A stretch of DNA of 64,000 nt from positions 1,104,501 through 1,168,500 of the forward strand of contig NZ_CP090557.1 of the NCBI RefSeq assembly GCF_021484805.1, read 5' to 3'. This document shows positions 1-64,000 of the stretch, one piece after another (the stretch's first letter is position 1; each line of letters begins with the position of its first letter). This DNA is from Tellurirhabdus bombi. GTDB taxonomy: Bacteria > Bacteroidota > Bacteroidia > Cytophagales > Spirosomataceae. The translations under genes and the position numbers were made by a program. The notes under the pieces are model-generated. The model searched no databases, had not been told where the DNA came from, and was given only the letters and a program-made list of their open reading frames with translations.

Positions 1-458
1 TCATTTTTGTGCTGCTCCGAACGCTGAATCAGGCGGTCAAATACCTGATTTGTCGCTTCAGCCACTTTCCAGAGCCGGTCGCGGGTGAACAGTTTGAGGT
101 CAACCAGCACCTGGTCGTTGCGCGAACGTCCGCTATGAATTTTCTTCCCAACGTCGCCGAGCTTGCGCGTCAGCATCAGTTCTACCTGCGAGTGAACATC
201 CTCCACCCCGTCCTCAATCGTGAAATTACCGGCACCGATTTGCTCGTAAATGGCTTTCAGTTCCTGGCGAATTGCGCTTAACTCATCTTTTTCCAAAAGG
301 CCGATGGTTTCGAGCATGGTTGCGTGGGCGAGGTTTCCGGCTACGTCGAACGGAGCCAGGTAAAGATCCATTTCGCGATCACGGCCAACCGTAAAGCGTT
401 CTATCGTTGCGGCATCCATCGATTCACCGGCGGAGCCTTCTTTTTGCCAGAGTTTCAA
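1..458 (-). CDS. argH: Argininosuccinate lyase, N-terminal part (cut by window edge)
   Basis: The product cleaves argininosuccinate to arginine and fumarate in the last step of arginine synthesis, in the cytoplasm. The reading frame runs off the left edge, so only about 152 N-terminal codons are visible. They include the family motif HSGRSRNDQV and, before it, FTVGRDREMDL and the segment NLAHATMLETIGLL. The start chosen is TTG at 458, because it gives MKLWQKEG, the usual beginning of the family, and no ATG lies between it and the in-frame TAG upstream. The first in-frame ATG (giving MDAATIERF) would remove this conserved beginning. The three genes that follow to the right are on the same strand and include proBA, so the neighbourhood is amino-acid synthesis. 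Confidence 0.93.
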   Translation of the reverse strand, partial: MKLWQKEGSAGESMDAATIERFTVGRDREMDLYLAPFDVAGNLAHATMLETIGLLEKDELSAIRQELKAIYEQIGAGNFTIEDGVEDVHSQVELMLTRKLGDVGKKIHSGRSRNDQVLVDLKLFTRDRLWKVAEATNQVFDRLIQRSEQHKN

Positions 459-547
459 AAGTTTATCGAAATCAGAGTGTGAACGGCAAAAATAAAGCTA
501 ATTGTTTTTTATCTAGCCCTAATCCCGAACCGAATAATCGATTAAAA

Positions 548-1429
548 TTAAAGCAAGCCCTCCTGTCGCCGCATTTCTTCGGCGGTTACGCTGCTGCCAT
601 CGTGGCTCCAGCCCGGCGGCAGAAACAGGTATTTTAGTTTTTGTTTCAATGGACCGGGTTTCCGTAAATCCTTGCTTAGCTTCTTCCATTCGTGAAAAAC
701 CAAGTTGGTCGGCGACTGGTCAGCCACATTGGTTGTCAGGCCATAACGCACCGGGTCCTGGGGCACTTCCTCGGCGAAAGTACCGAATAAGCGATCCCAG
801 ATAATGAGCGTCATGCCCATATTCCGGTCCAGATAGCGCGTATTGGAGGCGTGGTGAACGCGGTGGTGCGAAGGCGTTACAAAAATCCATTCGAGAGGGC
901 CTAGTTTGCCCACGTATTGCGTGTGAATAATGATGCCGTAAATCTGCGTCGCCGAATACATGAACAGAATATCTTCGACCTGAAACCCTAACCAGGCAAT
1001 CGGAATAAAATACAAAAACCGGTAGAGCGGCTGAAAAACAGACGACCGAAAGCCGATGGTCAGGTTAAATTCTTCCGAGGAATGGTGCGTTACGTGCACC
1101 GCCCAAAACAGTCGGCAGTAATGATCGAAGCGATGAAGCCAGTAAAACGCAAAATCTTCCAGCAACAGCAACCCAATCCAATACATCCAGGATTCCTTAA
1201 AATCAACAAGGCGGTACTGGAAAAACCAGAGCAAAACAGCGACGTAAATGCTTCGGAACAACACATCGACGCTCATGTTCAAAACCGTCAGGTAAACGTT
1301 CTGCAACGTCCCCTTCAGGGAGTAAAAATGCTTGCTTTGCCAATGACTCAGCAGCATTTCCAGGCCAATGATCACAACGTACAGCGGCGTTGAGATAAGC
1401 AGCAGCAAGGTTTCACGAAAACTAATCAT
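548..1429 (-). CDS. Sterol desaturase / fatty acid hydroxylase family membrane protein
   Basis: This is an integral-membrane di-iron oxygenase of the fatty acid hydroxylase superfamily, which hydroxylates or desaturates a lipid. The substrate cannot be read from the sequence. The eight-histidine signature is visible: HRFDH (H99, H103), HVTHH (H112, H115, H116) and HHRVHH (H189, H192, H193), plus H169. Hydrophobic segments at residues about 7-27, 56-70, 82-97 and 135-165 fit the usual four membrane spans. The length of 293 residues is normal. It lies 57 bp downstream of proA on the same strand. In Bacteroidota such enzymes act on carotenoids, ornithine lipids or hopanoid-like lipids, and no neighbour decides between them. 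Confidence 0.85.
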   Translation of the reverse strand: MISFRETLLLLISTPLYVVIIGLEMLLSHWQSKHFYSLKGTLQNVYLTVLNMSVDVLFRSIYVAVLLWFFQYRLVDFKESWMYWIGLLLLEDFAFYWLHRFDHYCRLFWAVHVTHHSSEEFNLTIGFRSSVFQPLYRFLYFIPIAWLGFQVEDILFMYSATQIYGIIIHTQYVGKLGPLEWIFVTPSHHRVHHASNTRYLDRNMGMTLIIWDRLFGTFAEEVPQDPVRYGLTTNVADQSPTNLVFHEWKKLSKDLRKPGPLKQKLKYLFLPPGWSHDGSSVTAEEMRRQEGLL

Positions 1430-1486
1430 TTTACAGTTACGGTATTAATCTATAGGCATTTTTGCACGAGCCTGGGTAATTTCTAG

Positions 1487-2737
1487 TTACCAGCGCACCT
1501 GGCCATCGCCCCGAACAATCCATTTTTCGGTAACCAGCTTTTCCAGGGCAAATGGCCCCCGGGCGTGTAATTTCTGGGTCGAGATACCGATTTCAGCACC
1601 TAGCCCAAAAACCCCGCCGTCGGTGAAACGGGTCGACGCATTGGCGTATACCGCCGCCGCATCCACTTCATTCAGGAAGCGATCAATGGCCGCCTGGTTC
1701 TTTGACACAATGGCTTCCGAGTGACGCGACGAAAACAGTTGAATGTGCGTCAATGCCTCGTCCAGCCCCGACACCACCCGAACCGCGCATTTATAATCCA
1801 GAAATTCCCGACCAAAATCATCCGGCTGGGCGTGTTTCAGATTTGGGTAATGAGCGCCATCGCACAGGATTCGGTAAGCCGCATCATCGGCGAAAACCTC
1901 CACGTTCCATTTGGTAAAATCGGTCACCAACAAAGGCAGAAACGTAGCCGCAATGGCTTCATCAACCACAATACAATCCAGCGAATTACAAACGGAGGGC
2001 CTTGATACTTTGGCATTTACCACAATATCCCGCGCCTTTTCCACATCGGCGCTAGCCTCTACGTAGGTATGGCAAACGCCCGCCCCTGTTTCAATGGTCG
2101 GTACCAGCGAGTTTTTCCGAACGTATTGAATCAGACTTTCGGAACCACGCGGGATAATGATGTCCACGTAACGCGTTGCAGTCAGTAAGTCATTGACCAC
2201 GGCCCGATCCGGCGGCAACAGCAGAACGGCAGCTTCGGGCACCTGAAACTCCTGTAAAGCCCGGTGAATCAAGGCCACCAGCGCCAAATTGGAGTGATGG
2301 GCTTCTTTCCCGCCTTTCAGGACGCAGGCATTCCCCGACCGCAGGCAAAGCGAGGCTACATCAAGCGTCACGTTGGGCCGCGATTCGTAAATAACGCCCA
2401 CTACGCCCAGCGGCACCGCCACTTTCCGAAGCACCAATCCTTGCTCAATTTCTCGCTCAAGCAGCACCTGCCCCGCCGGATCGGGCAGTTGGGCCACTTC
2501 GCGCAGGCTGTTGGCCAGATCGGCAATTCGCTTGTCGGTCAATAATAACCGGTCTTTCTTCGGATCGGTATCGGGCAAAGCGTCGAGATCTTTCGCATTT
2601 TCTGCCAGAATAACTGCTTCATTGTCCTGCACCAGATCAGCCAGCCGATTCAGCAGGTGGGTTTTTGTGGCATCACTTAGCGCCCGTACCGCCGCCGAAG
2701 CCTGCTGGGTTTGCTGAAGTAAAGAATGTATACTCAT
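1487..2737 (-). CDS. proA: Glutamate-5-semialdehyde dehydrogenase (gamma-glutamyl phosphate reductase)
   Basis: ProA reduces gamma-glutamyl phosphate to glutamate-5-semialdehyde with NADPH, the second step of proline synthesis. The 416-residue length is normal. The aldehyde-dehydrogenase fold is recognised from VAVPLGVVGVIYESRPNVT (about residues 107-124), the segment LRSGNACVLKGGKEA, and the catalytic cysteine C250 in SRPSVCNSLDC. The start ATG overlaps the proB stop by 4 bp (ATGA, 2734-2737), so the two genes are translationally coupled and their products act in consecutive steps. Confidence 0.97.
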   Translation of the reverse strand: MSIHSLLQQTQQASAAVRALSDATKTHLLNRLADLVQDNEAVILAENAKDLDALPDTDPKKDRLLLTDKRIADLANSLREVAQLPDPAGQVLLEREIEQGLVLRKVAVPLGVVGVIYESRPNVTLDVASLCLRSGNACVLKGGKEAHHSNLALVALIHRALQEFQVPEAAVLLLPPDRAVVNDLLTATRYVDIIIPRGSESLIQYVRKNSLVPTIETGAGVCHTYVEASADVEKARDIVVNAKVSRPSVCNSLDCIVVDEAIAATFLPLLVTDFTKWNVEVFADDAAYRILCDGAHYPNLKHAQPDDFGREFLDYKCAVRVVSGLDEALTHIQLFSSRHSEAIVSKNQAAIDRFLNEVDAAAVYANASTRFTDGGVFGLGAEIGISTQKLHARGPFALEKLVTEKWIVRGDGQVRW

Positions 2738-3762
2738 AGAATCACAATATCATTGGCATTGGCCACTTCGATGTTGGGCATACCGCGTTCTTTTTCAATG
2801 ATTTCGGACGATAAACGGGCGCGGGCAACCGCCACGGCATTTCCCTTTTCGTCGCATACTTCCACAACCTCACCCCTCGTAAAGTCACCTTCAACCGCCT
2901 GTACCCCTACGGCCAGTAAGCTATTTCGCCGTTGCAGGGCCGAAACAGCGCCCGCATCAATGCGAATCCGACCCGCCGTCAGGCTACCGCTCCCCAGCCA
3001 ACGTCGTTTGGCCGGTTGCGTTCCTTCCTGCCGCAGAAAATGCGTTCCGGTCTCGCCAGCCAGCGCCCGAAGGATGCCATCCGGCTGATTGAGCCCGAAA
3101 ATGGTTGTCCGAATGCCCATGCGCGTGGCCAGCTTGGCAAACGTCAGCTTGGAGGCCATTCCACCCAGCCCCAGGGCTGACTTTTCGTTACGCACCAGAC
3201 TGAAGATAGACTCATCCACCTGCTCGATGGTTGGAATGATTTTTCCGTCTGCATCCAGCAAGCCACCTACCGACGTACAGAGCATCAGATCGGAAGCGCC
3301 AAACCCGACCGCAATCAGGGTGGCCAGCTCGTCATTATCCGAAAACTTCAACTCCCGGTCGCTCACCACGTCGTTTTCATTGGCGATGGGAATAATGCCA
3401 TTTTTCCAAAGCTCCTGAACCGTTTCTTTCAGCTGTAGAAACTGCTCCCGGTTGGCAAAGTGGTGCCGCTCGCAAAGGGTCTGGGCAATGGGAATGTTGT
3501 ATTCCGAGAAATAACGGTTATACGTATTCAGTAACAACAGGTTACCGACTGCCGCCGCCGCTTTTCGTTGCGCGATTTCGCCGCGATACCCGTGAATAAG
3601 TCCACGCCCGGCGCCCACCGCCCCCGACGAAACCAGGACGATGCGGTAACGCTTGTGCAATTGGGCCACCTGTCCGGCAATGGTAGCAATGGCCGCTTCA
3701 TTCAACGAACCATCGGCGCTCGTTATGGAAGCCGTACCGAATTTGATAATTAAAACCGACAA
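2734..3762 (-). CDS. proB: Glutamate 5-kinase with C-terminal PUA domain
   Basis: ProB phosphorylates glutamate at the gamma-carboxyl, the first and usually proline-inhibited step of proline synthesis. The amino acid kinase domain occupies roughly residues 1-240 (VLIIKFGTASIT at the N-terminus, SSGAVGAGRG, NENDVVSDRELKFSDND). A PUA domain follows at the C-terminus, with RIRIDAGAVSALQ at its beginning. The gene leads a coupled proB-proA pair and overlaps proA by 4 bp. About 270 bp separate it from the divergent guaD, so both promoters probably lie there. Confidence 0.96.
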   Translation of the reverse strand: MSVLIIKFGTASITSADGSLNEAAIATIAGQVAQLHKRYRIVLVSSGAVGAGRGLIHGYRGEIAQRKAAAAVGNLLLLNTYNRYFSEYNIPIAQTLCERHHFANREQFLQLKETVQELWKNGIIPIANENDVVSDRELKFSDNDELATLIAVGFGASDLMLCTSVGGLLDADGKIIPTIEQVDESIFSLVRNEKSALGLGGMASKLTFAKLATRMGIRTTIFGLNQPDGILRALAGETGTHFLRQEGTQPAKRRWLGSGSLTAGRIRIDAGAVSALQRRNSLLAVGVQAVEGDFTRGEVVEVCDEKGNAVAVARARLSSEIIEKERGMPNIEVANANDIVIL

Positions 3763-4034
3763 TTTACTGCTTGATTACACTAATTAATTGACTATCAATA
3801 AAGAAGCTGCTTAGATTTTTTTCTAACAACAAAGCATGCAGAGAACGCCTTTTTTCGGCATTACACTTTGTCAGTCCTGTCTTTAAGAAAACCCTCTAAA
3901 CGTATTGATGAAGGCTGAAGAGTTCGCAAAAGTACTAAGTTTCTCGGCGCAATCCACTAAATATTCTAGGTAAGCCGCTGGGTAGCTCTTAATTTGCAGC
4001 GTATTTATTTAACGTAAATCCAACCTTGAAAGAC

Positions 4035-4508
4035 ATGATAGGACACGAAGAGGCCATTCGCGAAGCCATCCAACTGGCGCGGGAAGGCATGGAGGCCGGG
4101 CAAGGGGGGCCTTTTGGTGCTGTAATCGTTAAAGATGGCCAGATTGTGGGGCGCGGTTTTAATCAGGTTATCGCTACCAACGACCCCACCGCCCACGCCG
4201 AAATGGTCGCCATTCGGGATGCCTGTCGCAACCTGGGCAGTGTTCAGTTGGAAGGCTGCACGCTCTATACCTCCTGCGAACCCTGCCCCATGTGCCTCGG
4301 GGCCATCTACTGGGCGCGTCCAGAAAAGATTTTTTTTGGTTGTTTTCATTCCGATGCGGCCAAAGCGGGTTTCGACGATCATTTTATCTACCAGGAACTG
4401 GAAAAAGACCGCGAGCAGCGCACGATTCCCCAGCAGCAACTTCTTCGCGATGAAGCCTGGGACGTGTTTGCCGAGTGGATCGAAAAAGAAAATAAAACGC
4501 ATTATTAA
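4035..4508 (+). CDS. guaD: Guanine deaminase (CMP/dCMP deaminase fold, GuaD type)
   Basis: The zinc deaminase fold is clear, with HAE at H54-E56 and PCPMC giving C84 and C87. The long C-terminal segment AGFDDHFIYQEL...RTIPQQQ matches the GuaD branch (guanine to xanthine) rather than TadA, and a separate tadA lies at 55 kb. The ATG at 4035 is chosen. An in-frame TTG three codons earlier (4026) is possible but weaker. The product has about 157 residues, as in Bacillus GuaD. It is followed on the same strand by a thiamine pyrophosphokinase gene after 96 bp. Confidence 0.88.
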   Translation: MIGHEEAIREAIQLAREGMEAGQGGPFGAVIVKDGQIVGRGFNQVIATNDPTAHAEMVAIRDACRNLGSVQLEGCTLYTSCEPCPMCLGAIYWARPEKIFFGCFHSDAAKAGFDDHFIYQELEKDREQRTIPQQQLLRDEAWDVFAEWIEKENKTHY

Positions 4509-4604
4509 GTAGTTAAGCAACAGTAAGCTAGATCGTTTTGGGCATAAATCGCTGGCTGCGCTTTATTCGCTCATTCACTCAATCACTAATTCGCTCATTG
4601 ACTT

Positions 4605-5267
4605 ATGTCATCCCACCATATCGTTCGTGAAAAGCAGGAACCCGCCTTATTGATTGCCAACGGCGAAAGCTGCGATCCAGAATTGCTGGGCCAACTCCTC
4701 GAATGGAGTCCGTTTGTGGCCGTGCTGGACAATGCCATCTGGCGGGTGCTGGATCTGGGCTTTAAGGTAGACGCCTGGCTGGGTGATTTCGATGATAATC
4801 CCGATTTTGAGCTGGTTCGCGCGCAGCAATATCCCCTTGAGATTGTCCATACACCCGACCAAAACAAAACCGACCTGGACAAGGGCATCGAATTCTTGAT
4901 TGAACGGGGCTTCCCGGCAGTAAATATCGTTTGGGCAACGGGTCGCCGCGCCGACCATACCATCACGAACATGACCAACATCATCCGCTACAAAGAGCAG
5001 ATTAAGATTGTGATGCTGGATGATTACTCGAAAATTACGCCCTTGAATGGCTCTTTTAAAAAATGGTACGCCAAAGGCACACCGATTTCGCTGATTCCGG
5101 TGGGGCAAGTTGATGGCCTTCAGACTGAGGGACTGAAATACAACCTTCACGATGAATCGCTGACGCTGGGCTACCGAACCGGCTCCAGCAACGAAGCCGC
5201 CGAAGATGGTTTTGTCCGCATCCGGTATGCGAAAGGCGATTTGCTGCTCATGGAATGCTGGGATTAG
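4605..5267 (+). CDS. thiN: Thiamine pyrophosphokinase
   Basis: The enzyme transfers pyrophosphate from ATP to thiamine, giving thiamine diphosphate. Family motifs seen are LGDFDDNPD (equivalent of GDFDS), NKTDLDKGIEFL, and TGRRADHTITN, followed by the C-terminal beta domain with GLKYNLHDESLTLGYRTGSSNE. The 220-residue length is typical. No other thiamine gene is adjacent. It starts 96 bp after guaD, and the next gene begins 15 bp after its stop, so it is probably co-transcribed with that gene. Confidence 0.9.
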   Translation: MSSHHIVREKQEPALLIANGESCDPELLGQLLEWSPFVAVLDNAIWRVLDLGFKVDAWLGDFDDNPDFELVRAQQYPLEIVHTPDQNKTDLDKGIEFLIERGFPAVNIVWATGRRADHTITNMTNIIRYKEQIKIVMLDDYSKITPLNGSFKKWYAKGTPISLIPVGQVDGLQTEGLKYNLHDESLTLGYRTGSSNEAAEDGFVRIRYAKGDLLLMECWD

Positions 5268-5282
5268 TAAGCTACTTGCCGC

Positions 5283-6503
5283 ATGATCTCGCCTCGTCTT
5301 TACTTACTTCTTTTATTTTTCCTACTTGTCGGAGTAGTCGCGCTGAAGGTGGCCGACAATCCGGCCTTTTTTTCCACGCCTGACTCCCGGATTTACGTAG
5401 ATGCGGCGGAGCATTTAAAAAACGGTCAAGGCTATTACATTGATTATAAAGGGCAAACGCTTTTCAATACCTTTTTTCCGATTGCCTACTCAGCCCTAAT
5501 TGTGGCCTTTTCGTGGCTTACCACCATCCCTGTTGATTTGTCAGCTAAGGCGGTTAATTTACTGGCGATAGCTAGCTTACTGGTCCTTTTTAGCCGGATT
5601 TTTCGCCGGGCGGCTCCCTGGGTGGGACTGGTTATTTTGAGCAGCACGTTTGTGCACATGGCCAGTTGCACCTGGTCGGAAACGGCATTTCTGACGACCT
5701 GCGTTGCCTTTAGCTACTTTCTGTTTCGTTACCTAACCCAACCGACAGGCTGGGTGCTTTTGGGCTTATTCCTAACTGGTTACGGGCTCTTTCTTTTCCG
5801 GTATATTGGCTTGTTTTCAGTAGGGATTTTGGCTCTATTTGCGCTGTTAGCCGGTCGTCCGGTGCCTTTCTTTAAAACGTTTCCCATTTCGCTCAGGCAG
5901 CGTCTTTGGCTCACGGTCACGGCGGGTGGCATTTTTCTGTCGGGTGTAGGCTATATGTGGTATGAACACCTGCATGAAGCACCCCAGGTAACGGCGTCCC
6001 AACCTTTTCTGCTCATTCGGTGGGCGGGTTTTGGGCAACGCCTACAGGAAGTGCTTTTGACCACGGCTCAGGAGCTTTTGTTCTTTATTCGGGATTGGGA
6101 TAGTAAACGAGTAGCGTTTTTTTCGGCTGGCTTCTGGACGATTGCCATCACTACGGTTTTGCAGTTCGCGATTCTGGCCCGAATCGTTCAGCTTCTTTAC
6201 CAATCCCCGCCGTTGAAACGCCCTACGCCTTTTATTCAGCTCATCTGGATGATTGGACTTGTTTATTATGTATTGATTATCAGTCTATACCTGATTCAGT
6301 TTGACCTGATGCAGAGCGGTATGTATCACTTGTATTACCGGTATTATTTCCCGGCTACAACGTTATTCGTCACCGGATTGCTGGGTTGGTTATCCCAAAC
6401 AAATAACCAGATCGCCTTTGCCCGGATAAAAGGCTGGCTAATCTGGTTATTCGCCCTCTCGCTTTTTCACAGCCTACCGAAGTCGGGTCTGTTCAATTTT
6501 TAA
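5283..6503 (+). CDS. Polytopic membrane protein, GT-C (GT39-like) glycosyltransferase candidate
   Basis: The 406-residue protein has about ten hydrophobic spans and an acidic motif after the first span (STPDSRIYVDAAEHLKNGQGY). That layout resembles GT-C glycosyltransferases of the GT39/PMT type, which use polyprenyl-phosphate sugars. The sugar and acceptor are unknown. It starts 15 bp after thiN, and its 3' end overlaps the convergent PorU2 gene by 4 bp with no terminator between them. A similar but distinct membrane protein lies in the glycan cluster at 45 kb. Confidence 0.65.
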   Translation: MISPRLYLLLLFFLLVGVVALKVADNPAFFSTPDSRIYVDAAEHLKNGQGYYIDYKGQTLFNTFFPIAYSALIVAFSWLTTIPVDLSAKAVNLLAIASLLVLFSRIFRRAAPWVGLVILSSTFVHMASCTWSETAFLTTCVAFSYFLFRYLTQPTGWVLLGLFLTGYGLFLFRYIGLFSVGILALFALLAGRPVPFFKTFPISLRQRLWLTVTAGGIFLSGVGYMWYEHLHEAPQVTASQPFLLIRWAGFGQRLQEVLLTTAQELLFFIRDWDSKRVAFFSAGFWTIAITTVLQFAILARIVQLLYQSPPLKRPTPFIQLIWMIGLVYYVLIISLYLIQFDLMQSGMYHLYYRYYFPATTLFVTGLLGWLSQTNNQIAFARIKGWLIWLFALSLFHSLPKSGLFNF

Positions 6504-9500
6504 CGGATAAGCACAACGCGACCGCCCTGCTTCCGGCCGTCGGGTAAAAGGAGCTGATACAGGTAAAGCCCTGCCGGCAAGGCCGCCCCATCCTGGTCGG
6601 TTCCGTTCCACTCGAACAGGTTTTCACCAATGCGTACGGGCTGGACCGACCTCCAGACCATTTTCCCAGTTAAGCTGTGAATCACGACTTGGCCGTCACC
6701 GGGCGATTCTTTCCCCGACAAAACAAACCGAATGCGTGTGCTGGTTGAAAACGGATTTGGCGCGGCCTGCGCAACCGATAGACTGTCTTCATTTTTTACC
6801 CGAAACCGAATCTGATAAGGCAATGCACCCGCTTTGTTGCCTGCCACGTCGGCAGCCTGGACTTGCAAGGTGTAAACGCCTTCACTGAGGTTACGGGGGC
6901 GGTAATTCAGCGTAAATCGATTGTCGCTCCCGGCTGGCCTCCACTCAACCTCATCACCACCCAGATAAATACGCTCAAAATTGCAGGATGGACAAGGCCG
7001 TTTGAGTAGTACATCGATTCCAACCGTATCCTGTCGAATGCGGTACCGATCCTCGTCCAGCAAATTTACCTGGATTAACGGATTGGCCGAAACAATGGCT
7101 CCATCGGCAATGCGCATGCCGTCAAAAGTAACTTCCAGCAGTGGGTTCAGGCGGTCGGGCGGAAAGCGATCACCTGCACTCGGTAAGGTTACTGCAAACC
7201 CGTTGGTGGTTGATTCGGCACTGAAAACGAGCAAATTATTGGTCTCGTCCATTTCATCAACGCGTTTTTCGGCATCAACTACCAGCTCATAGCTGATTTT
7301 TCCCGCTTCGGCAGCCGGTCGGAAAGCAATAATCACCGTGTCCCGATTAGCCACCGGCCGACCCGCCAATTGCGTAAGCGTTTGGTAGCTTCCACCCGGC
7401 AACAGCCGCCGGACCGTCAGGCTGGCCAGTTCCCGGCTGTTAAAGCGCCCGACATTGCCAATTTCAACTTTTAACCGCACCGAATCTTTAGCCGCTGGAT
7501 CGCCCGCTCGACTAACTCCCTCCGGTGTAAGCTGAAAGTCCGCTTTCGGCATGGGAAAAATGCGCAACGCCGGATCGCCCTGCAACAACATTTGCTGAAT
7601 ATTGGCAATATCCATATCGCTCGGAAAACGCTGCAAGGTCCGGCGGGAAGCCTCCCGGTGCACCACCCCAATTGGCTGGCTCAGGTAGACACTATCGGCC
7701 AATAAAGTTTCGTAAAAGACACGCGTGAAATTATCCAGCTGGCCCACGTAGCCCGAATACCCGTGCCCCAGCGCGGCAATGGCTCCTTTGTCGGGGGTTA
7801 GCAGCCAGTCGGTGCTCAGGCTGTTGGTTGCTCCGTAGAAGATGTTGGCAATGCCACAACCGTTAAAAAACATCATGGGATAACGGCCTTTATTCTGGTA
7901 CCCATACGTTGGATTGGACGCATAACCAATGTCGGTATCCATGACAATGGGTGACGAGTGGCCGAAAGCCGTGATCAACCCAACACCCCGATTAACCACA
8001 TCACTCACCTCGATCCGCTCGACTGGCTCGTCGGTTTTTTTAGACCGCGTGGTGACGGCTGCCCCCAGGAACTGCGCCGTCGCGGTATTTTTGACCCCAT
8101 CCATAATGGTTCGAAAAGCGGTTAGCTCGTAGGCCGACCGACCTCCGCTCAGGTGCAGAACCGATTTCCGCCAGGCCGCGTTGGCGGGTGTACTTTCAAA
8201 CTCCTTTACTTTATTCAGATACTGAATGACCTCTTGCGGCCGGAGCGTATTAATCCGTCCGGTGGGCATGGCCGGGATGTAATTCGGCGAGCCGCCCAGC
8301 CCTTCCGTCAGCGATACATCCGAGCCGGGATAACTCACCGTCGGAACCAAATCAAGTTGATCCTGAAGCGCATTTTTTCGGGTTGGATAATGCATATTTC
8401 CCCGGCCCATCAGGAGCAGAAACTTGTCTCGCCCACCCGTCGCTGAGCCGCTGCTCAGCATGTAATCGGCAAAACGGCGGATCGCCAGCGAGGTACGTTC
8501 GCCAAAGCTAAACTGGTTGACCAGCTCCCGAAAGGTAACCACCAGTGTATCGTAGCGACCACCCGCCGACGAAGCACGGTAGCCTGCATACGCACGAACG
8601 GCATCGGGAGTTGAGCCTGCCGGTTTCATGAGTTGTTCGTGCGAAATAATCAGGTAATTTGGCTTTGCCGGGTCCAGCTTCCGAAAAACGATACGCTCCA
8701 GTTTTACGGGTTTTAGCACGGTGGCCGTTCCCCAAAGTTGCCGAGCCGCATCTGTGCCGGGTACGACCACTTTCTCGGTTGTTCCTGTCCGAACGGAAGT
8801 CAGACGCCGGGGCGCTGTTGGATCTGTAACGTCAAACAAAGCCAGATTTTCCGGGGCATTGGTCAATTCAAGATACGAACGCGCCTGCGGGTTTTTCAGC
8901 AGATTGAACGTTTGCTGGCTTATACCAGCCAGATTAAAATGTTGCGGGTAACGTATTTGAATATAACTAACTGAATACCGGTCGAATTCAGCGCTTCCGC
9001 GCGAAAGGGTAGAAACCGTAATGTCGTTAGCGGCTGACAGGTCGGTGGGCTCTAGCTGGCCTTTAATTTTTGGTGTTTGAAAGGCCTGGAAAGTCGCTGT
9101 GCCGAGTAGTCGCCTGGAAGCCCCGCTGGCCCCAACGGATACATCAACCAGGTGGGGGAAATTATCGCGTCCATTTAGTAAAACCTCCATTTCAGGCTTT
9201 ACAGGGGCCGTTCGCAGCCAATTGTCCAGCCGAAGGGTATGGTCAGCCGCTACGCCTTTCTGCCGCAAAATTCCTGACCAGCCCTCGCCTTCCTCAAAAT
9301 AAACCTGCTTGCTACTGACGAGGCTTTCCGAATCCTTGAAACTGTATTCGTCGGTCAGTAACAGCAATTTTTCCGCGAGGTGGTAACTTTCCGGCGTTAG
9401 GTTGGTCTGGTTTGTTTCATTAATTACCGCCATGCGCTTACCCGCCTTTCCATCCGTACGCCAGGTCAGAAAATAAGCCGCCGTATCGGAAAATAGGCTA

Positions 9501-9862
9501 TAGCGGGCATGAGGCTGGGCACTGCTTGGCCGGTAAAGAATTGAATCCTGCCGACCGTCATTTCCCGTGCCGATGAATTGTAGGTAATCCGCTTCGTCTA
9601 GTTTTCGGTCCGACTCCCCACTGACCAGAATGGCTTGTTCAATACCGCGTCGAAAAAGCTGTAGGGTGGTTGGGTCAATGGTACTAACAGGCAAGCCCGC
9701 CCGGCGCAGATCATCAGTCGTTAAACGATAGAGCCCTTGTTGGGTAACTGGGATGCGATAGTATGTCTGATTATAGTCGATCCATTCATTGCCGTAGCGT
9801 AAAGCCTGAGCGTAGGAAAAAATTATAACAAACTGAAAAAGAAACAGTAAACAATATCTCAT
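6500..9862 (-). CDS. PorU2-like C25 (gingipain-type) peptidase with type IX sorting domain
   Basis: This is a large exported cysteine peptidase of family C25. The catalytic His is in AFGHSS (H635) and the catalytic Cys in FFNGCG (C669). The C-terminus (about residues 1030-1120) begins AAPNPFSTSTRIRF and ends in GLYLYQLLLPDGRK, a type IX secretion sorting / FlgD-Ig-like domain. The start at 9862 is chosen because it gives MRYCLLFLFQFVIIFSYAQA, a good signal peptide; the longer frame from 9931 adds 23 unlikely residues. The N-terminal segment YGNEWIDYNQTYYRIPV matches proteins named putative type IX secretion sortase PorU2. The likely place is the outer membrane or cell surface. Whether it is a true sortase or an accessory peptidase is not decided by sequence. 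Confidence 0.85.
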   Translation of the reverse strand: MRYCLLFLFQFVIIFSYAQALRYGNEWIDYNQTYYRIPVTQQGLYRLTTDDLRRAGLPVSTIDPTTLQLFRRGIEQAILVSGESDRKLDEADYLQFIGTGNDGRQDSILYRPSSAQPHARYSLFSDTAAYFLTWRTDGKAGKRMAVINETNQTNLTPESYHLAEKLLLLTDEYSFKDSESLVSSKQVYFEEGEGWSGILRQKGVAADHTLRLDNWLRTAPVKPEMEVLLNGRDNFPHLVDVSVGASGASRRLLGTATFQAFQTPKIKGQLEPTDLSAANDITVSTLSRGSAEFDRYSVSYIQIRYPQHFNLAGISQQTFNLLKNPQARSYLELTNAPENLALFDVTDPTAPRRLTSVRTGTTEKVVVPGTDAARQLWGTATVLKPVKLERIVFRKLDPAKPNYLIISHEQLMKPAGSTPDAVRAYAGYRASSAGGRYDTLVVTFRELVNQFSFGERTSLAIRRFADYMLSSGSATGGRDKFLLLMGRGNMHYPTRKNALQDQLDLVPTVSYPGSDVSLTEGLGGSPNYIPAMPTGRINTLRPQEVIQYLNKVKEFESTPANAAWRKSVLHLSGGRSAYELTAFRTIMDGVKNTATAQFLGAAVTTRSKKTDEPVERIEVSDVVNRGVGLITAFGHSSPIVMDTDIGYASNPTYGYQNKGRYPMMFFNGCGIANIFYGATNSLSTDWLLTPDKGAIAALGHGYSGYVGQLDNFTRVFYETLLADSVYLSQPIGVVHREASRRTLQRFPSDMDIANIQQMLLQGDPALRIFPMPKADFQLTPEGVSRAGDPAAKDSVRLKVEIGNVGRFNSRELASLTVRRLLPGGSYQTLTQLAGRPVANRDTVIIAFRPAAEAGKISYELVVDAEKRVDEMDETNNLLVFSAESTTNGFAVTLPSAGDRFPPDRLNPLLEVTFDGMRIADGAIVSANPLIQVNLLDEDRYRIRQDTVGIDVLLKRPCPSCNFERIYLGGDEVEWRPAGSDNRFTLNYRPRNLSEGVYTLQVQAADVAGNKAGALPYQIRFRVKNEDSLSVAQAAPNPFSTSTRIRFVLSGKESPGDGQVVIHSLTGKMVWRSVQPVRIGENLFEWNGTDQDGAALPAGLYLYQLLLPDGRKQGGRVVLIR

Positions 9863-9994
9863 CCTTAAAAAGTAATAGAGTAGCTCGCTAAAGTCTATAA
9901 AAGTACAAAATAAGTTAATTCCATTTATCAAAGTTTTATACCTTTTATTCCGCTCTTAACCCACTCATCCCGACAAGGCAAATAAAATTATAAA

Positions 9995-10030
9995 GTACCT
10001 TGCATTGCATAGTACCTTTTTGTACCTTTG
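9995..10030 (+). promoter_or_regulatory. padR promoter with overlapping inverted-repeat operator
   Basis: A 21-bp element GTACCTTGC-ATT-GCATAGTAC occupies 9995-10015, with GTAC at both ends. A Bacteroidota -7 box TACCTTTG follows at 10023-10030, and a -33 TTG lies at 10000-10002 (20-bp spacing) inside the element. The same element, inverted and with 19 of 21 positions equal, precedes the same -7 box at 57.3 kb. Its place over the promoter of a PadR gene suggests the autoregulatory PadR operator, which is an inference. Confidence 0.75.
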
Positions 10031-10046
10031 AATCATTAATCGGTAG

Positions 10047-10129
10047 AAATGCCTGAGCGTCTGGAAGCGAAACAACAAATACGATGAACAGACCCATGAC
10101 TTATGAAAAAGACAGGCACTCAGGCATTT
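10047..10129 (+). promoter_or_regulatory. padR leader: 11-bp inverted repeat around a 61-nt loop
   Basis: The arms AAATGCCTGAG (10047-10057) and CTCAGGCATTT (10119-10129) are exactly complementary. They lie between the probable transcription start and padR. The hairpin would put a 61-nt loop in the leader. No T-tract follows, so it is not an ordinary terminator. Its role is unknown. Confidence 0.5.
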
Positions 10130-10164
10130 CCCCACAAACTACTAACAGTCATGTAAGGCTATGA
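10084..10164 (+). CDS. Possible 26-codon leader ORF coupled to padR
   Basis: An ATG at 10084 opens a frame of 26 codons that begins MNRPMTYEKDRHSG and ends at TGA 10162-10164. Its stop overlaps the padR start codon by 4 bp (ATGA), the arrangement of translational coupling. It spans the right arm of the leader inverted repeat. The product resembles nothing I recognise, and chance is a real alternative. Confidence 0.25.
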   Translation: MNRPMTYEKDRHSGISPQTTNSHVRL

Positions 10165-10565
10165 ATATTGAAAATGCACAAGTGCAGATGCGCAAAGGAA
10201 TCCTGGAATTCTGCATCCTGCACATCATTTCGCGGGGAGAAGTGTATGCCTCCGACATGCTGGATGAGTTGACCTCAGCCCGCATTATGGTTGTAGAAGG
10301 CACCCTTTACCCGCTTTTGACCCGACTGAAGAATGCTGGTTTGCTCGATTACAAATGGGTAGAATCAACCTCGGGGCCACCCCGTAAATATTATATTTTG
10401 ACGGAAGTAGGCCAGGCCTCTTTGAAAGCAATGAACGATACATGGGATGAATTGGCAAAGTCGGTGAACCAGATTGTCAGCAAAACCGGCCAGCAAAAAG
10501 GCGTTACCAATGGCCATACGCAACCGGAACCCGCTGCCCCGAACGATTACACATCCAATGCCTAA
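10161..10565 (+). CDS. PadR family transcriptional regulator
   Basis: This 134-residue protein has a winged-helix PadR domain over residues about 8-100. Seen are the segment KGILEFCILHIISRGEVYASDML, the recognition-helix and wing region VVEGTLYPLLTRLKNAGLL, and the wing GPPRKYYILTEVG. PadR proteins are usually repressors released by a ligand. The gene leads an operon: the PspC/DUF2807 gene begins 38 bp after its stop, and a second DUF2807 gene follows. PadR-PspC neighbours are common in Bacteroidota, and the pairing suggests control of an envelope stress or maintenance function. The 21-bp repeat in its promoter is the candidate target. Confidence 0.92.
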   Translation: MNIENAQVQMRKGILEFCILHIISRGEVYASDMLDELTSARIMVVEGTLYPLLTRLKNAGLLDYKWVESTSGPPRKYYILTEVGQASLKAMNDTWDELAKSVNQIVSKTGQQKGVTNGHTQPEPAAPNDYTSNA

Positions 10566-10603
10566 CCTAAACCCTCGTTTTTGACACTTTCCGTTCAACA
10601 GTC

Positions 10604-13147
10604 ATGAAAAAGACCATCAGTATTAATATAAGCGGCGTCATCTTCCACATTGAGGAAGACGGCTACGACAAGCTAAAAGGTTATCTGGCGTCCATTCAGC
10701 AGTATTTTTCGACCTACGAAGATAGTCAGGAAATCATCACCGACATTGAGAACCGAATCGCCGAAAAGCTCCACAACAAGCTGAAAGGTGAAGAAAAACT
10801 AGGCACTCCACGCCAGGCCGTTACCCTTGACGATGTCAACGAATTGATTCGCTCGATGGGTACCGTGGCCGACTTCGTGGCGGTGGAAGAAGAAGAAATT
10901 CTGGTTGGTGCCAGCCAACGCCCCGAAAGCAAAACAACCAGTTCTGAAGCGCCTCCCCAAAGCCAGCCTGGATACGGTAGTCAGCAAGTGCCACCCCGCA
11001 GTACTACAGCAGGCCGGGGCCCTCGCCGCCTTTACCGCGATTTGCGCCGGAAAGTGATTGCCGGGGTAGCTTCTGGAATCGCCAATTATTTTAACATCGA
11101 CCCGGTTTGGGTGCGGCTAGCCTTTCTGACGCTGGTCCTGGCCTTGCCGCCCTTTGCGGGAGCCAGCAACAGCGGTGAAGAGTTTTTCGCCGGTTTGTCC
11201 GGTTTCACTACCATCCTGTATATCGCCATGTGGATTGCTTTTCCGGGCTCCACGACTTTGGAAGAAGATAAAAGTGTAAAAAAGTTTTATCGCAATCCCG
11301 ATGATAAGGTGCTGGGTGGTGTTTCTTCCGGCATTGCGGCTTATTTCGGCATCGACTCCGGTCTGGTTCGCTTGTTGTTTGTGCTAGCCATTTTCGCGTT
11401 CGGTACGGGTTTTCTGGCCTACATCATCCTTTGGATTATCTCTCCCGAAGCCAAAACGATGACCGAAAAAATGGAGATGAAAGGCCAGCCCATTACGCTG
11501 GAGAACATTGAACACAACGTCAAACGCAGCCTGAACATTGACGAAAATGAAGGCAACGAAAATGCTTTAACTAAAGTGCTTCTGTTTCCTTTTCGGGTGA
11601 TATCAGCCGTTTTTAGTGGCCTGGGCCGCGCGCTGGGCCCATTGGCCTGGGGAATTGGCACGGTTGTCCGCGTTCTGGTTGGGGTGATGCTGCTTTTTGT
11701 TGGCGGTGCCATTATGATCGGGGCACTGACTATTCTCGGCACGGGGTTAGGCATGCAAGGTTTAGGCATTGAAACCGGCAATTTTCCACTGGAACTGATC
11801 CAGCAGGAGCTATCGGTACCCATGATTCTGGCCGCCTTTGTCGCCATCTTCATTCCGGGTCTGGCACTGGCAATTCTGGGTATCACGCTGATTTCGCAAA
11901 GAACACTGGTTTCTTCGCGGGTTAATCTGACCTTGCTAAGCATCTGGTTCCTGAGTTTAATTGGCATTGCGGCTACGATTCCGCCCATTGTCAGCGATTT
12001 TCGCCGGACGGGAGTTGTGGAAGAAGCGGTTGTCGCTACGCCTACTGGAACACCTACCTTTACAATCAATGACCTGGATGATACGTCTTTCCGACCTTCA
12101 ATTGAACTGGAAGCGTATAACGGTACAACCTGGCAGGTGGTAAAACGGCTCCAGGCGCAAGGCTCTTCCCGTAGGGATGCCCAGGCTAATGCCAAAGCCG
12201 CAATCTATAACTTTGCTGTTCAGGATTCGACCATTCGCTTTGATAATGAGTACGAAATCAAGCCCGGCGCTAAATTTCGGGGCCAGGAAGTAAACATCAC
12301 GGTGCTGATTCCTTACGAAAAACCATTCCGAATGAGCGAGTCGTTTGCCCGGTATATCCGAAATGAATTTGGCTCGCGCGAAATAGACCAGATGGATAAC
12401 AGCCTCTGGAAATTTACCAAACAGGATGGGCTGGTGCGCGCTGACGGAACGCGTGATTTAGACCGCAATGATGATGATGATTTTGATATGGACGACGCCG
12501 TTAGTCAGGCATTGCGCGAAGAATTTGGGCATGATTTCGACCAGAAGGGAGATTACAACCGCCAGTTTGATGTCCCTAATTTTGATAAACTCGACATTGG
12601 GGGTGCCTTTATCGTGCGCGTTCGGCAGGGAGATACCGTTCGGGTCGTAGCGGATGGACGCGAGAGCGAAATCAACGATTTGCGGGTGCGCGTCGAAGGT
12701 GGTGAACTCCACGTTGACTTTCGCAAGAGCGGCCTGTTTCAGTGGCGCGATCGTAAACGAATCGGCATTACGGTTACCATGCCAACCGTAAAATCAGCTC
12801 AATTCTCTGGTGCAACCAAAGCCAGCATTACCGGCTTCGAGAACCTGGAAGCGCTGGATGTAGACATGAGTGGTGCCTGCCGTTCGCTCATCGACGTGAA
12901 AGTGAATCGGTTAAAAGTAAATCTGTCGGGGGCTTCCAAAGCTACTTTACAGGGTCGCGCCAACAATTTAAGTGCTGATCTGTCGGGCGCTTGCAAACTT
13001 GACGCCACCGCCAGCCGCGTTGGACGGGCAAACGTAGAGGCATCCGGCGCCAGTAAAGCTGACTTTGGCGAAGTAACTGATCTGAACGCTAATACCAGCG
13101 GTGCCAGCAAGGTTAATGGCAATTCATCACGGAATGACATTCAATAA
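10604..13147 (+). CDS. PspC-domain membrane protein with C-terminal DUF2807 (head-GIN) domain
   Basis: The 847-residue protein starts with a cytoplasmic-looking region (residues 1-130) containing ISGVIFHIEEDGYDKL. It has two PspC domains at about 139-215 (RRLYRDLRRKVIAGVASGIANYF) and 225-290 (KKFYRNPDDKVLGGVSSGIAAYF). Several membrane spans follow to about residue 465. After a non-membrane stretch and an acidic linker (DRNDDDDFDMDD, near 620), a DUF2807 domain covers about 653-845. This last domain carries repeated SGAS/SGAC turns typical of a right-handed beta-solenoid. PspC is the phage-shock sensor family. The protein sits between padR and a second DUF2807 gene, and all three are probably one transcript. 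Its function is unproven; a link to envelope stress is inferred from PspC. Confidence 0.88.
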   Translation: MKKTISINISGVIFHIEEDGYDKLKGYLASIQQYFSTYEDSQEIITDIENRIAEKLHNKLKGEEKLGTPRQAVTLDDVNELIRSMGTVADFVAVEEEEILVGASQRPESKTTSSEAPPQSQPGYGSQQVPPRSTTAGRGPRRLYRDLRRKVIAGVASGIANYFNIDPVWVRLAFLTLVLALPPFAGASNSGEEFFAGLSGFTTILYIAMWIAFPGSTTLEEDKSVKKFYRNPDDKVLGGVSSGIAAYFGIDSGLVRLLFVLAIFAFGTGFLAYIILWIISPEAKTMTEKMEMKGQPITLENIEHNVKRSLNIDENEGNENALTKVLLFPFRVISAVFSGLGRALGPLAWGIGTVVRVLVGVMLLFVGGAIMIGALTILGTGLGMQGLGIETGNFPLELIQQELSVPMILAAFVAIFIPGLALAILGITLISQRTLVSSRVNLTLLSIWFLSLIGIAATIPPIVSDFRRTGVVEEAVVATPTGTPTFTINDLDDTSFRPSIELEAYNGTTWQVVKRLQAQGSSRRDAQANAKAAIYNFAVQDSTIRFDNEYEIKPGAKFRGQEVNITVLIPYEKPFRMSESFARYIRNEFGSREIDQMDNSLWKFTKQDGLVRADGTRDLDRNDDDDFDMDDAVSQALREEFGHDFDQKGDYNRQFDVPNFDKLDIGGAFIVRVRQGDTVRVVADGRESEINDLRVRVEGGELHVDFRKSGLFQWRDRKRIGITVTMPTVKSAQFSGATKASITGFENLEALDVDMSGACRSLIDVKVNRLKVNLSGASKATLQGRANNLSADLSGACKLDATASRVGRANVEASGASKADFGEVTDLNANTSGASKVNGNSSRNDIQ

Positions 13148-13211
13148 TCAAAGGGCGTGCAACCTTCAGTCTATTTCATACATCTTTACGTCAACGCAAT
13201 CACACAAACTC

Positions 13212-13958
13212 ATGAAAACGCTTTTGACCATTCAACGCTTCTTAGTTTTCTGCCTGGCTGCTCTGACAACGATGGCTTTTACAGCCTGCCCTGCCAATAA
13301 AGGCACCCGAATGAGCATTTTACAGGAAGAAACCCGCACGTTTTCCCTCAGCAATTTTGACCGTCTGGATTTAGGCAGCGCCTTTGTCATTACTGTTACA
13401 CAAGGCAGCAATTATAAAATCACGGCTTCGGGTCGGCAAAGTGACCTGGAGGACCTGGATGCCAGCATCGGTAACAACAAAACATTGCGTATTCGTTACA
13501 AGAACAACTCGTTCGGAAACAACCGACACGAACGCGTTACGCTCACCATTACGATGCCTAATCTGTCCGGTGTCTCATTTTCGGGGGCTTCCAAATCGAC
13601 GGTAACGGGCTTTCGGAACATGGGTGACTTCACCGCTGATATTTCCGGGGCTTCTTCGTCTACGATTGATGTGGATGCCTCTCAAGTGTCAATCGACATT
13701 TCTGGTGCGTCAAACGCTACGCTGAAAGGCAAAGCCAAAACCTTGAATGGAGAAGTGTCTGGCGCAGCCTCTCTGAAAGCGTTTGATCTTAAACTGGAAA
13801 GCGCCACGGTGGAAGCATCCGGAGCGAGTAAAGCGCAGGTTTTTGCGACCAGCCGTTTACAAGCCGATGCCAGTGGTGCCAGCAGCGTTAACTACAAAGG
13901 TTCACCTTCTGTCCAGTCACATACATCCGGTGCTAGTTCCGTTAGATCGGCTAACTAA
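13212..13958 (+). CDS. Exported head-GIN (DUF2807) domain protein
   Basis: The start at 13212 gives MKTLLTIQRF and a hydrophobic N-terminal signal ending TMAFTAC. The cysteine could be lipidated, but the lipobox is weak. The frame upstream to 13101 overlaps the end of the previous gene and is rejected. The 248-residue product is almost entirely one DUF2807 domain (FSLSNFDRLDLGSAFVITV onwards) with about eight SGAS/SGAA repeats. It is a clear relative of the C-terminal domain of the preceding protein, so a duplication is likely. It closes the padR operon before a strong terminator. Its location would be the periplasm or outer membrane. Confidence 0.85.
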   Translation: MKTLLTIQRFLVFCLAALTTMAFTACPANKGTRMSILQEETRTFSLSNFDRLDLGSAFVITVTQGSNYKITASGRQSDLEDLDASIGNNKTLRIRYKNNSFGNNRHERVTLTITMPNLSGVSFSGASKSTVTGFRNMGDFTADISGASSSTIDVDASQVSIDISGASNATLKGKAKTLNGEVSGAASLKAFDLKLESATVEASGASKAQVFATSRLQADASGASSVNYKGSPSVQSHTSGASSVRSAN

Positions 13959-13975
13959 TTTATACTTACCCATTG

Positions 13976-14009
13976 AAGTCATCCTCTGGAATGGAGGATG
14001 ACTTTTTTT
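13976..14009 (+). terminator. Intrinsic terminator of the padR-PspC-DUF2807 operon
   Basis: The stem AAGTCATCCTC (13976-13986) pairs exactly with GAGGATGACTT (13994-14004) over a 7-nt loop and runs into seven T residues. Confidence 0.9.
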
Positions 14010-14086
14010 GTGGCAAAATTGTAGATGCAAACCCAAAAAGTTACCTTGCTCATCTATTGCTAAACTAAGTAGCCTTTCTCTCTTCG

Positions 14087-14911
14087 ATGAATCATTGGGT
14101 TGTCAACGCCTTAGGCGGGGTAGCGTTCTCGCTTTTATCAGTAACCGCTACGCATGCTCAATCCGAAAAATTTCAACATGAGCGGCTTTCGGTTTCGGCA
14201 GGACTAGGCGTGGCGGGCTACGGGGGCGATTTATCCAGCAGCATGACACCGGGACAGATTATGTTGGGGCCTTCCGCCAGCGTCGGGGCCTATTACCAAC
14301 TTTTGCCTCATTTGGCTGCGCGTACAGAAGCCCGTTTTTACCAAATTCGGGGTGATCAGGCTAAAACCGCGAATTACCAAAACAATCTTTCTTTTCGTTC
14401 GCGTAATCCAGATTTCTACCTCGGACTGGAAGTGAGCCTTTTCCCTCCGGCTGCCAAACCCAACTGGAATGTAGGCCTTTATCTGGGCGCTGGATTCACG
14501 TACCTGATTACTAAAGCCCAGTATGCCGAAAGCTGGCTAACCCTCCCCCCTTACCAGACAGAAGGCGTTGCTTATTCCCGAACACCAGTCGTTTTGCCGG
14601 CTGGATTGGTGATTTCTCACCAACTCAATAAGCGATACCTCCTCCAACTCGACATCAGTATGGGTTATCTTTTGAGTGATTATTTAGACGATGTCAGCAC
14701 GGTCTATCCCAATCCGGATGCGCTGTCTTCTGACGTTGCCCGGGCACTTTCCGACCGTCGGCCCGAATTAGGTTTACCTCCCAACCAGGCGGGAAACCAG
14801 CGCGGAAATCCATCCAACAAGGATACGTACATTATCGCTCAGATTAAGCTGAAACGCACATTTACCCTCGTACGCAGCTTCTATCGGCGTAGCCTCCGTT
14901 GCCCCAACTGA
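14087..14911 (+). CDS. Outer-membrane beta-barrel protein, DUF6089 type
   Basis: The 274-residue protein has a signal peptide (to about residue 25, ending THAQS) and alternating aromatic/glycine strands typical of a small porin-like barrel. It begins LSVSAGLGVAGYGGDLSSS, includes LGPSASVGAYYQLLPHLAARTEARFYQIRGDQ, and then FYLGLEVSLFPP. The N-terminal GVAGYGGDL pattern matches DUF6089 proteins of Bacteroidota. No enzymatic motif is seen. It is alone on its strand between two terminators and converges on manC. Confidence 0.7.
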   Translation: MNHWVVNALGGVAFSLLSVTATHAQSEKFQHERLSVSAGLGVAGYGGDLSSSMTPGQIMLGPSASVGAYYQLLPHLAARTEARFYQIRGDQAKTANYQNNLSFRSRNPDFYLGLEVSLFPPAAKPNWNVGLYLGAGFTYLITKAQYAESWLTLPPYQTEGVAYSRTPVVLPAGLVISHQLNKRYLLQLDISMGYLLSDYLDDVSTVYPNPDALSSDVARALSDRRPELGLPPNQAGNQRGNPSNKDTYIIAQIKLKRTFTLVRSFYRRSLRCPN

Positions 14912-14923
14912 TCCGTTGGAAAT

Positions 14924-14960
14924 AAAAAACCGCAGCGTAGCCAAATTGACAACACTGCGG
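14924..14960 (-). terminator. Terminator of manC (minus strand)
   Basis: Read on the minus strand, CCGCAGTG and CGCTGCGG (plus-strand arms 14953-14960 and 14930-14937) form an 8-bp stem with one G-U pair, followed by TTTTTTATTT. Confidence 0.7.
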
Positions 14961-14981
14961 CGCTGAAAGGGAATGAAGCTG

Positions 14982-16052
14982 CTACACGAATTGCGTACCA
15001 TGCTCTTTGGCATCGGCCACAAATTCTTTTACTTTTTGCTCTTCTTCCTTGCGGCAAATCAATAACACATTATCAAATTCAGCCACAATAAACCCATCCA
15101 ACCCATTAATAACCACCAGCTTATCTTTTGGCGTTTTAATAATTGAATTCGTAGTATTATAAAGTATCAGCTTGCCATCCGTTGAATTTGAGTTGGCATC
15201 TTTTTCGGAAACTTCATACAAAGACTTCCAGGTACCCAGATCTGACCAGCCAAAATCGCTTAGGACAACATGTACATTATTGGCTTTTTCCATGATTCCA
15301 TTATCGATGGAAATGCTTTTACACTGCGAATAAGCCTTATTAATGAACGGCTGTTCCTGCTCCGTGTAGTAGTAGGGCGTTCCCTCAGCAAAAATCTCCG
15401 CGGTTTCGGGAAGATAGGTATCAAACGCTTTGTTGATGGATTTTACGTTCCAGACGAAGATGCCCGCGTTCCAGACAAACTCGCCACTATCCAGAAATTG
15501 CTGCGCCAATTCCAGATGCGGTTTTTCCGTGAACGTCTTCACTTTTTTCACGCTCCCTTCCGACTCCGTCAGGTATTGAATATACCCGTATCCAGTATCG
15601 GGCCGGCTTGGTTGAATACCTAGAGTCACTAGAATGTCGTGCGAATCCGTTGCCTGCAAAGCCGTCCGAATCGTGCTTCTAAACTCTTCTTCCTTTAGAA
15701 TGATGTGATCGGCGGGAGCCACAACGATGTTTGCATTTGGGTCGCGGGCGGCAATTTTATAGGTAGCATAGGCAATGCACGGGGCCGTATTGCGCCGGAC
15801 GGGTTCCAGCAAAATCTGGTCGTCGTCAAGAAACGGAAGCTGTTCTTTAACGAGATCCTTGTATTCTTCACTCGTTACAATATAGATTGCACTTTTATCA
15901 CAAATGCCTTCAAAACGATCAGCGGTTTGTTGCAGAAGCGTTCTCCCCGTACCTAGAACGTCGTGAAATTGCTTCGGATTATTTGTACGGCTGAAGGGCC
16001 AGAACCTCGTCCCGACACCACCCGCCATGATTACTACGTATGTTTGACTCAT
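14982..16052 (-). CDS. manC: Mannose-1-phosphate guanylyltransferase
   Basis: The enzyme makes GDP-mannose from mannose-1-phosphate and GTP for surface glycans. The nucleotidyltransferase signature MAGGVGTRFWPFSRTNNPKQ is at residues 10-29, with VAPADHIILKEEEF and FTEKPHLELAQQFLDSG downstream. The length of 356 residues corresponds to the short form without the C-terminal isomerase domain. It stands alone. The GT-C and GT2 transferases elsewhere in the window are possible users of GDP-mannose or of sugars derived from it. Confidence 0.93.
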   Translation of the reverse strand: MSQTYVVIMAGGVGTRFWPFSRTNNPKQFHDVLGTGRTLLQQTADRFEGICDKSAIYIVTSEEYKDLVKEQLPFLDDDQILLEPVRRNTAPCIAYATYKIAARDPNANIVVAPADHIILKEEEFRSTIRTALQATDSHDILVTLGIQPSRPDTGYGYIQYLTESEGSVKKVKTFTEKPHLELAQQFLDSGEFVWNAGIFVWNVKSINKAFDTYLPETAEIFAEGTPYYYTEQEQPFINKAYSQCKSISIDNGIMEKANNVHVVLSDFGWSDLGTWKSLYEVSEKDANSNSTDGKLILYNTTNSIIKTPKDKLVVINGLDGFIVAEFDNVLLICRKEEEQKVKEFVADAKEHGTQFV

Positions 16053-16340
16053 CTCTAATAAATAATAGAATTACGCTTTTCTATAACGATTTTCATTATT
16101 GGTCACGTTGACTGCACAATCTACAAGTATTGGCTCTAAATGCCCGAAAAAGTTAGCTTTTATTATTCAACAGACTATGAGGTTGAGCCTAGAATCAAAT
16201 CCCTTAGGAACCAGATTTTTTAATAGTAAGATCTAGCCTGAAATGCCTATAAACTTTCCCAGAAAAACTTGTAAATATTAACCCTTATTCACTACTTGAA
16301 GCCAAAATGAATGTTCATACTAAAAACACATGGCATTACC

Positions 16341-19300
16341 ATGATTAAACCTTTTACTAACAATACATTAGCGTTAATTATATGTCTGTTAATGAGTACA
16401 GTTGCACTCGCACAGACTAAGATTGCGGGGAAAATCGTCGATGACCAATCCGGAACGGGGCTGGCGGGTGTCAGCTTGGCCGTTAAGGGACGACAGATTG
16501 GTACCATTACGGACAACAAAGGCGCTTTTTCATTGTCTATGTCAGCAGCTCCGCCCGTAACGATTGTTGTGTCTATGGTAGGTTATCAGACGCAGGAAAT
16601 GGTACTTACCACCACTACCGATTTGGTCATCAAACTGAGCGAACAGGCCATCTTGGGTCAGGAGGTCGTTGTATCAGCGTCGCGGGTGGAAGAGTCCGTA
16701 ATGAAATCGCCGGTGGCCGTCGAGAAAATGGACATTCGTACCATCCAGAACTCACCAGCGCCTAACTTTTTCGATGCCTTAGCCAACCTCAAAGGGGTCG
16801 ATATGGCGACGCAGGGAGTTTTGTTCAAATCCGTCAACATGCGCGGCTTCGGCTCGACCGGTAACCCCCGCACTGTGCAGATGATCGACGGCATGGACAA
16901 CTCCGCGCCCGGTCTGAACTTCCCGATTGACAACATTGTCGGGATGCCCGAACAGGATGTGGAAAGCGTTGAATTACTGCCCGGCGCGGCCTCAGCGCTA
17001 TATGGCCCTAATGCCATCAACGGTTTGATTTTGATGACGAGCAAAAATCCATTCCGTTATCAGGGTCTTAGCGCTAACGTCAAAACGGGCATCATGAGTG
17101 CTAACAACCGCGACCAGACCAATACGGGATTTTATGACGCCTCCATTCGCTATGCCAAGGCCTTCAACGATAAATTGGCCTTTAAAGTGAACTTCTCCTA
17201 CATCCAGGCCAAAGACTGGCAGGCAACCAATTACGACAACCTGAACCTGGGCGGCAATCCTGGCCCTGGTCGAGGAACCGGTGTCAATCTCAACTACGAC
17301 GGGACCAATATCTACGGCGACGAAGCCCAGGCTAATATTCGCTCAGTGGGCCAGGCGCTCATCACTGGCGGACAGCTCCCTGCCGCTGCCTTAGCGCTTT
17401 TCCCCGACCGTAACATTAGCCGCACAGGGTATATTGAGCAGAGTCTGGTTGATTATAATACCAGAAGCTTCAAATTTAACGGGGCCGTTCACTACCGGCT
17501 GTCCGAAAAGGTAGAAGCCATCGCCCAGGTTAATTATGGTTTTGGTACAACGGTTTACACGGGCGCGAGCCGATACTCGCTCCGGGATTTCGCCTTGACT
17601 CAGGCTAAACTCGAACTCCGCGGTGACAATTTTACGCTCCGTGCCTACACTACTCAGGAGCGCTCGGGTAAGTCCTACGCGGCTGGTTTAGTTGGTGTTG
17701 CCATGAACGAGGCTTGGAAGCCTAGCACAACTTGGTTTGGGCAATACGCTGGAGCGTTTGCGCAGGCTCGGGGAGCTGGCCAATCTGAAGATGCAGCGCA
17801 CCAAACGGCACGGGGCGTAGCGGATCAGGGCCGTCCTCTGCCCGGAACGGAAGCCTTTACTTCTCTGCTGGATCGAGTTCGGGATACTCCAATCAGCCAG
17901 GGCGGTGGGGGTTTCTCGGACAAGTCCAATATGTACCATGTTGAAGGACTTTACAATTTCAAAGAGCAGATCAAGTTTGCGGATTTCCTGATTGGTGCCA
18001 ACTACCGGATGTACGAACTACGGTCAAACGGAACGCTTTTTGCTGACCAGGCCGAAGGACGCAACGGGCGGATCGGCATCAACGAGTACGGTGCGTTTGC
18101 TCAGGTTAGCAAGACGCTCCTGGATGATCACCTCAAACTGACAGGTTCAATTCGGTACGATAAAAACCAGAACTTTAAAGGGCAGTTTACGCCGCGTATC
18201 TCCGCCGTGACGACGTTTGGCGACCATAACATTCGCCTCTCTTACCAAACTGGTTTCCGCATTCCGACGACGCAGAACCAATACATTGATCTGCAAACAC
18301 CAGCGGCCCGTTTAGTAGGTGGTTTACCTGAATTCGTTACACGGTACAATCTGACCAATTCGTACTCAAGACCAGTTGTTGCGGCTTTTGGAGCCGCTGT
18401 TCTGCAAGCTGCTGCTAATCCTACAACAATATCCCAAGCAGAAGCATTGATCACTCAGCAGGTTACCCAACAGGTCACAGCAGCGGTTACAGCACAGGTT
18501 ACGGCACAGGTCAACGCAGCGGTGGCGGCTGGACAGATTCCGGCTGCTGGGGCAACAACTGCCATTCAAAATGGTGTAAACAGCGTATTACCAGGAGCTA
18601 TTCAGGCACAGCTACCTGGAGCTATCCAAGCTAATAGATCTGCTATTGCGCAGGCTCTAGCCATCAACGCCAATTTGGGTTCGTTGCAGACTTACCAGCC
18701 GAAAGAATTTAAGCCAGAACGCGTGGCGAACTATGAAATTGGATATCGGGGTCTATTCGGCAAAAAGCTCTTTATAGATGCTTATTATTATTACAGCGTC
18801 TATACTGACTTTATCGGTAGTGTAGTTTTACTGCAACCTACCGCCTCTGTAGCACCAGGGCAGCTTCCTGTATCAACAGGGGTTTTGAGTGGTAGCACGC
18901 GTACAGCGTTTTCATTTCCGGCTAACAGCAGCGAACGGATTACAGCTTCGGGCTGGGCGGTTGGTGTCGACTACCAACTCCCGAAAGGCTTCCTGATTGG
19001 TGGTAATATTTCGAACAACACGCTGAACAATTTCACGCCATCTGCGGAGGTACAGTACTCCAGCTTCAATACACCGAAATACCGCTGGAACCTATCGGTA
19101 GGAAATCGCAACATCGGCGGTTCTAAAATTGGCTTTAATGTCAGCTTCAAACACCAGGACAGCTTTGTTTGGGAAAGCTCGGTGAACCAACCAACCGACA
19201 CCAGCATACCGCTGTTCCAAAATACCCAAGTTCCGGCCATCAGCAACCTGGATGCACAGGTTAGCTACAAAGTATCCCGCCTGAAATCCATTGTTAAATT

Positions 19301-19406
19301 GGGCGGTACCAACCTGGGCGGAAAACTATATTACCAAGCTTACGGAAGCGCTTACGTAGGCTCCGTTTACTACGTTTCGCTAACGTTTGACGAGTTGTTG
19401 AACTAA
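16341..19406 (+). CDS. TonB-dependent receptor with N-terminal CarboxypepD_reg domain
   Basis: This outer-membrane active transporter starts at 16341, giving MIKPFTNNTLALIICLLMSTVALAQ, a signal peptide; the ATG at 16311 would add ten residues and is rejected. Residues about 28-110 form the carboxypeptidase-like regulatory domain (KIAGKIVDDQSGTGLAGVSLAVKG). The plug follows (ESVMKSPVAVEKMDIRTIQ to about 250), then the 22-strand barrel. The plug has PGAASALYGPNAINGLILM and the protein ends TFDELLN. No SusD partner is next to it, so it is not a canonical SusCD pair. A large Ala/Gln/Val-rich insertion lies at about residues 680-783. The substrate is unknown. Confidence 0.92.
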   Translation: MIKPFTNNTLALIICLLMSTVALAQTKIAGKIVDDQSGTGLAGVSLAVKGRQIGTITDNKGAFSLSMSAAPPVTIVVSMVGYQTQEMVLTTTTDLVIKLSEQAILGQEVVVSASRVEESVMKSPVAVEKMDIRTIQNSPAPNFFDALANLKGVDMATQGVLFKSVNMRGFGSTGNPRTVQMIDGMDNSAPGLNFPIDNIVGMPEQDVESVELLPGAASALYGPNAINGLILMTSKNPFRYQGLSANVKTGIMSANNRDQTNTGFYDASIRYAKAFNDKLAFKVNFSYIQAKDWQATNYDNLNLGGNPGPGRGTGVNLNYDGTNIYGDEAQANIRSVGQALITGGQLPAAALALFPDRNISRTGYIEQSLVDYNTRSFKFNGAVHYRLSEKVEAIAQVNYGFGTTVYTGASRYSLRDFALTQAKLELRGDNFTLRAYTTQERSGKSYAAGLVGVAMNEAWKPSTTWFGQYAGAFAQARGAGQSEDAAHQTARGVADQGRPLPGTEAFTSLLDRVRDTPISQGGGGFSDKSNMYHVEGLYNFKEQIKFADFLIGANYRMYELRSNGTLFADQAEGRNGRIGINEYGAFAQVSKTLLDDHLKLTGSIRYDKNQNFKGQFTPRISAVTTFGDHNIRLSYQTGFRIPTTQNQYIDLQTPAARLVGGLPEFVTRYNLTNSYSRPVVAAFGAAVLQAAANPTTISQAEALITQQVTQQVTAAVTAQVTAQVNAAVAAGQIPAAGATTAIQNGVNSVLPGAIQAQLPGAIQANRSAIAQALAINANLGSLQTYQPKEFKPERVANYEIGYRGLFGKKLFIDAYYYYSVYTDFIGSVVLLQPTASVAPGQLPVSTGVLSGSTRTAFSFPANSSERITASGWAVGVDYQLPKGFLIGGNISNNTLNNFTPSAEVQYSSFNTPKYRWNLSVGNRNIGGSKIGFNVSFKHQDSFVWESSVNQPTDTSIPLFQNTQVPAISNLDAQVSYKVSRLKSIVKLGGTNLGGKLYYQAYGSAYVGSVYYVSLTFDELLN
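18456..18530 (+). repeat. Imperfect 12-bp tandem repeat inside the TonB receptor gene
   Basis: Units of the form CAGGTTACNNCA recur about five times and encode QQVTQQVTAAVTAQVTAQVN, around residues 706-726 of the receptor. A second short duplication, PGAIQAQLPGAIQA, follows near 18590-18640. Both lie in a loop just before the strand KPERVANYEIGYRG. Confidence 0.8.
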
Positions 19407-19430
19407 GCAACTGGTATTTTTAAGAACCAC

Positions 19431-19467
19431 GGGCTCAGCGTTTATCGATGCTGAGCCCATTTTTTTA
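19431..19467. terminator. Bidirectional terminator between TonB receptor gene and upp
   Basis: GGGCTCAGC (19431-19439) pairs exactly with GCTGAGCCC (19450-19458). T residues follow on the plus strand. On the minus strand it ends upp. Confidence 0.88.
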
Positions 19468-20109
19468 TAACTTTTCTCCAAAGGCCAGATCGCCAGCGTC
19501 GCCTAATCCGGGTATAATGTAAAAATGCTCGTCCAGGCGGTCGTCTACAGCCCCCAGCCAGAGATGACACTGCGGCATTTGTTCCTGCACGTAACGGATA
19601 CCTTCCGGGGAAGCCAGCACCGCCGCGATGTGCGTTTGCGCCGGAATGCCATACCGCAACAGGGCGTGGTACACTTTCTCCAGCGAGCGACCCGTGGCCA
19701 GCATAGGGTCCATCAGAATAACCGTTTTACCGCTCAGATCCGGACTAGCCATGTAATCCATCGCTACCTCAAAACCTTCGTCGTGCGTATGATACCCCCG
19801 GTAGGCACCCACAAACGCATTTTCCGCTTGATCAAAAAAGTTTAGAAATCCCTGATGAAAAGGCAAACTTGCCCGCAGAACGGTGGCTAGTACGGGCGGT
19901 TTGATTAGTAACTGGGTCGTCGATACACCCAATGGCGTCTGGACCCGGCTTACCTGATAAGGCAGGGTTTTCGAAATTTCGTAAGCCATTAGCTCACCCA
20001 AACGTTCTAAATTCCGGCGAAAACGCAGCCGATCTTTCTGAACAGATGTATCGCGTAGTTCGGCAATAAAGTGATTGGCAACGGAAGGCTGTTGGGTAAA
20101 TACAAACAT
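19465..20109 (-). CDS. upp: Uracil phosphoribosyltransferase
   Basis: Upp makes UMP from uracil and PRPP in pyrimidine salvage. The 214-residue protein carries the PRPP-binding loop VILMDPMLATGRSLEKV (near residue 130), KPPVLATVLRASLPFHQG, and the uracil-binding C-terminus HFYIIPGLGDAGDLAFG. The start at 20109 gives MFVFTQQPSVANHFIAELRD, usual for the family. A 20-bp perfect palindrome lies about 22 bp upstream. Confidence 0.94.
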   Translation of the reverse strand: MFVFTQQPSVANHFIAELRDTSVQKDRLRFRRNLERLGELMAYEISKTLPYQVSRVQTPLGVSTTQLLIKPPVLATVLRASLPFHQGFLNFFDQAENAFVGAYRGYHTHDEGFEVAMDYMASPDLSGKTVILMDPMLATGRSLEKVYHALLRYGIPAQTHIAAVLASPEGIRYVQEQMPQCHLWLGAVDDRLDEHFYIIPGLGDAGDLAFGEKL

Positions 20110-20130
20110 GCGGGCTCGTTTAGATTAGCT

Positions 20131-20150
20131 TGTTCTGGAATTCCAGAACA
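20131..20150. promoter_or_regulatory. Perfect 20-bp palindrome upstream of upp
   Basis: TGTTCTGGAA is followed directly by its reverse complement TTCCAGAACA, with no loop. It lies between the divergent upp and RemB-like genes, nearer to upp. A loopless palindrome suits a dimeric regulator and not a hairpin terminator. The binding protein is unknown. Confidence 0.55.
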
Positions 20151-20273
20151 CCAATAGTTTGGTTTTTCACGGTAATTTAAGGGAGACCTGCGGGATAATC
20201 CAAACGGAATAGTTATTTTTCGGACACTATCTATTAGCTTGCTGCCATATGACTGGCTGATGTTTCCCACCAT

Positions 20274-22043
20274 ATGAAATTTATCTACTGTCTGTTTATT
20301 CTTGCTCTGGGTGCTGTGTCTGTAACCACATACGCACAAAGCCCCACAGCTCCCTTAAATGCTGATTACTACCACCTTGTTGACCGACTTGAGATTAAGC
20401 AGGGGCGTTGGGCAACAGGTTTTCATAGCTCTATAAAGCCTTATAATCGTCACCAGATTATTCAGTTAACGGATAGCATTCTGGAGAATCCGTCGCTTTC
20501 TTTGTCGCGGGCCGACCGTTTTAATTTACAATATCTCCGCGACGATAGCTGGGAATGGGTTCAACCCGTATCCTTAAATGATTCAATCTCGGCGGCTAAA
20601 GCCCGTCTATCGGAACTCGGCTCCGATTATTCGCCCAGAGGCGACAGCAAACGTCCCTTGTTTAATGTATTCTTCGAGAAAAAGAGCGACGTCTACAGTG
20701 CCGAAACGCCCGATTTTGACATCCACGTTAGCCCCGCCGTTGATTTCAATTATAGCTTCGAAACAACGAGAAACCGTTCTGAAATCGACAATTCGACCAT
20801 CAAACAAAATCCTTACATCAATTCCAGAGGGCTTGAAATTCGCGGCAGCATTCGGAAACGGCTGGGTTTTTACACCTATTTCTCGGATAATCAGGCGGCT
20901 TACCCCGTTAACATTCAGGCTTATCAGGCGGCTTATGCCGTGGGCAGAACGCTGGTTCCCAACGAAGGTTTTGCGAAGCCTTATAAAAATGGAGTCGATT
21001 TTTTGTCCGCACGGGGTTACATTACATTCAATGCGCTGAAAATTATCAACTTACAGTTTGGCCACGATCGCAATTTCTTTGGCAACGGCTTCCGCTCCCT
21101 CTTTTTGTCCGATAACAGCGCGCCGTACCTATTCATGAAGTTCACGACCAAGCTGGGGCGTTTTCAGTATACCAACCTGTTCACCGAACTACAGAATACA
21201 CAGGTTCCAACCAGCCAAGATCAGATATTTCCCAAGAAATACACCACCATTCACCACCTGAGCGTCAACATTGGCGATCATGTTAACGTGGGCATTTTTG
21301 AATCGGAAGTTTACAGCCGCGATCGCCTCGAACTCAATTACCTGAATCCGATTATTCTCTACCGCTTCGTAGAATCCTACCAGGGAAGTGCCGACAATGC
21401 CATGCTGGGGATCGACTTCAAAGCGAATTTCCTGCGGCGTTTTCTGGTATACGGCCAGTTCATGCTCGATGAATTCTTGATCAAGGATTTAACCGCCGGC
21501 CAAGGTTCCTGGACCAATAAATTTGCCCTTCAGACAGGCTTAAAATACATCGACGCGTTCGGAGTTCCCAATCTCGACCTTCAGGGTGAAATGAACCTGG
21601 CTCGGCCCTACACCTATTCGCACTTTTCCGGGCAAACCAATTACGTGCATTACAACCAGCCTTTGGCCCACCCGCTGGGTGCCAATTTTATCGAGGGACT
21701 GGCCATCGTGAAATACCAACCTCGTAACCGCTGGATGCTCACGGGCATTTTTGGCCTGATGCGCTATGGTGCCGACGCTGGTATTCGCAATTACGGCGGG
21801 AATCTGCTTTTGCCGTATGATTCGCGGGTAAGTGACCTGGGTAACCACATCGGCCAGGGGCGCGAAACGCTTGTTTCGTACGGTGATTTGCGTCTCTCGT
21901 TCATGCTGAAGCATAATCTTTTTGTTGACCTCCGCCAGATGCTCCGCATGAGCGACAGCCAGTTAAGTCGCCTCACCTACAATACGTCCCTGACTTCGTT
22001 TTCGATTCGCTGGAATATGCCTTACCGGACACTCGTACTTTGA
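20274..22043 (+). CDS. Outer-membrane barrel protein of the RemB / capsule-assembly Wzi type
   Basis: The 589-residue protein has a signal peptide (ending TTYAQ at about residue 22). An N-terminal helical part (PLNADYYHLVDRLEIKQG) follows, then a long series of amphipathic strands. The segment INLQFGHDRNFFGNGFRSLFLSD, with paired aromatic residues, is typical of RemB/Wzi-like barrels of gliding Bacteroidota. Wzi anchors capsule in enterobacteria, and RemB is a mobile surface adhesin component. The choice between these roles is open. The next gene is gmhA, so a surface-polysaccharide role is reasonable. Confidence 0.65.
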   Translation: MKFIYCLFILALGAVSVTTYAQSPTAPLNADYYHLVDRLEIKQGRWATGFHSSIKPYNRHQIIQLTDSILENPSLSLSRADRFNLQYLRDDSWEWVQPVSLNDSISAAKARLSELGSDYSPRGDSKRPLFNVFFEKKSDVYSAETPDFDIHVSPAVDFNYSFETTRNRSEIDNSTIKQNPYINSRGLEIRGSIRKRLGFYTYFSDNQAAYPVNIQAYQAAYAVGRTLVPNEGFAKPYKNGVDFLSARGYITFNALKIINLQFGHDRNFFGNGFRSLFLSDNSAPYLFMKFTTKLGRFQYTNLFTELQNTQVPTSQDQIFPKKYTTIHHLSVNIGDHVNVGIFESEVYSRDRLELNYLNPIILYRFVESYQGSADNAMLGIDFKANFLRRFLVYGQFMLDEFLIKDLTAGQGSWTNKFALQTGLKYIDAFGVPNLDLQGEMNLARPYTYSHFSGQTNYVHYNQPLAHPLGANFIEGLAIVKYQPRNRWMLTGIFGLMRYGADAGIRNYGGNLLLPYDSRVSDLGNHIGQGRETLVSYGDLRLSFMLKHNLFVDLRQMLRMSDSQLSRLTYNTSLTSFSIRWNMPYRTLVL

Positions 22044-22073
22044 TGGAGCGTTGGTGCTAAAAGCTTACCTTTG
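22040..22073 (+). promoter_or_regulatory. Candidate promoter of gmhA
   Basis: TTG at 22040-22042 and TACCTTTG at 22066-22073 are separated by 23 bp and match the Bacteroidota -33/-7 consensus. The TTG overlaps the end of the preceding gene. Confidence 0.5.
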
Positions 22074-22144
22074 GTCGAAATTTGACGAACACACCGTCAG
22101 CTTTTAGCCGTTTTGGCGGTTGCATTTAAAATTTCCAAACACTA

Positions 22145-22732
22145 ATGCTTGAACATACCATTCGCCAGGAACTGACCGAAGCCCGGTCGGTGCTGGAAGA
22201 TTTTCTGAGTGACGATAAAAATATCGCTGACATTGAACTGGCCGCCCGCCTCATGGCCGAAGCCTTGCAGAGTGGCCGAAAAATTATTTCCTGCGGCAAC
22301 GGCGGCTCCCACTGCGACGCCATGCATTTTGCAGAAGAGCTTTCCGGTCGTTACCGCCAAGATCGGCGTTCACTGGCAGCCATTGCCATTTCGGATGTGA
22401 GCCACCTTTCGTGCGTTAGCAACGATTACGGCTACGAATTTGTCTTTTCCCGCTTCCTGGAAGGCCTCGGCAACGAAGGCGATGTGCTACTAGGTCTTAG
22501 CACCAGTGGCAATTCCGCCAATATCATTCGGGCGGTGGAGGCGGCTCGCCAAAAAGGCATGAAAGTTATCTTATTAACGGGTAAGGATGGCGGTAAAATG
22601 GCGGGCACTGCCGATGTTGAAGTACGTGTTCCCCACTTCGGTTTTGCCGACCGGATTCAGGAAGTTCACATCAAGGTGATTCACCTGTTTATTTTGCTGA
22701 TTGAGAAATTAGTAATTACCGAGACGCATTAA
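22145..22732 (+). CDS. gmhA: Sedoheptulose 7-phosphate isomerase
   Basis: GmhA converts sedoheptulose 7-phosphate to D-glycero-manno-heptose 7-phosphate, the first step to ADP- or GDP-heptose. The SIS-domain protein of 195 residues shows [20 protein letters not shown] (near residue 50), [11 protein letters not shown], and the C-terminal helix [20 protein letters not shown]. The partner genes (gmhB, hldE) are not in the window. Its neighbour is an outer-membrane barrel gene. Confidence 0.92.
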
Positions 22733-22737
22733 TGAAA

Positions 22738-22768
22738 GTGGGCGGAGGCTAACGCCCACGCCCATTTT
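22738..22768 (+). terminator. Terminator of gmhA
   Basis: GTGGGCG (22738-22744) pairs with CGCCCAC (22753-22759), followed a few bases later by five T residues. Confidence 0.65.
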
Positions 22769-22884
22769 TGTTGCCTTACCCCTGCGTTTTCTAGGTTCAC
22801 AAGAGGCTTACTTTTCAGAGTAGATTAAGAAAACCGATGCGAAAAATTACAACTTAGTAAACTGACTCACAAGTCTATCGCTGT

Positions 22885-23928
22885 TTATTTTTTTGCGATA
22901 ACCATGGCTCGTCCCGGAATACTCAGGTAATTTTTCACTTTATACGGTTTTAGTCCTGCGCTCTGATACCAACTATAAATTTCGGTGATATTCCAATTGC
23001 CCGCTGCGCTGGTTAAACCATAGTATAAATCGGTGCTACTGCCAACTAATTCGGGCTTATTGCCGGTTTCTGGCCGGATAAATTCGTTGATAATGAAAAC
23101 GCCGCCGGGCCGCAATGCTTTGGCTACTTTTTGGGTAACCAGGCGATTTTGTTCATCCGTGAAATGGTGCGCCAGACTCGACATTAGCACAATATCGTAC
23201 GTTTCTTCGCCAAAATCATCCGTGAGTGCGTTGCCCGCCTGGTGCCGAACCCGCCCCCCCATGTCTAATTTTGCCAGCAAAGGAGCCGACTGCTCGATGG
23301 CCTGGGGAAGGTCCAGAATAGTGGATTGCAAGTCGGGCATCCGTCTGCACAAAGCCACCGAATGCTGCCCGTGCGCGCCCCCAATATCCAGCATTTTCGT
23401 TGCCTTCTTAGGGACATAGGCACGGCGACCAAACTCCCTCGCCTCCGTACTGGTAGCAGCCAGCATGGCGCGTTGGTAATACCCCCACTGCTCGGTAGTC
23501 AGATTGTCGTGGTACTGAATGCCTTCACCCGTGCGCAGATACGTTCCCAGGTGGTTCATCCAGTCCCACATAACCCGGTTATTGAAAATCATCATCCCAT
23601 AAACCGAGTCTGAATTGGCTTTGGTCATCCATTTACGGGCCATAGCCGTCGGCTTGAATTTCCCGCCCTTAAAGGTAAAATAGCCCAGCGCTGTCAAGAG
23701 ACCCAATAATTCCCGAACGGCTTTCGGATTTAGCTGGCAAGTTGTAGCAATTGCCTCTGCCGTATCTGACCCTTTTTCGACCGCCTCAAAAACACCGGCA
23801 TCTGCTGCCTCCAATACCGCTTTAGAAACAACCGGAAATATTTGTGCGTGCAGCAGTGGCAAGGGAACCATATTTGTTTTCAGGGCGATCCACTCCAGGG
23901 GATTTTCGGGCGAGACAATAAGCTGCAT
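22885..23928 (-). CDS. SAM-dependent methyltransferase, O-methyltransferase (acetylserotonin type)
   Basis: The 347-residue protein has an N-terminal winged-helix dimerisation domain (about residues 20-100, with LNPKAVRELLGLLTALGYF). A Rossmann methyltransferase domain follows, with motif I LDIGGAHGQHSVALC near 180 and the later segment LRPGGVFIINEFIRPETG. This is the two-domain plan of small-molecule O-methyltransferases acting on phenolic or polyketide-like compounds. The substrate is unknown and there is no biosynthetic cluster around it. It is divergent from another, unrelated methyltransferase gene. Confidence 0.8.
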   Translation of the reverse strand: MQLIVSPENPLEWIALKTNMVPLPLLHAQIFPVVSKAVLEAADAGVFEAVEKGSDTAEAIATTCQLNPKAVRELLGLLTALGYFTFKGGKFKPTAMARKWMTKANSDSVYGMMIFNNRVMWDWMNHLGTYLRTGEGIQYHDNLTTEQWGYYQRAMLAATSTEAREFGRRAYVPKKATKMLDIGGAHGQHSVALCRRMPDLQSTILDLPQAIEQSAPLLAKLDMGGRVRHQAGNALTDDFGEETYDIVLMSSLAHHFTDEQNRLVTQKVAKALRPGGVFIINEFIRPETGNKPELVGSSTDLYYGLTSAAGNWNITEIYSWYQSAGLKPYKVKNYLSIPGRAMVIAKK

Positions 23929-24089
23929 GCAGGATTGAATAGAGAGTTAGTTTGTTACTGCTAAACGCCACAATTAAGTAGATGTTCACGATAAGGCCCC
24001 GCAGATGACATTTATAATGACGGATTTGGCAAGTTTCGGCTATTTTCCCTATTTACATCTTATTGTTCCGACGAAAAACAAACCCAGTT

Positions 24090-24758
24090 ATGACTAACAA
24101 AGAATGGAATGAAACCGAGTTAAAAGAGTTGGCAAGTCAATTGAGCTGCCCTTCGGGCGAGAATGGCATCAAGGTCGGGGCGCAGATGGAAAAGTCGAAC
24201 AGCAACATGACCAGATCGACTATTGATTCCATGAACCTGACCGGTGGCGAGCGCGTTCTGGAAATTGGTCCCGGCAACGCCAGCCATTTGAGTTACCTTT
24301 TTGACCAAGCGAGTAACTTAACCTATCAAGGCGCTGATATTTCCGAAACCATGATTGGGGAAGCGCAGAAGAGCAATGCGGCTTTAATGGCGAAAAATAA
24401 CATTGCGTTTACTCTCTCTAACGGTCGTGATCTTCCTTTTGAAAGGGAGACGTTCCATAAAATTTTTACGGTAAATACGCTTTATTTCTGGCCTGATCCG
24501 GCGCAATACGCCACGGAATTTTTTCGCGTTCTGAAGCAAGGTGGCCACTTCCACCTCGCCTTTGCCCAGAAAGATTTTATGCAGAAATTACCTTTTACGC
24601 AATACGGATTTCAACTATATGACGCTCAAAAAGCAGAAACTCTACTAGTTGAGGCGGGCTTTTCTATTAAGGAGGTGCTCTACAAAACCGAAGAAGTGAT
24701 GAGCAATGCACAAACAGCGGTTAAGCGTGATTTTGTCATTGTAGTCGCTTCTAAATGA
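24090..24758 (+). CDS. Class I SAM-dependent methyltransferase (UbiE/Methyltransf_11 type)
   Basis: The 222-residue product has a single Rossmann methyltransferase domain: motif I VLEIGPGNASHLSYL (near residue 60), the acidic loop YQGADISETMIGEA, and FERETFHKIFTVNTLYFWPDP, where the catalytic contacts of the type 11 family lie. The ATG at 24090 is preferred to a TTG at 24063, since it gives a compact protein beginning MTNKEWNETEL. The substrate is unknown. It diverges from the O-methyltransferase gene at 22.9 kb, with about 160 bp between their starts. Confidence 0.82.
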   Translation: MTNKEWNETELKELASQLSCPSGENGIKVGAQMEKSNSNMTRSTIDSMNLTGGERVLEIGPGNASHLSYLFDQASNLTYQGADISETMIGEAQKSNAALMAKNNIAFTLSNGRDLPFERETFHKIFTVNTLYFWPDPAQYATEFFRVLKQGGHFHLAFAQKDFMQKLPFTQYGFQLYDAQKAETLLVEAGFSIKEVLYKTEEVMSNAQTAVKRDFVIVVASK

Positions 24759-24815
24759 TTAATTTTCAGAGCCTAGCGTTTTAGCGGGACTGTATCTGTA
24801 CCGCCACGTTCTGTG

Positions 24816-25694
24816 TTACTTCACGGATTGCAGGTACTGATAAAGCGAAATCAGTTCTTTGTCCTTGTACTGTGCCGTCATTTTCCACGGCATATCGTCA
24901 TTACTGATCTGGTGGCCGCCTGGCGTCTTGCCCGTGCGAAGTACCGTCATAAACTGATCCTGCGTCCATTTGCCCACATTTCCGGTACTGGTAATGTCTG
25001 GCACTGGTGGCAAGCCCGGTGCCAGTGGTTCACCGCCCTTGAGTGCGGCCCGGTGGCAACCCACGCAGGAGACGGACAAATATTTACCTTGCGCAACACC
25101 TACTGTTGTATCCGCCTTAGCAATCATAGGCAGGTTATGATCAATCTTCTCTACGGCCAGGAGCGGCATTTTATCCAGGTAAGTCATTACCTTCACGATG
25201 GGGCCAAGTTCATTGGTTGGTAAGCTGCTGTTGACCGGTGAAGCCTGCTGGCAATAGGCAATAACCGCCGTCAAGTCTTCTTCGGATAGCAGCGTTGTTT
25301 CATGGGAAGGCATGAAGAGCAATGGTTTACCTTCCCGGTTCACTCCGTGGCGAAGTGCTTTTATCCAATCAGCAGTGCTGTAATCGCTTGGCAAACCGCC
25401 CTGCCCTTTGGTTAGGTTAGAAGCAACGAGCCGCCCAAGACCGGCATCGTCCATCATTAGTTTCCCACCTAAATCTTTACCGTGGCACTCAATACAGCCT
25501 TTAATGACAACCAGGTGTTCGCCTCGGCTCAGGCTAGTGCTATCCGTAGGAATGGCTAGGGATTGAACGGCGAAATCATATTTCTTTTCGGTGCGCTGGC
25601 CAATATTCCAGGAAATAAATAAATAACCAGCCAAAAGAAGGACAATGATAGCCAGTAGACTACCACCGATCCATTTGAGAATCTTGCGTATCAT
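24816..25694 (-). CDS. Membrane-anchored di-haem cytochrome c
   Basis: An N-terminal hydrophobic segment (residues about 10-30, WIGGSLLAIIVLLLAGYLFI) anchors the 292-residue protein. Two CxxCH haem sites follow, CIECH (near residue 66) and CVGCH (near 206), each in a cytochrome c domain with a later Met ligand candidate (LLFMPSHE; DDMPWKM). It should face the periplasm and carry electrons. Similar proteins accompany alcohol/aldose dehydrogenases in other bacteria, but none is present here. Confidence 0.85.
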   Translation of the reverse strand: MIRKILKWIGGSLLAIIVLLLAGYLFISWNIGQRTEKKYDFAVQSLAIPTDSTSLSRGEHLVVIKGCIECHGKDLGGKLMMDDAGLGRLVASNLTKGQGGLPSDYSTADWIKALRHGVNREGKPLLFMPSHETTLLSEEDLTAVIAYCQQASPVNSSLPTNELGPIVKVMTYLDKMPLLAVEKIDHNLPMIAKADTTVGVAQGKYLSVSCVGCHRAALKGGEPLAPGLPPVPDITSTGNVGKWTQDQFMTVLRTGKTPGGHQISNDDMPWKMTAQYKDKELISLYQYLQSVK

Positions 25695-25886
25695 TCTGAT
25701 TTGTTGTTTAGTGCGATGCTAAAAGCCTGAACTCGCAGCGTTTTATAGCACAAAAATCAACAAACCCGCGCAACTGCACTTTCGCAAAAAGGATAAAAAC
25801 CTACGCAAAACGGATTTTTTACGAATGATCTTAAACGAGTCGCTCAACCGTTTCGAAAGCGAACGTTTTATGAAGAGGCTATGCCT

Positions 25887-27428
25887 TTAGCCAGCCCAGT
25901 TTTCGCGGTCCAGGCTCCGGTATTGAATGGCTTCGGCCAGGTGTTCAATCCGAATTTCTTCGCTATCGGCAAGATCAGCAATCGTTCGTGATACTTTTAA
26001 AATTCGGTCGAAGGCCCGCGCCGAAAGACCTAGCCGCTCCATCGCTTTTTTCAGCAGCATCCGCCCCGGTTCCGAAATGACGCACAACTCTTTGACCATC
26101 TGTGAGGGCATCATGGCGTTGGAATAAATACCGTCGTAATCGTCGAAGCGTTTCGTCTGAATTTCCCGCGCCCGAATGACCCGCGCCCGAATATCGGCGC
26201 TGCTTTCCGCCGGTCGGTTCGCGGTCATCTGATCGAAAGAAACCGGCGTTACTTCAACGTGCAGATCAATCCGGTCCAGCAAGGGACCGCTGATCTTAGC
26301 CAGATAGCGCTGGACAACCCCTGGACCACACACGCATTCTTTTTCAGGATGGTTGTAATAACCACAGGGACAAGGGTTCATGCTGGCAATGAGCATAAAA
26401 TTTGCTGGAAACTCAACGGCCCATTTTGCCCGGGAGATACTGACCTTGCGATCCTCCAGCGGCTGCCGCATCACTTCCAGCGCGGAGCGTTTGAACTCCG
26501 GCAATTCGTCGAGAAACAAGACCCCGTTGTGTGCCAGCGAGATTTCACCCGGCTGTGGAAAGCTACCTCCACCCACTAAAGCGGCGTCGGAAATAGTGTG
26601 GTGAGGAGCCCGGTAAGGACGCGTTGCGATCAAATTGGCCCGACTGCCCAGCTTGCCCGCTACCGAATGAATTTTAGTGGTTTCCAGCGCCTCCTGCATG
26701 GTTAGCGGGGGAAGAATGGACGGAAGCCGCTTCGCCAGCATGGTTTTTCCCGCCCCCGGAGGACCAATCATAATGACGTTGTGACCACCAGCGGCGGCAA
26801 TTTCCATCGCCCGCTTGATGTTCTCTTGCCCCTGCACGTGCGAGAAATCCGCGTCGTAGGCATTCTGGTAGTGCAGAAATAAATCCCGGGTATCACTCAC
26901 CAAGGGTTCAATCTTCTTCGACCCTTCAAAAAAGCCAATGGCATCCATCAGGTTCTCGACTCCAATGATGTCCAGATTGTTGACAATGGCCGCTTCGTGT
27001 GCATTTTCAACGGGCAAAATAAATCCTTTGTACCCCCGTTTCCGCGCTTCAATGGCAATGGGTAAAACGCCTTTGATGGGACGAAGTTGCCCATCCAGCG
27101 AGAGTTCGCCCATAATCACATATTCTTCCAGCTTATTTTCAAACGTTGTTTGTTCAGAAGCCTGTAGAATGCACAAGGCAATGGGCAAATCGTAGGCGGA
27201 ACCTTCTTTCCGGATGTCAGCCGGAGCCAAATTGACCACCACTTTTTGGCGAGGCATTTTATATCCGAAATACTTCAGCGACGACTCGACCCGGTGCTCA
27301 CTTTCTTTTACGGCACTATCGGGCAAACCAACCAGGTAAAAACCCATGCCCTGCCCAACGGCTATTTCAATTGTTATGTTTGTCGCATTGACGCCATAAA
27401 CGGCGCTGCCGTAGGTTTTCGCCAGCAT
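25887..27428 (-). CDS. comM: YifB/ComM family Mg-chelatase-like AAA+ ATPase
   Basis: ComM is a hexameric helicase that helps branch migration of incoming DNA in natural transformation. Domains in order are the N-terminal ChlI-type domain (from YGVNATNITIEIAVGQGM), the AAA+ core with Walker A GPPGAGKTMLAKRLPS, and the segments LFLDELPEFKR and SMNPCPCGYYNHPEKEC. The C-terminal Mg-chelatase domain follows. The start at 27428 gives MLAKTYGSAVYGVNA, the usual family beginning; the frame upstream to 27479 adds 17 unsupported residues. The product has 513 residues. Confidence 0.93.
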   Translation of the reverse strand: MLAKTYGSAVYGVNATNITIEIAVGQGMGFYLVGLPDSAVKESEHRVESSLKYFGYKMPRQKVVVNLAPADIRKEGSAYDLPIALCILQASEQTTFENKLEEYVIMGELSLDGQLRPIKGVLPIAIEARKRGYKGFILPVENAHEAAIVNNLDIIGVENLMDAIGFFEGSKKIEPLVSDTRDLFLHYQNAYDADFSHVQGQENIKRAMEIAAAGGHNVIMIGPPGAGKTMLAKRLPSILPPLTMQEALETTKIHSVAGKLGSRANLIATRPYRAPHHTISDAALVGGGSFPQPGEISLAHNGVLFLDELPEFKRSALEVMRQPLEDRKVSISRAKWAVEFPANFMLIASMNPCPCGYYNHPEKECVCGPGVVQRYLAKISGPLLDRIDLHVEVTPVSFDQMTANRPAESSADIRARVIRAREIQTKRFDDYDGIYSNAMMPSQMVKELCVISEPGRMLLKKAMERLGLSARAFDRILKVSRTIADLADSEEIRIEHLAEAIQYRSLDRENWAG

Positions 27429-27535
27429 TAATTTTCTAATTAAGTAAGAGTTTACTGTATTAGACGAACAACGTTTCAAAAAGAAACCCCGGAAAGTAAC
27501 CGGGGCACAAATACTTTCCTGAAAAGTAGGCTACC

Positions 27536-29011
27536 TTATTCTTTCCAGCGCCATTCGTTCGCGATTTGCAAAGGCGTTCGCAATCCCTGGGTAATGAGGT
27601 AGTCCCTGGTTTTATTATCGTCCAGCCGACGCGTTGGAATATCCTCGGCTTCGGCCATGGCATAAAGCACCATTGCCGAGTAACGAACCGTGTTTTTCAG
27701 CTGGTCTTTGTTAACCAGATTCATTTTATCGCAATCAGCGTGGTAACAATTTAAGACGTCCGGTGACAGGTGACCGTTCATGCCAACGACGGGAACCCCT
27801 TCGATCATAAAAGGCTGGTGGTCGCTGTGCAGCCCCGCCTGGTTCGACATATTGTTGGCAAAAGCGGGCTCTACTTTCTGGATGGCTTCCCCGATGGTGT
27901 TAAAAAAAGACACCATCTCGTTTCGGCCAAAAGCGTTGATTCCCGTCGGATCGTTGGTCATGTCGAGGTTCATCATGTACCGAATTTTATCCAGTTCGCC
28001 GGACTTTTTCAGCTCTTCGGTCATGCTTTTCGAACCCAGTAAGCCTTGCTCTTCCCCCATGAACATCACAAATTCAACCGTGCGTTTTGGCTTCAGTTTC
28101 AAAGCTTTGAAAGTTCGGGCAATGTCTAGTACGGTGAATGAACCGATGCCGTTATCGATGGCACCCGTAGCCAGATCCCAGGAGTCGAGGTGGCCCCCTA
28201 CTACTATTTTTTCGTCGGGATATTTAGAGCCTTTCAACGTAGCCACCACGTTTCGGGCTTTAATTTTTTTGCTAAAGTTAGTCATGTCGACCAGCGCGTG
28301 CAGGTTCCGTTCTTCCTTCATCCAGCGCCGGATTTCCTGCCCACTTTCGAGGGAAATACAAACCGACGGAATCGGAATAAGCTTGCCCGTTACGGAGGCC
28401 GTTCCCGTCAGCAGAACTTTTCCCGGCACCTGGTTAACCATAATCACGCCAACGGCTCCGTGCTGAATAGCCAATGCTGTTTTCTCGGAGCGGTGCAAAT
28501 TCCGGGCGCCTTTCAGCGGAGCCGCCAAGCCAATGTTGACCAAAGCAACCTTGCCTTTCAGCTTTCCTTTGAGTTCGGCAAAATCGCCTTCCAGACCATT
28601 CCCGACATCAATAATTTCGCCCTGAATATGCGCATCGACCGGTGAGTGGGCCAGCGCCACGACTGGCACATCGCGGAAATTGTCGCTTTTATTGGGCACC
28701 ACAGCAAGCGTTACCGTATCCCGCATCCAGGATTCAACTTCAAACGATTGGTAGCGTACATCCGAGAAACCATACTGTTTGAGTAAGTTAAACGCATATT
28801 CTTCCGCGCGGCCTCCGTTGGGGCTGCCCGTCAGGCGGTGGCCGATTCGTTGCGACGCATCCGCAAGCGTTTCATAAGCGCGGCTATTCTTTTGAACCTC
28901 CTGGTTGATGAGGGTAAAAACTTTGTCCAGCGCTGGACGTTGCAAATCAAAAGCGCTTAAGAATCCGGAGCTACCGGCAACAAGAAGAAAAATGTAAACT
29001 TTTTTTCTCAT
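27536..29011 (-). CDS. Exported M28 family zinc aminopeptidase
   Basis: The start at 29011 gives MRKKVYIFLLVAGSSGFLSA, a signal peptide; the upstream frame to 29065 adds 18 residues before it. A PA (protease-associated) domain lies at about residues 120-250. The M28 peptidase domain carries the zinc ligands in GGHLDSWDLATGAIDNG, MGEEQGLLGS, LDMTND and SDHQPFMIEG. With 491 residues it resembles carboxypeptidase-Q-like and glutamate-carboxypeptidase-like exported peptidases. It should act in the periplasm or outside the cell on peptides. Confidence 0.9.
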   Translation of the reverse strand: MRKKVYIFLLVAGSSGFLSAFDLQRPALDKVFTLINQEVQKNSRAYETLADASQRIGHRLTGSPNGGRAEEYAFNLLKQYGFSDVRYQSFEVESWMRDTVTLAVVPNKSDNFRDVPVVALAHSPVDAHIQGEIIDVGNGLEGDFAELKGKLKGKVALVNIGLAAPLKGARNLHRSEKTALAIQHGAVGVIMVNQVPGKVLLTGTASVTGKLIPIPSVCISLESGQEIRRWMKEERNLHALVDMTNFSKKIKARNVVATLKGSKYPDEKIVVGGHLDSWDLATGAIDNGIGSFTVLDIARTFKALKLKPKRTVEFVMFMGEEQGLLGSKSMTEELKKSGELDKIRYMMNLDMTNDPTGINAFGRNEMVSFFNTIGEAIQKVEPAFANNMSNQAGLHSDHQPFMIEGVPVVGMNGHLSPDVLNCYHADCDKMNLVNKDQLKNTVRYSAMVLYAMAEAEDIPTRRLDDNKTRDYLITQGLRTPLQIANEWRWKE

Positions 29012-29277
29012 GGAGAGACTACTACAAACCTTCTCAAAGTAACAAAAAAGCCCTTGATTGACCACATGATACGCCTTAAAAATCTTTATTCAAACCGATT
29101 ATTTGTCTGAACGGTAGACGCCCGATTTCAGGCACTCGTTGCGATTGTTTTTTTCAGTAAGTTGCCCGCCTGAATGGCATTTACAAGCCAGGAAGTACAC
29201 GAATTTATCTATTGTATACTTAATGAACCGATAAAAGTAACGTTTGTTAAGAAAGCAATACACGACCACCTTAGTCT

Positions 29278-31350
29278 ATGTCACATATTCAATCCGCTGA
29301 GACGCCCCCAAAAGCCGCCGTTAAGGAACACGAATTAAGCATTCACGGCCATACCCGAACTGATAATTATTACTGGCTCAATGATCGCGAAGACCCCGAA
29401 GTAATCCGCTACCTGGAAGCCGAAAACGCCTATACGGAACAAATACTCGCACCGGTTAAAACGCTGCGTGAACAGTTGTTCGAGGAGTTGAAGGGGCGCA
29501 TCAAGCAACAGGACGAATCCGTGCCTTTTAAGGACGGCAATTATTTTTATTACACCCGTTTTATTGAAGGCGGCGAATACCCGGTTCACTGTCGCAAGCA
29601 TGGGTCGCTGGAAGCTCCGGAAGAAGTTATTTTTGATTGTAACGAATTAGCCAAAGGCCACGATTACTACGATCTGGGCGGTTACGAAATTTCGGACAGT
29701 GAAGATTTGGCTATTTTCTGCGAAGACACGGTTAGCCGGCGCATGTATACCCTGCGCGTGAAGAACCTCAAAACGGGTGAACTTTATGCGGAAGCCATTC
29801 CAGACGTAGAAGCCGGTAGTTTTGCCTGGGCAACGGATAACCAAACCTTGTTTTACCTTCGAAAAGATCCGCAGACTTTACTGGGTTTTCAGGTCTACCG
29901 CCACGTTTTGGGAACCGATACCAGCCAGGACGTTCTGGTCTATGAAGAAGCTGACAATCAGTTTTACATGGGCTTATACCGGATGAAGTCAAAAAAATAC
30001 GTGGCCGTTGTGTCGGATCAAAACGGAGTCGCTACGGAATACCAGCTTCTGGAAGCCGATAACCCCACCGGTGCTTTCCAAACGTTTCTGCCCCGCCAGA
30101 AAGGACACGAGTACGATTTACTGCATTTTGGCACTAAATTTTACATTCGCACCAACTGGGAAGCCGAAAATTTTCGGCTCATGGAAGTTGCCGAAGGTCA
30201 GCAAAGTGACCGCGCAAACTGGCAGGAAGTGATTGCCCACCGCCCGGACGTTTATTTCCAGCAGATGGATATTTTCACCCACCATCTGGTGCTTGGTGAG
30301 CGTAAAGAAGGGCTGGTTGCCCTGCGCATCATCGACCAGCGCAGCCAGGAAGACCATTACCTTGATTTCGGCGAACCGGCTTATGTGGCGGCCATTGCCT
30401 ACAATCCCGATTTCAACACAACGGTTTTGCGCTTTAGTTACGCGTCGTTAACCACCCCCGGCTCAGTCTATGACTACGACATGGATAGCCGCGAGAAAAC
30501 GCTGCTGAAACAACAGGAAGTGTTGGGAGGATTCGACAAAGCGAATTATGTAGCCGAGCGTATTTACGCAACCGCCCGCGATGGCGTGAAGGTACCCGTT
30601 TCGCTGGTTTACCACAAAGACACCCCAAAAGATGGAACCGCCCCCCTGCTTCAGTATGCCTACGGTTCGTACGGATATTCCATGGAGCCCAGTTTCGGGT
30701 CAACGCGTCTGAGTTTGCTCGACCGGGGGTTTATCTATGCCATTGCCCACATCCGGGGTGGCCAGGAGATGGGTCGGCGCTGGTATGAAGACGGAAAATT
30801 GCTTCAGAAGAAAAACACGTTTACCGATTTTGTTGATGTTTCGGAAGCCTTAATTGAGCAGAAATATACCTCGGCAGACCGGCTTTTTGCGATGGGAGGC
30901 AGTGCGGGAGGCTTGCTTATGGGCGCTGTTGTCAACTTACGCCCGGACCTTTACAAGGGTATCGTAGCCGCTGTTCCTTTTGTGGACGTGGTGACAACCA
31001 TGCTCGATGAGAGTATTCCGCTCACGACCGGCGAATTTGAGGAATGGGGTAATCCGAAAATAAAGGAATATTACGATTATATGCTCTCGTATTCGCCCTA
31101 CGACAATGTGGAGGCAAAAGCCTACCCGAACATGCTGATTACAACCGGCTTGCACGATTCGCAGGTTCAGTATTGGGAGCCTGCCAAATGGGTTGCCAAG
31201 CTGCGTACGCTCAAAACCGACGACAATCAACTACTGCTTCACACGAATATGGAGGCTGGCCACGGCGGTGCTTCCGGGCGTTTTGAAGCGTTGAAAGACG
31301 TAGCGATGGAATACGCTTTTATGCTGAACTTGTTGGGAATTACCGCCTAA
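29278..31350 (+). CDS. ptrB: Oligopeptidase B (S9A serine peptidase)
   Basis: The 690-residue protein has the S9 plan: a seven-bladed beta-propeller (about residues 70-410) set between an N-terminal arm (TDNYYWLNDREDPEVI) and the alpha/beta hydrolase. The nucleophile motif is AMGGSAGGLLMG (Ser near 542). The Asp-bearing loop is LITTGLHDSQVQYWEPAKW and the His is in NMEAGHGGASGRFE. No signal peptide is seen, so it is cytoplasmic. Oligopeptidase B cuts short peptides after basic residues. A hairpin terminator follows the stop at once. Confidence 0.92.
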   Translation: MSHIQSAETPPKAAVKEHELSIHGHTRTDNYYWLNDREDPEVIRYLEAENAYTEQILAPVKTLREQLFEELKGRIKQQDESVPFKDGNYFYYTRFIEGGEYPVHCRKHGSLEAPEEVIFDCNELAKGHDYYDLGGYEISDSEDLAIFCEDTVSRRMYTLRVKNLKTGELYAEAIPDVEAGSFAWATDNQTLFYLRKDPQTLLGFQVYRHVLGTDTSQDVLVYEEADNQFYMGLYRMKSKKYVAVVSDQNGVATEYQLLEADNPTGAFQTFLPRQKGHEYDLLHFGTKFYIRTNWEAENFRLMEVAEGQQSDRANWQEVIAHRPDVYFQQMDIFTHHLVLGERKEGLVALRIIDQRSQEDHYLDFGEPAYVAAIAYNPDFNTTVLRFSYASLTTPGSVYDYDMDSREKTLLKQQEVLGGFDKANYVAERIYATARDGVKVPVSLVYHKDTPKDGTAPLLQYAYGSYGYSMEPSFGSTRLSLLDRGFIYAIAHIRGGQEMGRRWYEDGKLLQKKNTFTDFVDVSEALIEQKYTSADRLFAMGGSAGGLLMGAVVNLRPDLYKGIVAAVPFVDVVTTMLDESIPLTTGEFEEWGNPKIKEYYDYMLSYSPYDNVEAKAYPNMLITTGLHDSQVQYWEPAKWVAKLRTLKTDDNQLLLHTNMEAGHGGASGRFEALKDVAMEYAFMLNLLGITA

Positions 31351-31357
31351 CTGTGCA

Positions 31358-31391
31358 TTTCTGGCTTGGCAGAAGCCTGCCAAGCCAGAAA
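31358..31391. terminator. Bidirectional terminator between ptrB and otsAB
   Basis: TTTCTGGCTTGGCAG (31358-31372) and CTGCCAAGCCAGAAA (31377-31391) form a perfect 15-bp stem with a 4-nt loop. The T-tracts on either side are short. Confidence 0.85.
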
Positions 31392-31394
31392 ATT

Positions 31395-33584
31395 TTACCT
31401 CACCTGCGAAAAGTCTTTCAGCAACTCCAATACTTCATCTACACGGCTAAGCCTCAAACGGGCGCTCGTATTGCCCCGCCCTACCTTAATCGTAAATTCG
31501 TTTTCTTTGGTCAAGGCCGTAAACATGTCTTCGTCGGTGCGGTCGTCGCCAATGGAAAGCACAAAATCGTAGGGGTGAGCCAGCGACATCTGTTTAGCCA
31601 CTTTGCCTTTGTCGGTTTCCGCACTTTTGATTTCTACTACCTTATTTCCGTCCAGAACCCGCAACTGATAGGGTAGCAAATGCTCCAGCGTATTGATTAA
31701 TTCGCGGGAACGAGTGAAACCCGTATCTTCTTCCGAATTGCGGTAGTGCCACGCCAGCGAATTGTTTTTTTCTTCAACAAAAGATTCCGGGCAGCGGCTA
31801 ACAAACTCAGCCAGAATAGGCTTGACAATTTCTTTCCAGGCACCGTCGTCCATTACATCCTGCCGCCAGCTACCTTCCCGCTTGATATATGACCCGTGCT
31901 CAGCCACCATCTCAATGGGTAAATGACCAAACCAGTCTTCCAGCGCCTCTTTGTTCCGTCCACTGATAATCACCACTTTATTTCCTCTCTGGTTGGCCAA
32001 ATGTTCCAAAGTAGTGATTAATTCCTGGGAAGGCACCGCCCGCTCGGGTGTAGGTGCAAACCCAACCAGCGTTCCGTCGTAATCCAGCAGCAACAGTCTG
32101 GATTGAGCCGCCGTATACGCTTCGAGCAGCGCCGTGTATTCATCGTGACTTAGCCAGCGAGCCGACGTTTCCTGTTGCATCTGGTGCATGTTCAGCAGCG
32201 ATTCGATAAAGCTGGTTGCCCATTTTTTTACGTCGTATTCCTGTAGCCGCCGTTGCATGCTCTCGATGCGCCGAGCCTGCTCATCCGGCTCCATTTCGAG
32301 AGCAATCTTGATCCGGTCTGCAATTTCGGCCTCGTCCAAGGGGTTGATCAGCAAGGCTTCGCCTAGTTCGGTGGCTGCACCCGTCATCTCGCTCAGGATC
32401 AATACGCCTCGCATGTCTTTACGGGACGCAATAAATTCTTTGGCTACCAGATTCATTCCGTCGCGAATGGGCGTAATGAGCGCAATATCACAGCCGGTAT
32501 ACAAAGCAATGAGCTGCTCAAACGACAGCGACGCATACTGGTAGATAATCGGTCGCCAGGTCAGCGTACCAAACTTTCCGTTAATCCGGCCTACTGCCTG
32601 TTCGATCAGTTGTTTCCGTTCGCCGTATTTCTGAATCTCTCCCCGCGATGGCACCACCACCAGAATAAACGACAACTTACTGATCCACTCGGGATTATGT
32701 TCAAAAAACCATTCTAACGCTTCCAGACGCTGCATGACCCCTTTGGTATAATCCAGGCGATCTACCGAGAAAATGATGCGCTCATCCTTATAGGCTTCTT
32801 TTAGTTTATTCCGCTCTTCCACCACGGCTTCCTGGTCGTAGGCATCGTGAAATAACTCATAGTTAATCCCAACCGGAAAAGTATCCGAACGAATGAGCCG
32901 ATTCTGGTAGTTAATCTGCCACATTTTATGCTGCACCCCCAAACTAAGCTGCACCGACTGCAAAAAATGAATGTTGTAGTCGTTGGTATGAAATCCAACC
33001 AGATCGGCACCCAGCAAACCAATCAGTAGATAGTCTTTACATTTTTGGGGAAGGATTCGGATAAGCTCGTAAGAAGGAAACGGAATATGCAGAAAAAAAC
33101 CGATGGTGGCCGTCGGAATACGCTCCCGAACCAGCTGCGGCAAAGCCATAAAATGATAATCGTGAATCCAGATTGTATCGTCTGGTTTGGCGATTTCCGC
33201 GATGGCTTCCGCTACGGCTTCGTTGGATTTCTGATACGCCGTAAAATACTCTTCGCGGTAATCAACGTATGTGGAAAAATAGTGAAACAGGGGCCACAAT
33301 ACTGAATTTGAAAAGCCATTATAAAAATCTGTATTTGTCTTTTTGTCCAGAAAAACGGGAATGTATTCAAAGTCATCATTGACCAGATGGTGGTATTTAT
33401 CCCACGTCTTCCGGGAAAAGTCAGCACAACCAATCCAAACCGGCTTTTGATCTGACTCACTGAAATCTAGCGACTTAACAGCCGTAACTAATCCGCCGGA
33501 GGAAGCTTTTGCGCTTATCGTACCGTTTTCATTCTGAAACGAGAATGGCAGCCGATAAGAAATAATCATTAAACGGTTATTCAT
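31395..33584 (-). CDS. otsAB: Bifunctional trehalose-6-phosphate synthase/phosphatase
   Basis: Residues about 1-470 are a GT20 trehalose-6-phosphate synthase: SSGGLVTAVKSLDF near the N-terminus, WIHDYHFMALPQLVRERIP, VDRLDYTKGVMQRLEALEWF, and DGMNLVAKEFIASR. Residues about 490-729 are a HAD phosphatase with LLLDYDGTLVGFAP, VIISGRNKEAL, and SIGDDRTDEDMF. One protein thus makes trehalose from UDP-glucose and glucose-6-phosphate. The fusion order synthase-phosphatase is common in Bacteroidota. It is divergent from a trehalase gene across a gap of about 90 bp, so synthesis and breakdown may be controlled from one intergenic region. Confidence 0.94.
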   Translation of the reverse strand: MNNRLMIISYRLPFSFQNENGTISAKASSGGLVTAVKSLDFSESDQKPVWIGCADFSRKTWDKYHHLVNDDFEYIPVFLDKKTNTDFYNGFSNSVLWPLFHYFSTYVDYREEYFTAYQKSNEAVAEAIAEIAKPDDTIWIHDYHFMALPQLVRERIPTATIGFFLHIPFPSYELIRILPQKCKDYLLIGLLGADLVGFHTNDYNIHFLQSVQLSLGVQHKMWQINYQNRLIRSDTFPVGINYELFHDAYDQEAVVEERNKLKEAYKDERIIFSVDRLDYTKGVMQRLEALEWFFEHNPEWISKLSFILVVVPSRGEIQKYGERKQLIEQAVGRINGKFGTLTWRPIIYQYASLSFEQLIALYTGCDIALITPIRDGMNLVAKEFIASRKDMRGVLILSEMTGAATELGEALLINPLDEAEIADRIKIALEMEPDEQARRIESMQRRLQEYDVKKWATSFIESLLNMHQMQQETSARWLSHDEYTALLEAYTAAQSRLLLLDYDGTLVGFAPTPERAVPSQELITTLEHLANQRGNKVVIISGRNKEALEDWFGHLPIEMVAEHGSYIKREGSWRQDVMDDGAWKEIVKPILAEFVSRCPESFVEEKNNSLAWHYRNSEEDTGFTRSRELINTLEHLLPYQLRVLDGNKVVEIKSAETDKGKVAKQMSLAHPYDFVLSIGDDRTDEDMFTALTKENEFTIKVGRGNTSARLRLSRVDEVLELLKDFSQVR

Positions 33585-33672
33585 TCTTTGAGTAGTAGGT
33601 TACTTGTTTAACCCTAAAAACAATTAGAGTGTTAGTTGTCTTATAGAGTTACGTGTGATCACTGGTATTCTT

Positions 33673-35202
33673 ATGTTAACAACGCAACAACACCCCATCT
33701 CGCCGGACCTGCTTTTTGGCGTCTTATTTCACGACGTTCAGATGCAGCATATATTTCAAGATAGTAAAACATTTGCAGACTGCATACCCAATGCGCCCGC
33801 GGAAGAGATTCTGAGTCGCTATGAAATTGAAAAATATCAGGCAGGTTTTCAGCTGGAAGAGTTTGTTAGAACCAACTTCCGGATACCTTCCAAAATCAGC
33901 ACTGACTTCGTTAGCGACCAAACAATTCCCACTGCCGAGCACATTAACCGCATCTGGAGCAAGCTGACCCGCAGCGTCGAGCCGAACAGTTCGCTCCTGC
34001 CGGTGCCTTATCCTTACATTGTTCCGGGTGGGCGTTTCCGTGGTCTGTACTACTGGGACAGTTACTTTACCATGCTGGGCTTGCAGGTATCGGGTGAGAA
34101 TGACCTGATTCGGGGAATGGTCGAAAATTTTGCCTACCTGATTGAAGCCTACGGCCATATTCCCAATGCCAACCGGAGCTATTTTTTGAGCCGTTCGCAG
34201 CCACCATTTTTCCCGCTCATGCTTCAGCTCCTGGCTGAAATCGATGGGCCGGGCGTCATGACTCGCTACCTGGCTCACATGCAGAAGGAATACACTTTCT
34301 GGATGGATGGCTATTACCGCCTCGATGATGTCGAGCCTTGTTTCCGGCGCGTGGCCCTAATTCCCGAAGATGCCCCCGAGGCAGGTGCCGTTCTGAACCG
34401 TTACTGGGATGACGTAGCCGCTCCGCGCCCCGAATCATACAGCGAAGATGTTGACCTGGCTCATAAAGCGTCTGCCGACTACGGAACGCCGCCCGAAACA
34501 ATGTATCGGCATATCCGGGCCGCCTGCGAATCAGGCTGGGACTTTACAAGTCGCTGGCTATCCGACGGCCTGACCCTAGCTACCACCCAAACTACCGACA
34601 TTATACCCGTCGACCTGAACTGTCTGATGTATGTGTTCGAAAAAATATTGTCGGATACCTATCGGCAAGCCGGCCAGGTTGAAGTGGCTGACATTTATAA
34701 AAAACGTGCCGACGAACGCGGGCGAGTAATTACCCGTTTGTTTTGGGATGAGGAAAAAGGCTTTTTCAAAGATTACAACCTGAAAACGCACAGCCTCACA
34801 CCCATTCTGTCGCTGGCGGGTCTTTTCCCGCTGTATGTCGGTCTGGCCACGCCCGAGCAGGCATCCCGCGTTCACGATTTGGTGGTTAATGACTTCTTGC
34901 AGGCAGGCGGTGTTGTCACGGCCTTACACACAACAGGCCAGCAGTGGGACTCTCCCAACGGCTGGGCACCCCTTCAATGGGTTACCTATAAAGGCCTGAA
35001 AGACTACGGTTTCGACAACACGGCTTCGGTTATTCGGGCGCGCTGGCTCGCGCTGAACGACAAAGTTTTCTTCAATACCGGTAAGATGATGGAGAAATAC
35101 AACGTGATGGACAACAACACCGAGGCTGGCGGCGGCGAGTACCCAAATCAGGATGGTTTCGGCTGGACTAACGGAATTTACTTGCGGCTATTGGCAGAAT
35201 AG
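33673..35202 (+). CDS. treF: Alpha,alpha-trehalase (GH37), cytoplasmic type
   Basis: GH37 trehalase hydrolyses trehalose to two glucose molecules. Signatures are PGGRFRGLYYWDSYFTMLGL (near residue 115), the catalytic acid in ESGWDFTSRW, QWDSPNGWAPLQW, and the base region EKYNVMDNNTEAGGGEYPNQ. The ATG at 33673 is chosen over a GTG at 33655. The product of 509 residues has no signal peptide, so it is placed in the cytoplasm (TreF-like). It is divergent from otsAB and followed after 45 bp by a FGGY kinase gene on the same strand. Confidence 0.92.
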   Translation: MLTTQQHPISPDLLFGVLFHDVQMQHIFQDSKTFADCIPNAPAEEILSRYEIEKYQAGFQLEEFVRTNFRIPSKISTDFVSDQTIPTAEHINRIWSKLTRSVEPNSSLLPVPYPYIVPGGRFRGLYYWDSYFTMLGLQVSGENDLIRGMVENFAYLIEAYGHIPNANRSYFLSRSQPPFFPLMLQLLAEIDGPGVMTRYLAHMQKEYTFWMDGYYRLDDVEPCFRRVALIPEDAPEAGAVLNRYWDDVAAPRPESYSEDVDLAHKASADYGTPPETMYRHIRAACESGWDFTSRWLSDGLTLATTQTTDIIPVDLNCLMYVFEKILSDTYRQAGQVEVADIYKKRADERGRVITRLFWDEEKGFFKDYNLKTHSLTPILSLAGLFPLYVGLATPEQASRVHDLVVNDFLQAGGVVTALHTTGQQWDSPNGWAPLQWVTYKGLKDYGFDNTASVIRARWLALNDKVFFNTGKMMEKYNVMDNNTEAGGGEYPNQDGFGWTNGIYLRLLAE

Positions 35203-35247
35203 GTTTTCTTTGTTTGAAGTTCGGTTTTCAAACAGTAACCCTTATTC

Positions 35248-36735
35248 ATGTACCTTCTAGGATTTGATCTTGGCAGCTCGTCCGTTAAAGCCTGCCTGTT
35301 AAACGTTGAAACCGGCACCGCGGTCGCTTCTGCTTTTTTTCCAGAGTCAGAAATGGCTATCGATGCCCCACAAGCGGGTTTTGCCGAACAGGCTCCTGAC
35401 GCCTGGTGGAAAAACGCCTGTCTGGCCTCAAAAGCTGTTTTACAAAAAGCAGGTGTTCAACCGCAGGATGTAAAGGCGATTGGTATTTCGTACCAGATGC
35501 ATGGGCTGGTGGTTGTCGATAAAGACTTAAACGTGCTGCGCCCAGCCATTATCTGGTGCGACAGCCGGGCGGTTTCCTACGGCGAAAAAGCGTTCCAGTC
35601 CATTGGTCCAGCAAAAAGCCTGAGTCATCTGCTGAACTCACCGGGTAACTTTACGGCGGCGAAACTGGCGTGGGTTAAGGCCAATGAGCCTTCGATTTAT
35701 GCCAACATCGATAAAATCATGCTGCCCGGCGATTACCTGGCGGCTCGCATGACCGGCGAGGTGATTACTACGCCATCCGGTTTATCGGAAGGAATTTTCT
35801 GGGATTTTCTGGAAAATAAACCCGCCGAGTTTCTGCTGAGTTATTACGGCTTCGACCAGTCGCTGCTGCCAACCATTAAGCCTACGTTTGCCGAGCAGGG
35901 GCGCCTTAGCGCCCAGGCAGCTACAGAACTAGGTCTGGCGGAAGGCACGCCGGTTACCTACCGAGCGGGAGACCAGCCAAATAACGCCCTGTCTCTCAAT
36001 GTCATGGACCCCGGTGAAATCGCCGCAACGGGCGGAACCTCCGGCGTTGTCTATGGCGTTAGCGAAAGCGCCCAGTACGATCCGCAATCACGGGTCAATA
36101 CGTTTCTGCACGTTAACCACACGCCTGAAGCCCCGCGATACGGTGTCCTTTTGTGCATCAATGGAACCGGCATTCTGAATAGCTGGCTCCGAAACCAGGT
36201 TTTGCGTGGTTCCGTTGGCTACGCCGAAATGAACGACATTGCCATTCATGCCCCCGTTGGAGCTGATGGACTTTTGTGTCTGCCTTTCGGGAATGGTGCC
36301 GAACGCGTTTTGGAAAACCGCGATTTGGGCGCTTCGTTTCATGGCTTGCAGCTGACGCGTCATGGCTTGCCGCACTTGATCAGGGCAGCCCAGGAAGGAA
36401 TTGTTTTTTCGTTTTATTACGGCATTCAGATCATGGAGCAGGTTGGTGTTGGCCTGAAAACAATTCGGGCCGGTGAAGCCAATATGTTCCTTAGCCCTCT
36501 TTTCCGCGATACGCTGGCGAACCTGACCGGCGCTGAAATTCAGCTTTATAACACCGACGGTGCTCAGGGTGCGGCGCGGGGCGCTGGTTTAGGGCTAGGG
36601 CTGTTCAAAAATCGCGAAGAAGCATTCAATGGTCTGAAAGTCGTTCGGACAATTGAGCCGGATATGCGGGCGCAGGAAGCTTACCGCGATGCTTATGGAC
36701 GGTGGATCGAGGTACTCTCGCAAAAAACCGAATAG
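35248..36735 (+). CDS. xylB: Xylulokinase-type FGGY carbohydrate kinase
   Basis: The 495-residue protein has both FGGY halves. The N-terminal one starts LLGFDLGSSSVKACLLNVETG and includes YQMHGLVVVDKD and IIWCDSRAVSYGEKA. The C-terminal ATP-binding half has ATGGTSGVVYGVSESA and GAQGAARGAGLGLGLF. Xylulokinases phosphorylate D-xylulose, but no xylose isomerase gene is adjacent, so the substrate is likely but not certain. It follows treF by 45 bp and ends in a terminator. Confidence 0.82.
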   Translation: MYLLGFDLGSSSVKACLLNVETGTAVASAFFPESEMAIDAPQAGFAEQAPDAWWKNACLASKAVLQKAGVQPQDVKAIGISYQMHGLVVVDKDLNVLRPAIIWCDSRAVSYGEKAFQSIGPAKSLSHLLNSPGNFTAAKLAWVKANEPSIYANIDKIMLPGDYLAARMTGEVITTPSGLSEGIFWDFLENKPAEFLLSYYGFDQSLLPTIKPTFAEQGRLSAQAATELGLAEGTPVTYRAGDQPNNALSLNVMDPGEIAATGGTSGVVYGVSESAQYDPQSRVNTFLHVNHTPEAPRYGVLLCINGTGILNSWLRNQVLRGSVGYAEMNDIAIHAPVGADGLLCLPFGNGAERVLENRDLGASFHGLQLTRHGLPHLIRAAQEGIVFSFYYGIQIMEQVGVGLKTIRAGEANMFLSPLFRDTLANLTGAEIQLYNTDGAQGAARGAGLGLGLFKNREEAFNGLKVVRTIEPDMRAQEAYRDAYGRWIEVLSQKTE

Positions 36736-36764
36736 TCAAATCTGATAGAAATTAACCGGTTTGA

Positions 36765-36809
36765 AACGTGAATCTGCTAACTTGACTCGCAGGTTCACGT
36801 TTTTATTTT
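36765..36809 (+). terminator. Terminator-like hairpin between xylB and the NTF2-like gene
   Basis: AACGTGAATCTGC (36765-36777) pairs with GCAGGTTCACGTT (36789-36801) with one G-T pair, followed by TTTATTTTAT. The next start codon is only 13 nt beyond the stem. Confidence 0.8.
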
Positions 36810-36814
36810 ATCGG

Positions 36815-37282
36815 ATGAAAAAAGTACTCTTTCTTTTATTTTCCCTAACCTCGTTCACGGCTTTTGCCCAAAACAACGACGAGAAGGGCGTTCAGGCGGC
36901 GATTGACCAGATGTTCGATGGCATGCGAAAAGCCGACACCACTCTCTTTAAGTCGGTTTTTATTCCTACCTCCACACTCATGAGCGTTGGAAAAACCAAG
37001 GACGGTCTGACGTCAGTGAGGCAGGAATCCATCCCGCAGTTTGTGGCTTCGGTCGGCAAGCAAAAGCCCGGTGCCCTCGATGAGCGGTTATCTGGTTACG
37101 AGATTAAAATCGACGGAGAACTGGCCACTGCCTGGACGCCTTATACTTTCTATTACAACCAGCAAAAAAGCCACTGCGGTGTCAACGCGTTTACGCTGGT
37201 CAAGATAGAAGGGAAATGGAAAATCCAGAACATTATCGACACCCGCCGGAAAGACGGCTGCCCGGATTTACCCAAGCCTTGA
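36815..37282 (+). CDS. Exported NTF2-like (SnoaL/lumazine-binding-like) protein
   Basis: The start at 36815 gives MKKVLFLLFSLTSFTAFAQ, a clear signal peptide; an earlier in-frame start at 36761 lies in the terminator of xylB and is rejected. The mature part of about 135 residues has the NTF2-like cone pattern: VQAAIDQMFDGMRKADTTLFKSVF at the N-terminus and ATAWTPYTFYYNQ...CGVNAFTLVKIEGKWKIQNI at the C-terminus. Members of this group often have no known enzymatic activity. Its 3' end abuts the convergent enoyl-CoA hydratase homologue with no gap. Confidence 0.8.
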   Translation: MKKVLFLLFSLTSFTAFAQNNDEKGVQAAIDQMFDGMRKADTTLFKSVFIPTSTLMSVGKTKDGLTSVRQESIPQFVASVGKQKPGALDERLSGYEIKIDGELATAWTPYTFYYNQQKSHCGVNAFTLVKIEGKWKIQNIIDTRRKDGCPDLPKP

Positions 37283-38101
37283 TTATTCCCCCAACCAGTT
37301 TGGGGGCCGCTTTTCCAGAAAGGCGGCCATGCCTTCCTTAGCGTCGGCCGTCTGCTGAATTTGCCGGAACTGCTCATGCAGGTAAGCCTGCTGTTCCGCC
37401 CGTGGAATGGCTTTCAATTGTTGATACGCCCGTAAGCCCGCTTGCATGGCCGCCGGAGAGTATTTTTTTAGATCGGTCACCAACTGACTGACAGCCGCAT
37501 CCAGATCTTCCTTTTTCACGAATTCGGTCACCAAACCCAGTTGATGGGCTTCCGAAGCCGACAGCGTCCGGGCGCGCAGGCACAAATCCAGTACGGTCCG
37601 GGCAGGCATGATTTCCAACAAACTAGCCATCACCTGAAACGGAAACAGCCCACGTTTGACCTCGGGCAAGCTAAACGTCGCGCTTTCTGCCGCTACAACG
37701 TGCGTACAACCGCCAACCAACAGGAATCCCCCCGCATACACCGGCCCCTGAATACGACCAATGCAAGGCTTGTGCAGCCCCGCCATAAGCTCGCCGAGTT
37801 TTACGGGCTCCGCAGGTTCCGGCACGGTTGTTGGTTCTACTTCACCATTGGAAAGGCTTTTCAAATCCATTCCCGCACAGAATGTATCTCCTGCCGCCGC
37901 TAATACGATCAGCCAGACGTCTTTTTCATGATGCGCATACGTCAACGAAAAAGCCAGTTCATTGATCAGCGTTGGGTTTAAGGCGTTCTTTTTTTCGGGA
38001 CGATTCAAGGTGACGGTCAGTACATGATCTGCCAGCGTAGTTTGCAGATACCGTAAGGAATACGTCGAAAAAGCAGCGGTTTGATCGGGGGTGTAAAGCA
38101 T
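37283..38101 (-). CDS. Enoyl-CoA hydratase/isomerase family protein
   Basis: The start at 38101 gives MLYTPDQTAAFSTYSLRYL; the frame to 38203 adds 34 unlikely residues. The 272-residue protein has the crotonase fold, with LTVTLNRPEKKNALNP, DTFCAGMDLKSL (oxyanion loop) and LPEVKRGLFPF. The Glu of the second catalytic position is kept (LPE), but the first (usually GGGCELA) reads YAGGFLLVGGC, so it is Leu. Homologues without the first Glu act as isomerases, hydrolases or other crotonase reactions, so simple hydration is doubtful. Confidence 0.85.
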   Translation of the reverse strand: MLYTPDQTAAFSTYSLRYLQTTLADHVLTVTLNRPEKKNALNPTLINELAFSLTYAHHEKDVWLIVLAAAGDTFCAGMDLKSLSNGEVEPTTVPEPAEPVKLGELMAGLHKPCIGRIQGPVYAGGFLLVGGCTHVVAAESATFSLPEVKRGLFPFQVMASLLEIMPARTVLDLCLRARTLSASEAHQLGLVTEFVKKEDLDAAVSQLVTDLKKYSPAAMQAGLRAYQQLKAIPRAEQQAYLHEQFRQIQQTADAKEGMAAFLEKRPPNWLGE

Positions 38102-38220
38102 AGCCAGGATATAAACTACCAAACAATAAATTGCAGCAAAGAAAGGACTTCTTCGTATATAAATATACGCTTTTTCGGCGTTTAGGGTCTGTAATCCGCG
38201 CACACTTCCCTGTCCTCCTT

Positions 38221-39318
38221 ATGAAATATCCCTTTACGTTGCTGGTGTTGCTGGCTATGGCGAACCACGCATTTGGCACCCATATTCTAGGCGGCTATAT
38301 TCAGGCAAAGCGTGTTTCGCCGACCAACCTCACTTTTGAATTTACGGTAAATCTGTTCACGGATAACGGTGCCGTTGCCAGTTCAGAACAAACCATTAGA
38401 TTATGCACGGGAGAGGCCAACAAAACGGTGGTAGCAGATCGCGTCGAACATCGGTCACTTGACCAAATGTCTTCAATAAATATTTATCGCATTACCTATA
38501 CGTATCAAACTCAGGGAACATATACGATTGCAGCCAGTCTTACCAATCGGACATCGGGTGCTCGTAATCTGAGCAATGCAGAAACTCCTTTTTATATTCA
38601 AACCACGTTTTCTACCGCCGTTACCAACACGACACCCGCCTTTGCCTACCCGGAAAATGGATTTAAAGCCACTACCCAGCAGGCCGCCCGTTTTAACCTG
38701 AAAGGAGCGGATACTGAGGGCGATAGTGTTGTTTATTCCGTTACCCGCCCAAAGCTTGCCGAGTGCACCCAACCGGAATTCCTGCTGCCTAGCTATGTTT
38801 TCCCCAACGACGTCGCACGGCGAGGTACCTTTAAAATTGATCTTCAGGGGGTTCTTGACTGGAATGCACCGACGGAACAGGGGCGTTATGTTTTTGCGGT
38901 CGTTGCCGAAGAATGGCGGAATGGCCAGAAAATCAGCGAAACTCTTTTTGATATGCTGCTGATTGTTGAAGACAGGCCAGGGGGAACTCCCGGAACCATT
39001 CCTCCGTATGAGCCTGTTGCCAACCAGCCGCTGATTACCGGCACGCAGGAAGAAGTAAGCGATGGCGAGGTGTCTATTCTGGCTTATCCGATTCCGGTTC
39101 AGGATCGGCTTCATATCCGACTGAAAAGCCCGCAACCTTCGATCGCGCGGATGCAATTATTCAATGTACAGGGACAAATGGTTAGGGAGATTGATCTGGT
39201 CAATCCCAGTCATGAACACGAAATTTCGCTGGATACGGGGCAGTGGGTGCCCGGAACGTACTTATTGAGGACATATACGCATGGGAAAACGTATACGCAC
39301 AAGGTATTGAAGCGTTAA
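38221..39318 (+). CDS. Secreted T9SS cargo protein with C-terminal sorting domain
   Basis: The start at 38221 gives MKYPFTLLVLLAMANHAFGT, a signal peptide. The mature N-terminus reads THILGGYIQAKRVS, a beginning seen in many Bacteroidota gliding-associated surface proteins. The C-terminal 75 residues (AYPIPVQDRLHIRL to GTYLLRTYTHGKTYTHKVLK) form a type A sorting domain of the type IX secretion system. The 365-residue product should be exported to the surface. Its exact function is unknown. The bidirectional terminator with accD follows. Confidence 0.85.
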   Translation: MKYPFTLLVLLAMANHAFGTHILGGYIQAKRVSPTNLTFEFTVNLFTDNGAVASSEQTIRLCTGEANKTVVADRVEHRSLDQMSSINIYRITYTYQTQGTYTIAASLTNRTSGARNLSNAETPFYIQTTFSTAVTNTTPAFAYPENGFKATTQQAARFNLKGADTEGDSVVYSVTRPKLAECTQPEFLLPSYVFPNDVARRGTFKIDLQGVLDWNAPTEQGRYVFAVVAEEWRNGQKISETLFDMLLIVEDRPGGTPGTIPPYEPVANQPLITGTQEEVSDGEVSILAYPIPVQDRLHIRLKSPQPSIARMQLFNVQGQMVREIDLVNPSHEHEISLDTGQWVPGTYLLRTYTHGKTYTHKVLKR

Positions 39319-39323
39319 AATAA

Positions 39324-39374
39324 AAGGGTCCTTAGCCATCCGATGGTATTCAATCCAGATGGTTAAGGACCCTT
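39324..39374. terminator. Bidirectional terminator between T9SS cargo gene and accD
   Basis: AAGGGTCCTTAGCCATC (39324-39340) pairs with GATGGTTAAGGACCCTT (39358-39374), 17 bp with a single G-U pair. It serves the plus-strand gene and the minus-strand accD. Confidence 0.9.
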
Positions 39375-39378
39375 ATTA

Positions 39379-40221
39379 TTACTGAAGCATTCCGAACAAA
39401 CTGGTTAGTTTGTCTTTCAGATCTTTACGGTCGACAATAAAGTCAAGAAAACCGTGGTCGAGTACGAATTCGGCACTTTGAAAGCCTTCCGGCAGGTTTT
39501 TTCCGATGGTTTCACGAATGACGCGGGGCCCGGCAAAACCAATCAGGGCATTCGGCTCGGCAATGTTGAAGTCGCCCAACATGGCATAGGAAGCCGTTAC
39601 TCCGCCCGTTGTTGGATCGGTTAGCAGCGACACATACGGAATTTTAGCTTCCGAAAGCAGCGCCAGCTTGGCCGATGTTTTGGCCATTTGCATCAGCGAA
39701 AAACCAGCTTCCATCATCCGCGCCCCACCTGAGCGCGAAATCATCAGGAACGGCTTCCGGGTTTCGATGGAATGGCTGATGGCCCGGGCAATTTTTTCGC
39801 CCACAACCGATCCCATTGATCCACCAATAAACGTAAAATCCATGCAAGCCACCGTGACCTCCAGGTCATTCATTTTGCCGTAAGCAGTCCGGACAGCATC
39901 GTTCAAGCCGCTTTTGGCGATGGTTGCGCGCACTCGCTCTGGATAAGGCTTTGAATCAACAAACTTCAGCGGGTCAGCCGAGGTCATTGTTGCGTCTAGC
40001 TCCGTAAATTCGTTATCGTCAAATAAAAGAGCAAAATAAGCTTCCGAACCGATCTTTTCGTGGTAGCTGCAATGCACACACGTATACGCGTTTTGCTTGT
40101 GTTCGCGTGTATGCATTACTTTTTTGCAGTTCGGACACTGGTACCACAATCCGTCCGGAGCTTCACGCTTCATCTCCGTGGGCGTGTTAATACCTTTTTC
40201 TTTTCGTATAAACCAAGACAT
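39379..40221 (-). CDS. accD: Acetyl-CoA carboxylase carboxyltransferase subunit beta
   Basis: AccD forms, with AccA, the carboxyltransferase that makes malonyl-CoA for fatty acid synthesis. The 280-residue protein has an N-terminal zinc ribbon (C29, C32, C48, C51 in CPNC...CVHC) and the crotonase-type core with [15 protein letters not shown] and [20 protein letters not shown]. The family length is typical. accA is not in the window. It is alone on its strand. Confidence 0.96.
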
Positions 40222-40315
40222 ATTTTCGGGAGGCAGCCAGCAGCTTTTTGGGACTGTTGTTACTGCGTTGTAGTCAAACGAGTTGTAAATATACTAAGAA
40301 AATAAAGTCAGACAC

Positions 40316-41014
40316 TTACAAAACCAGATAGTACTTCCGGCGCGCGGGGTCAAATCGCTCAATGGCATAGCGTAAAGCCGTGCGGGGCAACTGCCGAATG
40401 TGGTCGTGCAGAAACTCTTCCAATGCCTCCGGGTTCTTTTTTCCAACTTCGCGCAGCATCCAGCCAATCGCTTTATGAATCAGGTCGTGCTGGTGCGCAA
40501 ACAAACTTTCGGCCAGGGAAAACGTGTCGAAAAACTGTCCTTTTCGGATGAAAGCCAAGGTAGAAATCAGCGCAATCCGCTGTGACCAAAGGTGGTTTTC
40601 CTGCGCCAGTTCATACAAGATTGTCCGATCTTCGGGCAGCAAATAATTTCCAACAATTTCCGGGCAGGACGTGTCGACCAGATCCCAATTATTGATGAAT
40701 TTCTTATTTTTCAGGTAATAATCCAGAATCTGCTTTCGTCTGGCCTGCTTTGCTTTTTTGGCTTGGTTGGTCCAGATAATTAGCGCGGTCAACCGGCACT
40801 CGTGATAAGGGTCCTGGACTAATTTTTCAATTTCTTCGTCCGCCAGCGAAATGTACTTCTGGGCAATTATTCGTTGCTGCGGCACCGTCAAACCCAAAAA
40901 AAGATCGCCTTCCCCGTACTGGCCGGGGCCGGTTTTGAAAAATCGCTGGAGTATAACGGCCCTGTCTGAGTCCGCCAGCTTTTCCAAGTCGGCTTTAACT
41001 TTCTCGTAGCTCAT
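40316..41014 (-). CDS. DNA alkylation repair protein (AlkC/AlkD-like HEAT repeats)
   Basis: The 232-residue all-helical protein has the AlkD pattern: AVILQRFFKTGPGQYGEGDLFLGLTVPQQR near the N-terminus, NNWDLVDTSCPEIVGNYL, and RIALISTLAFIRKGQF. AlkD-type glycosylases remove alkylated purines. The Trp and Asp of NNWDLVD at the centre of the fold are kept. Its start overlaps the end of the deacetylase gene upstream by 4 bp (ATGA), so the two are translationally coupled though the functions look unrelated. Confidence 0.9.
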   Translation of the reverse strand: MSYEKVKADLEKLADSDRAVILQRFFKTGPGQYGEGDLFLGLTVPQQRIIAQKYISLADEEIEKLVQDPYHECRLTALIIWTNQAKKAKQARRKQILDYYLKNKKFINNWDLVDTSCPEIVGNYLLPEDRTILYELAQENHLWSQRIALISTLAFIRKGQFFDTFSLAESLFAHQHDLIHKAIGWMLREVGKKNPEALEEFLHDHIRQLPRTALRYAIERFDPARRKYYLVL

Positions 41015-41847
41015 GCAGTCAATAATTCATTTATGCGGATGGGCTGGTAATTGTTCTTTTTCAGATAGTCCAGCAGTTCGTCCAGGTAGAGGTATAATTT
41101 GTCTGTCCGGGCGGGATCAGTACCAATATGCATCAATAAAATAAAACCATTGAGACCCGACGGAGCCTTTTTTTCAAAATCATAAATCGACTGCAAAATA
41201 AGGCGGCTCGAACGGTAGACCTTGTCGTTGGGTGTGGTGTAATCGGCATGGGAAAGCGTCCCGGGCGTATAATTAATGAGTTCCAGGCCTAGCTCTTTGG
41301 TCCAAGTGGCAATGGTGTTGTTATACCATTCATAAGGCGGCAGGTAAAAACGAGCCTGGGATTCCCTGACCTTAAAGCGCTGCATCTCCGTGTAATTACG
41401 GAGCAGATCGGCTCTAAATTGCTCCCGATTGACTAACAGACTATCGCGCTTACGCCAGTCGCAGTAGAGCAAATGCTGGTCGGAATGAGCGCCCAAGTAA
41501 TGCCCGTCTTTTTTCAGTTCCTGAATGATATTCTGAAAAGCAGGATTCCGGTAAAAGCGCCCGGTCAGAAAAAAAGACGCTTTGATCTGGTGTTTCCGCA
41601 GCACTTGCCGGATGCGTTCGCCCCCGTCGGCAAATTCATCGCCGGTAAAAACCAGAGCAAGCTGCGGGGTGCTGGTATCGCCACGAATTATGGCTCCCCG
41701 GTGATACAGCCGCATTTTTTTTGAATTATTTGCAATCACCCGTGCAACTTCGATTCGCTTCCTTGCATCTTTCCCTTGATTGCGGTTTTGGAGCGGCATA
41801 ATAAACCCATACAAGAACTGCAGAAAAAGCAACCAGACTGTCAGCAT
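41011..41847 (-). CDS. Polysaccharide deacetylase (NodB homology) family protein
   Basis: An N-terminal hydrophobic stretch (MLTVWLLFLQFLYGFI) suggests a signal anchor. The NodB domain (about residues 65-275) has LALVFTGDEFADGGE in place of the usual TFDDG motif and GAHSDQHLLYCDW as the metal HxxxH motif. The motif is altered but both halves remain, as in a Bacteroidota subgroup. The product probably deacetylates a cell-surface glycan or peptidoglycan in the envelope. It is coupled to the downstream repair gene by a 4-bp overlap. Confidence 0.8.
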   Translation of the reverse strand: MLTVWLLFLQFLYGFIMPLQNRNQGKDARKRIEVARVIANNSKKMRLYHRGAIIRGDTSTPQLALVFTGDEFADGGERIRQVLRKHQIKASFFLTGRFYRNPAFQNIIQELKKDGHYLGAHSDQHLLYCDWRKRDSLLVNREQFRADLLRNYTEMQRFKVRESQARFYLPPYEWYNNTIATWTKELGLELINYTPGTLSHADYTTPNDKVYRSSRLILQSIYDFEKKAPSGLNGFILLMHIGTDPARTDKLYLYLDELLDYLKKNNYQPIRINELLTA

Positions 41848-41917
41848 ATAGGAAAACGATTACGTTCGACCAATAGTGATGATGAATTACAGAAGCAGTT
41901 GGACTTATTGCACCACA

Positions 41918-42217
41918 ATGGCAACACCGTTATCTCAGTATGTTGTTGAGCTAGAAAACGCGGGCTACTCGGGCTGGGTTGCCTACCGGGAACCGGCACT
42001 AGCACTGCGCTTTGCTTACGAACGCTCGTTGAACAGTGCCTACATTTACATTCCGGGCGACGATCAGTGGGCTTCTTACTGCCGGAGCGCCGGAGCCAAA
42101 CCTGCTGCCGAGCGTCGGGCTGAAATACTGCAACGCATTGCCACCGAGGTAAAAAAACTCCAAACGGCCGCCGCGGTTGTGCAAATTAATGATTTCGGCA
42201 TTGAGTTGCTGTTCTGA
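41918..42217 (+). CDS. Small hypothetical protein
   Basis: A 99-residue product of no recognised family begins at the ATG at 41918: MATPLSQYVVELENAGYSGW. Start codons 41876 (GTG), 41879 and 41882 in the same frame would add 12 to 14 residues and cannot be excluded. The sequence is soluble and ends KKLQTAAAVVQINDFGIELLF. No signal peptide or membrane span is seen. It diverges from the deacetylase gene. Confidence 0.55.
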   Translation: MATPLSQYVVELENAGYSGWVAYREPALALRFAYERSLNSAYIYIPGDDQWASYCRSAGAKPAAERRAEILQRIATEVKKLQTAAAVVQINDFGIELLF

Positions 42218-42597
42218 TTCCTCCTTTCTTTTCTCAAAGACCTTTCCCGGAAAAATACCATTAATAGACCGAAGAAGCGAAGTAGCGTCAAGCGTACTGT
42301 GTAAACAGAAGCCATTGACTAAAACGGACTTTGGGTTACAAAATCAAATAGTTGGCGATAAAGTAATTAATTACGATTACTTAATGCACTCGCTATCCCA
42401 AGAGTAAGTGTCTGTATTAGCGCTCCATTTTAGCTTACCGAAAAAGCTACTAGCTTATCTATCCAGTTATGGATCAGCAATTTATCATACACTCTAGTAG
42501 TGGTTCTGTCTTCTCCTTCTGCGTTTCTACTTCTGAAAGTACCTACTTTTTAAGGCTTGCTGTCAGGTTTCAGCATCAAAGTATTTTCTTACGTCTA
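42218..42597. other. Gene-poor stretch upstream of the small lipoprotein gene
   Basis: About 380 bp without a credible coding frame. It is T-rich toward the right. I see no RNA gene, repeat or strong hairpin in it. The only supported signal is the promoter at its right end, listed separately. Confidence 0.4.
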
Positions 42598-42628
42598 TTG
42601 GCTAATTACCCGGTAGACTTTAATTTTG
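42598..42628 (+). promoter_or_regulatory. Promoter of the small lipoprotein gene
   Basis: TTG at 42598-42600 and TAATTTTG at 42621-42628 with 20 bp between them match the Bacteroidota -33/-7 consensus. The start codon lies 25 bp downstream of the -7 box. Confidence 0.7.
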
Positions 42629-42653
42629 TATTGACTTTGTAAACCGTATTTAG

Positions 42654-42905
42654 ATGAAAAGCCTTTTGAGCAAAGGATTGCTAGTTGTTTCCATTATTTC
42701 GCTAGCTTCTTGTGATTATCAGAAATACAATACCATTCGCCAGAAAGATTATCGCGCAGGCGACAAATATGTTTATGGCCCTGGTAAAGATTCAGCCGCA
42801 GTTCAGTCAAAATATACATACACCGCACGCCCTGAATTAGAGCAGCGTACTGCCAAAATTCGCGAAAAATTGTTTGGCGCTACGGCAATAGCAAAAGGCA
42901 ACTAA
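42654..42905 (+). CDS. Small lipoprotein
   Basis: The 83-residue product begins MKSLLSKGLLVVSIISLASC, a lipoprotein signal with the lipobox LASC at the cleavage site. The mature part is about 64 residues, hydrophilic and rich in Lys, Tyr and Arg (DYQKYNTIRQKDYRAGDKYV). No domain is recognised. A good promoter precedes it. It opens the region that leads to the glycan cluster, but a link to glycan synthesis is not shown. Confidence 0.7.
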   Translation: MKSLLSKGLLVVSIISLASCDYQKYNTIRQKDYRAGDKYVYGPGKDSAAVQSKYTYTARPELEQRTAKIREKLFGATAIAKGN

Positions 42906-43252
42906 GCTGGTGTGATGTTACTTTATAGAGAGCGCTGCATCTCATAAGTTGTAATCAGAGAATCTAATTTTGTATAGCGCTGGATGACTAGCTTGAAACC
43001 TGGTCATTTATTGCAGTTTAGTGGGGGAGGTTCGTGTTGCTTATCCGGCAGTTTTCGTTAACTACTCCTTTGCTTCTCTGTGTTAAGCTAGTTATGAAAA
43101 TGCCAGAGCACCTTACCCGCTGCTAACAACCGGAGCCGCTCCGCCGCCTGTTTGCTATACGTCTCATTATTTATAGTAGAAATCCCACGGCATGTCTACT
43201 CCATTTAGTACACGACGTTCATCGGGTTTCCTCACAACCTAAGCTTTGGCAC
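42906..43252 (+). other. Intergenic region and possible long leader of the first GT2 gene
   Basis: A -7-like TAATTTTG lies at 42965-42972. The only nearby TTG (42949-42951) is 13 bp upstream, too close for the consensus, so the promoter is uncertain. If it is used, the transcript carries a leader of about 270 nt. No other gene, repeat or terminator is seen. Confidence 0.4.
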
Positions 43253-43993
43253 ATGTATAACGGCAAGAAAGCAGTGGTGGTGTTGCCTGCTTACAAGGCA
43301 GCATTGACTCTGGAACGCACCTACCGTGAAATCCCTTTTGACCTTATCGACGACGTAATTCTGGTCGATGATGCCAGTCCTGATAATACCGTAGAAGAAG
43401 CCCGTCGTCTGGGTATTCGCCACGTCATTCGGCACGAGACGAACAAAGGATACGGCGGCAACCAAAAATCATGCTACCGCAAAGCCGTCGAGCTAGGCGC
43501 CGATCTGGTTATCATGCTTCACCCTGACTATCAGTACACCCCTAAATTAATTACTGCTATGGTCAGCATCATCGGGAATGATTTGTACCCGGTGGTATTT
43601 GGCTCCCGAATTTTAGGAAAAGGTGCGTTGAAAGGCGGTATGCCCATCTACAAATACGTTGCCAATCGCTTTTTGACGCTGGTTCAGAACCTACTAATGA
43701 ATCAGAAACTGTCTGAATACCACACGGGGTATCGGGCGTTTTCTACAGAAGTGCTCCGCAATCTGGACTTTTCACACAATTCCGATGACTTCATTTTTGA
43801 TAACGAAATGATCGCCCAAATTTTTTATAAGGGCTACGAAATCGCTGAAGTAACTTGTCCAACCAAGTATTTTGAAGAAGCATCCTCCATTAACTTCCGA
43901 CGAAGCAGCATTTACGGCTTAGGTGTACTGAAAGTGTCTCTCTTTTACCGGCTTACGAAGTGGGGAATCATGAATTGGAAGGTCTTGAAATAG
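43253..43993 (+). CDS. Glycosyltransferase family 2 (polyprenyl-phosphate sugar synthase type)
   Basis: A GT-A enzyme of 246 residues with N-terminal VVVLPAYKAALTLERTYREI, the nucleotide-binding VDDASPDNTVEEA, and HPDYQYTP as the DxD-equivalent. Similar proteins join a sugar nucleotide to polyprenyl phosphate. The C-terminus has no membrane span. It precedes the epimerase gene by about 200 bp, which contain a promoter. Confidence 0.82.
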   Translation: MYNGKKAVVVLPAYKAALTLERTYREIPFDLIDDVILVDDASPDNTVEEARRLGIRHVIRHETNKGYGGNQKSCYRKAVELGADLVIMLHPDYQYTPKLITAMVSIIGNDLYPVVFGSRILGKGALKGGMPIYKYVANRFLTLVQNLLMNQKLSEYHTGYRAFSTEVLRNLDFSHNSDDFIFDNEMIAQIFYKGYEIAEVTCPTKYFEEASSINFRRSSIYGLGVLKVSLFYRLTKWGIMNWKVLK

Positions 43994-44010
43994 TCCATTC
44001 GATCAACCTT

Positions 44011-44042
44011 TTGTCTTGATCCGTTACTTCTAACTAATTTTG
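44011..44042 (+). promoter_or_regulatory. Promoter of the epimerase gene
   Basis: TTG at 44011-44013 and TAATTTTG at 44035-44042 are separated by 21 bp. A second TTG at 44016-44018 gives 16 bp. The start codon is 155 bp downstream. Confidence 0.65.
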
Positions 44043-44197
44043 TATATTTTAGTGAAAGGAAAAAGGCTTACACAAAGTTAGCGTAACTTTGCAGCGTTTA
44101 TTGGATGCGCTCCAAAAGCACTCTTCTGAGAATGGTGCAATTTCGCATTTGATTTAGTACATCCTGAAATTTTTACTTCTAATAAAAAAAGTTCATT

Positions 44198-45271
44198 ATG
44201 GAAGTTGCCTTAATAACGGGCTCAGCTGGGTTAATCGGTAGTGAGTCAGTAGCATTCTTCGCCGATAAGTTCGATTTGGTTATTGGCGTTGATAACAACC
44301 TGCGTCAGTATTTTTTTGGCGCTGACGGGTCAACCGAATGGAACCGCAACCGTTTGCAAGATACGTATTCGAACTACAAGCACCACACCGCCGACATTCG
44401 TAAGGTAGAAGAATTAGAGACTGTATTTAAAGAATACGGCTCTGATATTAAACTGATCGTTCACGCAGCTGCGCAACCTAGCCATGACTGGGCCGCCCGT
44501 GAGCCATTCACGGATTTCTCGGTTAATGCAACCGGTACGCTGAATATGCTGGAAATGACGCGCCTTCACGCTCCCGAAGCCGTCTTTATCTTCACTTCTA
44601 CCAACAAGGTTTATGGGGATAATCCTAATTTCCTGCCGCTGATCGAAACAGAAACGCGTTGGGAAATTGACGAAAATCACCCGTATTTCACCAACGGTAT
44701 CGATGAATTCATGTCAATCGACCACACAAAACACTCGTTGTTTGGTGCGTCTAAAGTAGCTGCCGACATTCTGGTTCAGGAATACGGCCGGTATTTTGGC
44801 ATGAAAACAGGGGTTTTCCGGGGCGGCTGCCTAACCGGGCCAAACCACTCGGGCGCTCAGCTACACGGTTTTCTATCATACCTGATGAAGTGCTCCATCA
44901 CGGGCCAGCACTACACCATCTTTGGTTACAAAGGCAAGCAGGTACGGGATAACATTCACAGCTATGACCTGGTAAACATGTTCTGGCACTTCTACCAGAA
45001 CCCTCGCGCGGGCGAAGTTTACAACGCGGGTGGTGGCCGTCACGCCAACTGCTCTATGCTGGAAGCCATTGCCGTCTGTGAAGAGATTTCAGGCAACAAA
45101 ATGAACTACAGCTATTCGGATACTAACCGGATTGGTGACCACATCTGGTACATCAGTGACTTGAGTAAATTCAAAAACCACTATCCAGACTGGAACTGGC
45201 AGTACGATTTGCGCCAGACTTTAGTGCAAATTCACGATAGCATGGCCCAGCGCTTGCTAGCCCAAAAATAA
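44198..45271 (+). CDS. NAD-dependent epimerase/dehydratase, CDP-paratose 2-epimerase-like
   Basis: An extended SDR of 357 residues with the N-terminal glycine motif [12 protein letters not shown]. The [10 protein letters not shown] segment, rich in Ser/Thr, carries the catalytic Thr/Ser position (133-135). The active-site stretch reads [12 protein letters not shown], so the usual YxxxK is FxxxK (F182, K186). Later segments are [20 protein letters not shown] and [18 protein letters not shown], as in CDP-paratose 2-epimerase relatives that make unusual deoxysugars. It probably supplies an epimerised NDP-sugar to the surrounding transferases. The substrate is unproven. Confidence 0.8.
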
Positions 45272-45282
45272 ATCATAGAAAG

Positions 45283-45336
45283 CAAGCTAGATGTATTGGC
45301 TACCCTTTAGTGGCTGGTATGTCTAGCTTGTGTTTT
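45283..45336 (+). terminator. Terminator after the epimerase gene
   Basis: CAAGCTAGA (45283-45291) pairs with TCTAGCTTG (45322-45330). The pairing continues inward with about nine further pairs, many of them G-U. It is followed by TGTTTTTT. Confidence 0.8.
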
Positions 45337-45394
45337 TTCATGTAATTTACTATTGTCCAGCTAATTACTGATTCTTAGAAGAAAGCAATTCATT

Positions 45395-47089
45395 ATGTCT
45401 TTACTGAATTTCATTCGGTCTTCTACTTTTTGGGAATTAATGGGTTGGCTCGCTTTTGCACTCGTTGGCGTAATGTTCATTGCCAGCGATTTCCGACGAA
45501 CATTGGCCCGCTGGCAACAAATTACCCTGTTACTTGCTCTGGTTGGTTTGGTTTTTTTAAATCGGCTTCTCCTCCTTCTATTCAATCTCGAATTAAATCC
45601 AGACGAAAGTCAGCTGCTGTCACAGGCGATTACCTTGTTTCATCATCCTATCTACTGGAAGTCTACAGACGGAGCAACTATGGGTCCTTTAAGTTCCTAT
45701 TTTGCTTCGGTTCCTGCTTATCTGGGCTTTCCGCTGGATTACATCACGCTTCGCTGGAGTGCCTTCTTCTGCATCGCAACAGGTCTGGTTACAGGCTATT
45801 TCACCCTGGAGAATTTTTTCGGCGCGCGCACGGCCCGACTTGCTTTATTTCCAGCGGCAGCTTTTTTGAGTTTCACGCAGCATTTTGACTTTTTACACGC
45901 CACCAACGAGCAGCTTTCACTAGCGCTGCTGGGTATCTGTTTCTGGATGTACTCCCGCATGTGGCGCCAGCAAGCGTATGATTCAGTTCCGAAGTTGTTT
46001 TTGCTCAGCTTTGTAGCCAGTATGGTTCCTTTTGCCAAGTTGCAGGGAACGCCCATTGCCCTTGTCATTATTGGAATTACGTTTCTTGGTATTCTGGAAC
46101 AATACCCAGGCATGAGGCCCGGCCAATTCTGGTGGGCTTTCAGCAGTTTTATAGTTGGAGGGCTTGTTTTTCCTATTTTTGTGCTGTTGATGACGTTCAA
46201 ATTTAACGTCTTCGACGATTTCATGCATTATTACTTTCTGGCCAATTTTTCGTACAGTGCCGGAGGGAGTTTCTGGTCTTACCTCAGCAACTTTCCGGCT
46301 TTTGTGGGCCGCACAACTGATTTTCTTTTCTTTGTTCTCCCTACCTTCGTGCTGTTTATTAGCTGGGCTGTCTTTTCCAGACAAGGCCATAAAAGAGTAT
46401 TCCTCTTTACCTTAGCCTCAATAATGGCCAGTATGTACTCCGTTGTTAAGCCGGGTAATGAATTTATCCATTATTTGCTTTATCTGGTTTTTCCGATTTC
46501 TCTGTTAAATGCCTGCCTGCTCGATAGCCAGCGGGCTCCCGTTTACGGCGTTGCCTGGGTTGCTCTGGTCTTTGTGTTAACTGCCGTATGCGTTGATAGC
46601 CAATTTGATGACTTCGAAAGGAGTTTTGCCAGCCAATACCGTCGCGAGCCATTGAGGCACCGGCATCCACCAGGCTCACTTATTTCTAATGAGATAAAAA
46701 AATATGCCAAAGCAGGCGAATATTTAGTGGTCTGGGGCTGGGCACCACGCTATAATGTAGAAACCCAGATGCCACAGGGCGTTTGTGACAACCACACGAT
46801 CCGGTGCGTTCTTGGTGACCCTAAAGAGCAACTGATTCACCGGGAACGGTATATCCGCAATCTCCGGACAAGCCGGCCACCGATTTTTGTCGATGCGGTT
46901 GGCCCTAATTCTGTGTGGTTGCAGCAACGGGAAGAACACGGTTATGAAACCTTCCCCGAGCTAAAAGACTTTATCAATAAACATTACCAGTACGCTGGAG
47001 AAATACAAAAAACACGCATTTACGTCCGCACTGATCGCTACCTGGAATCAGTGAGACCCATCGCAATTAGAACCCCCTATGTGGATTAA
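45395..47089 (+). CDS. GT39-like integral membrane glycosyltransferase
   Basis: A 564-residue protein with about ten to twelve hydrophobic spans. The loop after the first spans reads FNLELNPDESQLLSQAITL, with an acidic pair of the kind that binds the metal and sugar phosphate in GT-C enzymes. A periplasmic C-terminal domain of about 130 residues (from RREPLRHRHPPGSLI) follows. It likely transfers a sugar from polyprenyl phosphate to a surface glycan. Its gene overlaps the next by 11 bp and begins a tight four-gene operon that ends at 49.8 kb. Confidence 0.68.
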   Translation: MSLLNFIRSSTFWELMGWLAFALVGVMFIASDFRRTLARWQQITLLLALVGLVFLNRLLLLLFNLELNPDESQLLSQAITLFHHPIYWKSTDGATMGPLSSYFASVPAYLGFPLDYITLRWSAFFCIATGLVTGYFTLENFFGARTARLALFPAAAFLSFTQHFDFLHATNEQLSLALLGICFWMYSRMWRQQAYDSVPKLFLLSFVASMVPFAKLQGTPIALVIIGITFLGILEQYPGMRPGQFWWAFSSFIVGGLVFPIFVLLMTFKFNVFDDFMHYYFLANFSYSAGGSFWSYLSNFPAFVGRTTDFLFFVLPTFVLFISWAVFSRQGHKRVFLFTLASIMASMYSVVKPGNEFIHYLLYLVFPISLLNACLLDSQRAPVYGVAWVALVFVLTAVCVDSQFDDFERSFASQYRREPLRHRHPPGSLISNEIKKYAKAGEYLVVWGWAPRYNVETQMPQGVCDNHTIRCVLGDPKEQLIHRERYIRNLRTSRPPIFVDAVGPNSVWLQQREEHGYETFPELKDFINKHYQYAGEIQKTRIYVRTDRYLESVRPIAIRTPYVD

Positions 47090-48032
47090 AAAAGGAGTTG
47101 TTTATAAAACAGATGGTTCAAAACCATTCAGCCGCACGCACGCCCAAGTACCCTTTGCCTTTCCTATCTACCAAGGCGATTCCGTCGAGCGTTTACGGGT
47201 TTATTTCGCTACCCGCGACGAAAATCGGTCTTCCTCTACGTCTTTCGTTGAATTAGACCCTAACGACCTGAACAATGTGATTTATGTGCACGACCAGCCC
47301 TGTCTGACCAAAGGTGCCATTGGCATGTTCGACGAAACGGGTGCGATGCCATCCTGGTTTTTGCAACGTGGCGACGAAATCTGGTTGTATTATACGGGCT
47401 GGAACAAAAGCGAAACAGCCTGGTACCGGCTTGGCATTGGCCTGGCCGTCAGCCGCGATGGTGGACTGACGTTTGAGCGCGTGCATGATGGGCCGCTGCT
47501 CGATCGTTCTATTTACGACCAGGTTTGGGTGGCTCAACCCTGCGTTTTGGTGGAAGATAAGCCCGATGGAACTTCTCACTGGCAAATGTGGTATCTTTCT
47601 TGCACGAAGATCGAAGTCATCAACGGACACCCCGAGCCTTTCTACAATGTGAAATACGCCGAATCAGAAGACGGTATTCACTGGAATCGCACGGGTACTG
47701 TAGCGATTGATTATGACGAGTTTACAGACGCAATCGGGCGTCCGGCCGTTATTAAGGAAGACGGTTTGTACAAAATGTATTATTCCTACCGGAATGCAAC
47801 GAATTTCCGGACAGACACGGCTCAAAGTTACCGGATTGGTTACGCGGAGTCTACGGATGGTATTAAATGGGAACGCAAGGATGATCTGGCGGGCATTGAC
47901 CGGTCAGAAGATGGGTGGGATTCGCTCATGATGGATTATGCGCATGTGATACAGCTAAACGGCAAAACCTACATGTTCTATAACGGAAACGGTTTTGGCG
48001 CTTCGGGATTTGGGTATGCGGAAAAGCAATGA
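47079..48032 (+). CDS. Five-bladed beta-propeller glycosidase-like protein (GH32/43/130 superfamily)
   Basis: The 317-residue protein has repeated aromatic-Asp blades. It begins MWIKKGVVYKTDGSKPFSRT and goes on with VYFATRDENRSSSTSF, GIGLAVSRDGGLTFERVH, VKYAESEDGIHWNRTG and IGYAESTDGIKWERKDD. The repeated S.DG..W motif is that of GH43/GH32/GH130-type propellers. There is no signal peptide, so it should stay in the cytoplasm, unusual for a degrading glycosidase. Its start lies inside the previous gene, and the next gene begins 1 nt after its stop. It may process a precursor or nucleotide-linked sugar. The activity is unknown. Confidence 0.75.
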   Translation: MWIKKGVVYKTDGSKPFSRTHAQVPFAFPIYQGDSVERLRVYFATRDENRSSSTSFVELDPNDLNNVIYVHDQPCLTKGAIGMFDETGAMPSWFLQRGDEIWLYYTGWNKSETAWYRLGIGLAVSRDGGLTFERVHDGPLLDRSIYDQVWVAQPCVLVEDKPDGTSHWQMWYLSCTKIEVINGHPEPFYNVKYAESEDGIHWNRTGTVAIDYDEFTDAIGRPAVIKEDGLYKMYYSYRNATNFRTDTAQSYRIGYAESTDGIKWERKDDLAGIDRSEDGWDSLMMDYAHVIQLNGKTYMFYNGNGFGASGFGYAEKQ

Positions 48033-48033
48033 A

Positions 48034-48999
48034 ATGATTAAAGTTAGCGTCAACATAGTCACCTACAACCAGGTTCGGTTTATTGCCGAAGCCATTGAAA
48101 GTGCGCTGAATCAGGAAACCACGTTCCCGTACGAAATCATCGTAGCCGATGATTGCTCGACGGATGGAGCGCGGGAGGTTATCGAGGCATACCAGAAAAA
48201 ATACCCGGATAAAATTCGCGCCATTCTGCACGAGAAAAACCTCGGCGGGGCGGGCAAATTCAACGCCATCAGTGCCATCGAAGCCTCACGGGGTCAGTAT
48301 ATTGCCACGACCGATGGGGACGATTATTTTACCAGCCCTCATAAATTGCAGAAACAGGTTGAATTTATGGACGCTCATCCAGAGTGTTCTACTTGTTTTC
48401 ATAATGCGCAGATTATTTGGGAGGATGGTAGCTACGCGCCCGAGCTGGTTAACGGTCCGGAGCAAAAGTTAATCTCGACGGTTGAAGACCTGGTTGGCGA
48501 GGATGAAGTCTGGTTTATGGCTACGTCGAGTGTCATGTTCCGCAATGGTCTACTGACGGATTATCCCGATTGGTTTTACGAATCCAAGAGCGGCGATATT
48601 CCCCGGTACATCTTGTTGGCAAAAAAAGGCAAAATTGGCTATCTTCCTGACGTAATGTCGGTTTACCGCAAAAACCGCGATGGCGTTAGCTTTACAGACC
48701 ACCGTTGGGATGCCGACTTTCTGTACAATCGCATCGGTATGTATGAAGGCATCAACCGCGAACTGGATTATCGTTTTGATCGTGTACTGCGGAAAAACAT
48801 TGCCCGGTATTACCGCATGATGTTGGATTCGAAGCAGTATGAAGGCCGTTATTTTCCGCGGGCCAGCATTGCCCTCAAGTACTTGAATCTGGGACGTCCA
48901 AATTGGCACATCACCAAAGAGATCGTCCGGGATTATCTGGTTCCAGAATCATTGTTAAAAGTTTACAGCGCCATCCGGTTGCTTCCACATCGTAATTGA
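48034..48999 (+). CDS. Glycosyltransferase family 2
   Basis: A 321-residue GT-A protein. The ATG at 48034 gives MIKVSVNIVTYNQVRFIAEA; an in-frame start at 47995 would overlap the previous gene and is rejected. Motifs are VADDCSTDGAREVIEAY and the DxD element in ATTDGDDYFTSP (residues about 90-100). The C-terminal part (KNIARYYRMM to LLPHRN) is helical. It is the third gene of the operon and should add one sugar of the repeat or chain. Confidence 0.87.
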   Translation: MIKVSVNIVTYNQVRFIAEAIESALNQETTFPYEIIVADDCSTDGAREVIEAYQKKYPDKIRAILHEKNLGGAGKFNAISAIEASRGQYIATTDGDDYFTSPHKLQKQVEFMDAHPECSTCFHNAQIIWEDGSYAPELVNGPEQKLISTVEDLVGEDEVWFMATSSVMFRNGLLTDYPDWFYESKSGDIPRYILLAKKGKIGYLPDVMSVYRKNRDGVSFTDHRWDADFLYNRIGMYEGINRELDYRFDRVLRKNIARYYRMMLDSKQYEGRYFPRASIALKYLNLGRPNWHITKEIVRDYLVPESLLKVYSAIRLLPHRN

Positions 49000-49006
49000 T
49001 TGCACT

Positions 49007-49786
49007 ATGAAACTAAGTGTCGTTATACCCGCTTACAACGAAGAGGAGTCGATACCCGAAACACTACGTACGCTTTACCAAACCTTATCGAAGCACGGTA
49101 TTCCGCACGAAATCTGTGTAACCAATGACAACTCCAAAGACGGTACCCTGCGCGTCCTGGACCAGTTATCGCTCGAAATTCCAACGCTGGTGTATTATAC
49201 CAATCCGGGTCCTAACGGGTTCGGGTATGCCGTGCGTTACGGACTGGAGCGCTTTACGGGCGACTGTGTGGCCGTTTTTATGGCCGATATGTCGGATGAT
49301 CCGGAAGATCTGGCGAAGTTCTATTTCAAAATGCTTGAAGGCGATTACGACTGCGTATTCGGCTCGCGATGGGTTAAAGGGGGTCAGGTTATTGACTATC
49401 CCGAACTGAAAAAATTCATCAACCGCATTGCCAACGCCATTATTCGCCTCGTGATCGGCATTAAATACAACGATACCACCAACGCGTTTAAGCTCTACAA
49501 GCGTGAAACGATGGAAGGGTTAAAACCCTTTCTCTCGCCGCACTTCAACCTGACCGTTGAGCTACCGCTAAAAGCAATTGTTCGCGGTTATAACTACGCT
49601 GTGGTGCCCAATAGCTGGACAAACCGGAAGTACGGCGAATCAAAGCTGAAAATCAAGGAGATGGGAAGCCGCTACTTTTTCATTTTGATGTACTGCTTCA
49701 TCGAGAAATTTTTCTCCCGGGGCGATTACCGCAAGAAAGTTTCCGCTGGTTCGGGCGGTGGCGCAACTACCGTTAAAGCGTTATAA
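49007..49786 (+). CDS. Glycosyltransferase family 2 (dolichol-phosphate mannose synthase type)
   Basis: The 259-residue protein begins MKLSVVIPAYNEEESIPETL, then has VTNDNSKDGTLRVLDQ and the acidic MADMSDDPEDLAKFY. This order matches DPM1-like enzymes, which charge polyprenyl phosphate with mannose or glucose. Such a donor is what a GT39-like enzyme three genes upstream would need. It starts 7 bp after the previous gene and ends the operon before a strong terminator. Confidence 0.87.
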   Translation: MKLSVVIPAYNEEESIPETLRTLYQTLSKHGIPHEICVTNDNSKDGTLRVLDQLSLEIPTLVYYTNPGPNGFGYAVRYGLERFTGDCVAVFMADMSDDPEDLAKFYFKMLEGDYDCVFGSRWVKGGQVIDYPELKKFINRIANAIIRLVIGIKYNDTTNAFKLYKRETMEGLKPFLSPHFNLTVELPLKAIVRGYNYAVVPNSWTNRKYGESKLKIKEMGSRYFFILMYCFIEKFFSRGDYRKKVSAGSGGGATTVKAL

Positions 49787-49790
49787 AACA

Positions 49791-49836
49791 CAGCGCTCAC
49801 CCTCAGACTTGAAAACCAAGAAGGCGGTGAGCGCTG
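49791..49836. terminator. Bidirectional terminator at the end of the glycan operon
   Basis: CAGCGCTCACC (49791-49801) pairs exactly with GGTGAGCGCTG (49826-49836). It serves the plus-strand operon and the minus-strand membrane-protein gene. Confidence 0.85.
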
Positions 49837-49841
49837 CCTAT

Positions 49842-50279
49842 TTATTTCCCGATAAAGCCAGAAAGCTGGTAGGTCGCCAGCGTAATAATAACACTCCACC
49901 AGGCGGCGCTCATCAGCATATAGCTAAAGATGAGTCCTCGGTTTACCCGGAACGATACGGCCAGAATAGTTCCTCCGATGGGAGTCAGCAAAATCGGCGT
50001 CAGGAACGCGATTCCAATCATTCCCGACCGCTTCCAGATTCGTACGGCCAGGCGGGTCCGGCGGGTAAAACGCTTGGGCGTTGCCGGTTTGAAACGTCTC
50101 CACAAAGTCTGCAAAAGCTTTCCGGTATACGTTACCAGTATTACACTCATCATCATGCCCGAAACCGTGCACACACTGGTTTCAACCCAGCTCAGACCCA
50201 GTGCCAAGCCTGATAGTGGCCCACCAACAAATTTCAGCATACTCGCTGCAACAACCGATATGTACTTGGCAAATTCCAT
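49842..50279 (-). CDS. Small integral membrane protein, unknown function
   Basis: The 145-residue protein has about four hydrophobic segments (residues 8-30, 38-55, 85-108 and 115-135) with a basic loop (WRRFKPATPKRFTRRTRLAVR) between the second and third. The glycine/proline pattern near GGPLSGLALG and LTPILLTPIGGTILAV resembles small multidrug-export type proteins, but I am not sure. It is alone on its strand. Confidence 0.55.
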   Translation of the reverse strand: MEFAKYISVVAASMLKFVGGPLSGLALGLSWVETSVCTVSGMMMSVILVTYTGKLLQTLWRRFKPATPKRFTRRTRLAVRIWKRSGMIGIAFLTPILLTPIGGTILAVSFRVNRGLIFSYMLMSAAWWSVIITLATYQLSGFIGK

Positions 50280-50338
50280 GCAATCAATTCCAAACCATTG
50301 CTAATATAACGAGGTTATAGCCAAGAGTTTTCATAAAC

Positions 50339-51307
50339 ATGCCTATTATTCAACGATCTGCTTATCCGGGTTCGCCTCGCTATCTTTACAACGGTCATCT
50401 TCAGACCATTATCCCAAGCGCGCTCCGAAAGATAGCTGGCGTCAATTATGAGCGTGAGCGCCTTGTTCTCGCGGACGACGATTTTGTTGACCTGGACTGG
50501 CTCGATCAGAAAAGCCGCCGCCTCGTTTTGATCACACACGGACTGGAAGGTGATTCGCACCGGCATTACGTAAAAGGCACTGCCCGTCTATTTGCCCAAA
50601 ACAAGTGGGATGTCCTGGCCTGGAATTGCCGCTCGTGCAGTGGCGAAATGAACCGGGCATTCCGGCTTTACAACCACGGCGAAATTGGTGACATTGGCGA
50701 AGTGCTTGCGCACGCGCTCCGTACAAAACACTACGAAGAGGTTGTGCTTGTTGGGTATAGCATGGGTGGCAATATTATTCTCAAATACCTGGGAGTTCAC
50801 GGCAAAACGATCCCGGACGTTATTAGCCGGGGCATTGCCGTTTCCTCACCAACTGATCTGGGGGCCAGCGCCCGCCTGCTCGACCTCCCTTCCAATAAGT
50901 TTTACCGCAATCGGTTCATGAAAAAGCTGCTTGTTAAAATGAGTCAGAAGGCGAATTTGTTTCCGGGAACACTGGACATGACCAAAGCGGCCCAGGTGCG
51001 GCTTTGGCGGGATTTCGATACTTTTTTCTCCGCGCCCCTGAATGGGTACCGCGATGCCGATGATTTCTACGAGCAGGCTTCTGCACTCAACTACATGACT
51101 GGTGTTTCGATACCTGCCCTGTTGCTGAACGCCCAGAATGACCCGCTTCTTTCGCCGGAGTGTTCACCGGAAGGACTGGCGGCTACGCACCCGCACATTT
51201 ACCTTGAAACACCCCGAACAGGTGGGCACGTTGGTTTTGTGGTGCGTGGCGATGAGCATACGTATGCCGAGCGGCGCGCCCTTGAGTTTGTTACGTCTAA
51301 ATTTTAA
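50339..51307 (+). CDS. YheT-type alpha/beta hydrolase
   Basis: The 322-residue protein has the YheT signature: NGHLQTIIPSALRK at the N-terminus, THGLEGDSHRHYVKGTARL, and the nucleophile elbow VGYSMGGNIILKYLG (Ser near 142). The catalytic His is in GGHVGFVVRGDEH. YheT enzymes are cytoplasmic esterases of unclear natural substrate. It is followed after 45 bp by a 2-hydroxyacid dehydrogenase gene. Confidence 0.85.
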   Translation: MPIIQRSAYPGSPRYLYNGHLQTIIPSALRKIAGVNYERERLVLADDDFVDLDWLDQKSRRLVLITHGLEGDSHRHYVKGTARLFAQNKWDVLAWNCRSCSGEMNRAFRLYNHGEIGDIGEVLAHALRTKHYEEVVLVGYSMGGNIILKYLGVHGKTIPDVISRGIAVSSPTDLGASARLLDLPSNKFYRNRFMKKLLVKMSQKANLFPGTLDMTKAAQVRLWRDFDTFFSAPLNGYRDADDFYEQASALNYMTGVSIPALLLNAQNDPLLSPECSPEGLAATHPHIYLETPRTGGHVGFVVRGDEHTYAERRALEFVTSKF

Positions 51308-51352
51308 GAATGTCAGGATTGTTGTAATTTCCCGCCCTAACCTCCACGAAGC

Positions 51353-52306
51353 ATGAAACTTGTTTATCTTGATGCCTACGCCCTCAATCCCGGTGACCTG
51401 GATTGGGCAACCCTCGAAGCCTTGGGCGATGTAACTTTTTACGACCGGACAGCGCCGGACCAAATCGTAGAACGGGCCAAGGATGCCGACATGCTGCTCG
51501 TCAACAAAGTCCGGATGAATCGGGAAACGTTGGCCCAGCTTCCGAATCTGCGGTATATCGGTGTAACGGCTACGGGCTATGACATCATTGATGGGCAAGC
51601 GGCCCGCGAACAGGGCATCACGGTAACCAACGTAAAAGGGTATAGTACTGAATCGGTGGCGCAGCATACGTTTGCTCTGCTTCTGGAATTAGCCTATCGC
51701 ACGTCCGTACATGCCTCCAGCGTTCAGCGGGGCGACTGGGCTAGCAACCCTGATTTCTGCTACTGGAAAACGCCACTGGTTGAGTTGGCTGGCAAAACCC
51801 TAGGTGTAGTCGGTTTTGGTGACATTGGACGCCGGGTGGCCGAAATTGGCCGGGCTTTTGCCATGAACGTTATCGTCAATCGCCGCCACACAGCCGATAC
51901 GCCACCCGAAGGCATTCGTTACGTGGACATCTCTACGCTTTTTGCGGAAAGCGATGTAGTTAGCCTCCACTGTCCGATGACCGCCGAAAACAAAGGTTTT
52001 GTGAATCAGGAACTATTGGCTAAGATGAAGAAAACGGCTTATTTTCTCAATACCAGCCGGGGCGGTCTGGTTACTGAAAACGACCTGGCCGAAGCACTCA
52101 ACAAGGGAACAATTGCCGGTGCCGGACTGGATGTCCTGACGCAGGAGCCCCCTTCTAGCGGCAACCCATTGATTGGCGCGAAAAATTGCGTACTGACTCC
52201 GCATATTGCCTGGGCTAGCTTCGAAGCACGCCAGCGTCTATTGGCAATCACGGTGGAAAACATCAAGGCTTTTCTCGCGGAAAAGCCGCAGAATGTAGTT
52301 AATTAA
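51353..52306 (+). CDS. D-2-hydroxyacid dehydrogenase (glycerate dehydrogenase type)
   Basis: The 317-residue NAD enzyme has VTATGYDIIDGQAAREQGI, the Rossmann motif GVVGFGDIGRRVAEIGRAF (near residue 150), the catalytic Arg in NTSRGGLVTENDLAEAL, the Glu in LDVLTQEPP, and the His in LTPHIAWAS. The family reduces hydroxypyruvate, glyoxylate or related 2-oxoacids, and glycerate dehydrogenase is the closest named type. It ends 7 bp before the convergent MerR gene. Confidence 0.85.
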   Translation: MKLVYLDAYALNPGDLDWATLEALGDVTFYDRTAPDQIVERAKDADMLLVNKVRMNRETLAQLPNLRYIGVTATGYDIIDGQAAREQGITVTNVKGYSTESVAQHTFALLLELAYRTSVHASSVQRGDWASNPDFCYWKTPLVELAGKTLGVVGFGDIGRRVAEIGRAFAMNVIVNRRHTADTPPEGIRYVDISTLFAESDVVSLHCPMTAENKGFVNQELLAKMKKTAYFLNTSRGGLVTENDLAEALNKGTIAGAGLDVLTQEPPSSGNPLIGAKNCVLTPHIAWASFEARQRLLAITVENIKAFLAEKPQNVVN

Positions 52307-52313
52307 CTAGCGT

Positions 52314-53192
52314 TCAGGCGCTGACAATATGCCTTAGATCTTCCAGATTATTGATGATTGTCGCGTTCTCTGGCAACACAATGTCCTGTCCTACCACCTG
52401 ATAACCAGTTAGTAGTAAATGGGCATAAGGGAAGGTTTTGGCTATTTTGTTAACGTAGGGCTGGACTTCACTGTTACTCGGTGATGTGGTGATCGCGGTA
52501 AGAATAAAGTCGGGCTTATGCACGTTACAGGCAAATTGTAACTCATCGAAAGGCAAATTCTGACCTAGATAAATAACTTTATTCTCCCGCGCCCGAATGA
52601 TGTAATTTGCAAACAGGAGCGTGATCTCGTGCATTTCACCTTCAGGAAGATAAAGCAGGTATTTCTTTGCGTCCGAATGCTGGTTGCGCGCTTGCCCATC
52701 GATCTCGGCAATGAGTTTTTGCCGGATCAGGTTCGTGATAAAATGCTCCTGCGCGGGTCCAATTGAGCTTGTGACCCAAAGCGTTCCGATGCGGCTCAGA
52801 AAAGGATAGATGACATATAGCATCGTATTTTCAAAGCCAAACTGCTGAATGTTGGTGCTGATGAGGTATTCAAAGCGATCTTCATCCAGATCAATCATGG
52901 AGATCGCCAGGGCGTGAATCTGGTCGGGGTAGTTCAGTTTTCGATCCGAGATCGCAATCACCTCACGAGTCAGTTCTTTGATACTTAGCTTCGCGATTTC
53001 GGAGATTTTGTAACCATGATCTTTTAACAACGAGATGTTCAGTACCATCTTCAAATCCTGGTCATTGTAGGTCCGAATGTTCGTATCCGTCCTGCCCGGA
53101 GACAGAATATTATACCGCTGTTCCCAAATACGAAGCGTGTGCGCCTTGATTCCCGATAGCTGCTCTAAGTCTTTTATTGAATACCCACTCAT
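52314..53192 (-). CDS. MerR-family regulator with cobalamin-binding domain (CarH/LitR type)
   Basis: Residues 1-75 are a MerR winged helix (MSGYSIKDLEQLSGIKAHTL). Residues about 90-160 form the helical bundle of AdoCbl photoreceptors, with the W-x9-EH signature: W139, E149 and H150. A Rossmann-like B12 domain follows, where ExH (E186, H188) keeps the lower axial His; the Gly of ExHxxG is Thr here. In CarH/LitR, adenosylcobalamin holds the repressor on DNA in the dark, and light releases it. The ATG at 53192 is preferred to one 5 codons upstream (53207). cruF lies just upstream on the same strand. Confidence 0.87.
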   Translation of the reverse strand: MSGYSIKDLEQLSGIKAHTLRIWEQRYNILSPGRTDTNIRTYNDQDLKMVLNISLLKDHGYKISEIAKLSIKELTREVIAISDRKLNYPDQIHALAISMIDLDEDRFEYLISTNIQQFGFENTMLYVIYPFLSRIGTLWVTSSIGPAQEHFITNLIRQKLIAEIDGQARNQHSDAKKYLLYLPEGEMHEITLLFANYIIRARENKVIYLGQNLPFDELQFACNVHKPDFILTAITTSPSNSEVQPYVNKIAKTFPYAHLLLTGYQVVGQDIVLPENATIINNLEDLRHIVSA

Positions 53193-53235
53193 TGTAAGCT
53201 GCCCCATTCTACTTGCTCATCTTGCGTACTAAATT

Positions 53236-53265
53236 ACAAATATAACCGCTACGGATTACGTTTGT
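53236..53265. promoter_or_regulatory. Dyad operator over the promoter of the MerR/B12 regulator
   Basis: ACAAATATAA (53236-53245) and TTACGTTTGT (53256-53265) are imperfect inverted repeats (8 of 10 positions) separated by 10 bp. On the minus strand the left arm contains TATATTTG (53237-53244), a -7 box that would give a leader of about 40 nt before the regulator gene. The arrangement suits autoregulation. Confidence 0.6.
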
Positions 53266-53279
53266 TTAATGAAGCGCCG

Positions 53280-53933
53280 CTATAGATTAAACAAAATACT
53301 GGCTATAAAGAAAAAGAACTGCAAAAGTAGCAAAGGCATAGCCAGGCGATTGTCTTTCCGAAAAGGTAACCCATACCAGATCGACATAAGCACCAGCGAT
53401 ACAATCCACCAACCCAGATAATTCCGAATGGGAATGTCGGCACCAAACCAGTTCCAAAAGTCAAGCTGAATGGCTACAGGCTCAATCAGGAGGTCCAGCA
53501 AAACCATTAACGAAGCGGCGAAGATTGCTTTCAGATAAACCGGAAAAGGCAAACGGTCACAAACAACACCGCAGCAGTACGTCAGCATAAGCCAATTACA
53601 GCCAATCAGTAGCGGCACGTCCAGGAATTTGATGCCTAAGGTAGGCCCGTACTCATAGTTCCCGAATACAAATCCTGTCTTAACGCCTAACACCTCTACC
53701 CAGAAGCCAACGAGCCAGGTCAGGACGCAATAAAAAATGAAAGGGCGATTCCAATCGGGATGAAAAAGCAGCAGCAAGGCAAGAGAGACCAGCAAATTGA
53801 CCGGAACCAACGACCGGAAAAGCGGCGACGAAACGGGAAGTTGCAAACCGATTGCACCGGAAACGTAGGCCAGTATCAAAAAAATGACTACCGGCCGGTA
53901 GTAACGTGCCGAAGTAAGTAGACCATCAGGCAT
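53280..53933 (-). CDS. cruF: Carotenoid biosynthesis protein CruF
   Basis: CruF adds water at the 1',2' double bond of acyclic or monocyclic carotenoid ends, on the way to glycosylated or hydroxylated carotenoids. The 217-residue membrane protein has about seven hydrophobic spans and the family's acidic segments: GFWVEVLGVKTGFVFGNYEYGPTLG and LDLLIEPVAIQLDFW. The ATG at 53933 is chosen; a TTG four codons earlier is possible. The other carotenoid genes are not in the window. The CarH-like regulator lies 87 bp downstream on the same strand. Confidence 0.82.
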   Translation of the reverse strand: MPDGLLTSARYYRPVVIFLILAYVSGAIGLQLPVSSPLFRSLVPVNLLVSLALLLLFHPDWNRPFIFYCVLTWLVGFWVEVLGVKTGFVFGNYEYGPTLGIKFLDVPLLIGCNWLMLTYCCGVVCDRLPFPVYLKAIFAASLMVLLDLLIEPVAIQLDFWNWFGADIPIRNYLGWWIVSLVLMSIWYGLPFRKDNRLAMPLLLLQFFFFIASILFNL

Positions 53934-53965
53934 TGTGAATCGCAAAGAAGATCCGTATTACTTAA

Positions 53966-53995
53966 TAAAAAAGCCCTGCTGAAAAACAGGGCTTT
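53966..53995 (-). terminator. Terminator of tRNA-His (minus strand)
   Basis: AAAGCCCTG (53970-53978) and CAGGGCTTT (53987-53995) pair exactly, and on the minus strand a T-tract follows. Confidence 0.85.
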
Positions 53996-54001
53996 AAGGA
54001 G

Positions 54002-54076
54002 GGAGAATGATGGGTCTCGAACCCACGACCCCCAGAACCACAATCTGGTGCTCTAACCAACTGAGCTACAATCTCC
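54002..54076 (-). tRNA. tRNA-His (anticodon GTG)
   Basis: On the minus strand the gene has a D-arm GCTCAGTTGGTTAGAGC, an anticodon arm CCAGA-TTGTGGT-TCTGG with GTG at the anticodon position, and a T-arm GTGGG-TTCGAGA-CCCAT. The extra 5' G (54076) opposite C73 is the mark of tRNA-His. One T-T mismatch is seen in the acceptor stem (5-68). CCA is not encoded. Confidence 0.93.
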
Positions 54077-54090
54077 GTGTATTTGAGCTG

Positions 54091-54120
54091 CAAAATTAGC
54101 GAATAATGAATAAAGATCAA
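54091..54120 (-). promoter_or_regulatory. Promoter of tRNA-His
   Basis: On the minus strand TTG (54120-54118) and TAATTTTG (54098-54091) are separated by 19 bp, an exact fit to the Bacteroidota consensus, and the tRNA begins about 15 bp downstream. Confidence 0.75.
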
Positions 54121-54176
54121 GAAAGTAGAAAGATTTTTTTGCTTTTCCTTATTCATTACTCGCGTGCTCCTGCTTC

Positions 54177-54791
54177 TTAGGCCGCTTTTGCCTCTTGGTA
54201 GGCTTTATCAGCAGCGTCCCAATTAACTACATTCCACCAGGCGGCGATGTAGTCAGGGCGCTTATTCTGGTACTTTAGGTAGTAAGCGTGTTCCCACACA
54301 TCCAGGCCCAAAATCGGTGTTCCTTTCTGATCAGCTACATCCATCAACGGATTGTCCTGATTTGGCGTTGATGTAACGGCTAGTTCGCCGCTTGGCGTTA
54401 CGATTAACCACGCCCAGCCCGAACCAAAACGAGTTGTTGCTGCTTTGGCGAACTCTTCTTTCAGCGTGTCGAATGAACCAAATTTCTCAGTGATTGCTTC
54501 AGCTAGTTTGCCTGTTGGTTGACCACCACCATCTGGCGACAGCAGTCCCCAGAAGAACGTATGGTTCCAGTGTCCTCCGCCATTGTTCCGAACCGCCACG
54601 GGATATTTGCTTACTTCCGCCAAAAGCTCTTCAATTGACTTTCCTTCCAGATCTGTACCGTTTACAGCGTTATTCAGGTTCGTCACGTAAGTTTGGTGGT
54701 GCTTACCGTGGTGAATTTCCATTGTTTGTTTATCAATGTTCGGTTCCAGCGCATCGCTGGCGTACGGCAAAGGGGCTAATTCAAAGGCCAT
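54177..54791 (-). CDS. sodA: Superoxide dismutase, Mn/Fe family (Mn-type residues)
   Basis: The enzyme converts superoxide to oxygen and peroxide. The 204-residue protein has metal ligands H27 ([13 protein letters not shown]), H77 ([10 protein letters not shown]), D164 and H168 (DVWEHAYYL). The Gly in GGHWNH and the Gln in TPNQD (Q145) are the positions found in Mn-type enzymes; Fe-type enzymes usually carry the Gln in the first motif. Metal choice still needs an assay. No signal peptide is present, so it is cytoplasmic. Confidence 0.93.
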
Positions 54792-54856
54792 AATGTGAAT
54801 GAATTTAGATTATACATAGTGAAGTCTGTCAACGGGCTTAACACCAGCTTTTTCAT

Positions 54857-55294
54857 TTATGTTCTCAGACCTTTAAAAAACTTCATCAGCAACGCCAAAC
54901 TTTCGTCGGCCAGAACGCCAGAAATCAGATTGGTTTTCGGATGGAGCGGGGAAGGTTTTAAACGCGAAAAACCACGTTTGGGGTCGGGTGCACCCACCAC
55001 AATACGGCCCACCTGCGCCCAGAACAGCGCTCCAGCGCACATAACGCAGGGTTCGAGGGTTACATAAAGCGTACAGTCTGTCAGGTATTTAGAACCCAAG
55101 TGCTGCGCCGCCGCCGTTATAGCCAGTAATTCGGCGTGGGCAGTTACGTCGCCCAGGCGCTCGGTCTGGTTGGCGGCTTTAGCAATAATCCGATTTCGGC
55201 AAACTACCACCGCCCCGACCGGAATCTCTCCTTCGTCGCCCGCCTCCTCGGCCAGTTGCAGCGCCATCGCCATGAAATAATCGTCGGTAAGCAT
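54857..55294 (-). CDS. tadA: tRNA adenosine(34) deaminase TadA
   Basis: TadA converts A34 to inosine in tRNA-Arg(ACG). The 145-residue protein has HAE (H53, E55) and PCVMC (C83, C86), the motif GDVTAHAELLAI, and the C-terminal LKPSPLHPKTNLISGVLADE with the KxxxxxG-type tail of TadA. The ATG at 55294 gives MLTDDYFMAMALQLAEEA; the upstream frame to 55330 is not conserved in style. It differs from the GuaD-type deaminase at 4 kb. Confidence 0.93.
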   Translation of the reverse strand: MLTDDYFMAMALQLAEEAGDEGEIPVGAVVVCRNRIIAKAANQTERLGDVTAHAELLAITAAAQHLGSKYLTDCTLYVTLEPCVMCAGALFWAQVGRIVVGAPDPKRGFSRLKPSPLHPKTNLISGVLADESLALLMKFFKGLRT

Positions 55295-55392
55295 AGGCGC
55301 AAAACTAGAAAGAAGGTCACACAGATTCACACTCTTGTCCCGGAAAACCTATCTGTTACTATCTGTGTTATAACTGTAAAGGTTACATTCAA

Positions 55393-55400
55393 TAATTTTG
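55393..55400 (+). promoter_or_regulatory. -7 box of msrB
   Basis: TAATTTTG lies 8 bp before the msrB start codon, which would leave a very short or no leader. No TTG is seen at the usual distance upstream, so the call rests on the -7 box alone. Confidence 0.4.
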
Positions 55401-55408
55401 CCCGAATA

Positions 55409-55813
55409 ATGATTGATAAAGTCATAAAATCAGATGAAGAATGGCGGCGTATTCTGACGCCAGAGCAATACCGCGTCACGCGCCAGAAAGGGACCGAACG
55501 CGCCTTTACAGGTGAATATTGCGAGAGCCACGACCCTGGCATTTACCAATGCGTTTGCTGCGGTACCGACCTGTTCGAGTCCAAGAAAAAATTTGAATCC
55601 GGCACCGGATGGCCAAGTTTCACCGACCCACTCGATCCAGAGCGGATTGCTTACGTAAAGGATTTCAGCTACAGCATGTCACGCGTTGAGGTTTTGTGCG
55701 CGGTCTGCGATGCCCACCTGGGACACGTTTTTGAAGATGGCCCACCGCCGACGGGTTTGCGGTATTGCCTGAATTCCGTGTCTTTGAAATTGAAACGCGA
55801 AATCGAAGCTTAA
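55409..55813 (+). CDS. msrB: Peptide-methionine (R)-S-oxide reductase
   Basis: MsrB repairs oxidised methionine in proteins. The start at 55409 gives MIDKVIKSDEEWRRILTPEQ; the frame from 55136 overlaps the divergent tadA and is rejected. The 134-residue protein has the zinc cysteines C48, C51, C97 and C100, the motif GTGWPSF, and the catalytic C120 in GLRYCLN. No signal peptide is seen, so it is cytoplasmic. A superoxide dismutase gene lies close by on the other strand. Confidence 0.94.
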   Translation: MIDKVIKSDEEWRRILTPEQYRVTRQKGTERAFTGEYCESHDPGIYQCVCCGTDLFESKKKFESGTGWPSFTDPLDPERIAYVKDFSYSMSRVEVLCAVCDAHLGHVFEDGPPPTGLRYCLNSVSLKLKREIEA

Positions 55814-55920
55814 GCGCGACGAAATTGCTCTTTGCCGGATAATAAGCTGAGGGCTCAATCTTTGAGGTTGAGAAAGCTGGGTAACCGTTGAAATTCCCGC
55901 TTTCCTGTTACTTTTAAGGC

Positions 55921-57216
55921 ATGAGACTCTTCAGCTATATCTGGATTTTTTTGTTCCTCTTAACCGGTTGCGCTACCTACCGGCCCATCCAACGCGAATT
56001 GCTGCGTCATCCCGCGCTGGCCGACCATTTCACGGGCTTTGCGCTCTACGATTGGGAGAGCCAGAAAATGCTGGTTCAGCACAACGCCGACCGCTATTTC
56101 ACACCGGCGTCTAACACCAAATTATTTAGCTTTTACGCGGGTCTAACGACGCTCAAAGATTCCATTCCTGCCTTGCGGTATGTTGTTCGGGGTGATTCCA
56201 TGATTATCTGGGGTACGGGCGATGGCTCTTTCCTGAATCCTGATCTGCCCAAAACCGCGGTCTTGCCTTTCTTACAAAATCGTCCAGAGAAGCTTTTTTT
56301 GTCCTTTACGAACTTCAGCGGAAACCGGCTCGGATCGGGCTGGGCCTGGGATGACTACAACGATTATTACTCGCCGGAAGTAACGCCGTTTCCCCTGTAT
56401 GGCAACATTGTTCGGTTTTCGGCGCCCAATCGCAGCTCCCAGTTGCTAGCGGCTCCGTCTTTCTTTCAGGACAGCCTAACCCCCGTTTCGCGGCGCCCTA
56501 CCTCCCTGAATGTGCAACGCGATGAATTTCGAAACCAGTTTGACCGCCCCCACGCCCTGGTCATCTCAGGCGAACGTTTGTTTCGGCAGGATGTACCCTT
56601 CCGCTGGTCGCCGGGTTTGGCGGCTCAATTGCTGGCTGATACCTTGAACCGCACCGTTGGCCTGGCTGATATTCCGTTTGATCGGTCGGCCAAAACGGTC
56701 TATGGTTTACCGGCCGATTCACTTTACAAACGCATGATGCAGGTTAGCGATAACATGCTCGCCGAACACCTGTTATTACTTGCTTCTTCCACGCACGACA
56801 CCATTAGCACGACCTTTGCACTGGAAAAAATGATCCAGAATCAGTTAAGTGACCTGCCCGACCGACCAATCTGGGTTGATGGCTCGGGACTTTCGCGGTA
56901 TAATCTGTTTACCCCGCGTTCGCTGGTTGTTCTGTTGCAAAAAATTTACCGTACCATTCCTGAAGAGCGCTTATTCAACATTCTGGCTGCGGGTGGACGC
57001 AGTGGTACCATTCGCAGTGGATACAAACCGGGGCAGCCTTATGTTTTTGCCAAGTCTGGTTCTATGAGCGGTGTTTACAACCTGAGCGGTTATCTCATTA
57101 CCAAGAAGGGAAAGCTGCTTTTATTTAGTATGATGCACAACAGTTTCCCGCGCCCCGTCTCTGAAATGCGGAAGTGGACTGCTGCTTTTCTGACCGAAAT
57201 TCACGAACGCTACTAA
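55921..57216 (+). CDS. dacB: D-alanyl-D-alanine carboxypeptidase/endopeptidase (PBP4 type), lipoprotein
   Basis: The S13 peptidase trims or cuts peptidoglycan cross-links. A lipoprotein signal MRLFSYIWIFLFLLTGC ends at C17. The active-site SxxK is S64-N-T-K67 (TPASNTKLF), the SxN is in MQVSDNMLAEHLL, and the KTG equivalent is KSG in FAKSGSMSGVYNLSGYL. The 431 residues fit the family, though the lipid anchor is unusual among proteobacterial PBP4. It should act on the periplasmic side of the membrane. Confidence 0.88.
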   Translation: MRLFSYIWIFLFLLTGCATYRPIQRELLRHPALADHFTGFALYDWESQKMLVQHNADRYFTPASNTKLFSFYAGLTTLKDSIPALRYVVRGDSMIIWGTGDGSFLNPDLPKTAVLPFLQNRPEKLFLSFTNFSGNRLGSGWAWDDYNDYYSPEVTPFPLYGNIVRFSAPNRSSQLLAAPSFFQDSLTPVSRRPTSLNVQRDEFRNQFDRPHALVISGERLFRQDVPFRWSPGLAAQLLADTLNRTVGLADIPFDRSAKTVYGLPADSLYKRMMQVSDNMLAEHLLLLASSTHDTISTTFALEKMIQNQLSDLPDRPIWVDGSGLSRYNLFTPRSLVVLLQKIYRTIPEERLFNILAAGGRSGTIRSGYKPGQPYVFAKSGSMSGVYNLSGYLITKKGKLLLFSMMHNSFPRPVSEMRKWTAAFLTEIHERY

Positions 57217-57283
57217 TTTTCTCAAAACCGTTCAACACTTCATCCATTCGGGTAACCACTCACCCGCAAGAACGACCGCTAAA

Positions 57284-57324
57284 GTACTATGCATAGCAAG
57301 GTACTATTTAGGCTGCTACCTTTG
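57284..57324 (+). promoter_or_regulatory. Second copy of the padR operator with -7 box
   Basis: GTACTATGC-ATA-GCAAGGTAC at 57284-57304 is the reverse complement of the element at 9995-10015 with 19 of 21 positions identical. TACCTTTG at 57317-57324 is the same -7 box as in the padR promoter. No -33 TTG is seen at the usual distance. A leader of about 98 nt leads to the secreted-protein gene. Confidence 0.7.
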
Positions 57325-57428
57325 ATTCATCAAACAGCCACTAAAAAGGCTGGCCGAGTCAAACCAGACTCTATTAGAACAGTAAACAACAACACATCTT
57401 AAAAAACAACTTTAAACAACATACGACT

Positions 57429-57824
57429 ATGAAATCGCTCATCGCTTCCTTAATCATTGCTTTCGCTGTTACCACTGCTTCTGTTGCTGCCGATAATCAC
57501 AACAAGCCAAACCGCCCTGCCAAGGCTTCCATGACAACAGCCGTTTATCCAAATGTAGACGCCAATAAACTACACGTCATTGTTGATAAGTCAGAAGGCC
57601 ATACAGCTAAAATTCGTCTGATTGACGCTAAGGGGCACACACTTTGCATCCAGAATGTAGCCAAGTCTACTAAAGTAACCCACGCCACCTTTGACGTAAG
57701 TAGCTTGGCCGACGGAACCTACCAGGTTGAAATTACGGACGGAACCAATAAAGAAGTTAAAGAAATTACGCTAAAAACGACGCAACCTACAATTACAGTA
57801 AACCGCGTCATCGCCATGCAGTAA
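57429..57824 (+). CDS. Small secreted protein with a beta-sandwich C-terminus
   Basis: The 131-residue protein has a signal peptide (to about residue 21, ending ASVAA). The rest resembles the beta-sandwich repeat used in T9SS sorting domains: KIRLIDAKGHTLCIQNVAKS, then LADGTYQVEITDGTNKEVKEITL. It lacks an upstream functional domain, so it is not an obvious cargo enzyme. Its promoter carries the candidate PadR operator, so it may be made together with the PspC/DUF2807 operon. The function is unknown. Confidence 0.7.
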   Translation: MKSLIASLIIAFAVTTASVAADNHNKPNRPAKASMTTAVYPNVDANKLHVIVDKSEGHTAKIRLIDAKGHTLCIQNVAKSTKVTHATFDVSSLADGTYQVEITDGTNKEVKEITLKTTQPTITVNRVIAMQ

Positions 57825-57849
57825 GCTAGTTTATTGACTATACTACACC

Positions 57850-57889
57850 AAGCAAAACGCCCCGAACTATTGTTCGGGGCGTTTTGCTT
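57850..57889. terminator. Bidirectional terminator between the secreted-protein gene and rnr
   Basis: AAGCAAAACGCCCCGAAC (57850-57867) and GTTCGGGGCGTTTTGCTT (57872-57889) form a perfect 18-bp stem with a TATT loop. It serves genes from both sides. Confidence 0.92.
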
Positions 57890-57901
57890 AGTTGTTTTGC
57901 T

Positions 57902-60280
57902 TTATCGTTTAGCCCGCTTTTTAGATGGGGCTTTCTCGCTTCCACCGCTGCGCCTGCTTCCTTTCGGCGACGCAGAACGGCTTTTCCCTGACCCCGACCG
58001 CATGTCCTGCTTGATTTCAGCCTTACGCGCCCGACGATCCTGGTTGGCTTCTTTATGGGCACCTTTGTCTTCGGCTAACCACAGGTCCAGGCTTCGACGC
58101 GCCAGATTGGCATCTTTCACCCGCACCGACACGGCATCGCCAAAGGCATATATTTTCTTGTTCCGGCGGCCAATCAGACGGTAGTTCTCTTTGTCGTATT
58201 CATAAAAATCATCGTCCAGATCCGCCATTCTGATCAACCCTTCGGCGCTGGTTTCGGTAATCTCCACAAAAAAGCCAAAATCGGTTACCCCGGTAATGAT
58301 TCCCTCAAAGATGCGGCCTTTGTCCATGTTTGCCATGAACTCAACCTGCTTGTATTTGATGGAAGCCCGCTCGGCTTCGGTTGCCACCCGTTCGCGCTCC
58401 GACGAATGCTTACACATGCTTTCGTACTGATCCTGCTCTACCGACTTCCCACCGTCCAGGTAGTGTTGCAGCAGCCGGTGAGCAATCATATCCGGGTACC
58501 GTCGAATCGGTGACGTAAAGTGCGAATACCGCCGGAAAGCCAGCCCAAAGTGGCCAATATCCTCCGTGCTATAACGCGCCTTGGCCATCGTCCGAATGGC
58601 TAATTGTTGCAGTACATGCTGCTCCGGTTGCCCCTGAAGCGACTCCATGAGGGAATTATAGGAATTCGACAAATGATCTTCATCGATTTTCAGCTTATAC
58701 CCCAGGCGTCCGGCAAAGGCCGAGAATGTCTTTAGTTTTTCCAGATCCGGCGATTCGTGAACGCGGTAAATCATGACATTCGGGTGCTCACTGCGGCCAT
58801 GACCGTGCACAAACTCAGCCACGCGCTTGTTGGCTAGCAACATAAACTCTTCAATCAGCTTGTGTGCATCTTTCCGAACTTTAGGATATACCAGCAACGG
58901 CACTCCATTTTCATCCAGTTTGAATTTTACTTCCACGGTTTCGAAGTCAATGGCGCCCCGCCGGAAACGCTCGTCGCGTAGAGTCAGCGCCAGGCGGTTG
59001 AGCGTCTGCAACTCGTCGGCATAATCGCCCACACCCGTGTCCAGCACATCCTGCGCTTCTTCATAAGAGAATCGACGATCGGAGTAGATCACTGTTCGAC
59101 CAAACCACTGATTCTGAATTTTACCTTCCGGTGTCATTTCAAACACCGCCGAGAAAGTCAGCTTTTCTTCGTGAGGGCGGAGGGAACAAAGCACGTTCGA
59201 CAGCTTTTCGGGCAGCATCGGAACTACGCGATCCACCAGATAAACCGATGTGCCACGTTTGTAGGCTTCCTCTTCCAGTGCCGTACTTAGCTGGATGTAA
59301 TGCGTTACGTCCGCAATGTGAACCCCAATTTCGTAGTTCCCGTTTTCCAGCGTTCGGATTGAGAGCGCATCGTCAAAATCCTTGGCGTCTTCCGGGTCAA
59401 TCGTGAACGTAGTAATATTCCGAAAATCGCGGCGTTTACTGATTTCTTTTTTGGTAATCTTCGTCGAAATCTTCTTCGCCTCTTCTTCTACCGCCTCTGG
59501 AAATTGCACAGGCAAGCCAAATTCGGCCAAAATAGCGTGCATTTCCGTATTGTTCTGTCCGGCTTTCCCCAGCACAGAAATCACTTCTCCTTCGGGACGG
59601 TGGCGTCCATCCGGGTAACGCGTCAGACGAACAACAACCTTGTCATCGTTTTTTGCCTCACCCAGTTTGTCTTTAGGAACGTAAATTTCGTCATAAAGCT
59701 TTTTATTATCCGGGATGACTTGTCCATACGTTGGCTGCATTTCAATCCGTCCGACAATTTCAGAGCGGCCACGCGCCACAATATCAACGACCTTTCCTTC
59801 AATTCGCTTGCCCCGGTCCCGGTTGGACGAGTCGCTAAAACGCACAACTTTTACCCGGTCGCCATCAATAGCCCCGTTTAAATCGTCGGTGCTGACATAC
59901 ACATCGCTGTCGCGGTCGCCCAGGCCCAGGCTAATAAAGGCAAAGCGCGGGTTAATATGGTCAACAACGCCCTCGACGGTGCGGTCCGTTTCGTTATACT
60001 GGTAGCGACCATCTTCCAGGCGGGTAACGGTTCCTTCGTCGGTTAATTCGCCAAGAAGGCCGCTCATTATCAATTTCATCTTGCGGTCGTATACATCGAA
60101 ATGCTCGAGTACATCCGCTTGTGAAAATGTATCTTCGTTATTAATCTCAAAATACGCCAACAGATCGTTTTTCAATTCGTCCAGAAATCGATTGGCCGAT
60201 TGAACAGATGCCGGTGAATGATCACCGCCCTGGCGTTTTTTGTTAGGGTTTTCTCTGGGTTTATTTCGGTTATTTCTCAT
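57902..60280 (-). CDS. rnr: Ribonuclease R
   Basis: RNase R is a 3'-5' exoribonuclease that degrades structured RNA. The 792-residue protein has an N-terminal winged helix (FSQADVLEHFDVYDRKMKLI), cold-shock domains (about 80-240), and the RNB catalytic domain (from about 290) with FTIDPEDAKDFDDALSI, whose Asp residues bind magnesium. An S1 domain (GIITGVTDFGFFVEITET) precedes a basic low-complexity tail (GSGKSRSASPKGSRRSGG). It ends a minus-strand run with lipB and two smaller genes. Confidence 0.94.
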   Translation of the reverse strand: MRNNRNKPRENPNKKRQGGDHSPASVQSANRFLDELKNDLLAYFEINNEDTFSQADVLEHFDVYDRKMKLIMSGLLGELTDEGTVTRLEDGRYQYNETDRTVEGVVDHINPRFAFISLGLGDRDSDVYVSTDDLNGAIDGDRVKVVRFSDSSNRDRGKRIEGKVVDIVARGRSEIVGRIEMQPTYGQVIPDNKKLYDEIYVPKDKLGEAKNDDKVVVRLTRYPDGRHRPEGEVISVLGKAGQNNTEMHAILAEFGLPVQFPEAVEEEAKKISTKITKKEISKRRDFRNITTFTIDPEDAKDFDDALSIRTLENGNYEIGVHIADVTHYIQLSTALEEEAYKRGTSVYLVDRVVPMLPEKLSNVLCSLRPHEEKLTFSAVFEMTPEGKIQNQWFGRTVIYSDRRFSYEEAQDVLDTGVGDYADELQTLNRLALTLRDERFRRGAIDFETVEVKFKLDENGVPLLVYPKVRKDAHKLIEEFMLLANKRVAEFVHGHGRSEHPNVMIYRVHESPDLEKLKTFSAFAGRLGYKLKIDEDHLSNSYNSLMESLQGQPEQHVLQQLAIRTMAKARYSTEDIGHFGLAFRRYSHFTSPIRRYPDMIAHRLLQHYLDGGKSVEQDQYESMCKHSSERERVATEAERASIKYKQVEFMANMDKGRIFEGIITGVTDFGFFVEITETSAEGLIRMADLDDDFYEYDKENYRLIGRRNKKIYAFGDAVSVRVKDANLARRSLDLWLAEDKGAHKEANQDRRARKAEIKQDMRSGSGKSRSASPKGSRRSGGSEKAPSKKRAKR

Positions 60281-60325
60281 TGTAAATGGTGTAAATTCCT
60301 GATTTTAATGTTAAAAAAGGAATTG

Positions 60326-61060
60326 TTAATCAACTCGTGTAATGTTTGCCTCTTCAATCAGCGGTGCCCCTATTAGCCGAAGATAGGTCTGAACCAATGT
60401 AACTACCGATTCAAGGGCATATTTTCTTATTTTTGCCACATCTCCCTCTTCGTAATAGATTCGGCTCACCTGATCGCCCGTCAGTTCGAGTTGTTCTGTC
60501 GGAAGGTTTAATACGGCGGCCAGCACTTCCAGTGGAACATAATGCCGACTATCGCCAAAACGCCATAGCTCAAGCGTATCCAAGTGCGGGTTTTCCCACG
60601 GCTTTCGCCCCGTTAATTGCAGCGTTTTCGGCAAGGGTAAACCCTGAATCATCAGGCGGCGGCAAAAGAACGGATAGTCAAACTCGCGGCCATTGTGGGC
60701 GCAAAGACTCAGTTCATCAGCCGGATACCGCTCAATAACCTGCACAAACTGCTGCAACAGTTTCCGCTCATCTTCTTCAAATAAGGTTTTAACCTTCAGG
60801 TGCGGCACCTCGTTGTCATCCCAATACAAACCGCCGAAAGCAATGCCAAGAATGCGTCCGTACTCGGCATAATAAGAGGCCCGGTTGTCATACCATTCCT
60901 GCACCGACCAATTCTCCTCTTTGCGGAAAAGGCTGATTTTCTGGCCCCACTGGCGTTGCAAGCGCGCATCCAGTTGATTGAACTTAGCCGTTGAGGCAAC
61001 CGTTTTTAAGTCCATAAACAGGACATTCTTCAACTTTCGCTTCCAGTTGTCAGCTTGCAT
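60326..61060 (-). CDS. 3'-5' exonuclease-like (DEDD fold) protein with altered catalytic residues
   Basis: The 244-residue protein has a DnaQ/ribonuclease-H-type exonuclease fold: KNVLFMDLKTVAS at the N-terminus, AHNGREFDYPFFCRRLMIQG (motif II with its Asp) and RKYALESVVTLVQTYL (motif III). Active enzymes need D-x-E in motif I and YxxxD in motif III. Here motif I reads D17-L-K19, so the Glu is Lys, and motif III reads Y214-x3-S218, so the Asp is Ser. It may be inactive and used for binding. It follows a hypothetical gene by 30 bp and precedes rnr. Confidence 0.78.
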   Translation of the reverse strand: MQADNWKRKLKNVLFMDLKTVASTAKFNQLDARLQRQWGQKISLFRKEENWSVQEWYDNRASYYAEYGRILGIAFGGLYWDDNEVPHLKVKTLFEEDERKLLQQFVQVIERYPADELSLCAHNGREFDYPFFCRRLMIQGLPLPKTLQLTGRKPWENPHLDTLELWRFGDSRHYVPLEVLAAVLNLPTEQLELTGDQVSRIYYEEGDVAKIRKYALESVVTLVQTYLRLIGAPLIEEANITRVD

Positions 61061-61090
61061 AGGCGAGGTGGGTAGGCTAATTTTTCAGGT

Positions 61091-61495
61091 TTATTCGTGC
61101 AGAATCCCTTCCAATCCTAACTCGTTAATGGAAATTAGGTTTTGTTCGGTGATGCTGTCCGGCACGAAGATAAACTTTTTGTCAAATATTTGGCCGTCAA
61201 TAAAATAACTCACCCAATATTCATTGTTAAGATGAAATACTTCGGGAGCGATGCTTTCAACGCCCTGATATTCACCGGGTTTTAGTTCTGTAAAATAGTG
61301 CCGCAAGGTAGACGTTTCCTGCTTGATGTCATCCTGAAACCCGTACCCTTTCGACGTAACAAATACGTTGGTAATCGTAACGGTATTCTGGTTGATCAAA
61401 TACACTTTCCAATCGTATTGATTCAGTTCATTCAGTTGGCGAGCGATCACAACCCGCACGCCTTCCACCGGCAGAAATGAAATATCTTTCTTCAT
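61091..61495 (-). CDS. Hypothetical protein between lipB and the exonuclease homologue
   Basis: A 134-residue soluble protein of no recognised family, beginning MKKDISFLPVEGVRVVIARQ. Its start ATG shares one base with the lipB stop (TAATG), so translation is coupled to lipB. The sequence is mixed beta, with TVTITNVFVTSKGYGFQDDI in the middle and KFIFVPDSITEQNLISINEL near the end. The neighbours give no common role. Confidence 0.72.
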   Translation of the reverse strand: MKKDISFLPVEGVRVVIARQLNELNQYDWKVYLINQNTVTITNVFVTSKGYGFQDDIKQETSTLRHYFTELKPGEYQGVESIAPEVFHLNNEYWVSYFIDGQIFDKKFIFVPDSITEQNLISINELGLEGILHE

Positions 61496-62232
61496 TATAC
61501 TTCTTCTTTTAATAACTCAACTAACTCCATATCAAACAGGTTTACCAGATGTCTCCGGACGTGCTCTGCTACTTCAGCAAACGGCACGGGCCGCCCAAGT
61601 TCCTGCTGCATTGATGTAACGGCCTTGTCGGCAATTCCGCACGGAACGATGTGATTGAAGTAACTCAAATCCGTATTTACATTCAGGGCAAAGCCGTGCA
61701 TGGTTACCCAACGACTGGCTTTTACGCCCAGAGCACAAATCTTACGCGGTGCCTGTTGCGTTTCATAGTCCAGCCAAACGCCCGTTAACCCGTCAATGCG
61801 ACCGGCATCCAGTCCATACTCAGCCAGCGTCCGGATAATGGCTTCTTCCAGAAAACGCATGTATTTGTGAATGTCGGTGAAGAAGTTGTCCAGGTCCAGA
61901 ATGGGATAGCCAACCAGCTGACCCGGTCCGTGGTAGGTAATATCTCCTCCCCGATTGATTTTATAATACGTAGCGCCAATGGCTTCCAGAAACGCATCGT
62001 TGGCCAGCAGGTTGTCAGCTTTGCCGCTTTTCCCCAGCGTATAAACGTGCGGATGTTCACAAAAAAGCAAATAATTCGGGGTTAATTGCTGCTGGTCGGT
62101 GGATAAACTCCGGTTCTGGGTCTTGCGGGAAACAATATCGGCTAAGAGTCCTTCCTGATAGTCCCAGGCCGTTTTATAGTCAATTGATCCTAAATCCTGA
62201 ACGTGTACCTGTCTGTTAATTCGTTGATTCAT
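61495..62232 (-). CDS. lipB: Octanoyltransferase (lipoate-protein ligase B)
   Basis: LipB moves octanoyl from acyl carrier protein to lipoyl domains, the first step of lipoate synthesis. The 245-residue protein has INRGGDITYHGPGQLVGYPI (near residue 95), the catalytic Lys in LGVKASRWVTMHG and the catalytic Cys in HIVPCGIADKAV. lipA is not in the window. It starts a four-gene minus-strand run and overlaps the next gene by 1 nt. Confidence 0.95.
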   Translation of the reverse strand: MNQRINRQVHVQDLGSIDYKTAWDYQEGLLADIVSRKTQNRSLSTDQQQLTPNYLLFCEHPHVYTLGKSGKADNLLANDAFLEAIGATYYKINRGGDITYHGPGQLVGYPILDLDNFFTDIHKYMRFLEEAIIRTLAEYGLDAGRIDGLTGVWLDYETQQAPRKICALGVKASRWVTMHGFALNVNTDLSYFNHIVPCGIADKAVTSMQQELGRPVPFAEVAEHVRRHLVNLFDMELVELLKEEV

Positions 62233-62338
62233 ATGGCGAACATCTATATAGAAAAACGCAAAATGCCCCCCTTTTCGTTCCTATTGGTTCTTGGCTGCGT
62301 CTAACGACTAAGTAAGCACAAAACCACCATACAACGGC

Positions 62339-62692
62339 ATGGCACAGCACAACGAAATTGGTAAGCAGGGAGAAGAACGCGCCGCCCGTTACCTCGAGCA
62401 GAAAGGCTACCAGATTCTGGAAAGAAACTTTCGTCATCAGCAATCGGAAATTGATTTGATTGCCAGGAAAGACAAAACAATGCTTTTTGTAGAAGTAAAA
62501 ACCCGTAGCAATCTATCCTTTGGCAACCCGGAGGAGTTTGTATCCTACACCAAAGTACGCCTGATCAAACGCGCTGCGGAGCATTACATTTATGCTAAAG
62601 ACTGGCACCACGACATTCGCTTTGATATCGTTGCCGTGACCCTTGCCAACGAGCAGATTCAGGTAAAGCACATTGAAGACGCCTTTTACTAA
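62339..62692 (+). CDS. YraN family protein (UPF0102, endonuclease-like)
   Basis: The 117-residue protein has the UPF0102 pattern: EIGKQGEERAARYLEQKGYQ at the N-terminus, NFRHQQSEIDLIARKDKTML (with the E-x-D positions of a PD-(D/E)xK-like fold), and FVEVKTRSNLSFGNPEEFV. A nuclease role is proposed for the family but weakly supported. It is divergent from lipB, and its last 4 nt overlap the convergent hypothetical gene. Confidence 0.9.
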   Translation: MAQHNEIGKQGEERAARYLEQKGYQILERNFRHQQSEIDLIARKDKTMLFVEVKTRSNLSFGNPEEFVSYTKVRLIKRAAEHYIYAKDWHHDIRFDIVAVTLANEQIQVKHIEDAFY

Positions 62693-63168
62693 ACCTCTAC
62701 TATCGGTTGTAGGGAAAAGGATGGCAATTTAACGTTGGCAAGAAACGCTTCTTCCAACAGCATTGCCCATTCGTTTAGATACAAAACCACATCATCGCGT
62801 CGATTATGCTTCAAGAAGCGGTTTTCCGAGGGCAGGCGGCGCAGAATCTGCGGGTCCGACAGCTTTTCTAAATTCTTCAGATCCGTGGTGGTCAGGCCAG
62901 CCGCCAGCATTTCGCTAATGAGCAGATCAATGGGCATGTGGCTGGTGGGGCAATAGTCTGCTACCTGGTCATTCCAATCGCCGTAGCGCTCCATGGCGTA
63001 CGCATGAATCTGGTCTTTGGTCAGTTTCGTGATTTCCTGAGCAAGGTTGCCGCAGTTGCAGCCGCCCATGTGTCCCCACATATACGGAGCACCATCACTG
63101 AGTTTGCGGGCCGTGCGGCGAAGGGCATCAATGAGTTCGGGGGTTGGTCGTGCCATTGCAGGTTGCAT
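62689..63168 (-). CDS. Hypothetical protein with a conserved GHMGGCNCGN motif
   Basis: The 159-residue soluble protein has a segment PYMWGHMGGCNCGNLAQEIT (residues about 28-47) with closely spaced His and Cys, possibly a metal site. A second motif region has YCPTSHMPIDLLISEM. No family name is certain. An alternative ATG four codons in (63156) is possible. It converges with yraN, overlapping by 4 bp. Confidence 0.65.
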   Translation of the reverse strand: MQPAMARPTPELIDALRRTARKLSDGAPYMWGHMGGCNCGNLAQEITKLTKDQIHAYAMERYGDWNDQVADYCPTSHMPIDLLISEMLAAGLTTTDLKNLEKLSDPQILRRLPSENRFLKHNRRDDVVLYLNEWAMLLEEAFLANVKLPSFSLQPIVEV

Positions 63169-63189
63169 TTAGTTCTACGTCAAGATAAC

Positions 63190-63216
63190 AAAAAAAGCCG
63201 GACTTTTATCCGGCTT
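63190..63216 (-). terminator. Terminator of leuA (minus strand)
   Basis: On the minus strand AAGCCGGA pairs with TCCGGCTT (plus-strand arms 63209-63216 and 63195-63202), followed by seven T residues. Confidence 0.85.
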
Positions 63217-63229
63217 CTCGTTGATTGAA

Positions 63230-64000
63230 TTAGCGAACCAACTCCATCAAATCTTTATCATTTACCTCTTTCCGAATATCGGCCATGTCGAGGAAGCGGC
63301 TGTAGATCGTATCCAGGGCCGGTTTGTCGTACCGATAACCCAGCAATTCCAGGCGGTGCTTCAGCGCGTGGCGACCACTGCGGGCTGTCAGCACAATCAG
63401 TGATTTATCGACGCCTACGTCCTGCGGATTGATAATTTCGTAGTTTTCCGAATGCTTCAGGAAACCATCCTGGTGAATGCCAGACGAGTGCGCGAAGGCA
63501 TTACGGCCAACAATGGCTTTGTTCGCCTGTACGGGCATGTGCATCATTTCGGAGACAAGCTGGCTAACCGGGAACAACCGCTTCGGGTCCACGTTGGTAT
63601 ACAAACCCAAATCTTTGTGCACCTGCAACGCCATGACAATTTCCTCCAAAGATGTATTTCCGGCCCGTTCGCCAATGCCGTTGATCGTCACCTCGACCTG
63701 ACGCGCTCCGTTGAGCACGCCCGACAAGGTGTTGGCCGTGGCCAGACCCAGGTCGTTGTGGCAGTGAATCGAAATAATGGCTTTGTCTACGTTCGGAACG
63801 TGGTCGTAAATGTATTTGATTTTGTCGCCGTACTGCTGCGGTAAGCAATAACCGGTTGTGTCAGGAATATTGACCACGGTTGCTCCCGCCGCAATGACCG
63901 ATTCAACCAGCCGAGCTAGAAATTCGAGATCCGCGCGTCCGGCATCTTCGGCGTAAAATTCGACATCATCAATCAGATTCCGGGCGTATTTTGTGGCGGC
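63230..64000 (-). CDS. leuA: 2-isopropylmalate synthase, C-terminal part (cut by window edge)
   Basis: LeuA condenses acetyl-CoA with 2-oxoisovalerate in leucine synthesis. The right edge of the window removes the N-terminal part. Visible are EDAGRADLEFLARLVESVIA, VVNIPDTTGYCLP, the metal-binding HCHNDLGLATANTL, GIGERAGNTSLEEIVMALQV and HSSGIHQDGFLKHSENYEI. The frame ends soon after the catalytic subdomain (ending KDLMELVR), so the C-terminal leucine-sensing LeuA dimer domain is absent, as in short-form enzymes. The neighbouring homocitrate-synthase family is an alternative, but the motifs fit LeuA better. Confidence 0.87.
   Translation of the reverse strand, partial: AATKYARNLIDDVEFYAEDAGRADLEFLARLVESVIAAGATVVNIPDTTGYCLPQQYGDKIKYIYDHVPNVDKAIISIHCHNDLGLATANTLSGVLNGARQVEVTINGIGERAGNTSLEEIVMALQVHKDLGLYTNVDPKRLFPVSQLVSEMMHMPVQANKAIVGRNAFAHSSGIHQDGFLKHSENYEIINPQDVGVDKSLIVLTARSGRHALKHRLELLGYRYDKPALDTIYSRFLDMADIRKEVNDKDLMELVR

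Follow-up and report, generated by a model that had tools for sequence, protein, structure and literature searches.

A conserved putative PadR operator at a PspC-Toastrack operon and at distant secreted-protein genes of Tellurirhabdus bombi

A pseudo-palindromic 21-bp element, found twice in a 64,000-nucleotide stretch of Tellurirhabdus bombi DNA (hereafter, the window), is very probably the operator of the PadR-type regulator encoded at 10161–10565. Judging from the sequence, we also consider it probable that this regulator and the PspC-Toastrack protein encoded next to it form an envelope-stress switch, in which the operator serves autorepression and additionally controls three distant genes. 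Direct observations cover the sites, their conservation, the promoter geometry, the target families, and the co-occurrence with padR.

The two elements were first pointed out in an earlier note on this DNA, and both their coordinates and their match in inverted orientation are confirmed. Putative operator 1 (GTACCTTGCATTGCATAGTAC, positions 9995–10015, forward strand) belongs to the padR-pspC promoter, and putative operator 2 (GTACTATGCATAGCAAGGTAC, 57284–57304, forward strand) to the promoter of a secreted-protein gene. Both follow the pattern GTACYWTGYNNNRCAWRGTAC, and the reverse complement of the second copy, GTACCTTGCTATGCATAGTAC, shares 19 of 21 positions with the first copy. The same −7 box, TACCTTTG, indeed stands after both copies (10023–10030 and 57317–57324, forward strand), with transcription starts predicted near 10035 and 57329, respectively; the gaps are equal to 7 and 12 bp, the previously reported 8–13 bp including the box's first base. 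The degenerate consensus GTACYWTGCWWWGCAWRGTAC, which was loosened after initial inspection, has only these two matches in the window at ≤3 mismatches (0.07 expected), and none of 100 shuffled sequences contains two. The window has just three copies of the exact TACCTTTG. TAnnTTTG alone, however, is found there at chance level (40 occurrences vs 44 expected), and weight is therefore placed on the 21-mer and its fixed relation to the box. The G-preceded −7 box (GTACCTTTG) was also considered as a third half-site and rejected, as relatives do not keep it.

The padR gene (10161–10565, forward strand) encodes 134 amino acids with a winged-helix PadR domain (PF03551, 63.9 bits vs a curated cut-off of 27). 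Its closest solved structure is 5H20, which we take to be that of Bacteroides fragilis BF2549 and which aligns with the window protein end to end (127 bits over residues 1–108); it was this alignment that was consulted for the C-terminal dimerisation helix expected of the family. It is followed by the gene for an 847-aa membrane protein (10604–13147, forward strand) with a HAAS-like region, 2 PspC domains, and LiaI-LiaF-TM, Toast-rack, and DUF2807 regions. The last gene of the operon (13212–13958, forward strand, start set at the signal-peptide Met) encodes a secreted DUF2807 (Toastrack-type) protein, after which a terminator-like hairpin with 14 pairs and a T run lies at 13975–14005 of the same strand (pattern match only). 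When membership in the HAAS-PadR/PspC-Toastrack group was tested, PF04024, PF22571, PF22744, and PF10988 all exceeded their cut-offs. As for HAAS, the 847-aa protein scores 19.9 bits, below the cut-off of 27; scores within this clade, where the GxP motif reads GTV, range from 19.9 to 22, and the PspC protein of one relative reaches 33.7 bits, which is above the cut-off. Divergently from padR, a large secreted Peptidase_C25 protein (PorU-like) is encoded at 6500–9865 on the minus strand, an adjacency not kept in most relatives. This gene was rejected as a second target, since no −7 box points that way and most relatives have a different neighbour there.

Most of the sites sit on promoters of the Bacteroidota sigma-A type (−7 TAnnTTTG and −33 TTTG; PMC7366714, PMC9723704), with the −33 region here built into the operator. 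According to the placement of the −7 consensus at −12 to −5 in F. psychrophilum (PMC9723704), operators 1 and 2 would occupy approximately −40 to −20 and −45 to −25, respectively, positions at which a dimer, once bound, would obstruct sigma region 4. The upstream half of operator 1, CCTTG, includes a TTG 20 bp before the −7 box, which is a candidate −33 element. Two gap classes are seen across the sites: 6–8 bp, typical for padR and outer-membrane barrel genes, and 12–13 bp, typical for secreted proteins and stand-alone PspC. Among 128 distinct short-gap promoters, 84% have a TTG 20 bp before the −7 box, within the half-site CCTTG, vs about half of 78 long-gap promoters, in which it lies at 20–21 bp and at the operator centre. 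The inverted orientation of the window copies might be explained by the site being a palindrome for the protein, with its asymmetry set by the needs of the −33 element.

Repression appears to be the most likely mode of control at these promoters. A true operator through which PadR serves as an activator, or in both roles, at secreted-protein promoters would agree with the existence of two distinct gap classes, with the operator lying 5–6 bp further upstream there than at padR (about half a helical turn), and with the rarer correctly spaced −33 TTG in the long-gap class. This explanation is nevertheless unlikely, because padR operons outside Spirosomataceae mostly have the 12–13 bp gap, so that opposite roles would be needed at the same geometry, and because known PadR proteins are mostly repressors.

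The genome-wide search proposed in the earlier note yields two good matches beyond the window pair: in the whole genome (4.94 Mb) there are 4 sites at 0–1 mismatch, two in the window and two outside it, and the reversed control pattern has no match in the genome at the same stringency. The site at genome position 3560330 is identical to the second window site and precedes the gene for a 131-aa paralogue of the secreted protein encoded in the window (73% identity), while the site at 1077445 has one mismatch to the strict pattern and precedes the gene for a 79-aa secreted-type protein. A TAnnTTTG box is located downstream of all four sites, at 7, 12, 12, and 13 bp. Weak genome matches with 3 mismatches (L007–L010) were rejected as further sites because the promoter pattern is absent. 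The proposed regulon thus finds support at the sequence level and is larger than the earlier note had it, with three distant secreted-protein genes in this genome. Two near-identical inverted copies could also suggest a dispersed repeat or a chance palindrome with no regulatory function, but such an origin is extremely improbable given the expected number of window matches, the empty genomic control, the constant distance to the −7 box, and retention of the element in distant families whose flanks differ.

The secreted protein of the window (131 aa, 57429–57824, forward strand) had been described as a small beta-sandwich, which agrees with its secreted-type sequence and with the seven-strand sandwich that is confidently predicted for residues 35 to about 118. 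Its Por_Secre_tail score is 38.1 bits (cut-off 27), and the DUF3244 score is 20.5 (cut-off 25). It is a one-domain protein whose C-terminal extension finishes in a conserved tail containing Arg, and therefore is not an ordinary sorting tail. Among its best fold matches are the small immunoglobulin-type beta-sandwiches of the DUF3244 proteins BT_1867, BT_3571, and BVU_0276 (4G5A, 3SD2, and 3D33, respectively), although the TM-score on the query is only 0.44–0.47 and the sequence score is below the DUF3244 cut-off.

To find recurrent targets other than padR-pspC, genes downstream of the sites were clustered. Relatives of the 131-aa protein follow the site at about 23 loci, counting those whose box is imperfect. 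In the sister genome G023, one of them (L383) is preceded by a perfect site. The presence of the pair in related genomes, named in the earlier note as possible support, is thus borne out in G023 and at about 20 other loci. Paralogues L384 and L385, the latter in this same genome, have no site, and thus the family is only partly under the control of the operator. At 13 loci the site precedes a gene for a small secreted protein with a (G/H)xPHN(L/I)F-like motif (“GHPHNLF”) after the signal peptide, and the 79-aa gene of this genome belongs to this group. The family members are secreted-type proteins of about 75–150 aa (L004, L077, L137, L153, L157, L164, and others); a Pfam search with a fragment of one of them returned no match. 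Other genes that follow the sites encode 13 or more outer-membrane proteins (CarboxypepD_reg, Plug, OMP_b-brl_3). Stand-alone PspC proteins also recur after sites not located at padR, a link between site and PspC that does not depend on proximity to padR. The small genomes of genus g13 have lgt, the gene for prolipoprotein diacylglyceryl transferase, after the site; at the g13 loci L020, L022, L023, L025, L027, and L171 the operator lies between lgt and, mostly, a divergent lipoprotein gene.

Conservation at padR, named in the earlier note as a check on the element, is borne out in 69 of 70 inspected padR loci of Spirosomataceae and in most of the other Bacteroidia families sampled. Among 150 genomes of Spirosomataceae (Larkinella, Spirosoma, Fibrella, Dyadobacter, Runella, and others), 148 have padR and 134 match the strict pattern with one mismatch allowed. 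The 70 inspected upstream regions include those of 14 genomes without a strict-pattern match; in 69 of them an element with ≤1 mismatch to GTACYWTGYNNNRCAWRGTAC is present, always with a gap of 6–8 bp to TAnnTTTG. The sole exception is G003 (L199), with no element closer than 450 bp to padR. No variation is seen in TA, TTG, C, or the right-hand AGTAC across 38 distinct operators. The left arm GTAT, TTAC, or ATAC occurs in genera whose PadR has EIL in helix 2 (ASEILDEL), and GTAC or CTAC in those having DML, NML, or TML, a possible covariation of protein and site that is confounded by phylogeny.

Beyond Spirosomataceae, the element precedes padR in families f3, f4, f5, f6, f8, f9, f10, and f11, mostly with a gap of 12–13 bp to the box and at some sites with up to 2–3 mismatches. 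In Flavobacteriaceae (f7) it lies 500–850 bp upstream of padR and is followed by a DUF4870 gene, with which the operon would begin there. A diverged version is present in family f2, which belongs to the same order as Spirosomataceae. In the phylum sample, the site is present in 59 of 70 genomes with a close padR vs 18 of 226 without it, the latter being near background (about 10% for the reversed control pattern); the Fisher value is 1.6e-34, with genomes not independent and phylogeny uncorrected. Just two genomes of the family lack padR, namely G009 and G146; these are fragmented assemblies, and neither has a match to the operator. As the T. bombi genome contains four PadR-type matches, a different regulator, e.g., another PadR-family protein, might bind the element and control padR-pspC from outside. 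This is quite improbable, considering that, throughout the class, the site co-occurs tightly with this padR lineage, that it is missing from both family genomes lacking the gene, and that this PadR is the only regulator constantly adjoining the site.

A second palindrome type, TTACTTTGnnnnnCAAAGTAC, was detected twice within 2.2 kb at G000:C1:958068 and 960286 (L005 and L006), adjoining a DUF1361-like gene, a gene for a small winged-helix regulator, and a CreD-like gene. It is probably the operator of that neighbouring regulator, and similar sites recur in L140, L145, and L152. As PadR sites, L005 and L006 (TTACTTTG...CAAAGTAC) were rejected as a different operator type and left out of the counts.

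Regarding known systems, a HAAS-PadR-like wHTH switch with PspC and Toastrack was proposed in 2024 by Ravi et al. (PMC11237479), and the window operon has the same arrangement as described in that paper, albeit with a sub-threshold HAAS; its passages on PadR, DUF2807, and Bacteroidetes give no operator or distant targets. In Listeria, LftR, LstR, LltR, and LadR are mostly autoregulatory PadR repressors of membrane-protein operons and are thought to respond to envelope-active compounds (PMC6624303). LstR and LltR, however, mainly control their own operons (PMC6624303), whereas the operator presented here also precedes several unlinked secreted-protein genes. The B. fragilis orthologue BF2549 is the subject of Lee, Kim and Hong (2017; cited in PMC6457526), and a similar PadR in family f11 carries this operator. 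Autorepression by PadR is thus already known, while the operator, its spread in Bacteroidia, and the regulon appear to be undescribed in the open literature searched, the paywalled BF2549 study being outside this scope. Neither PadR nor PspC comes up in the main text of the transcriptome papers on F. psychrophilum and B. thetaiotaomicron.

From these data we infer PadR binding, repression, and a sensor role of the PspC protein. A PadR dimer would bind two GTAC-YWTG half-sites and cover the −33 region of Bacteroidota-type promoters, holding them closed. It would thereby repress its own operon, i.e., padR, the HAAS-like/PspC/LiaF-TM/Toastrack membrane protein, and the secreted DUF2807 protein, as well as two genes for DUF3244-like secreted beta-sandwiches and the one for the 79-aa secreted protein, all of them distant. 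The PspC/Toastrack protein may sense envelope disturbance, with its N-terminal HAAS-like domain relaying the signal to PadR, which would then release the operator.

Whether Bacteroidia have a class-wide envelope-stress regulon built from a PspC/Toastrack sensor, PadR, and one operator type, with no two-component system or ECF sigma factor, seems evenly balanced to us. If so, it would unite the sensor operon with lineage-specific small secreted proteins, outer-membrane barrels, PspC proteins, and lgt, its operator being shiftable by about half a helical turn with the −33 overlap retained. Little is known of how Bacteroidota control envelope stress, and the proposal of the HAAS-PadR/PspC system had come from gene neighbourhoods. 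The conserved operator gives this system a testable binding site and yields a list of target genes in many laboratory-grown species (Spirosoma, Dyadobacter, Runella, Flavobacterium), as well as a way into several families of small secreted proteins whose function is unknown.
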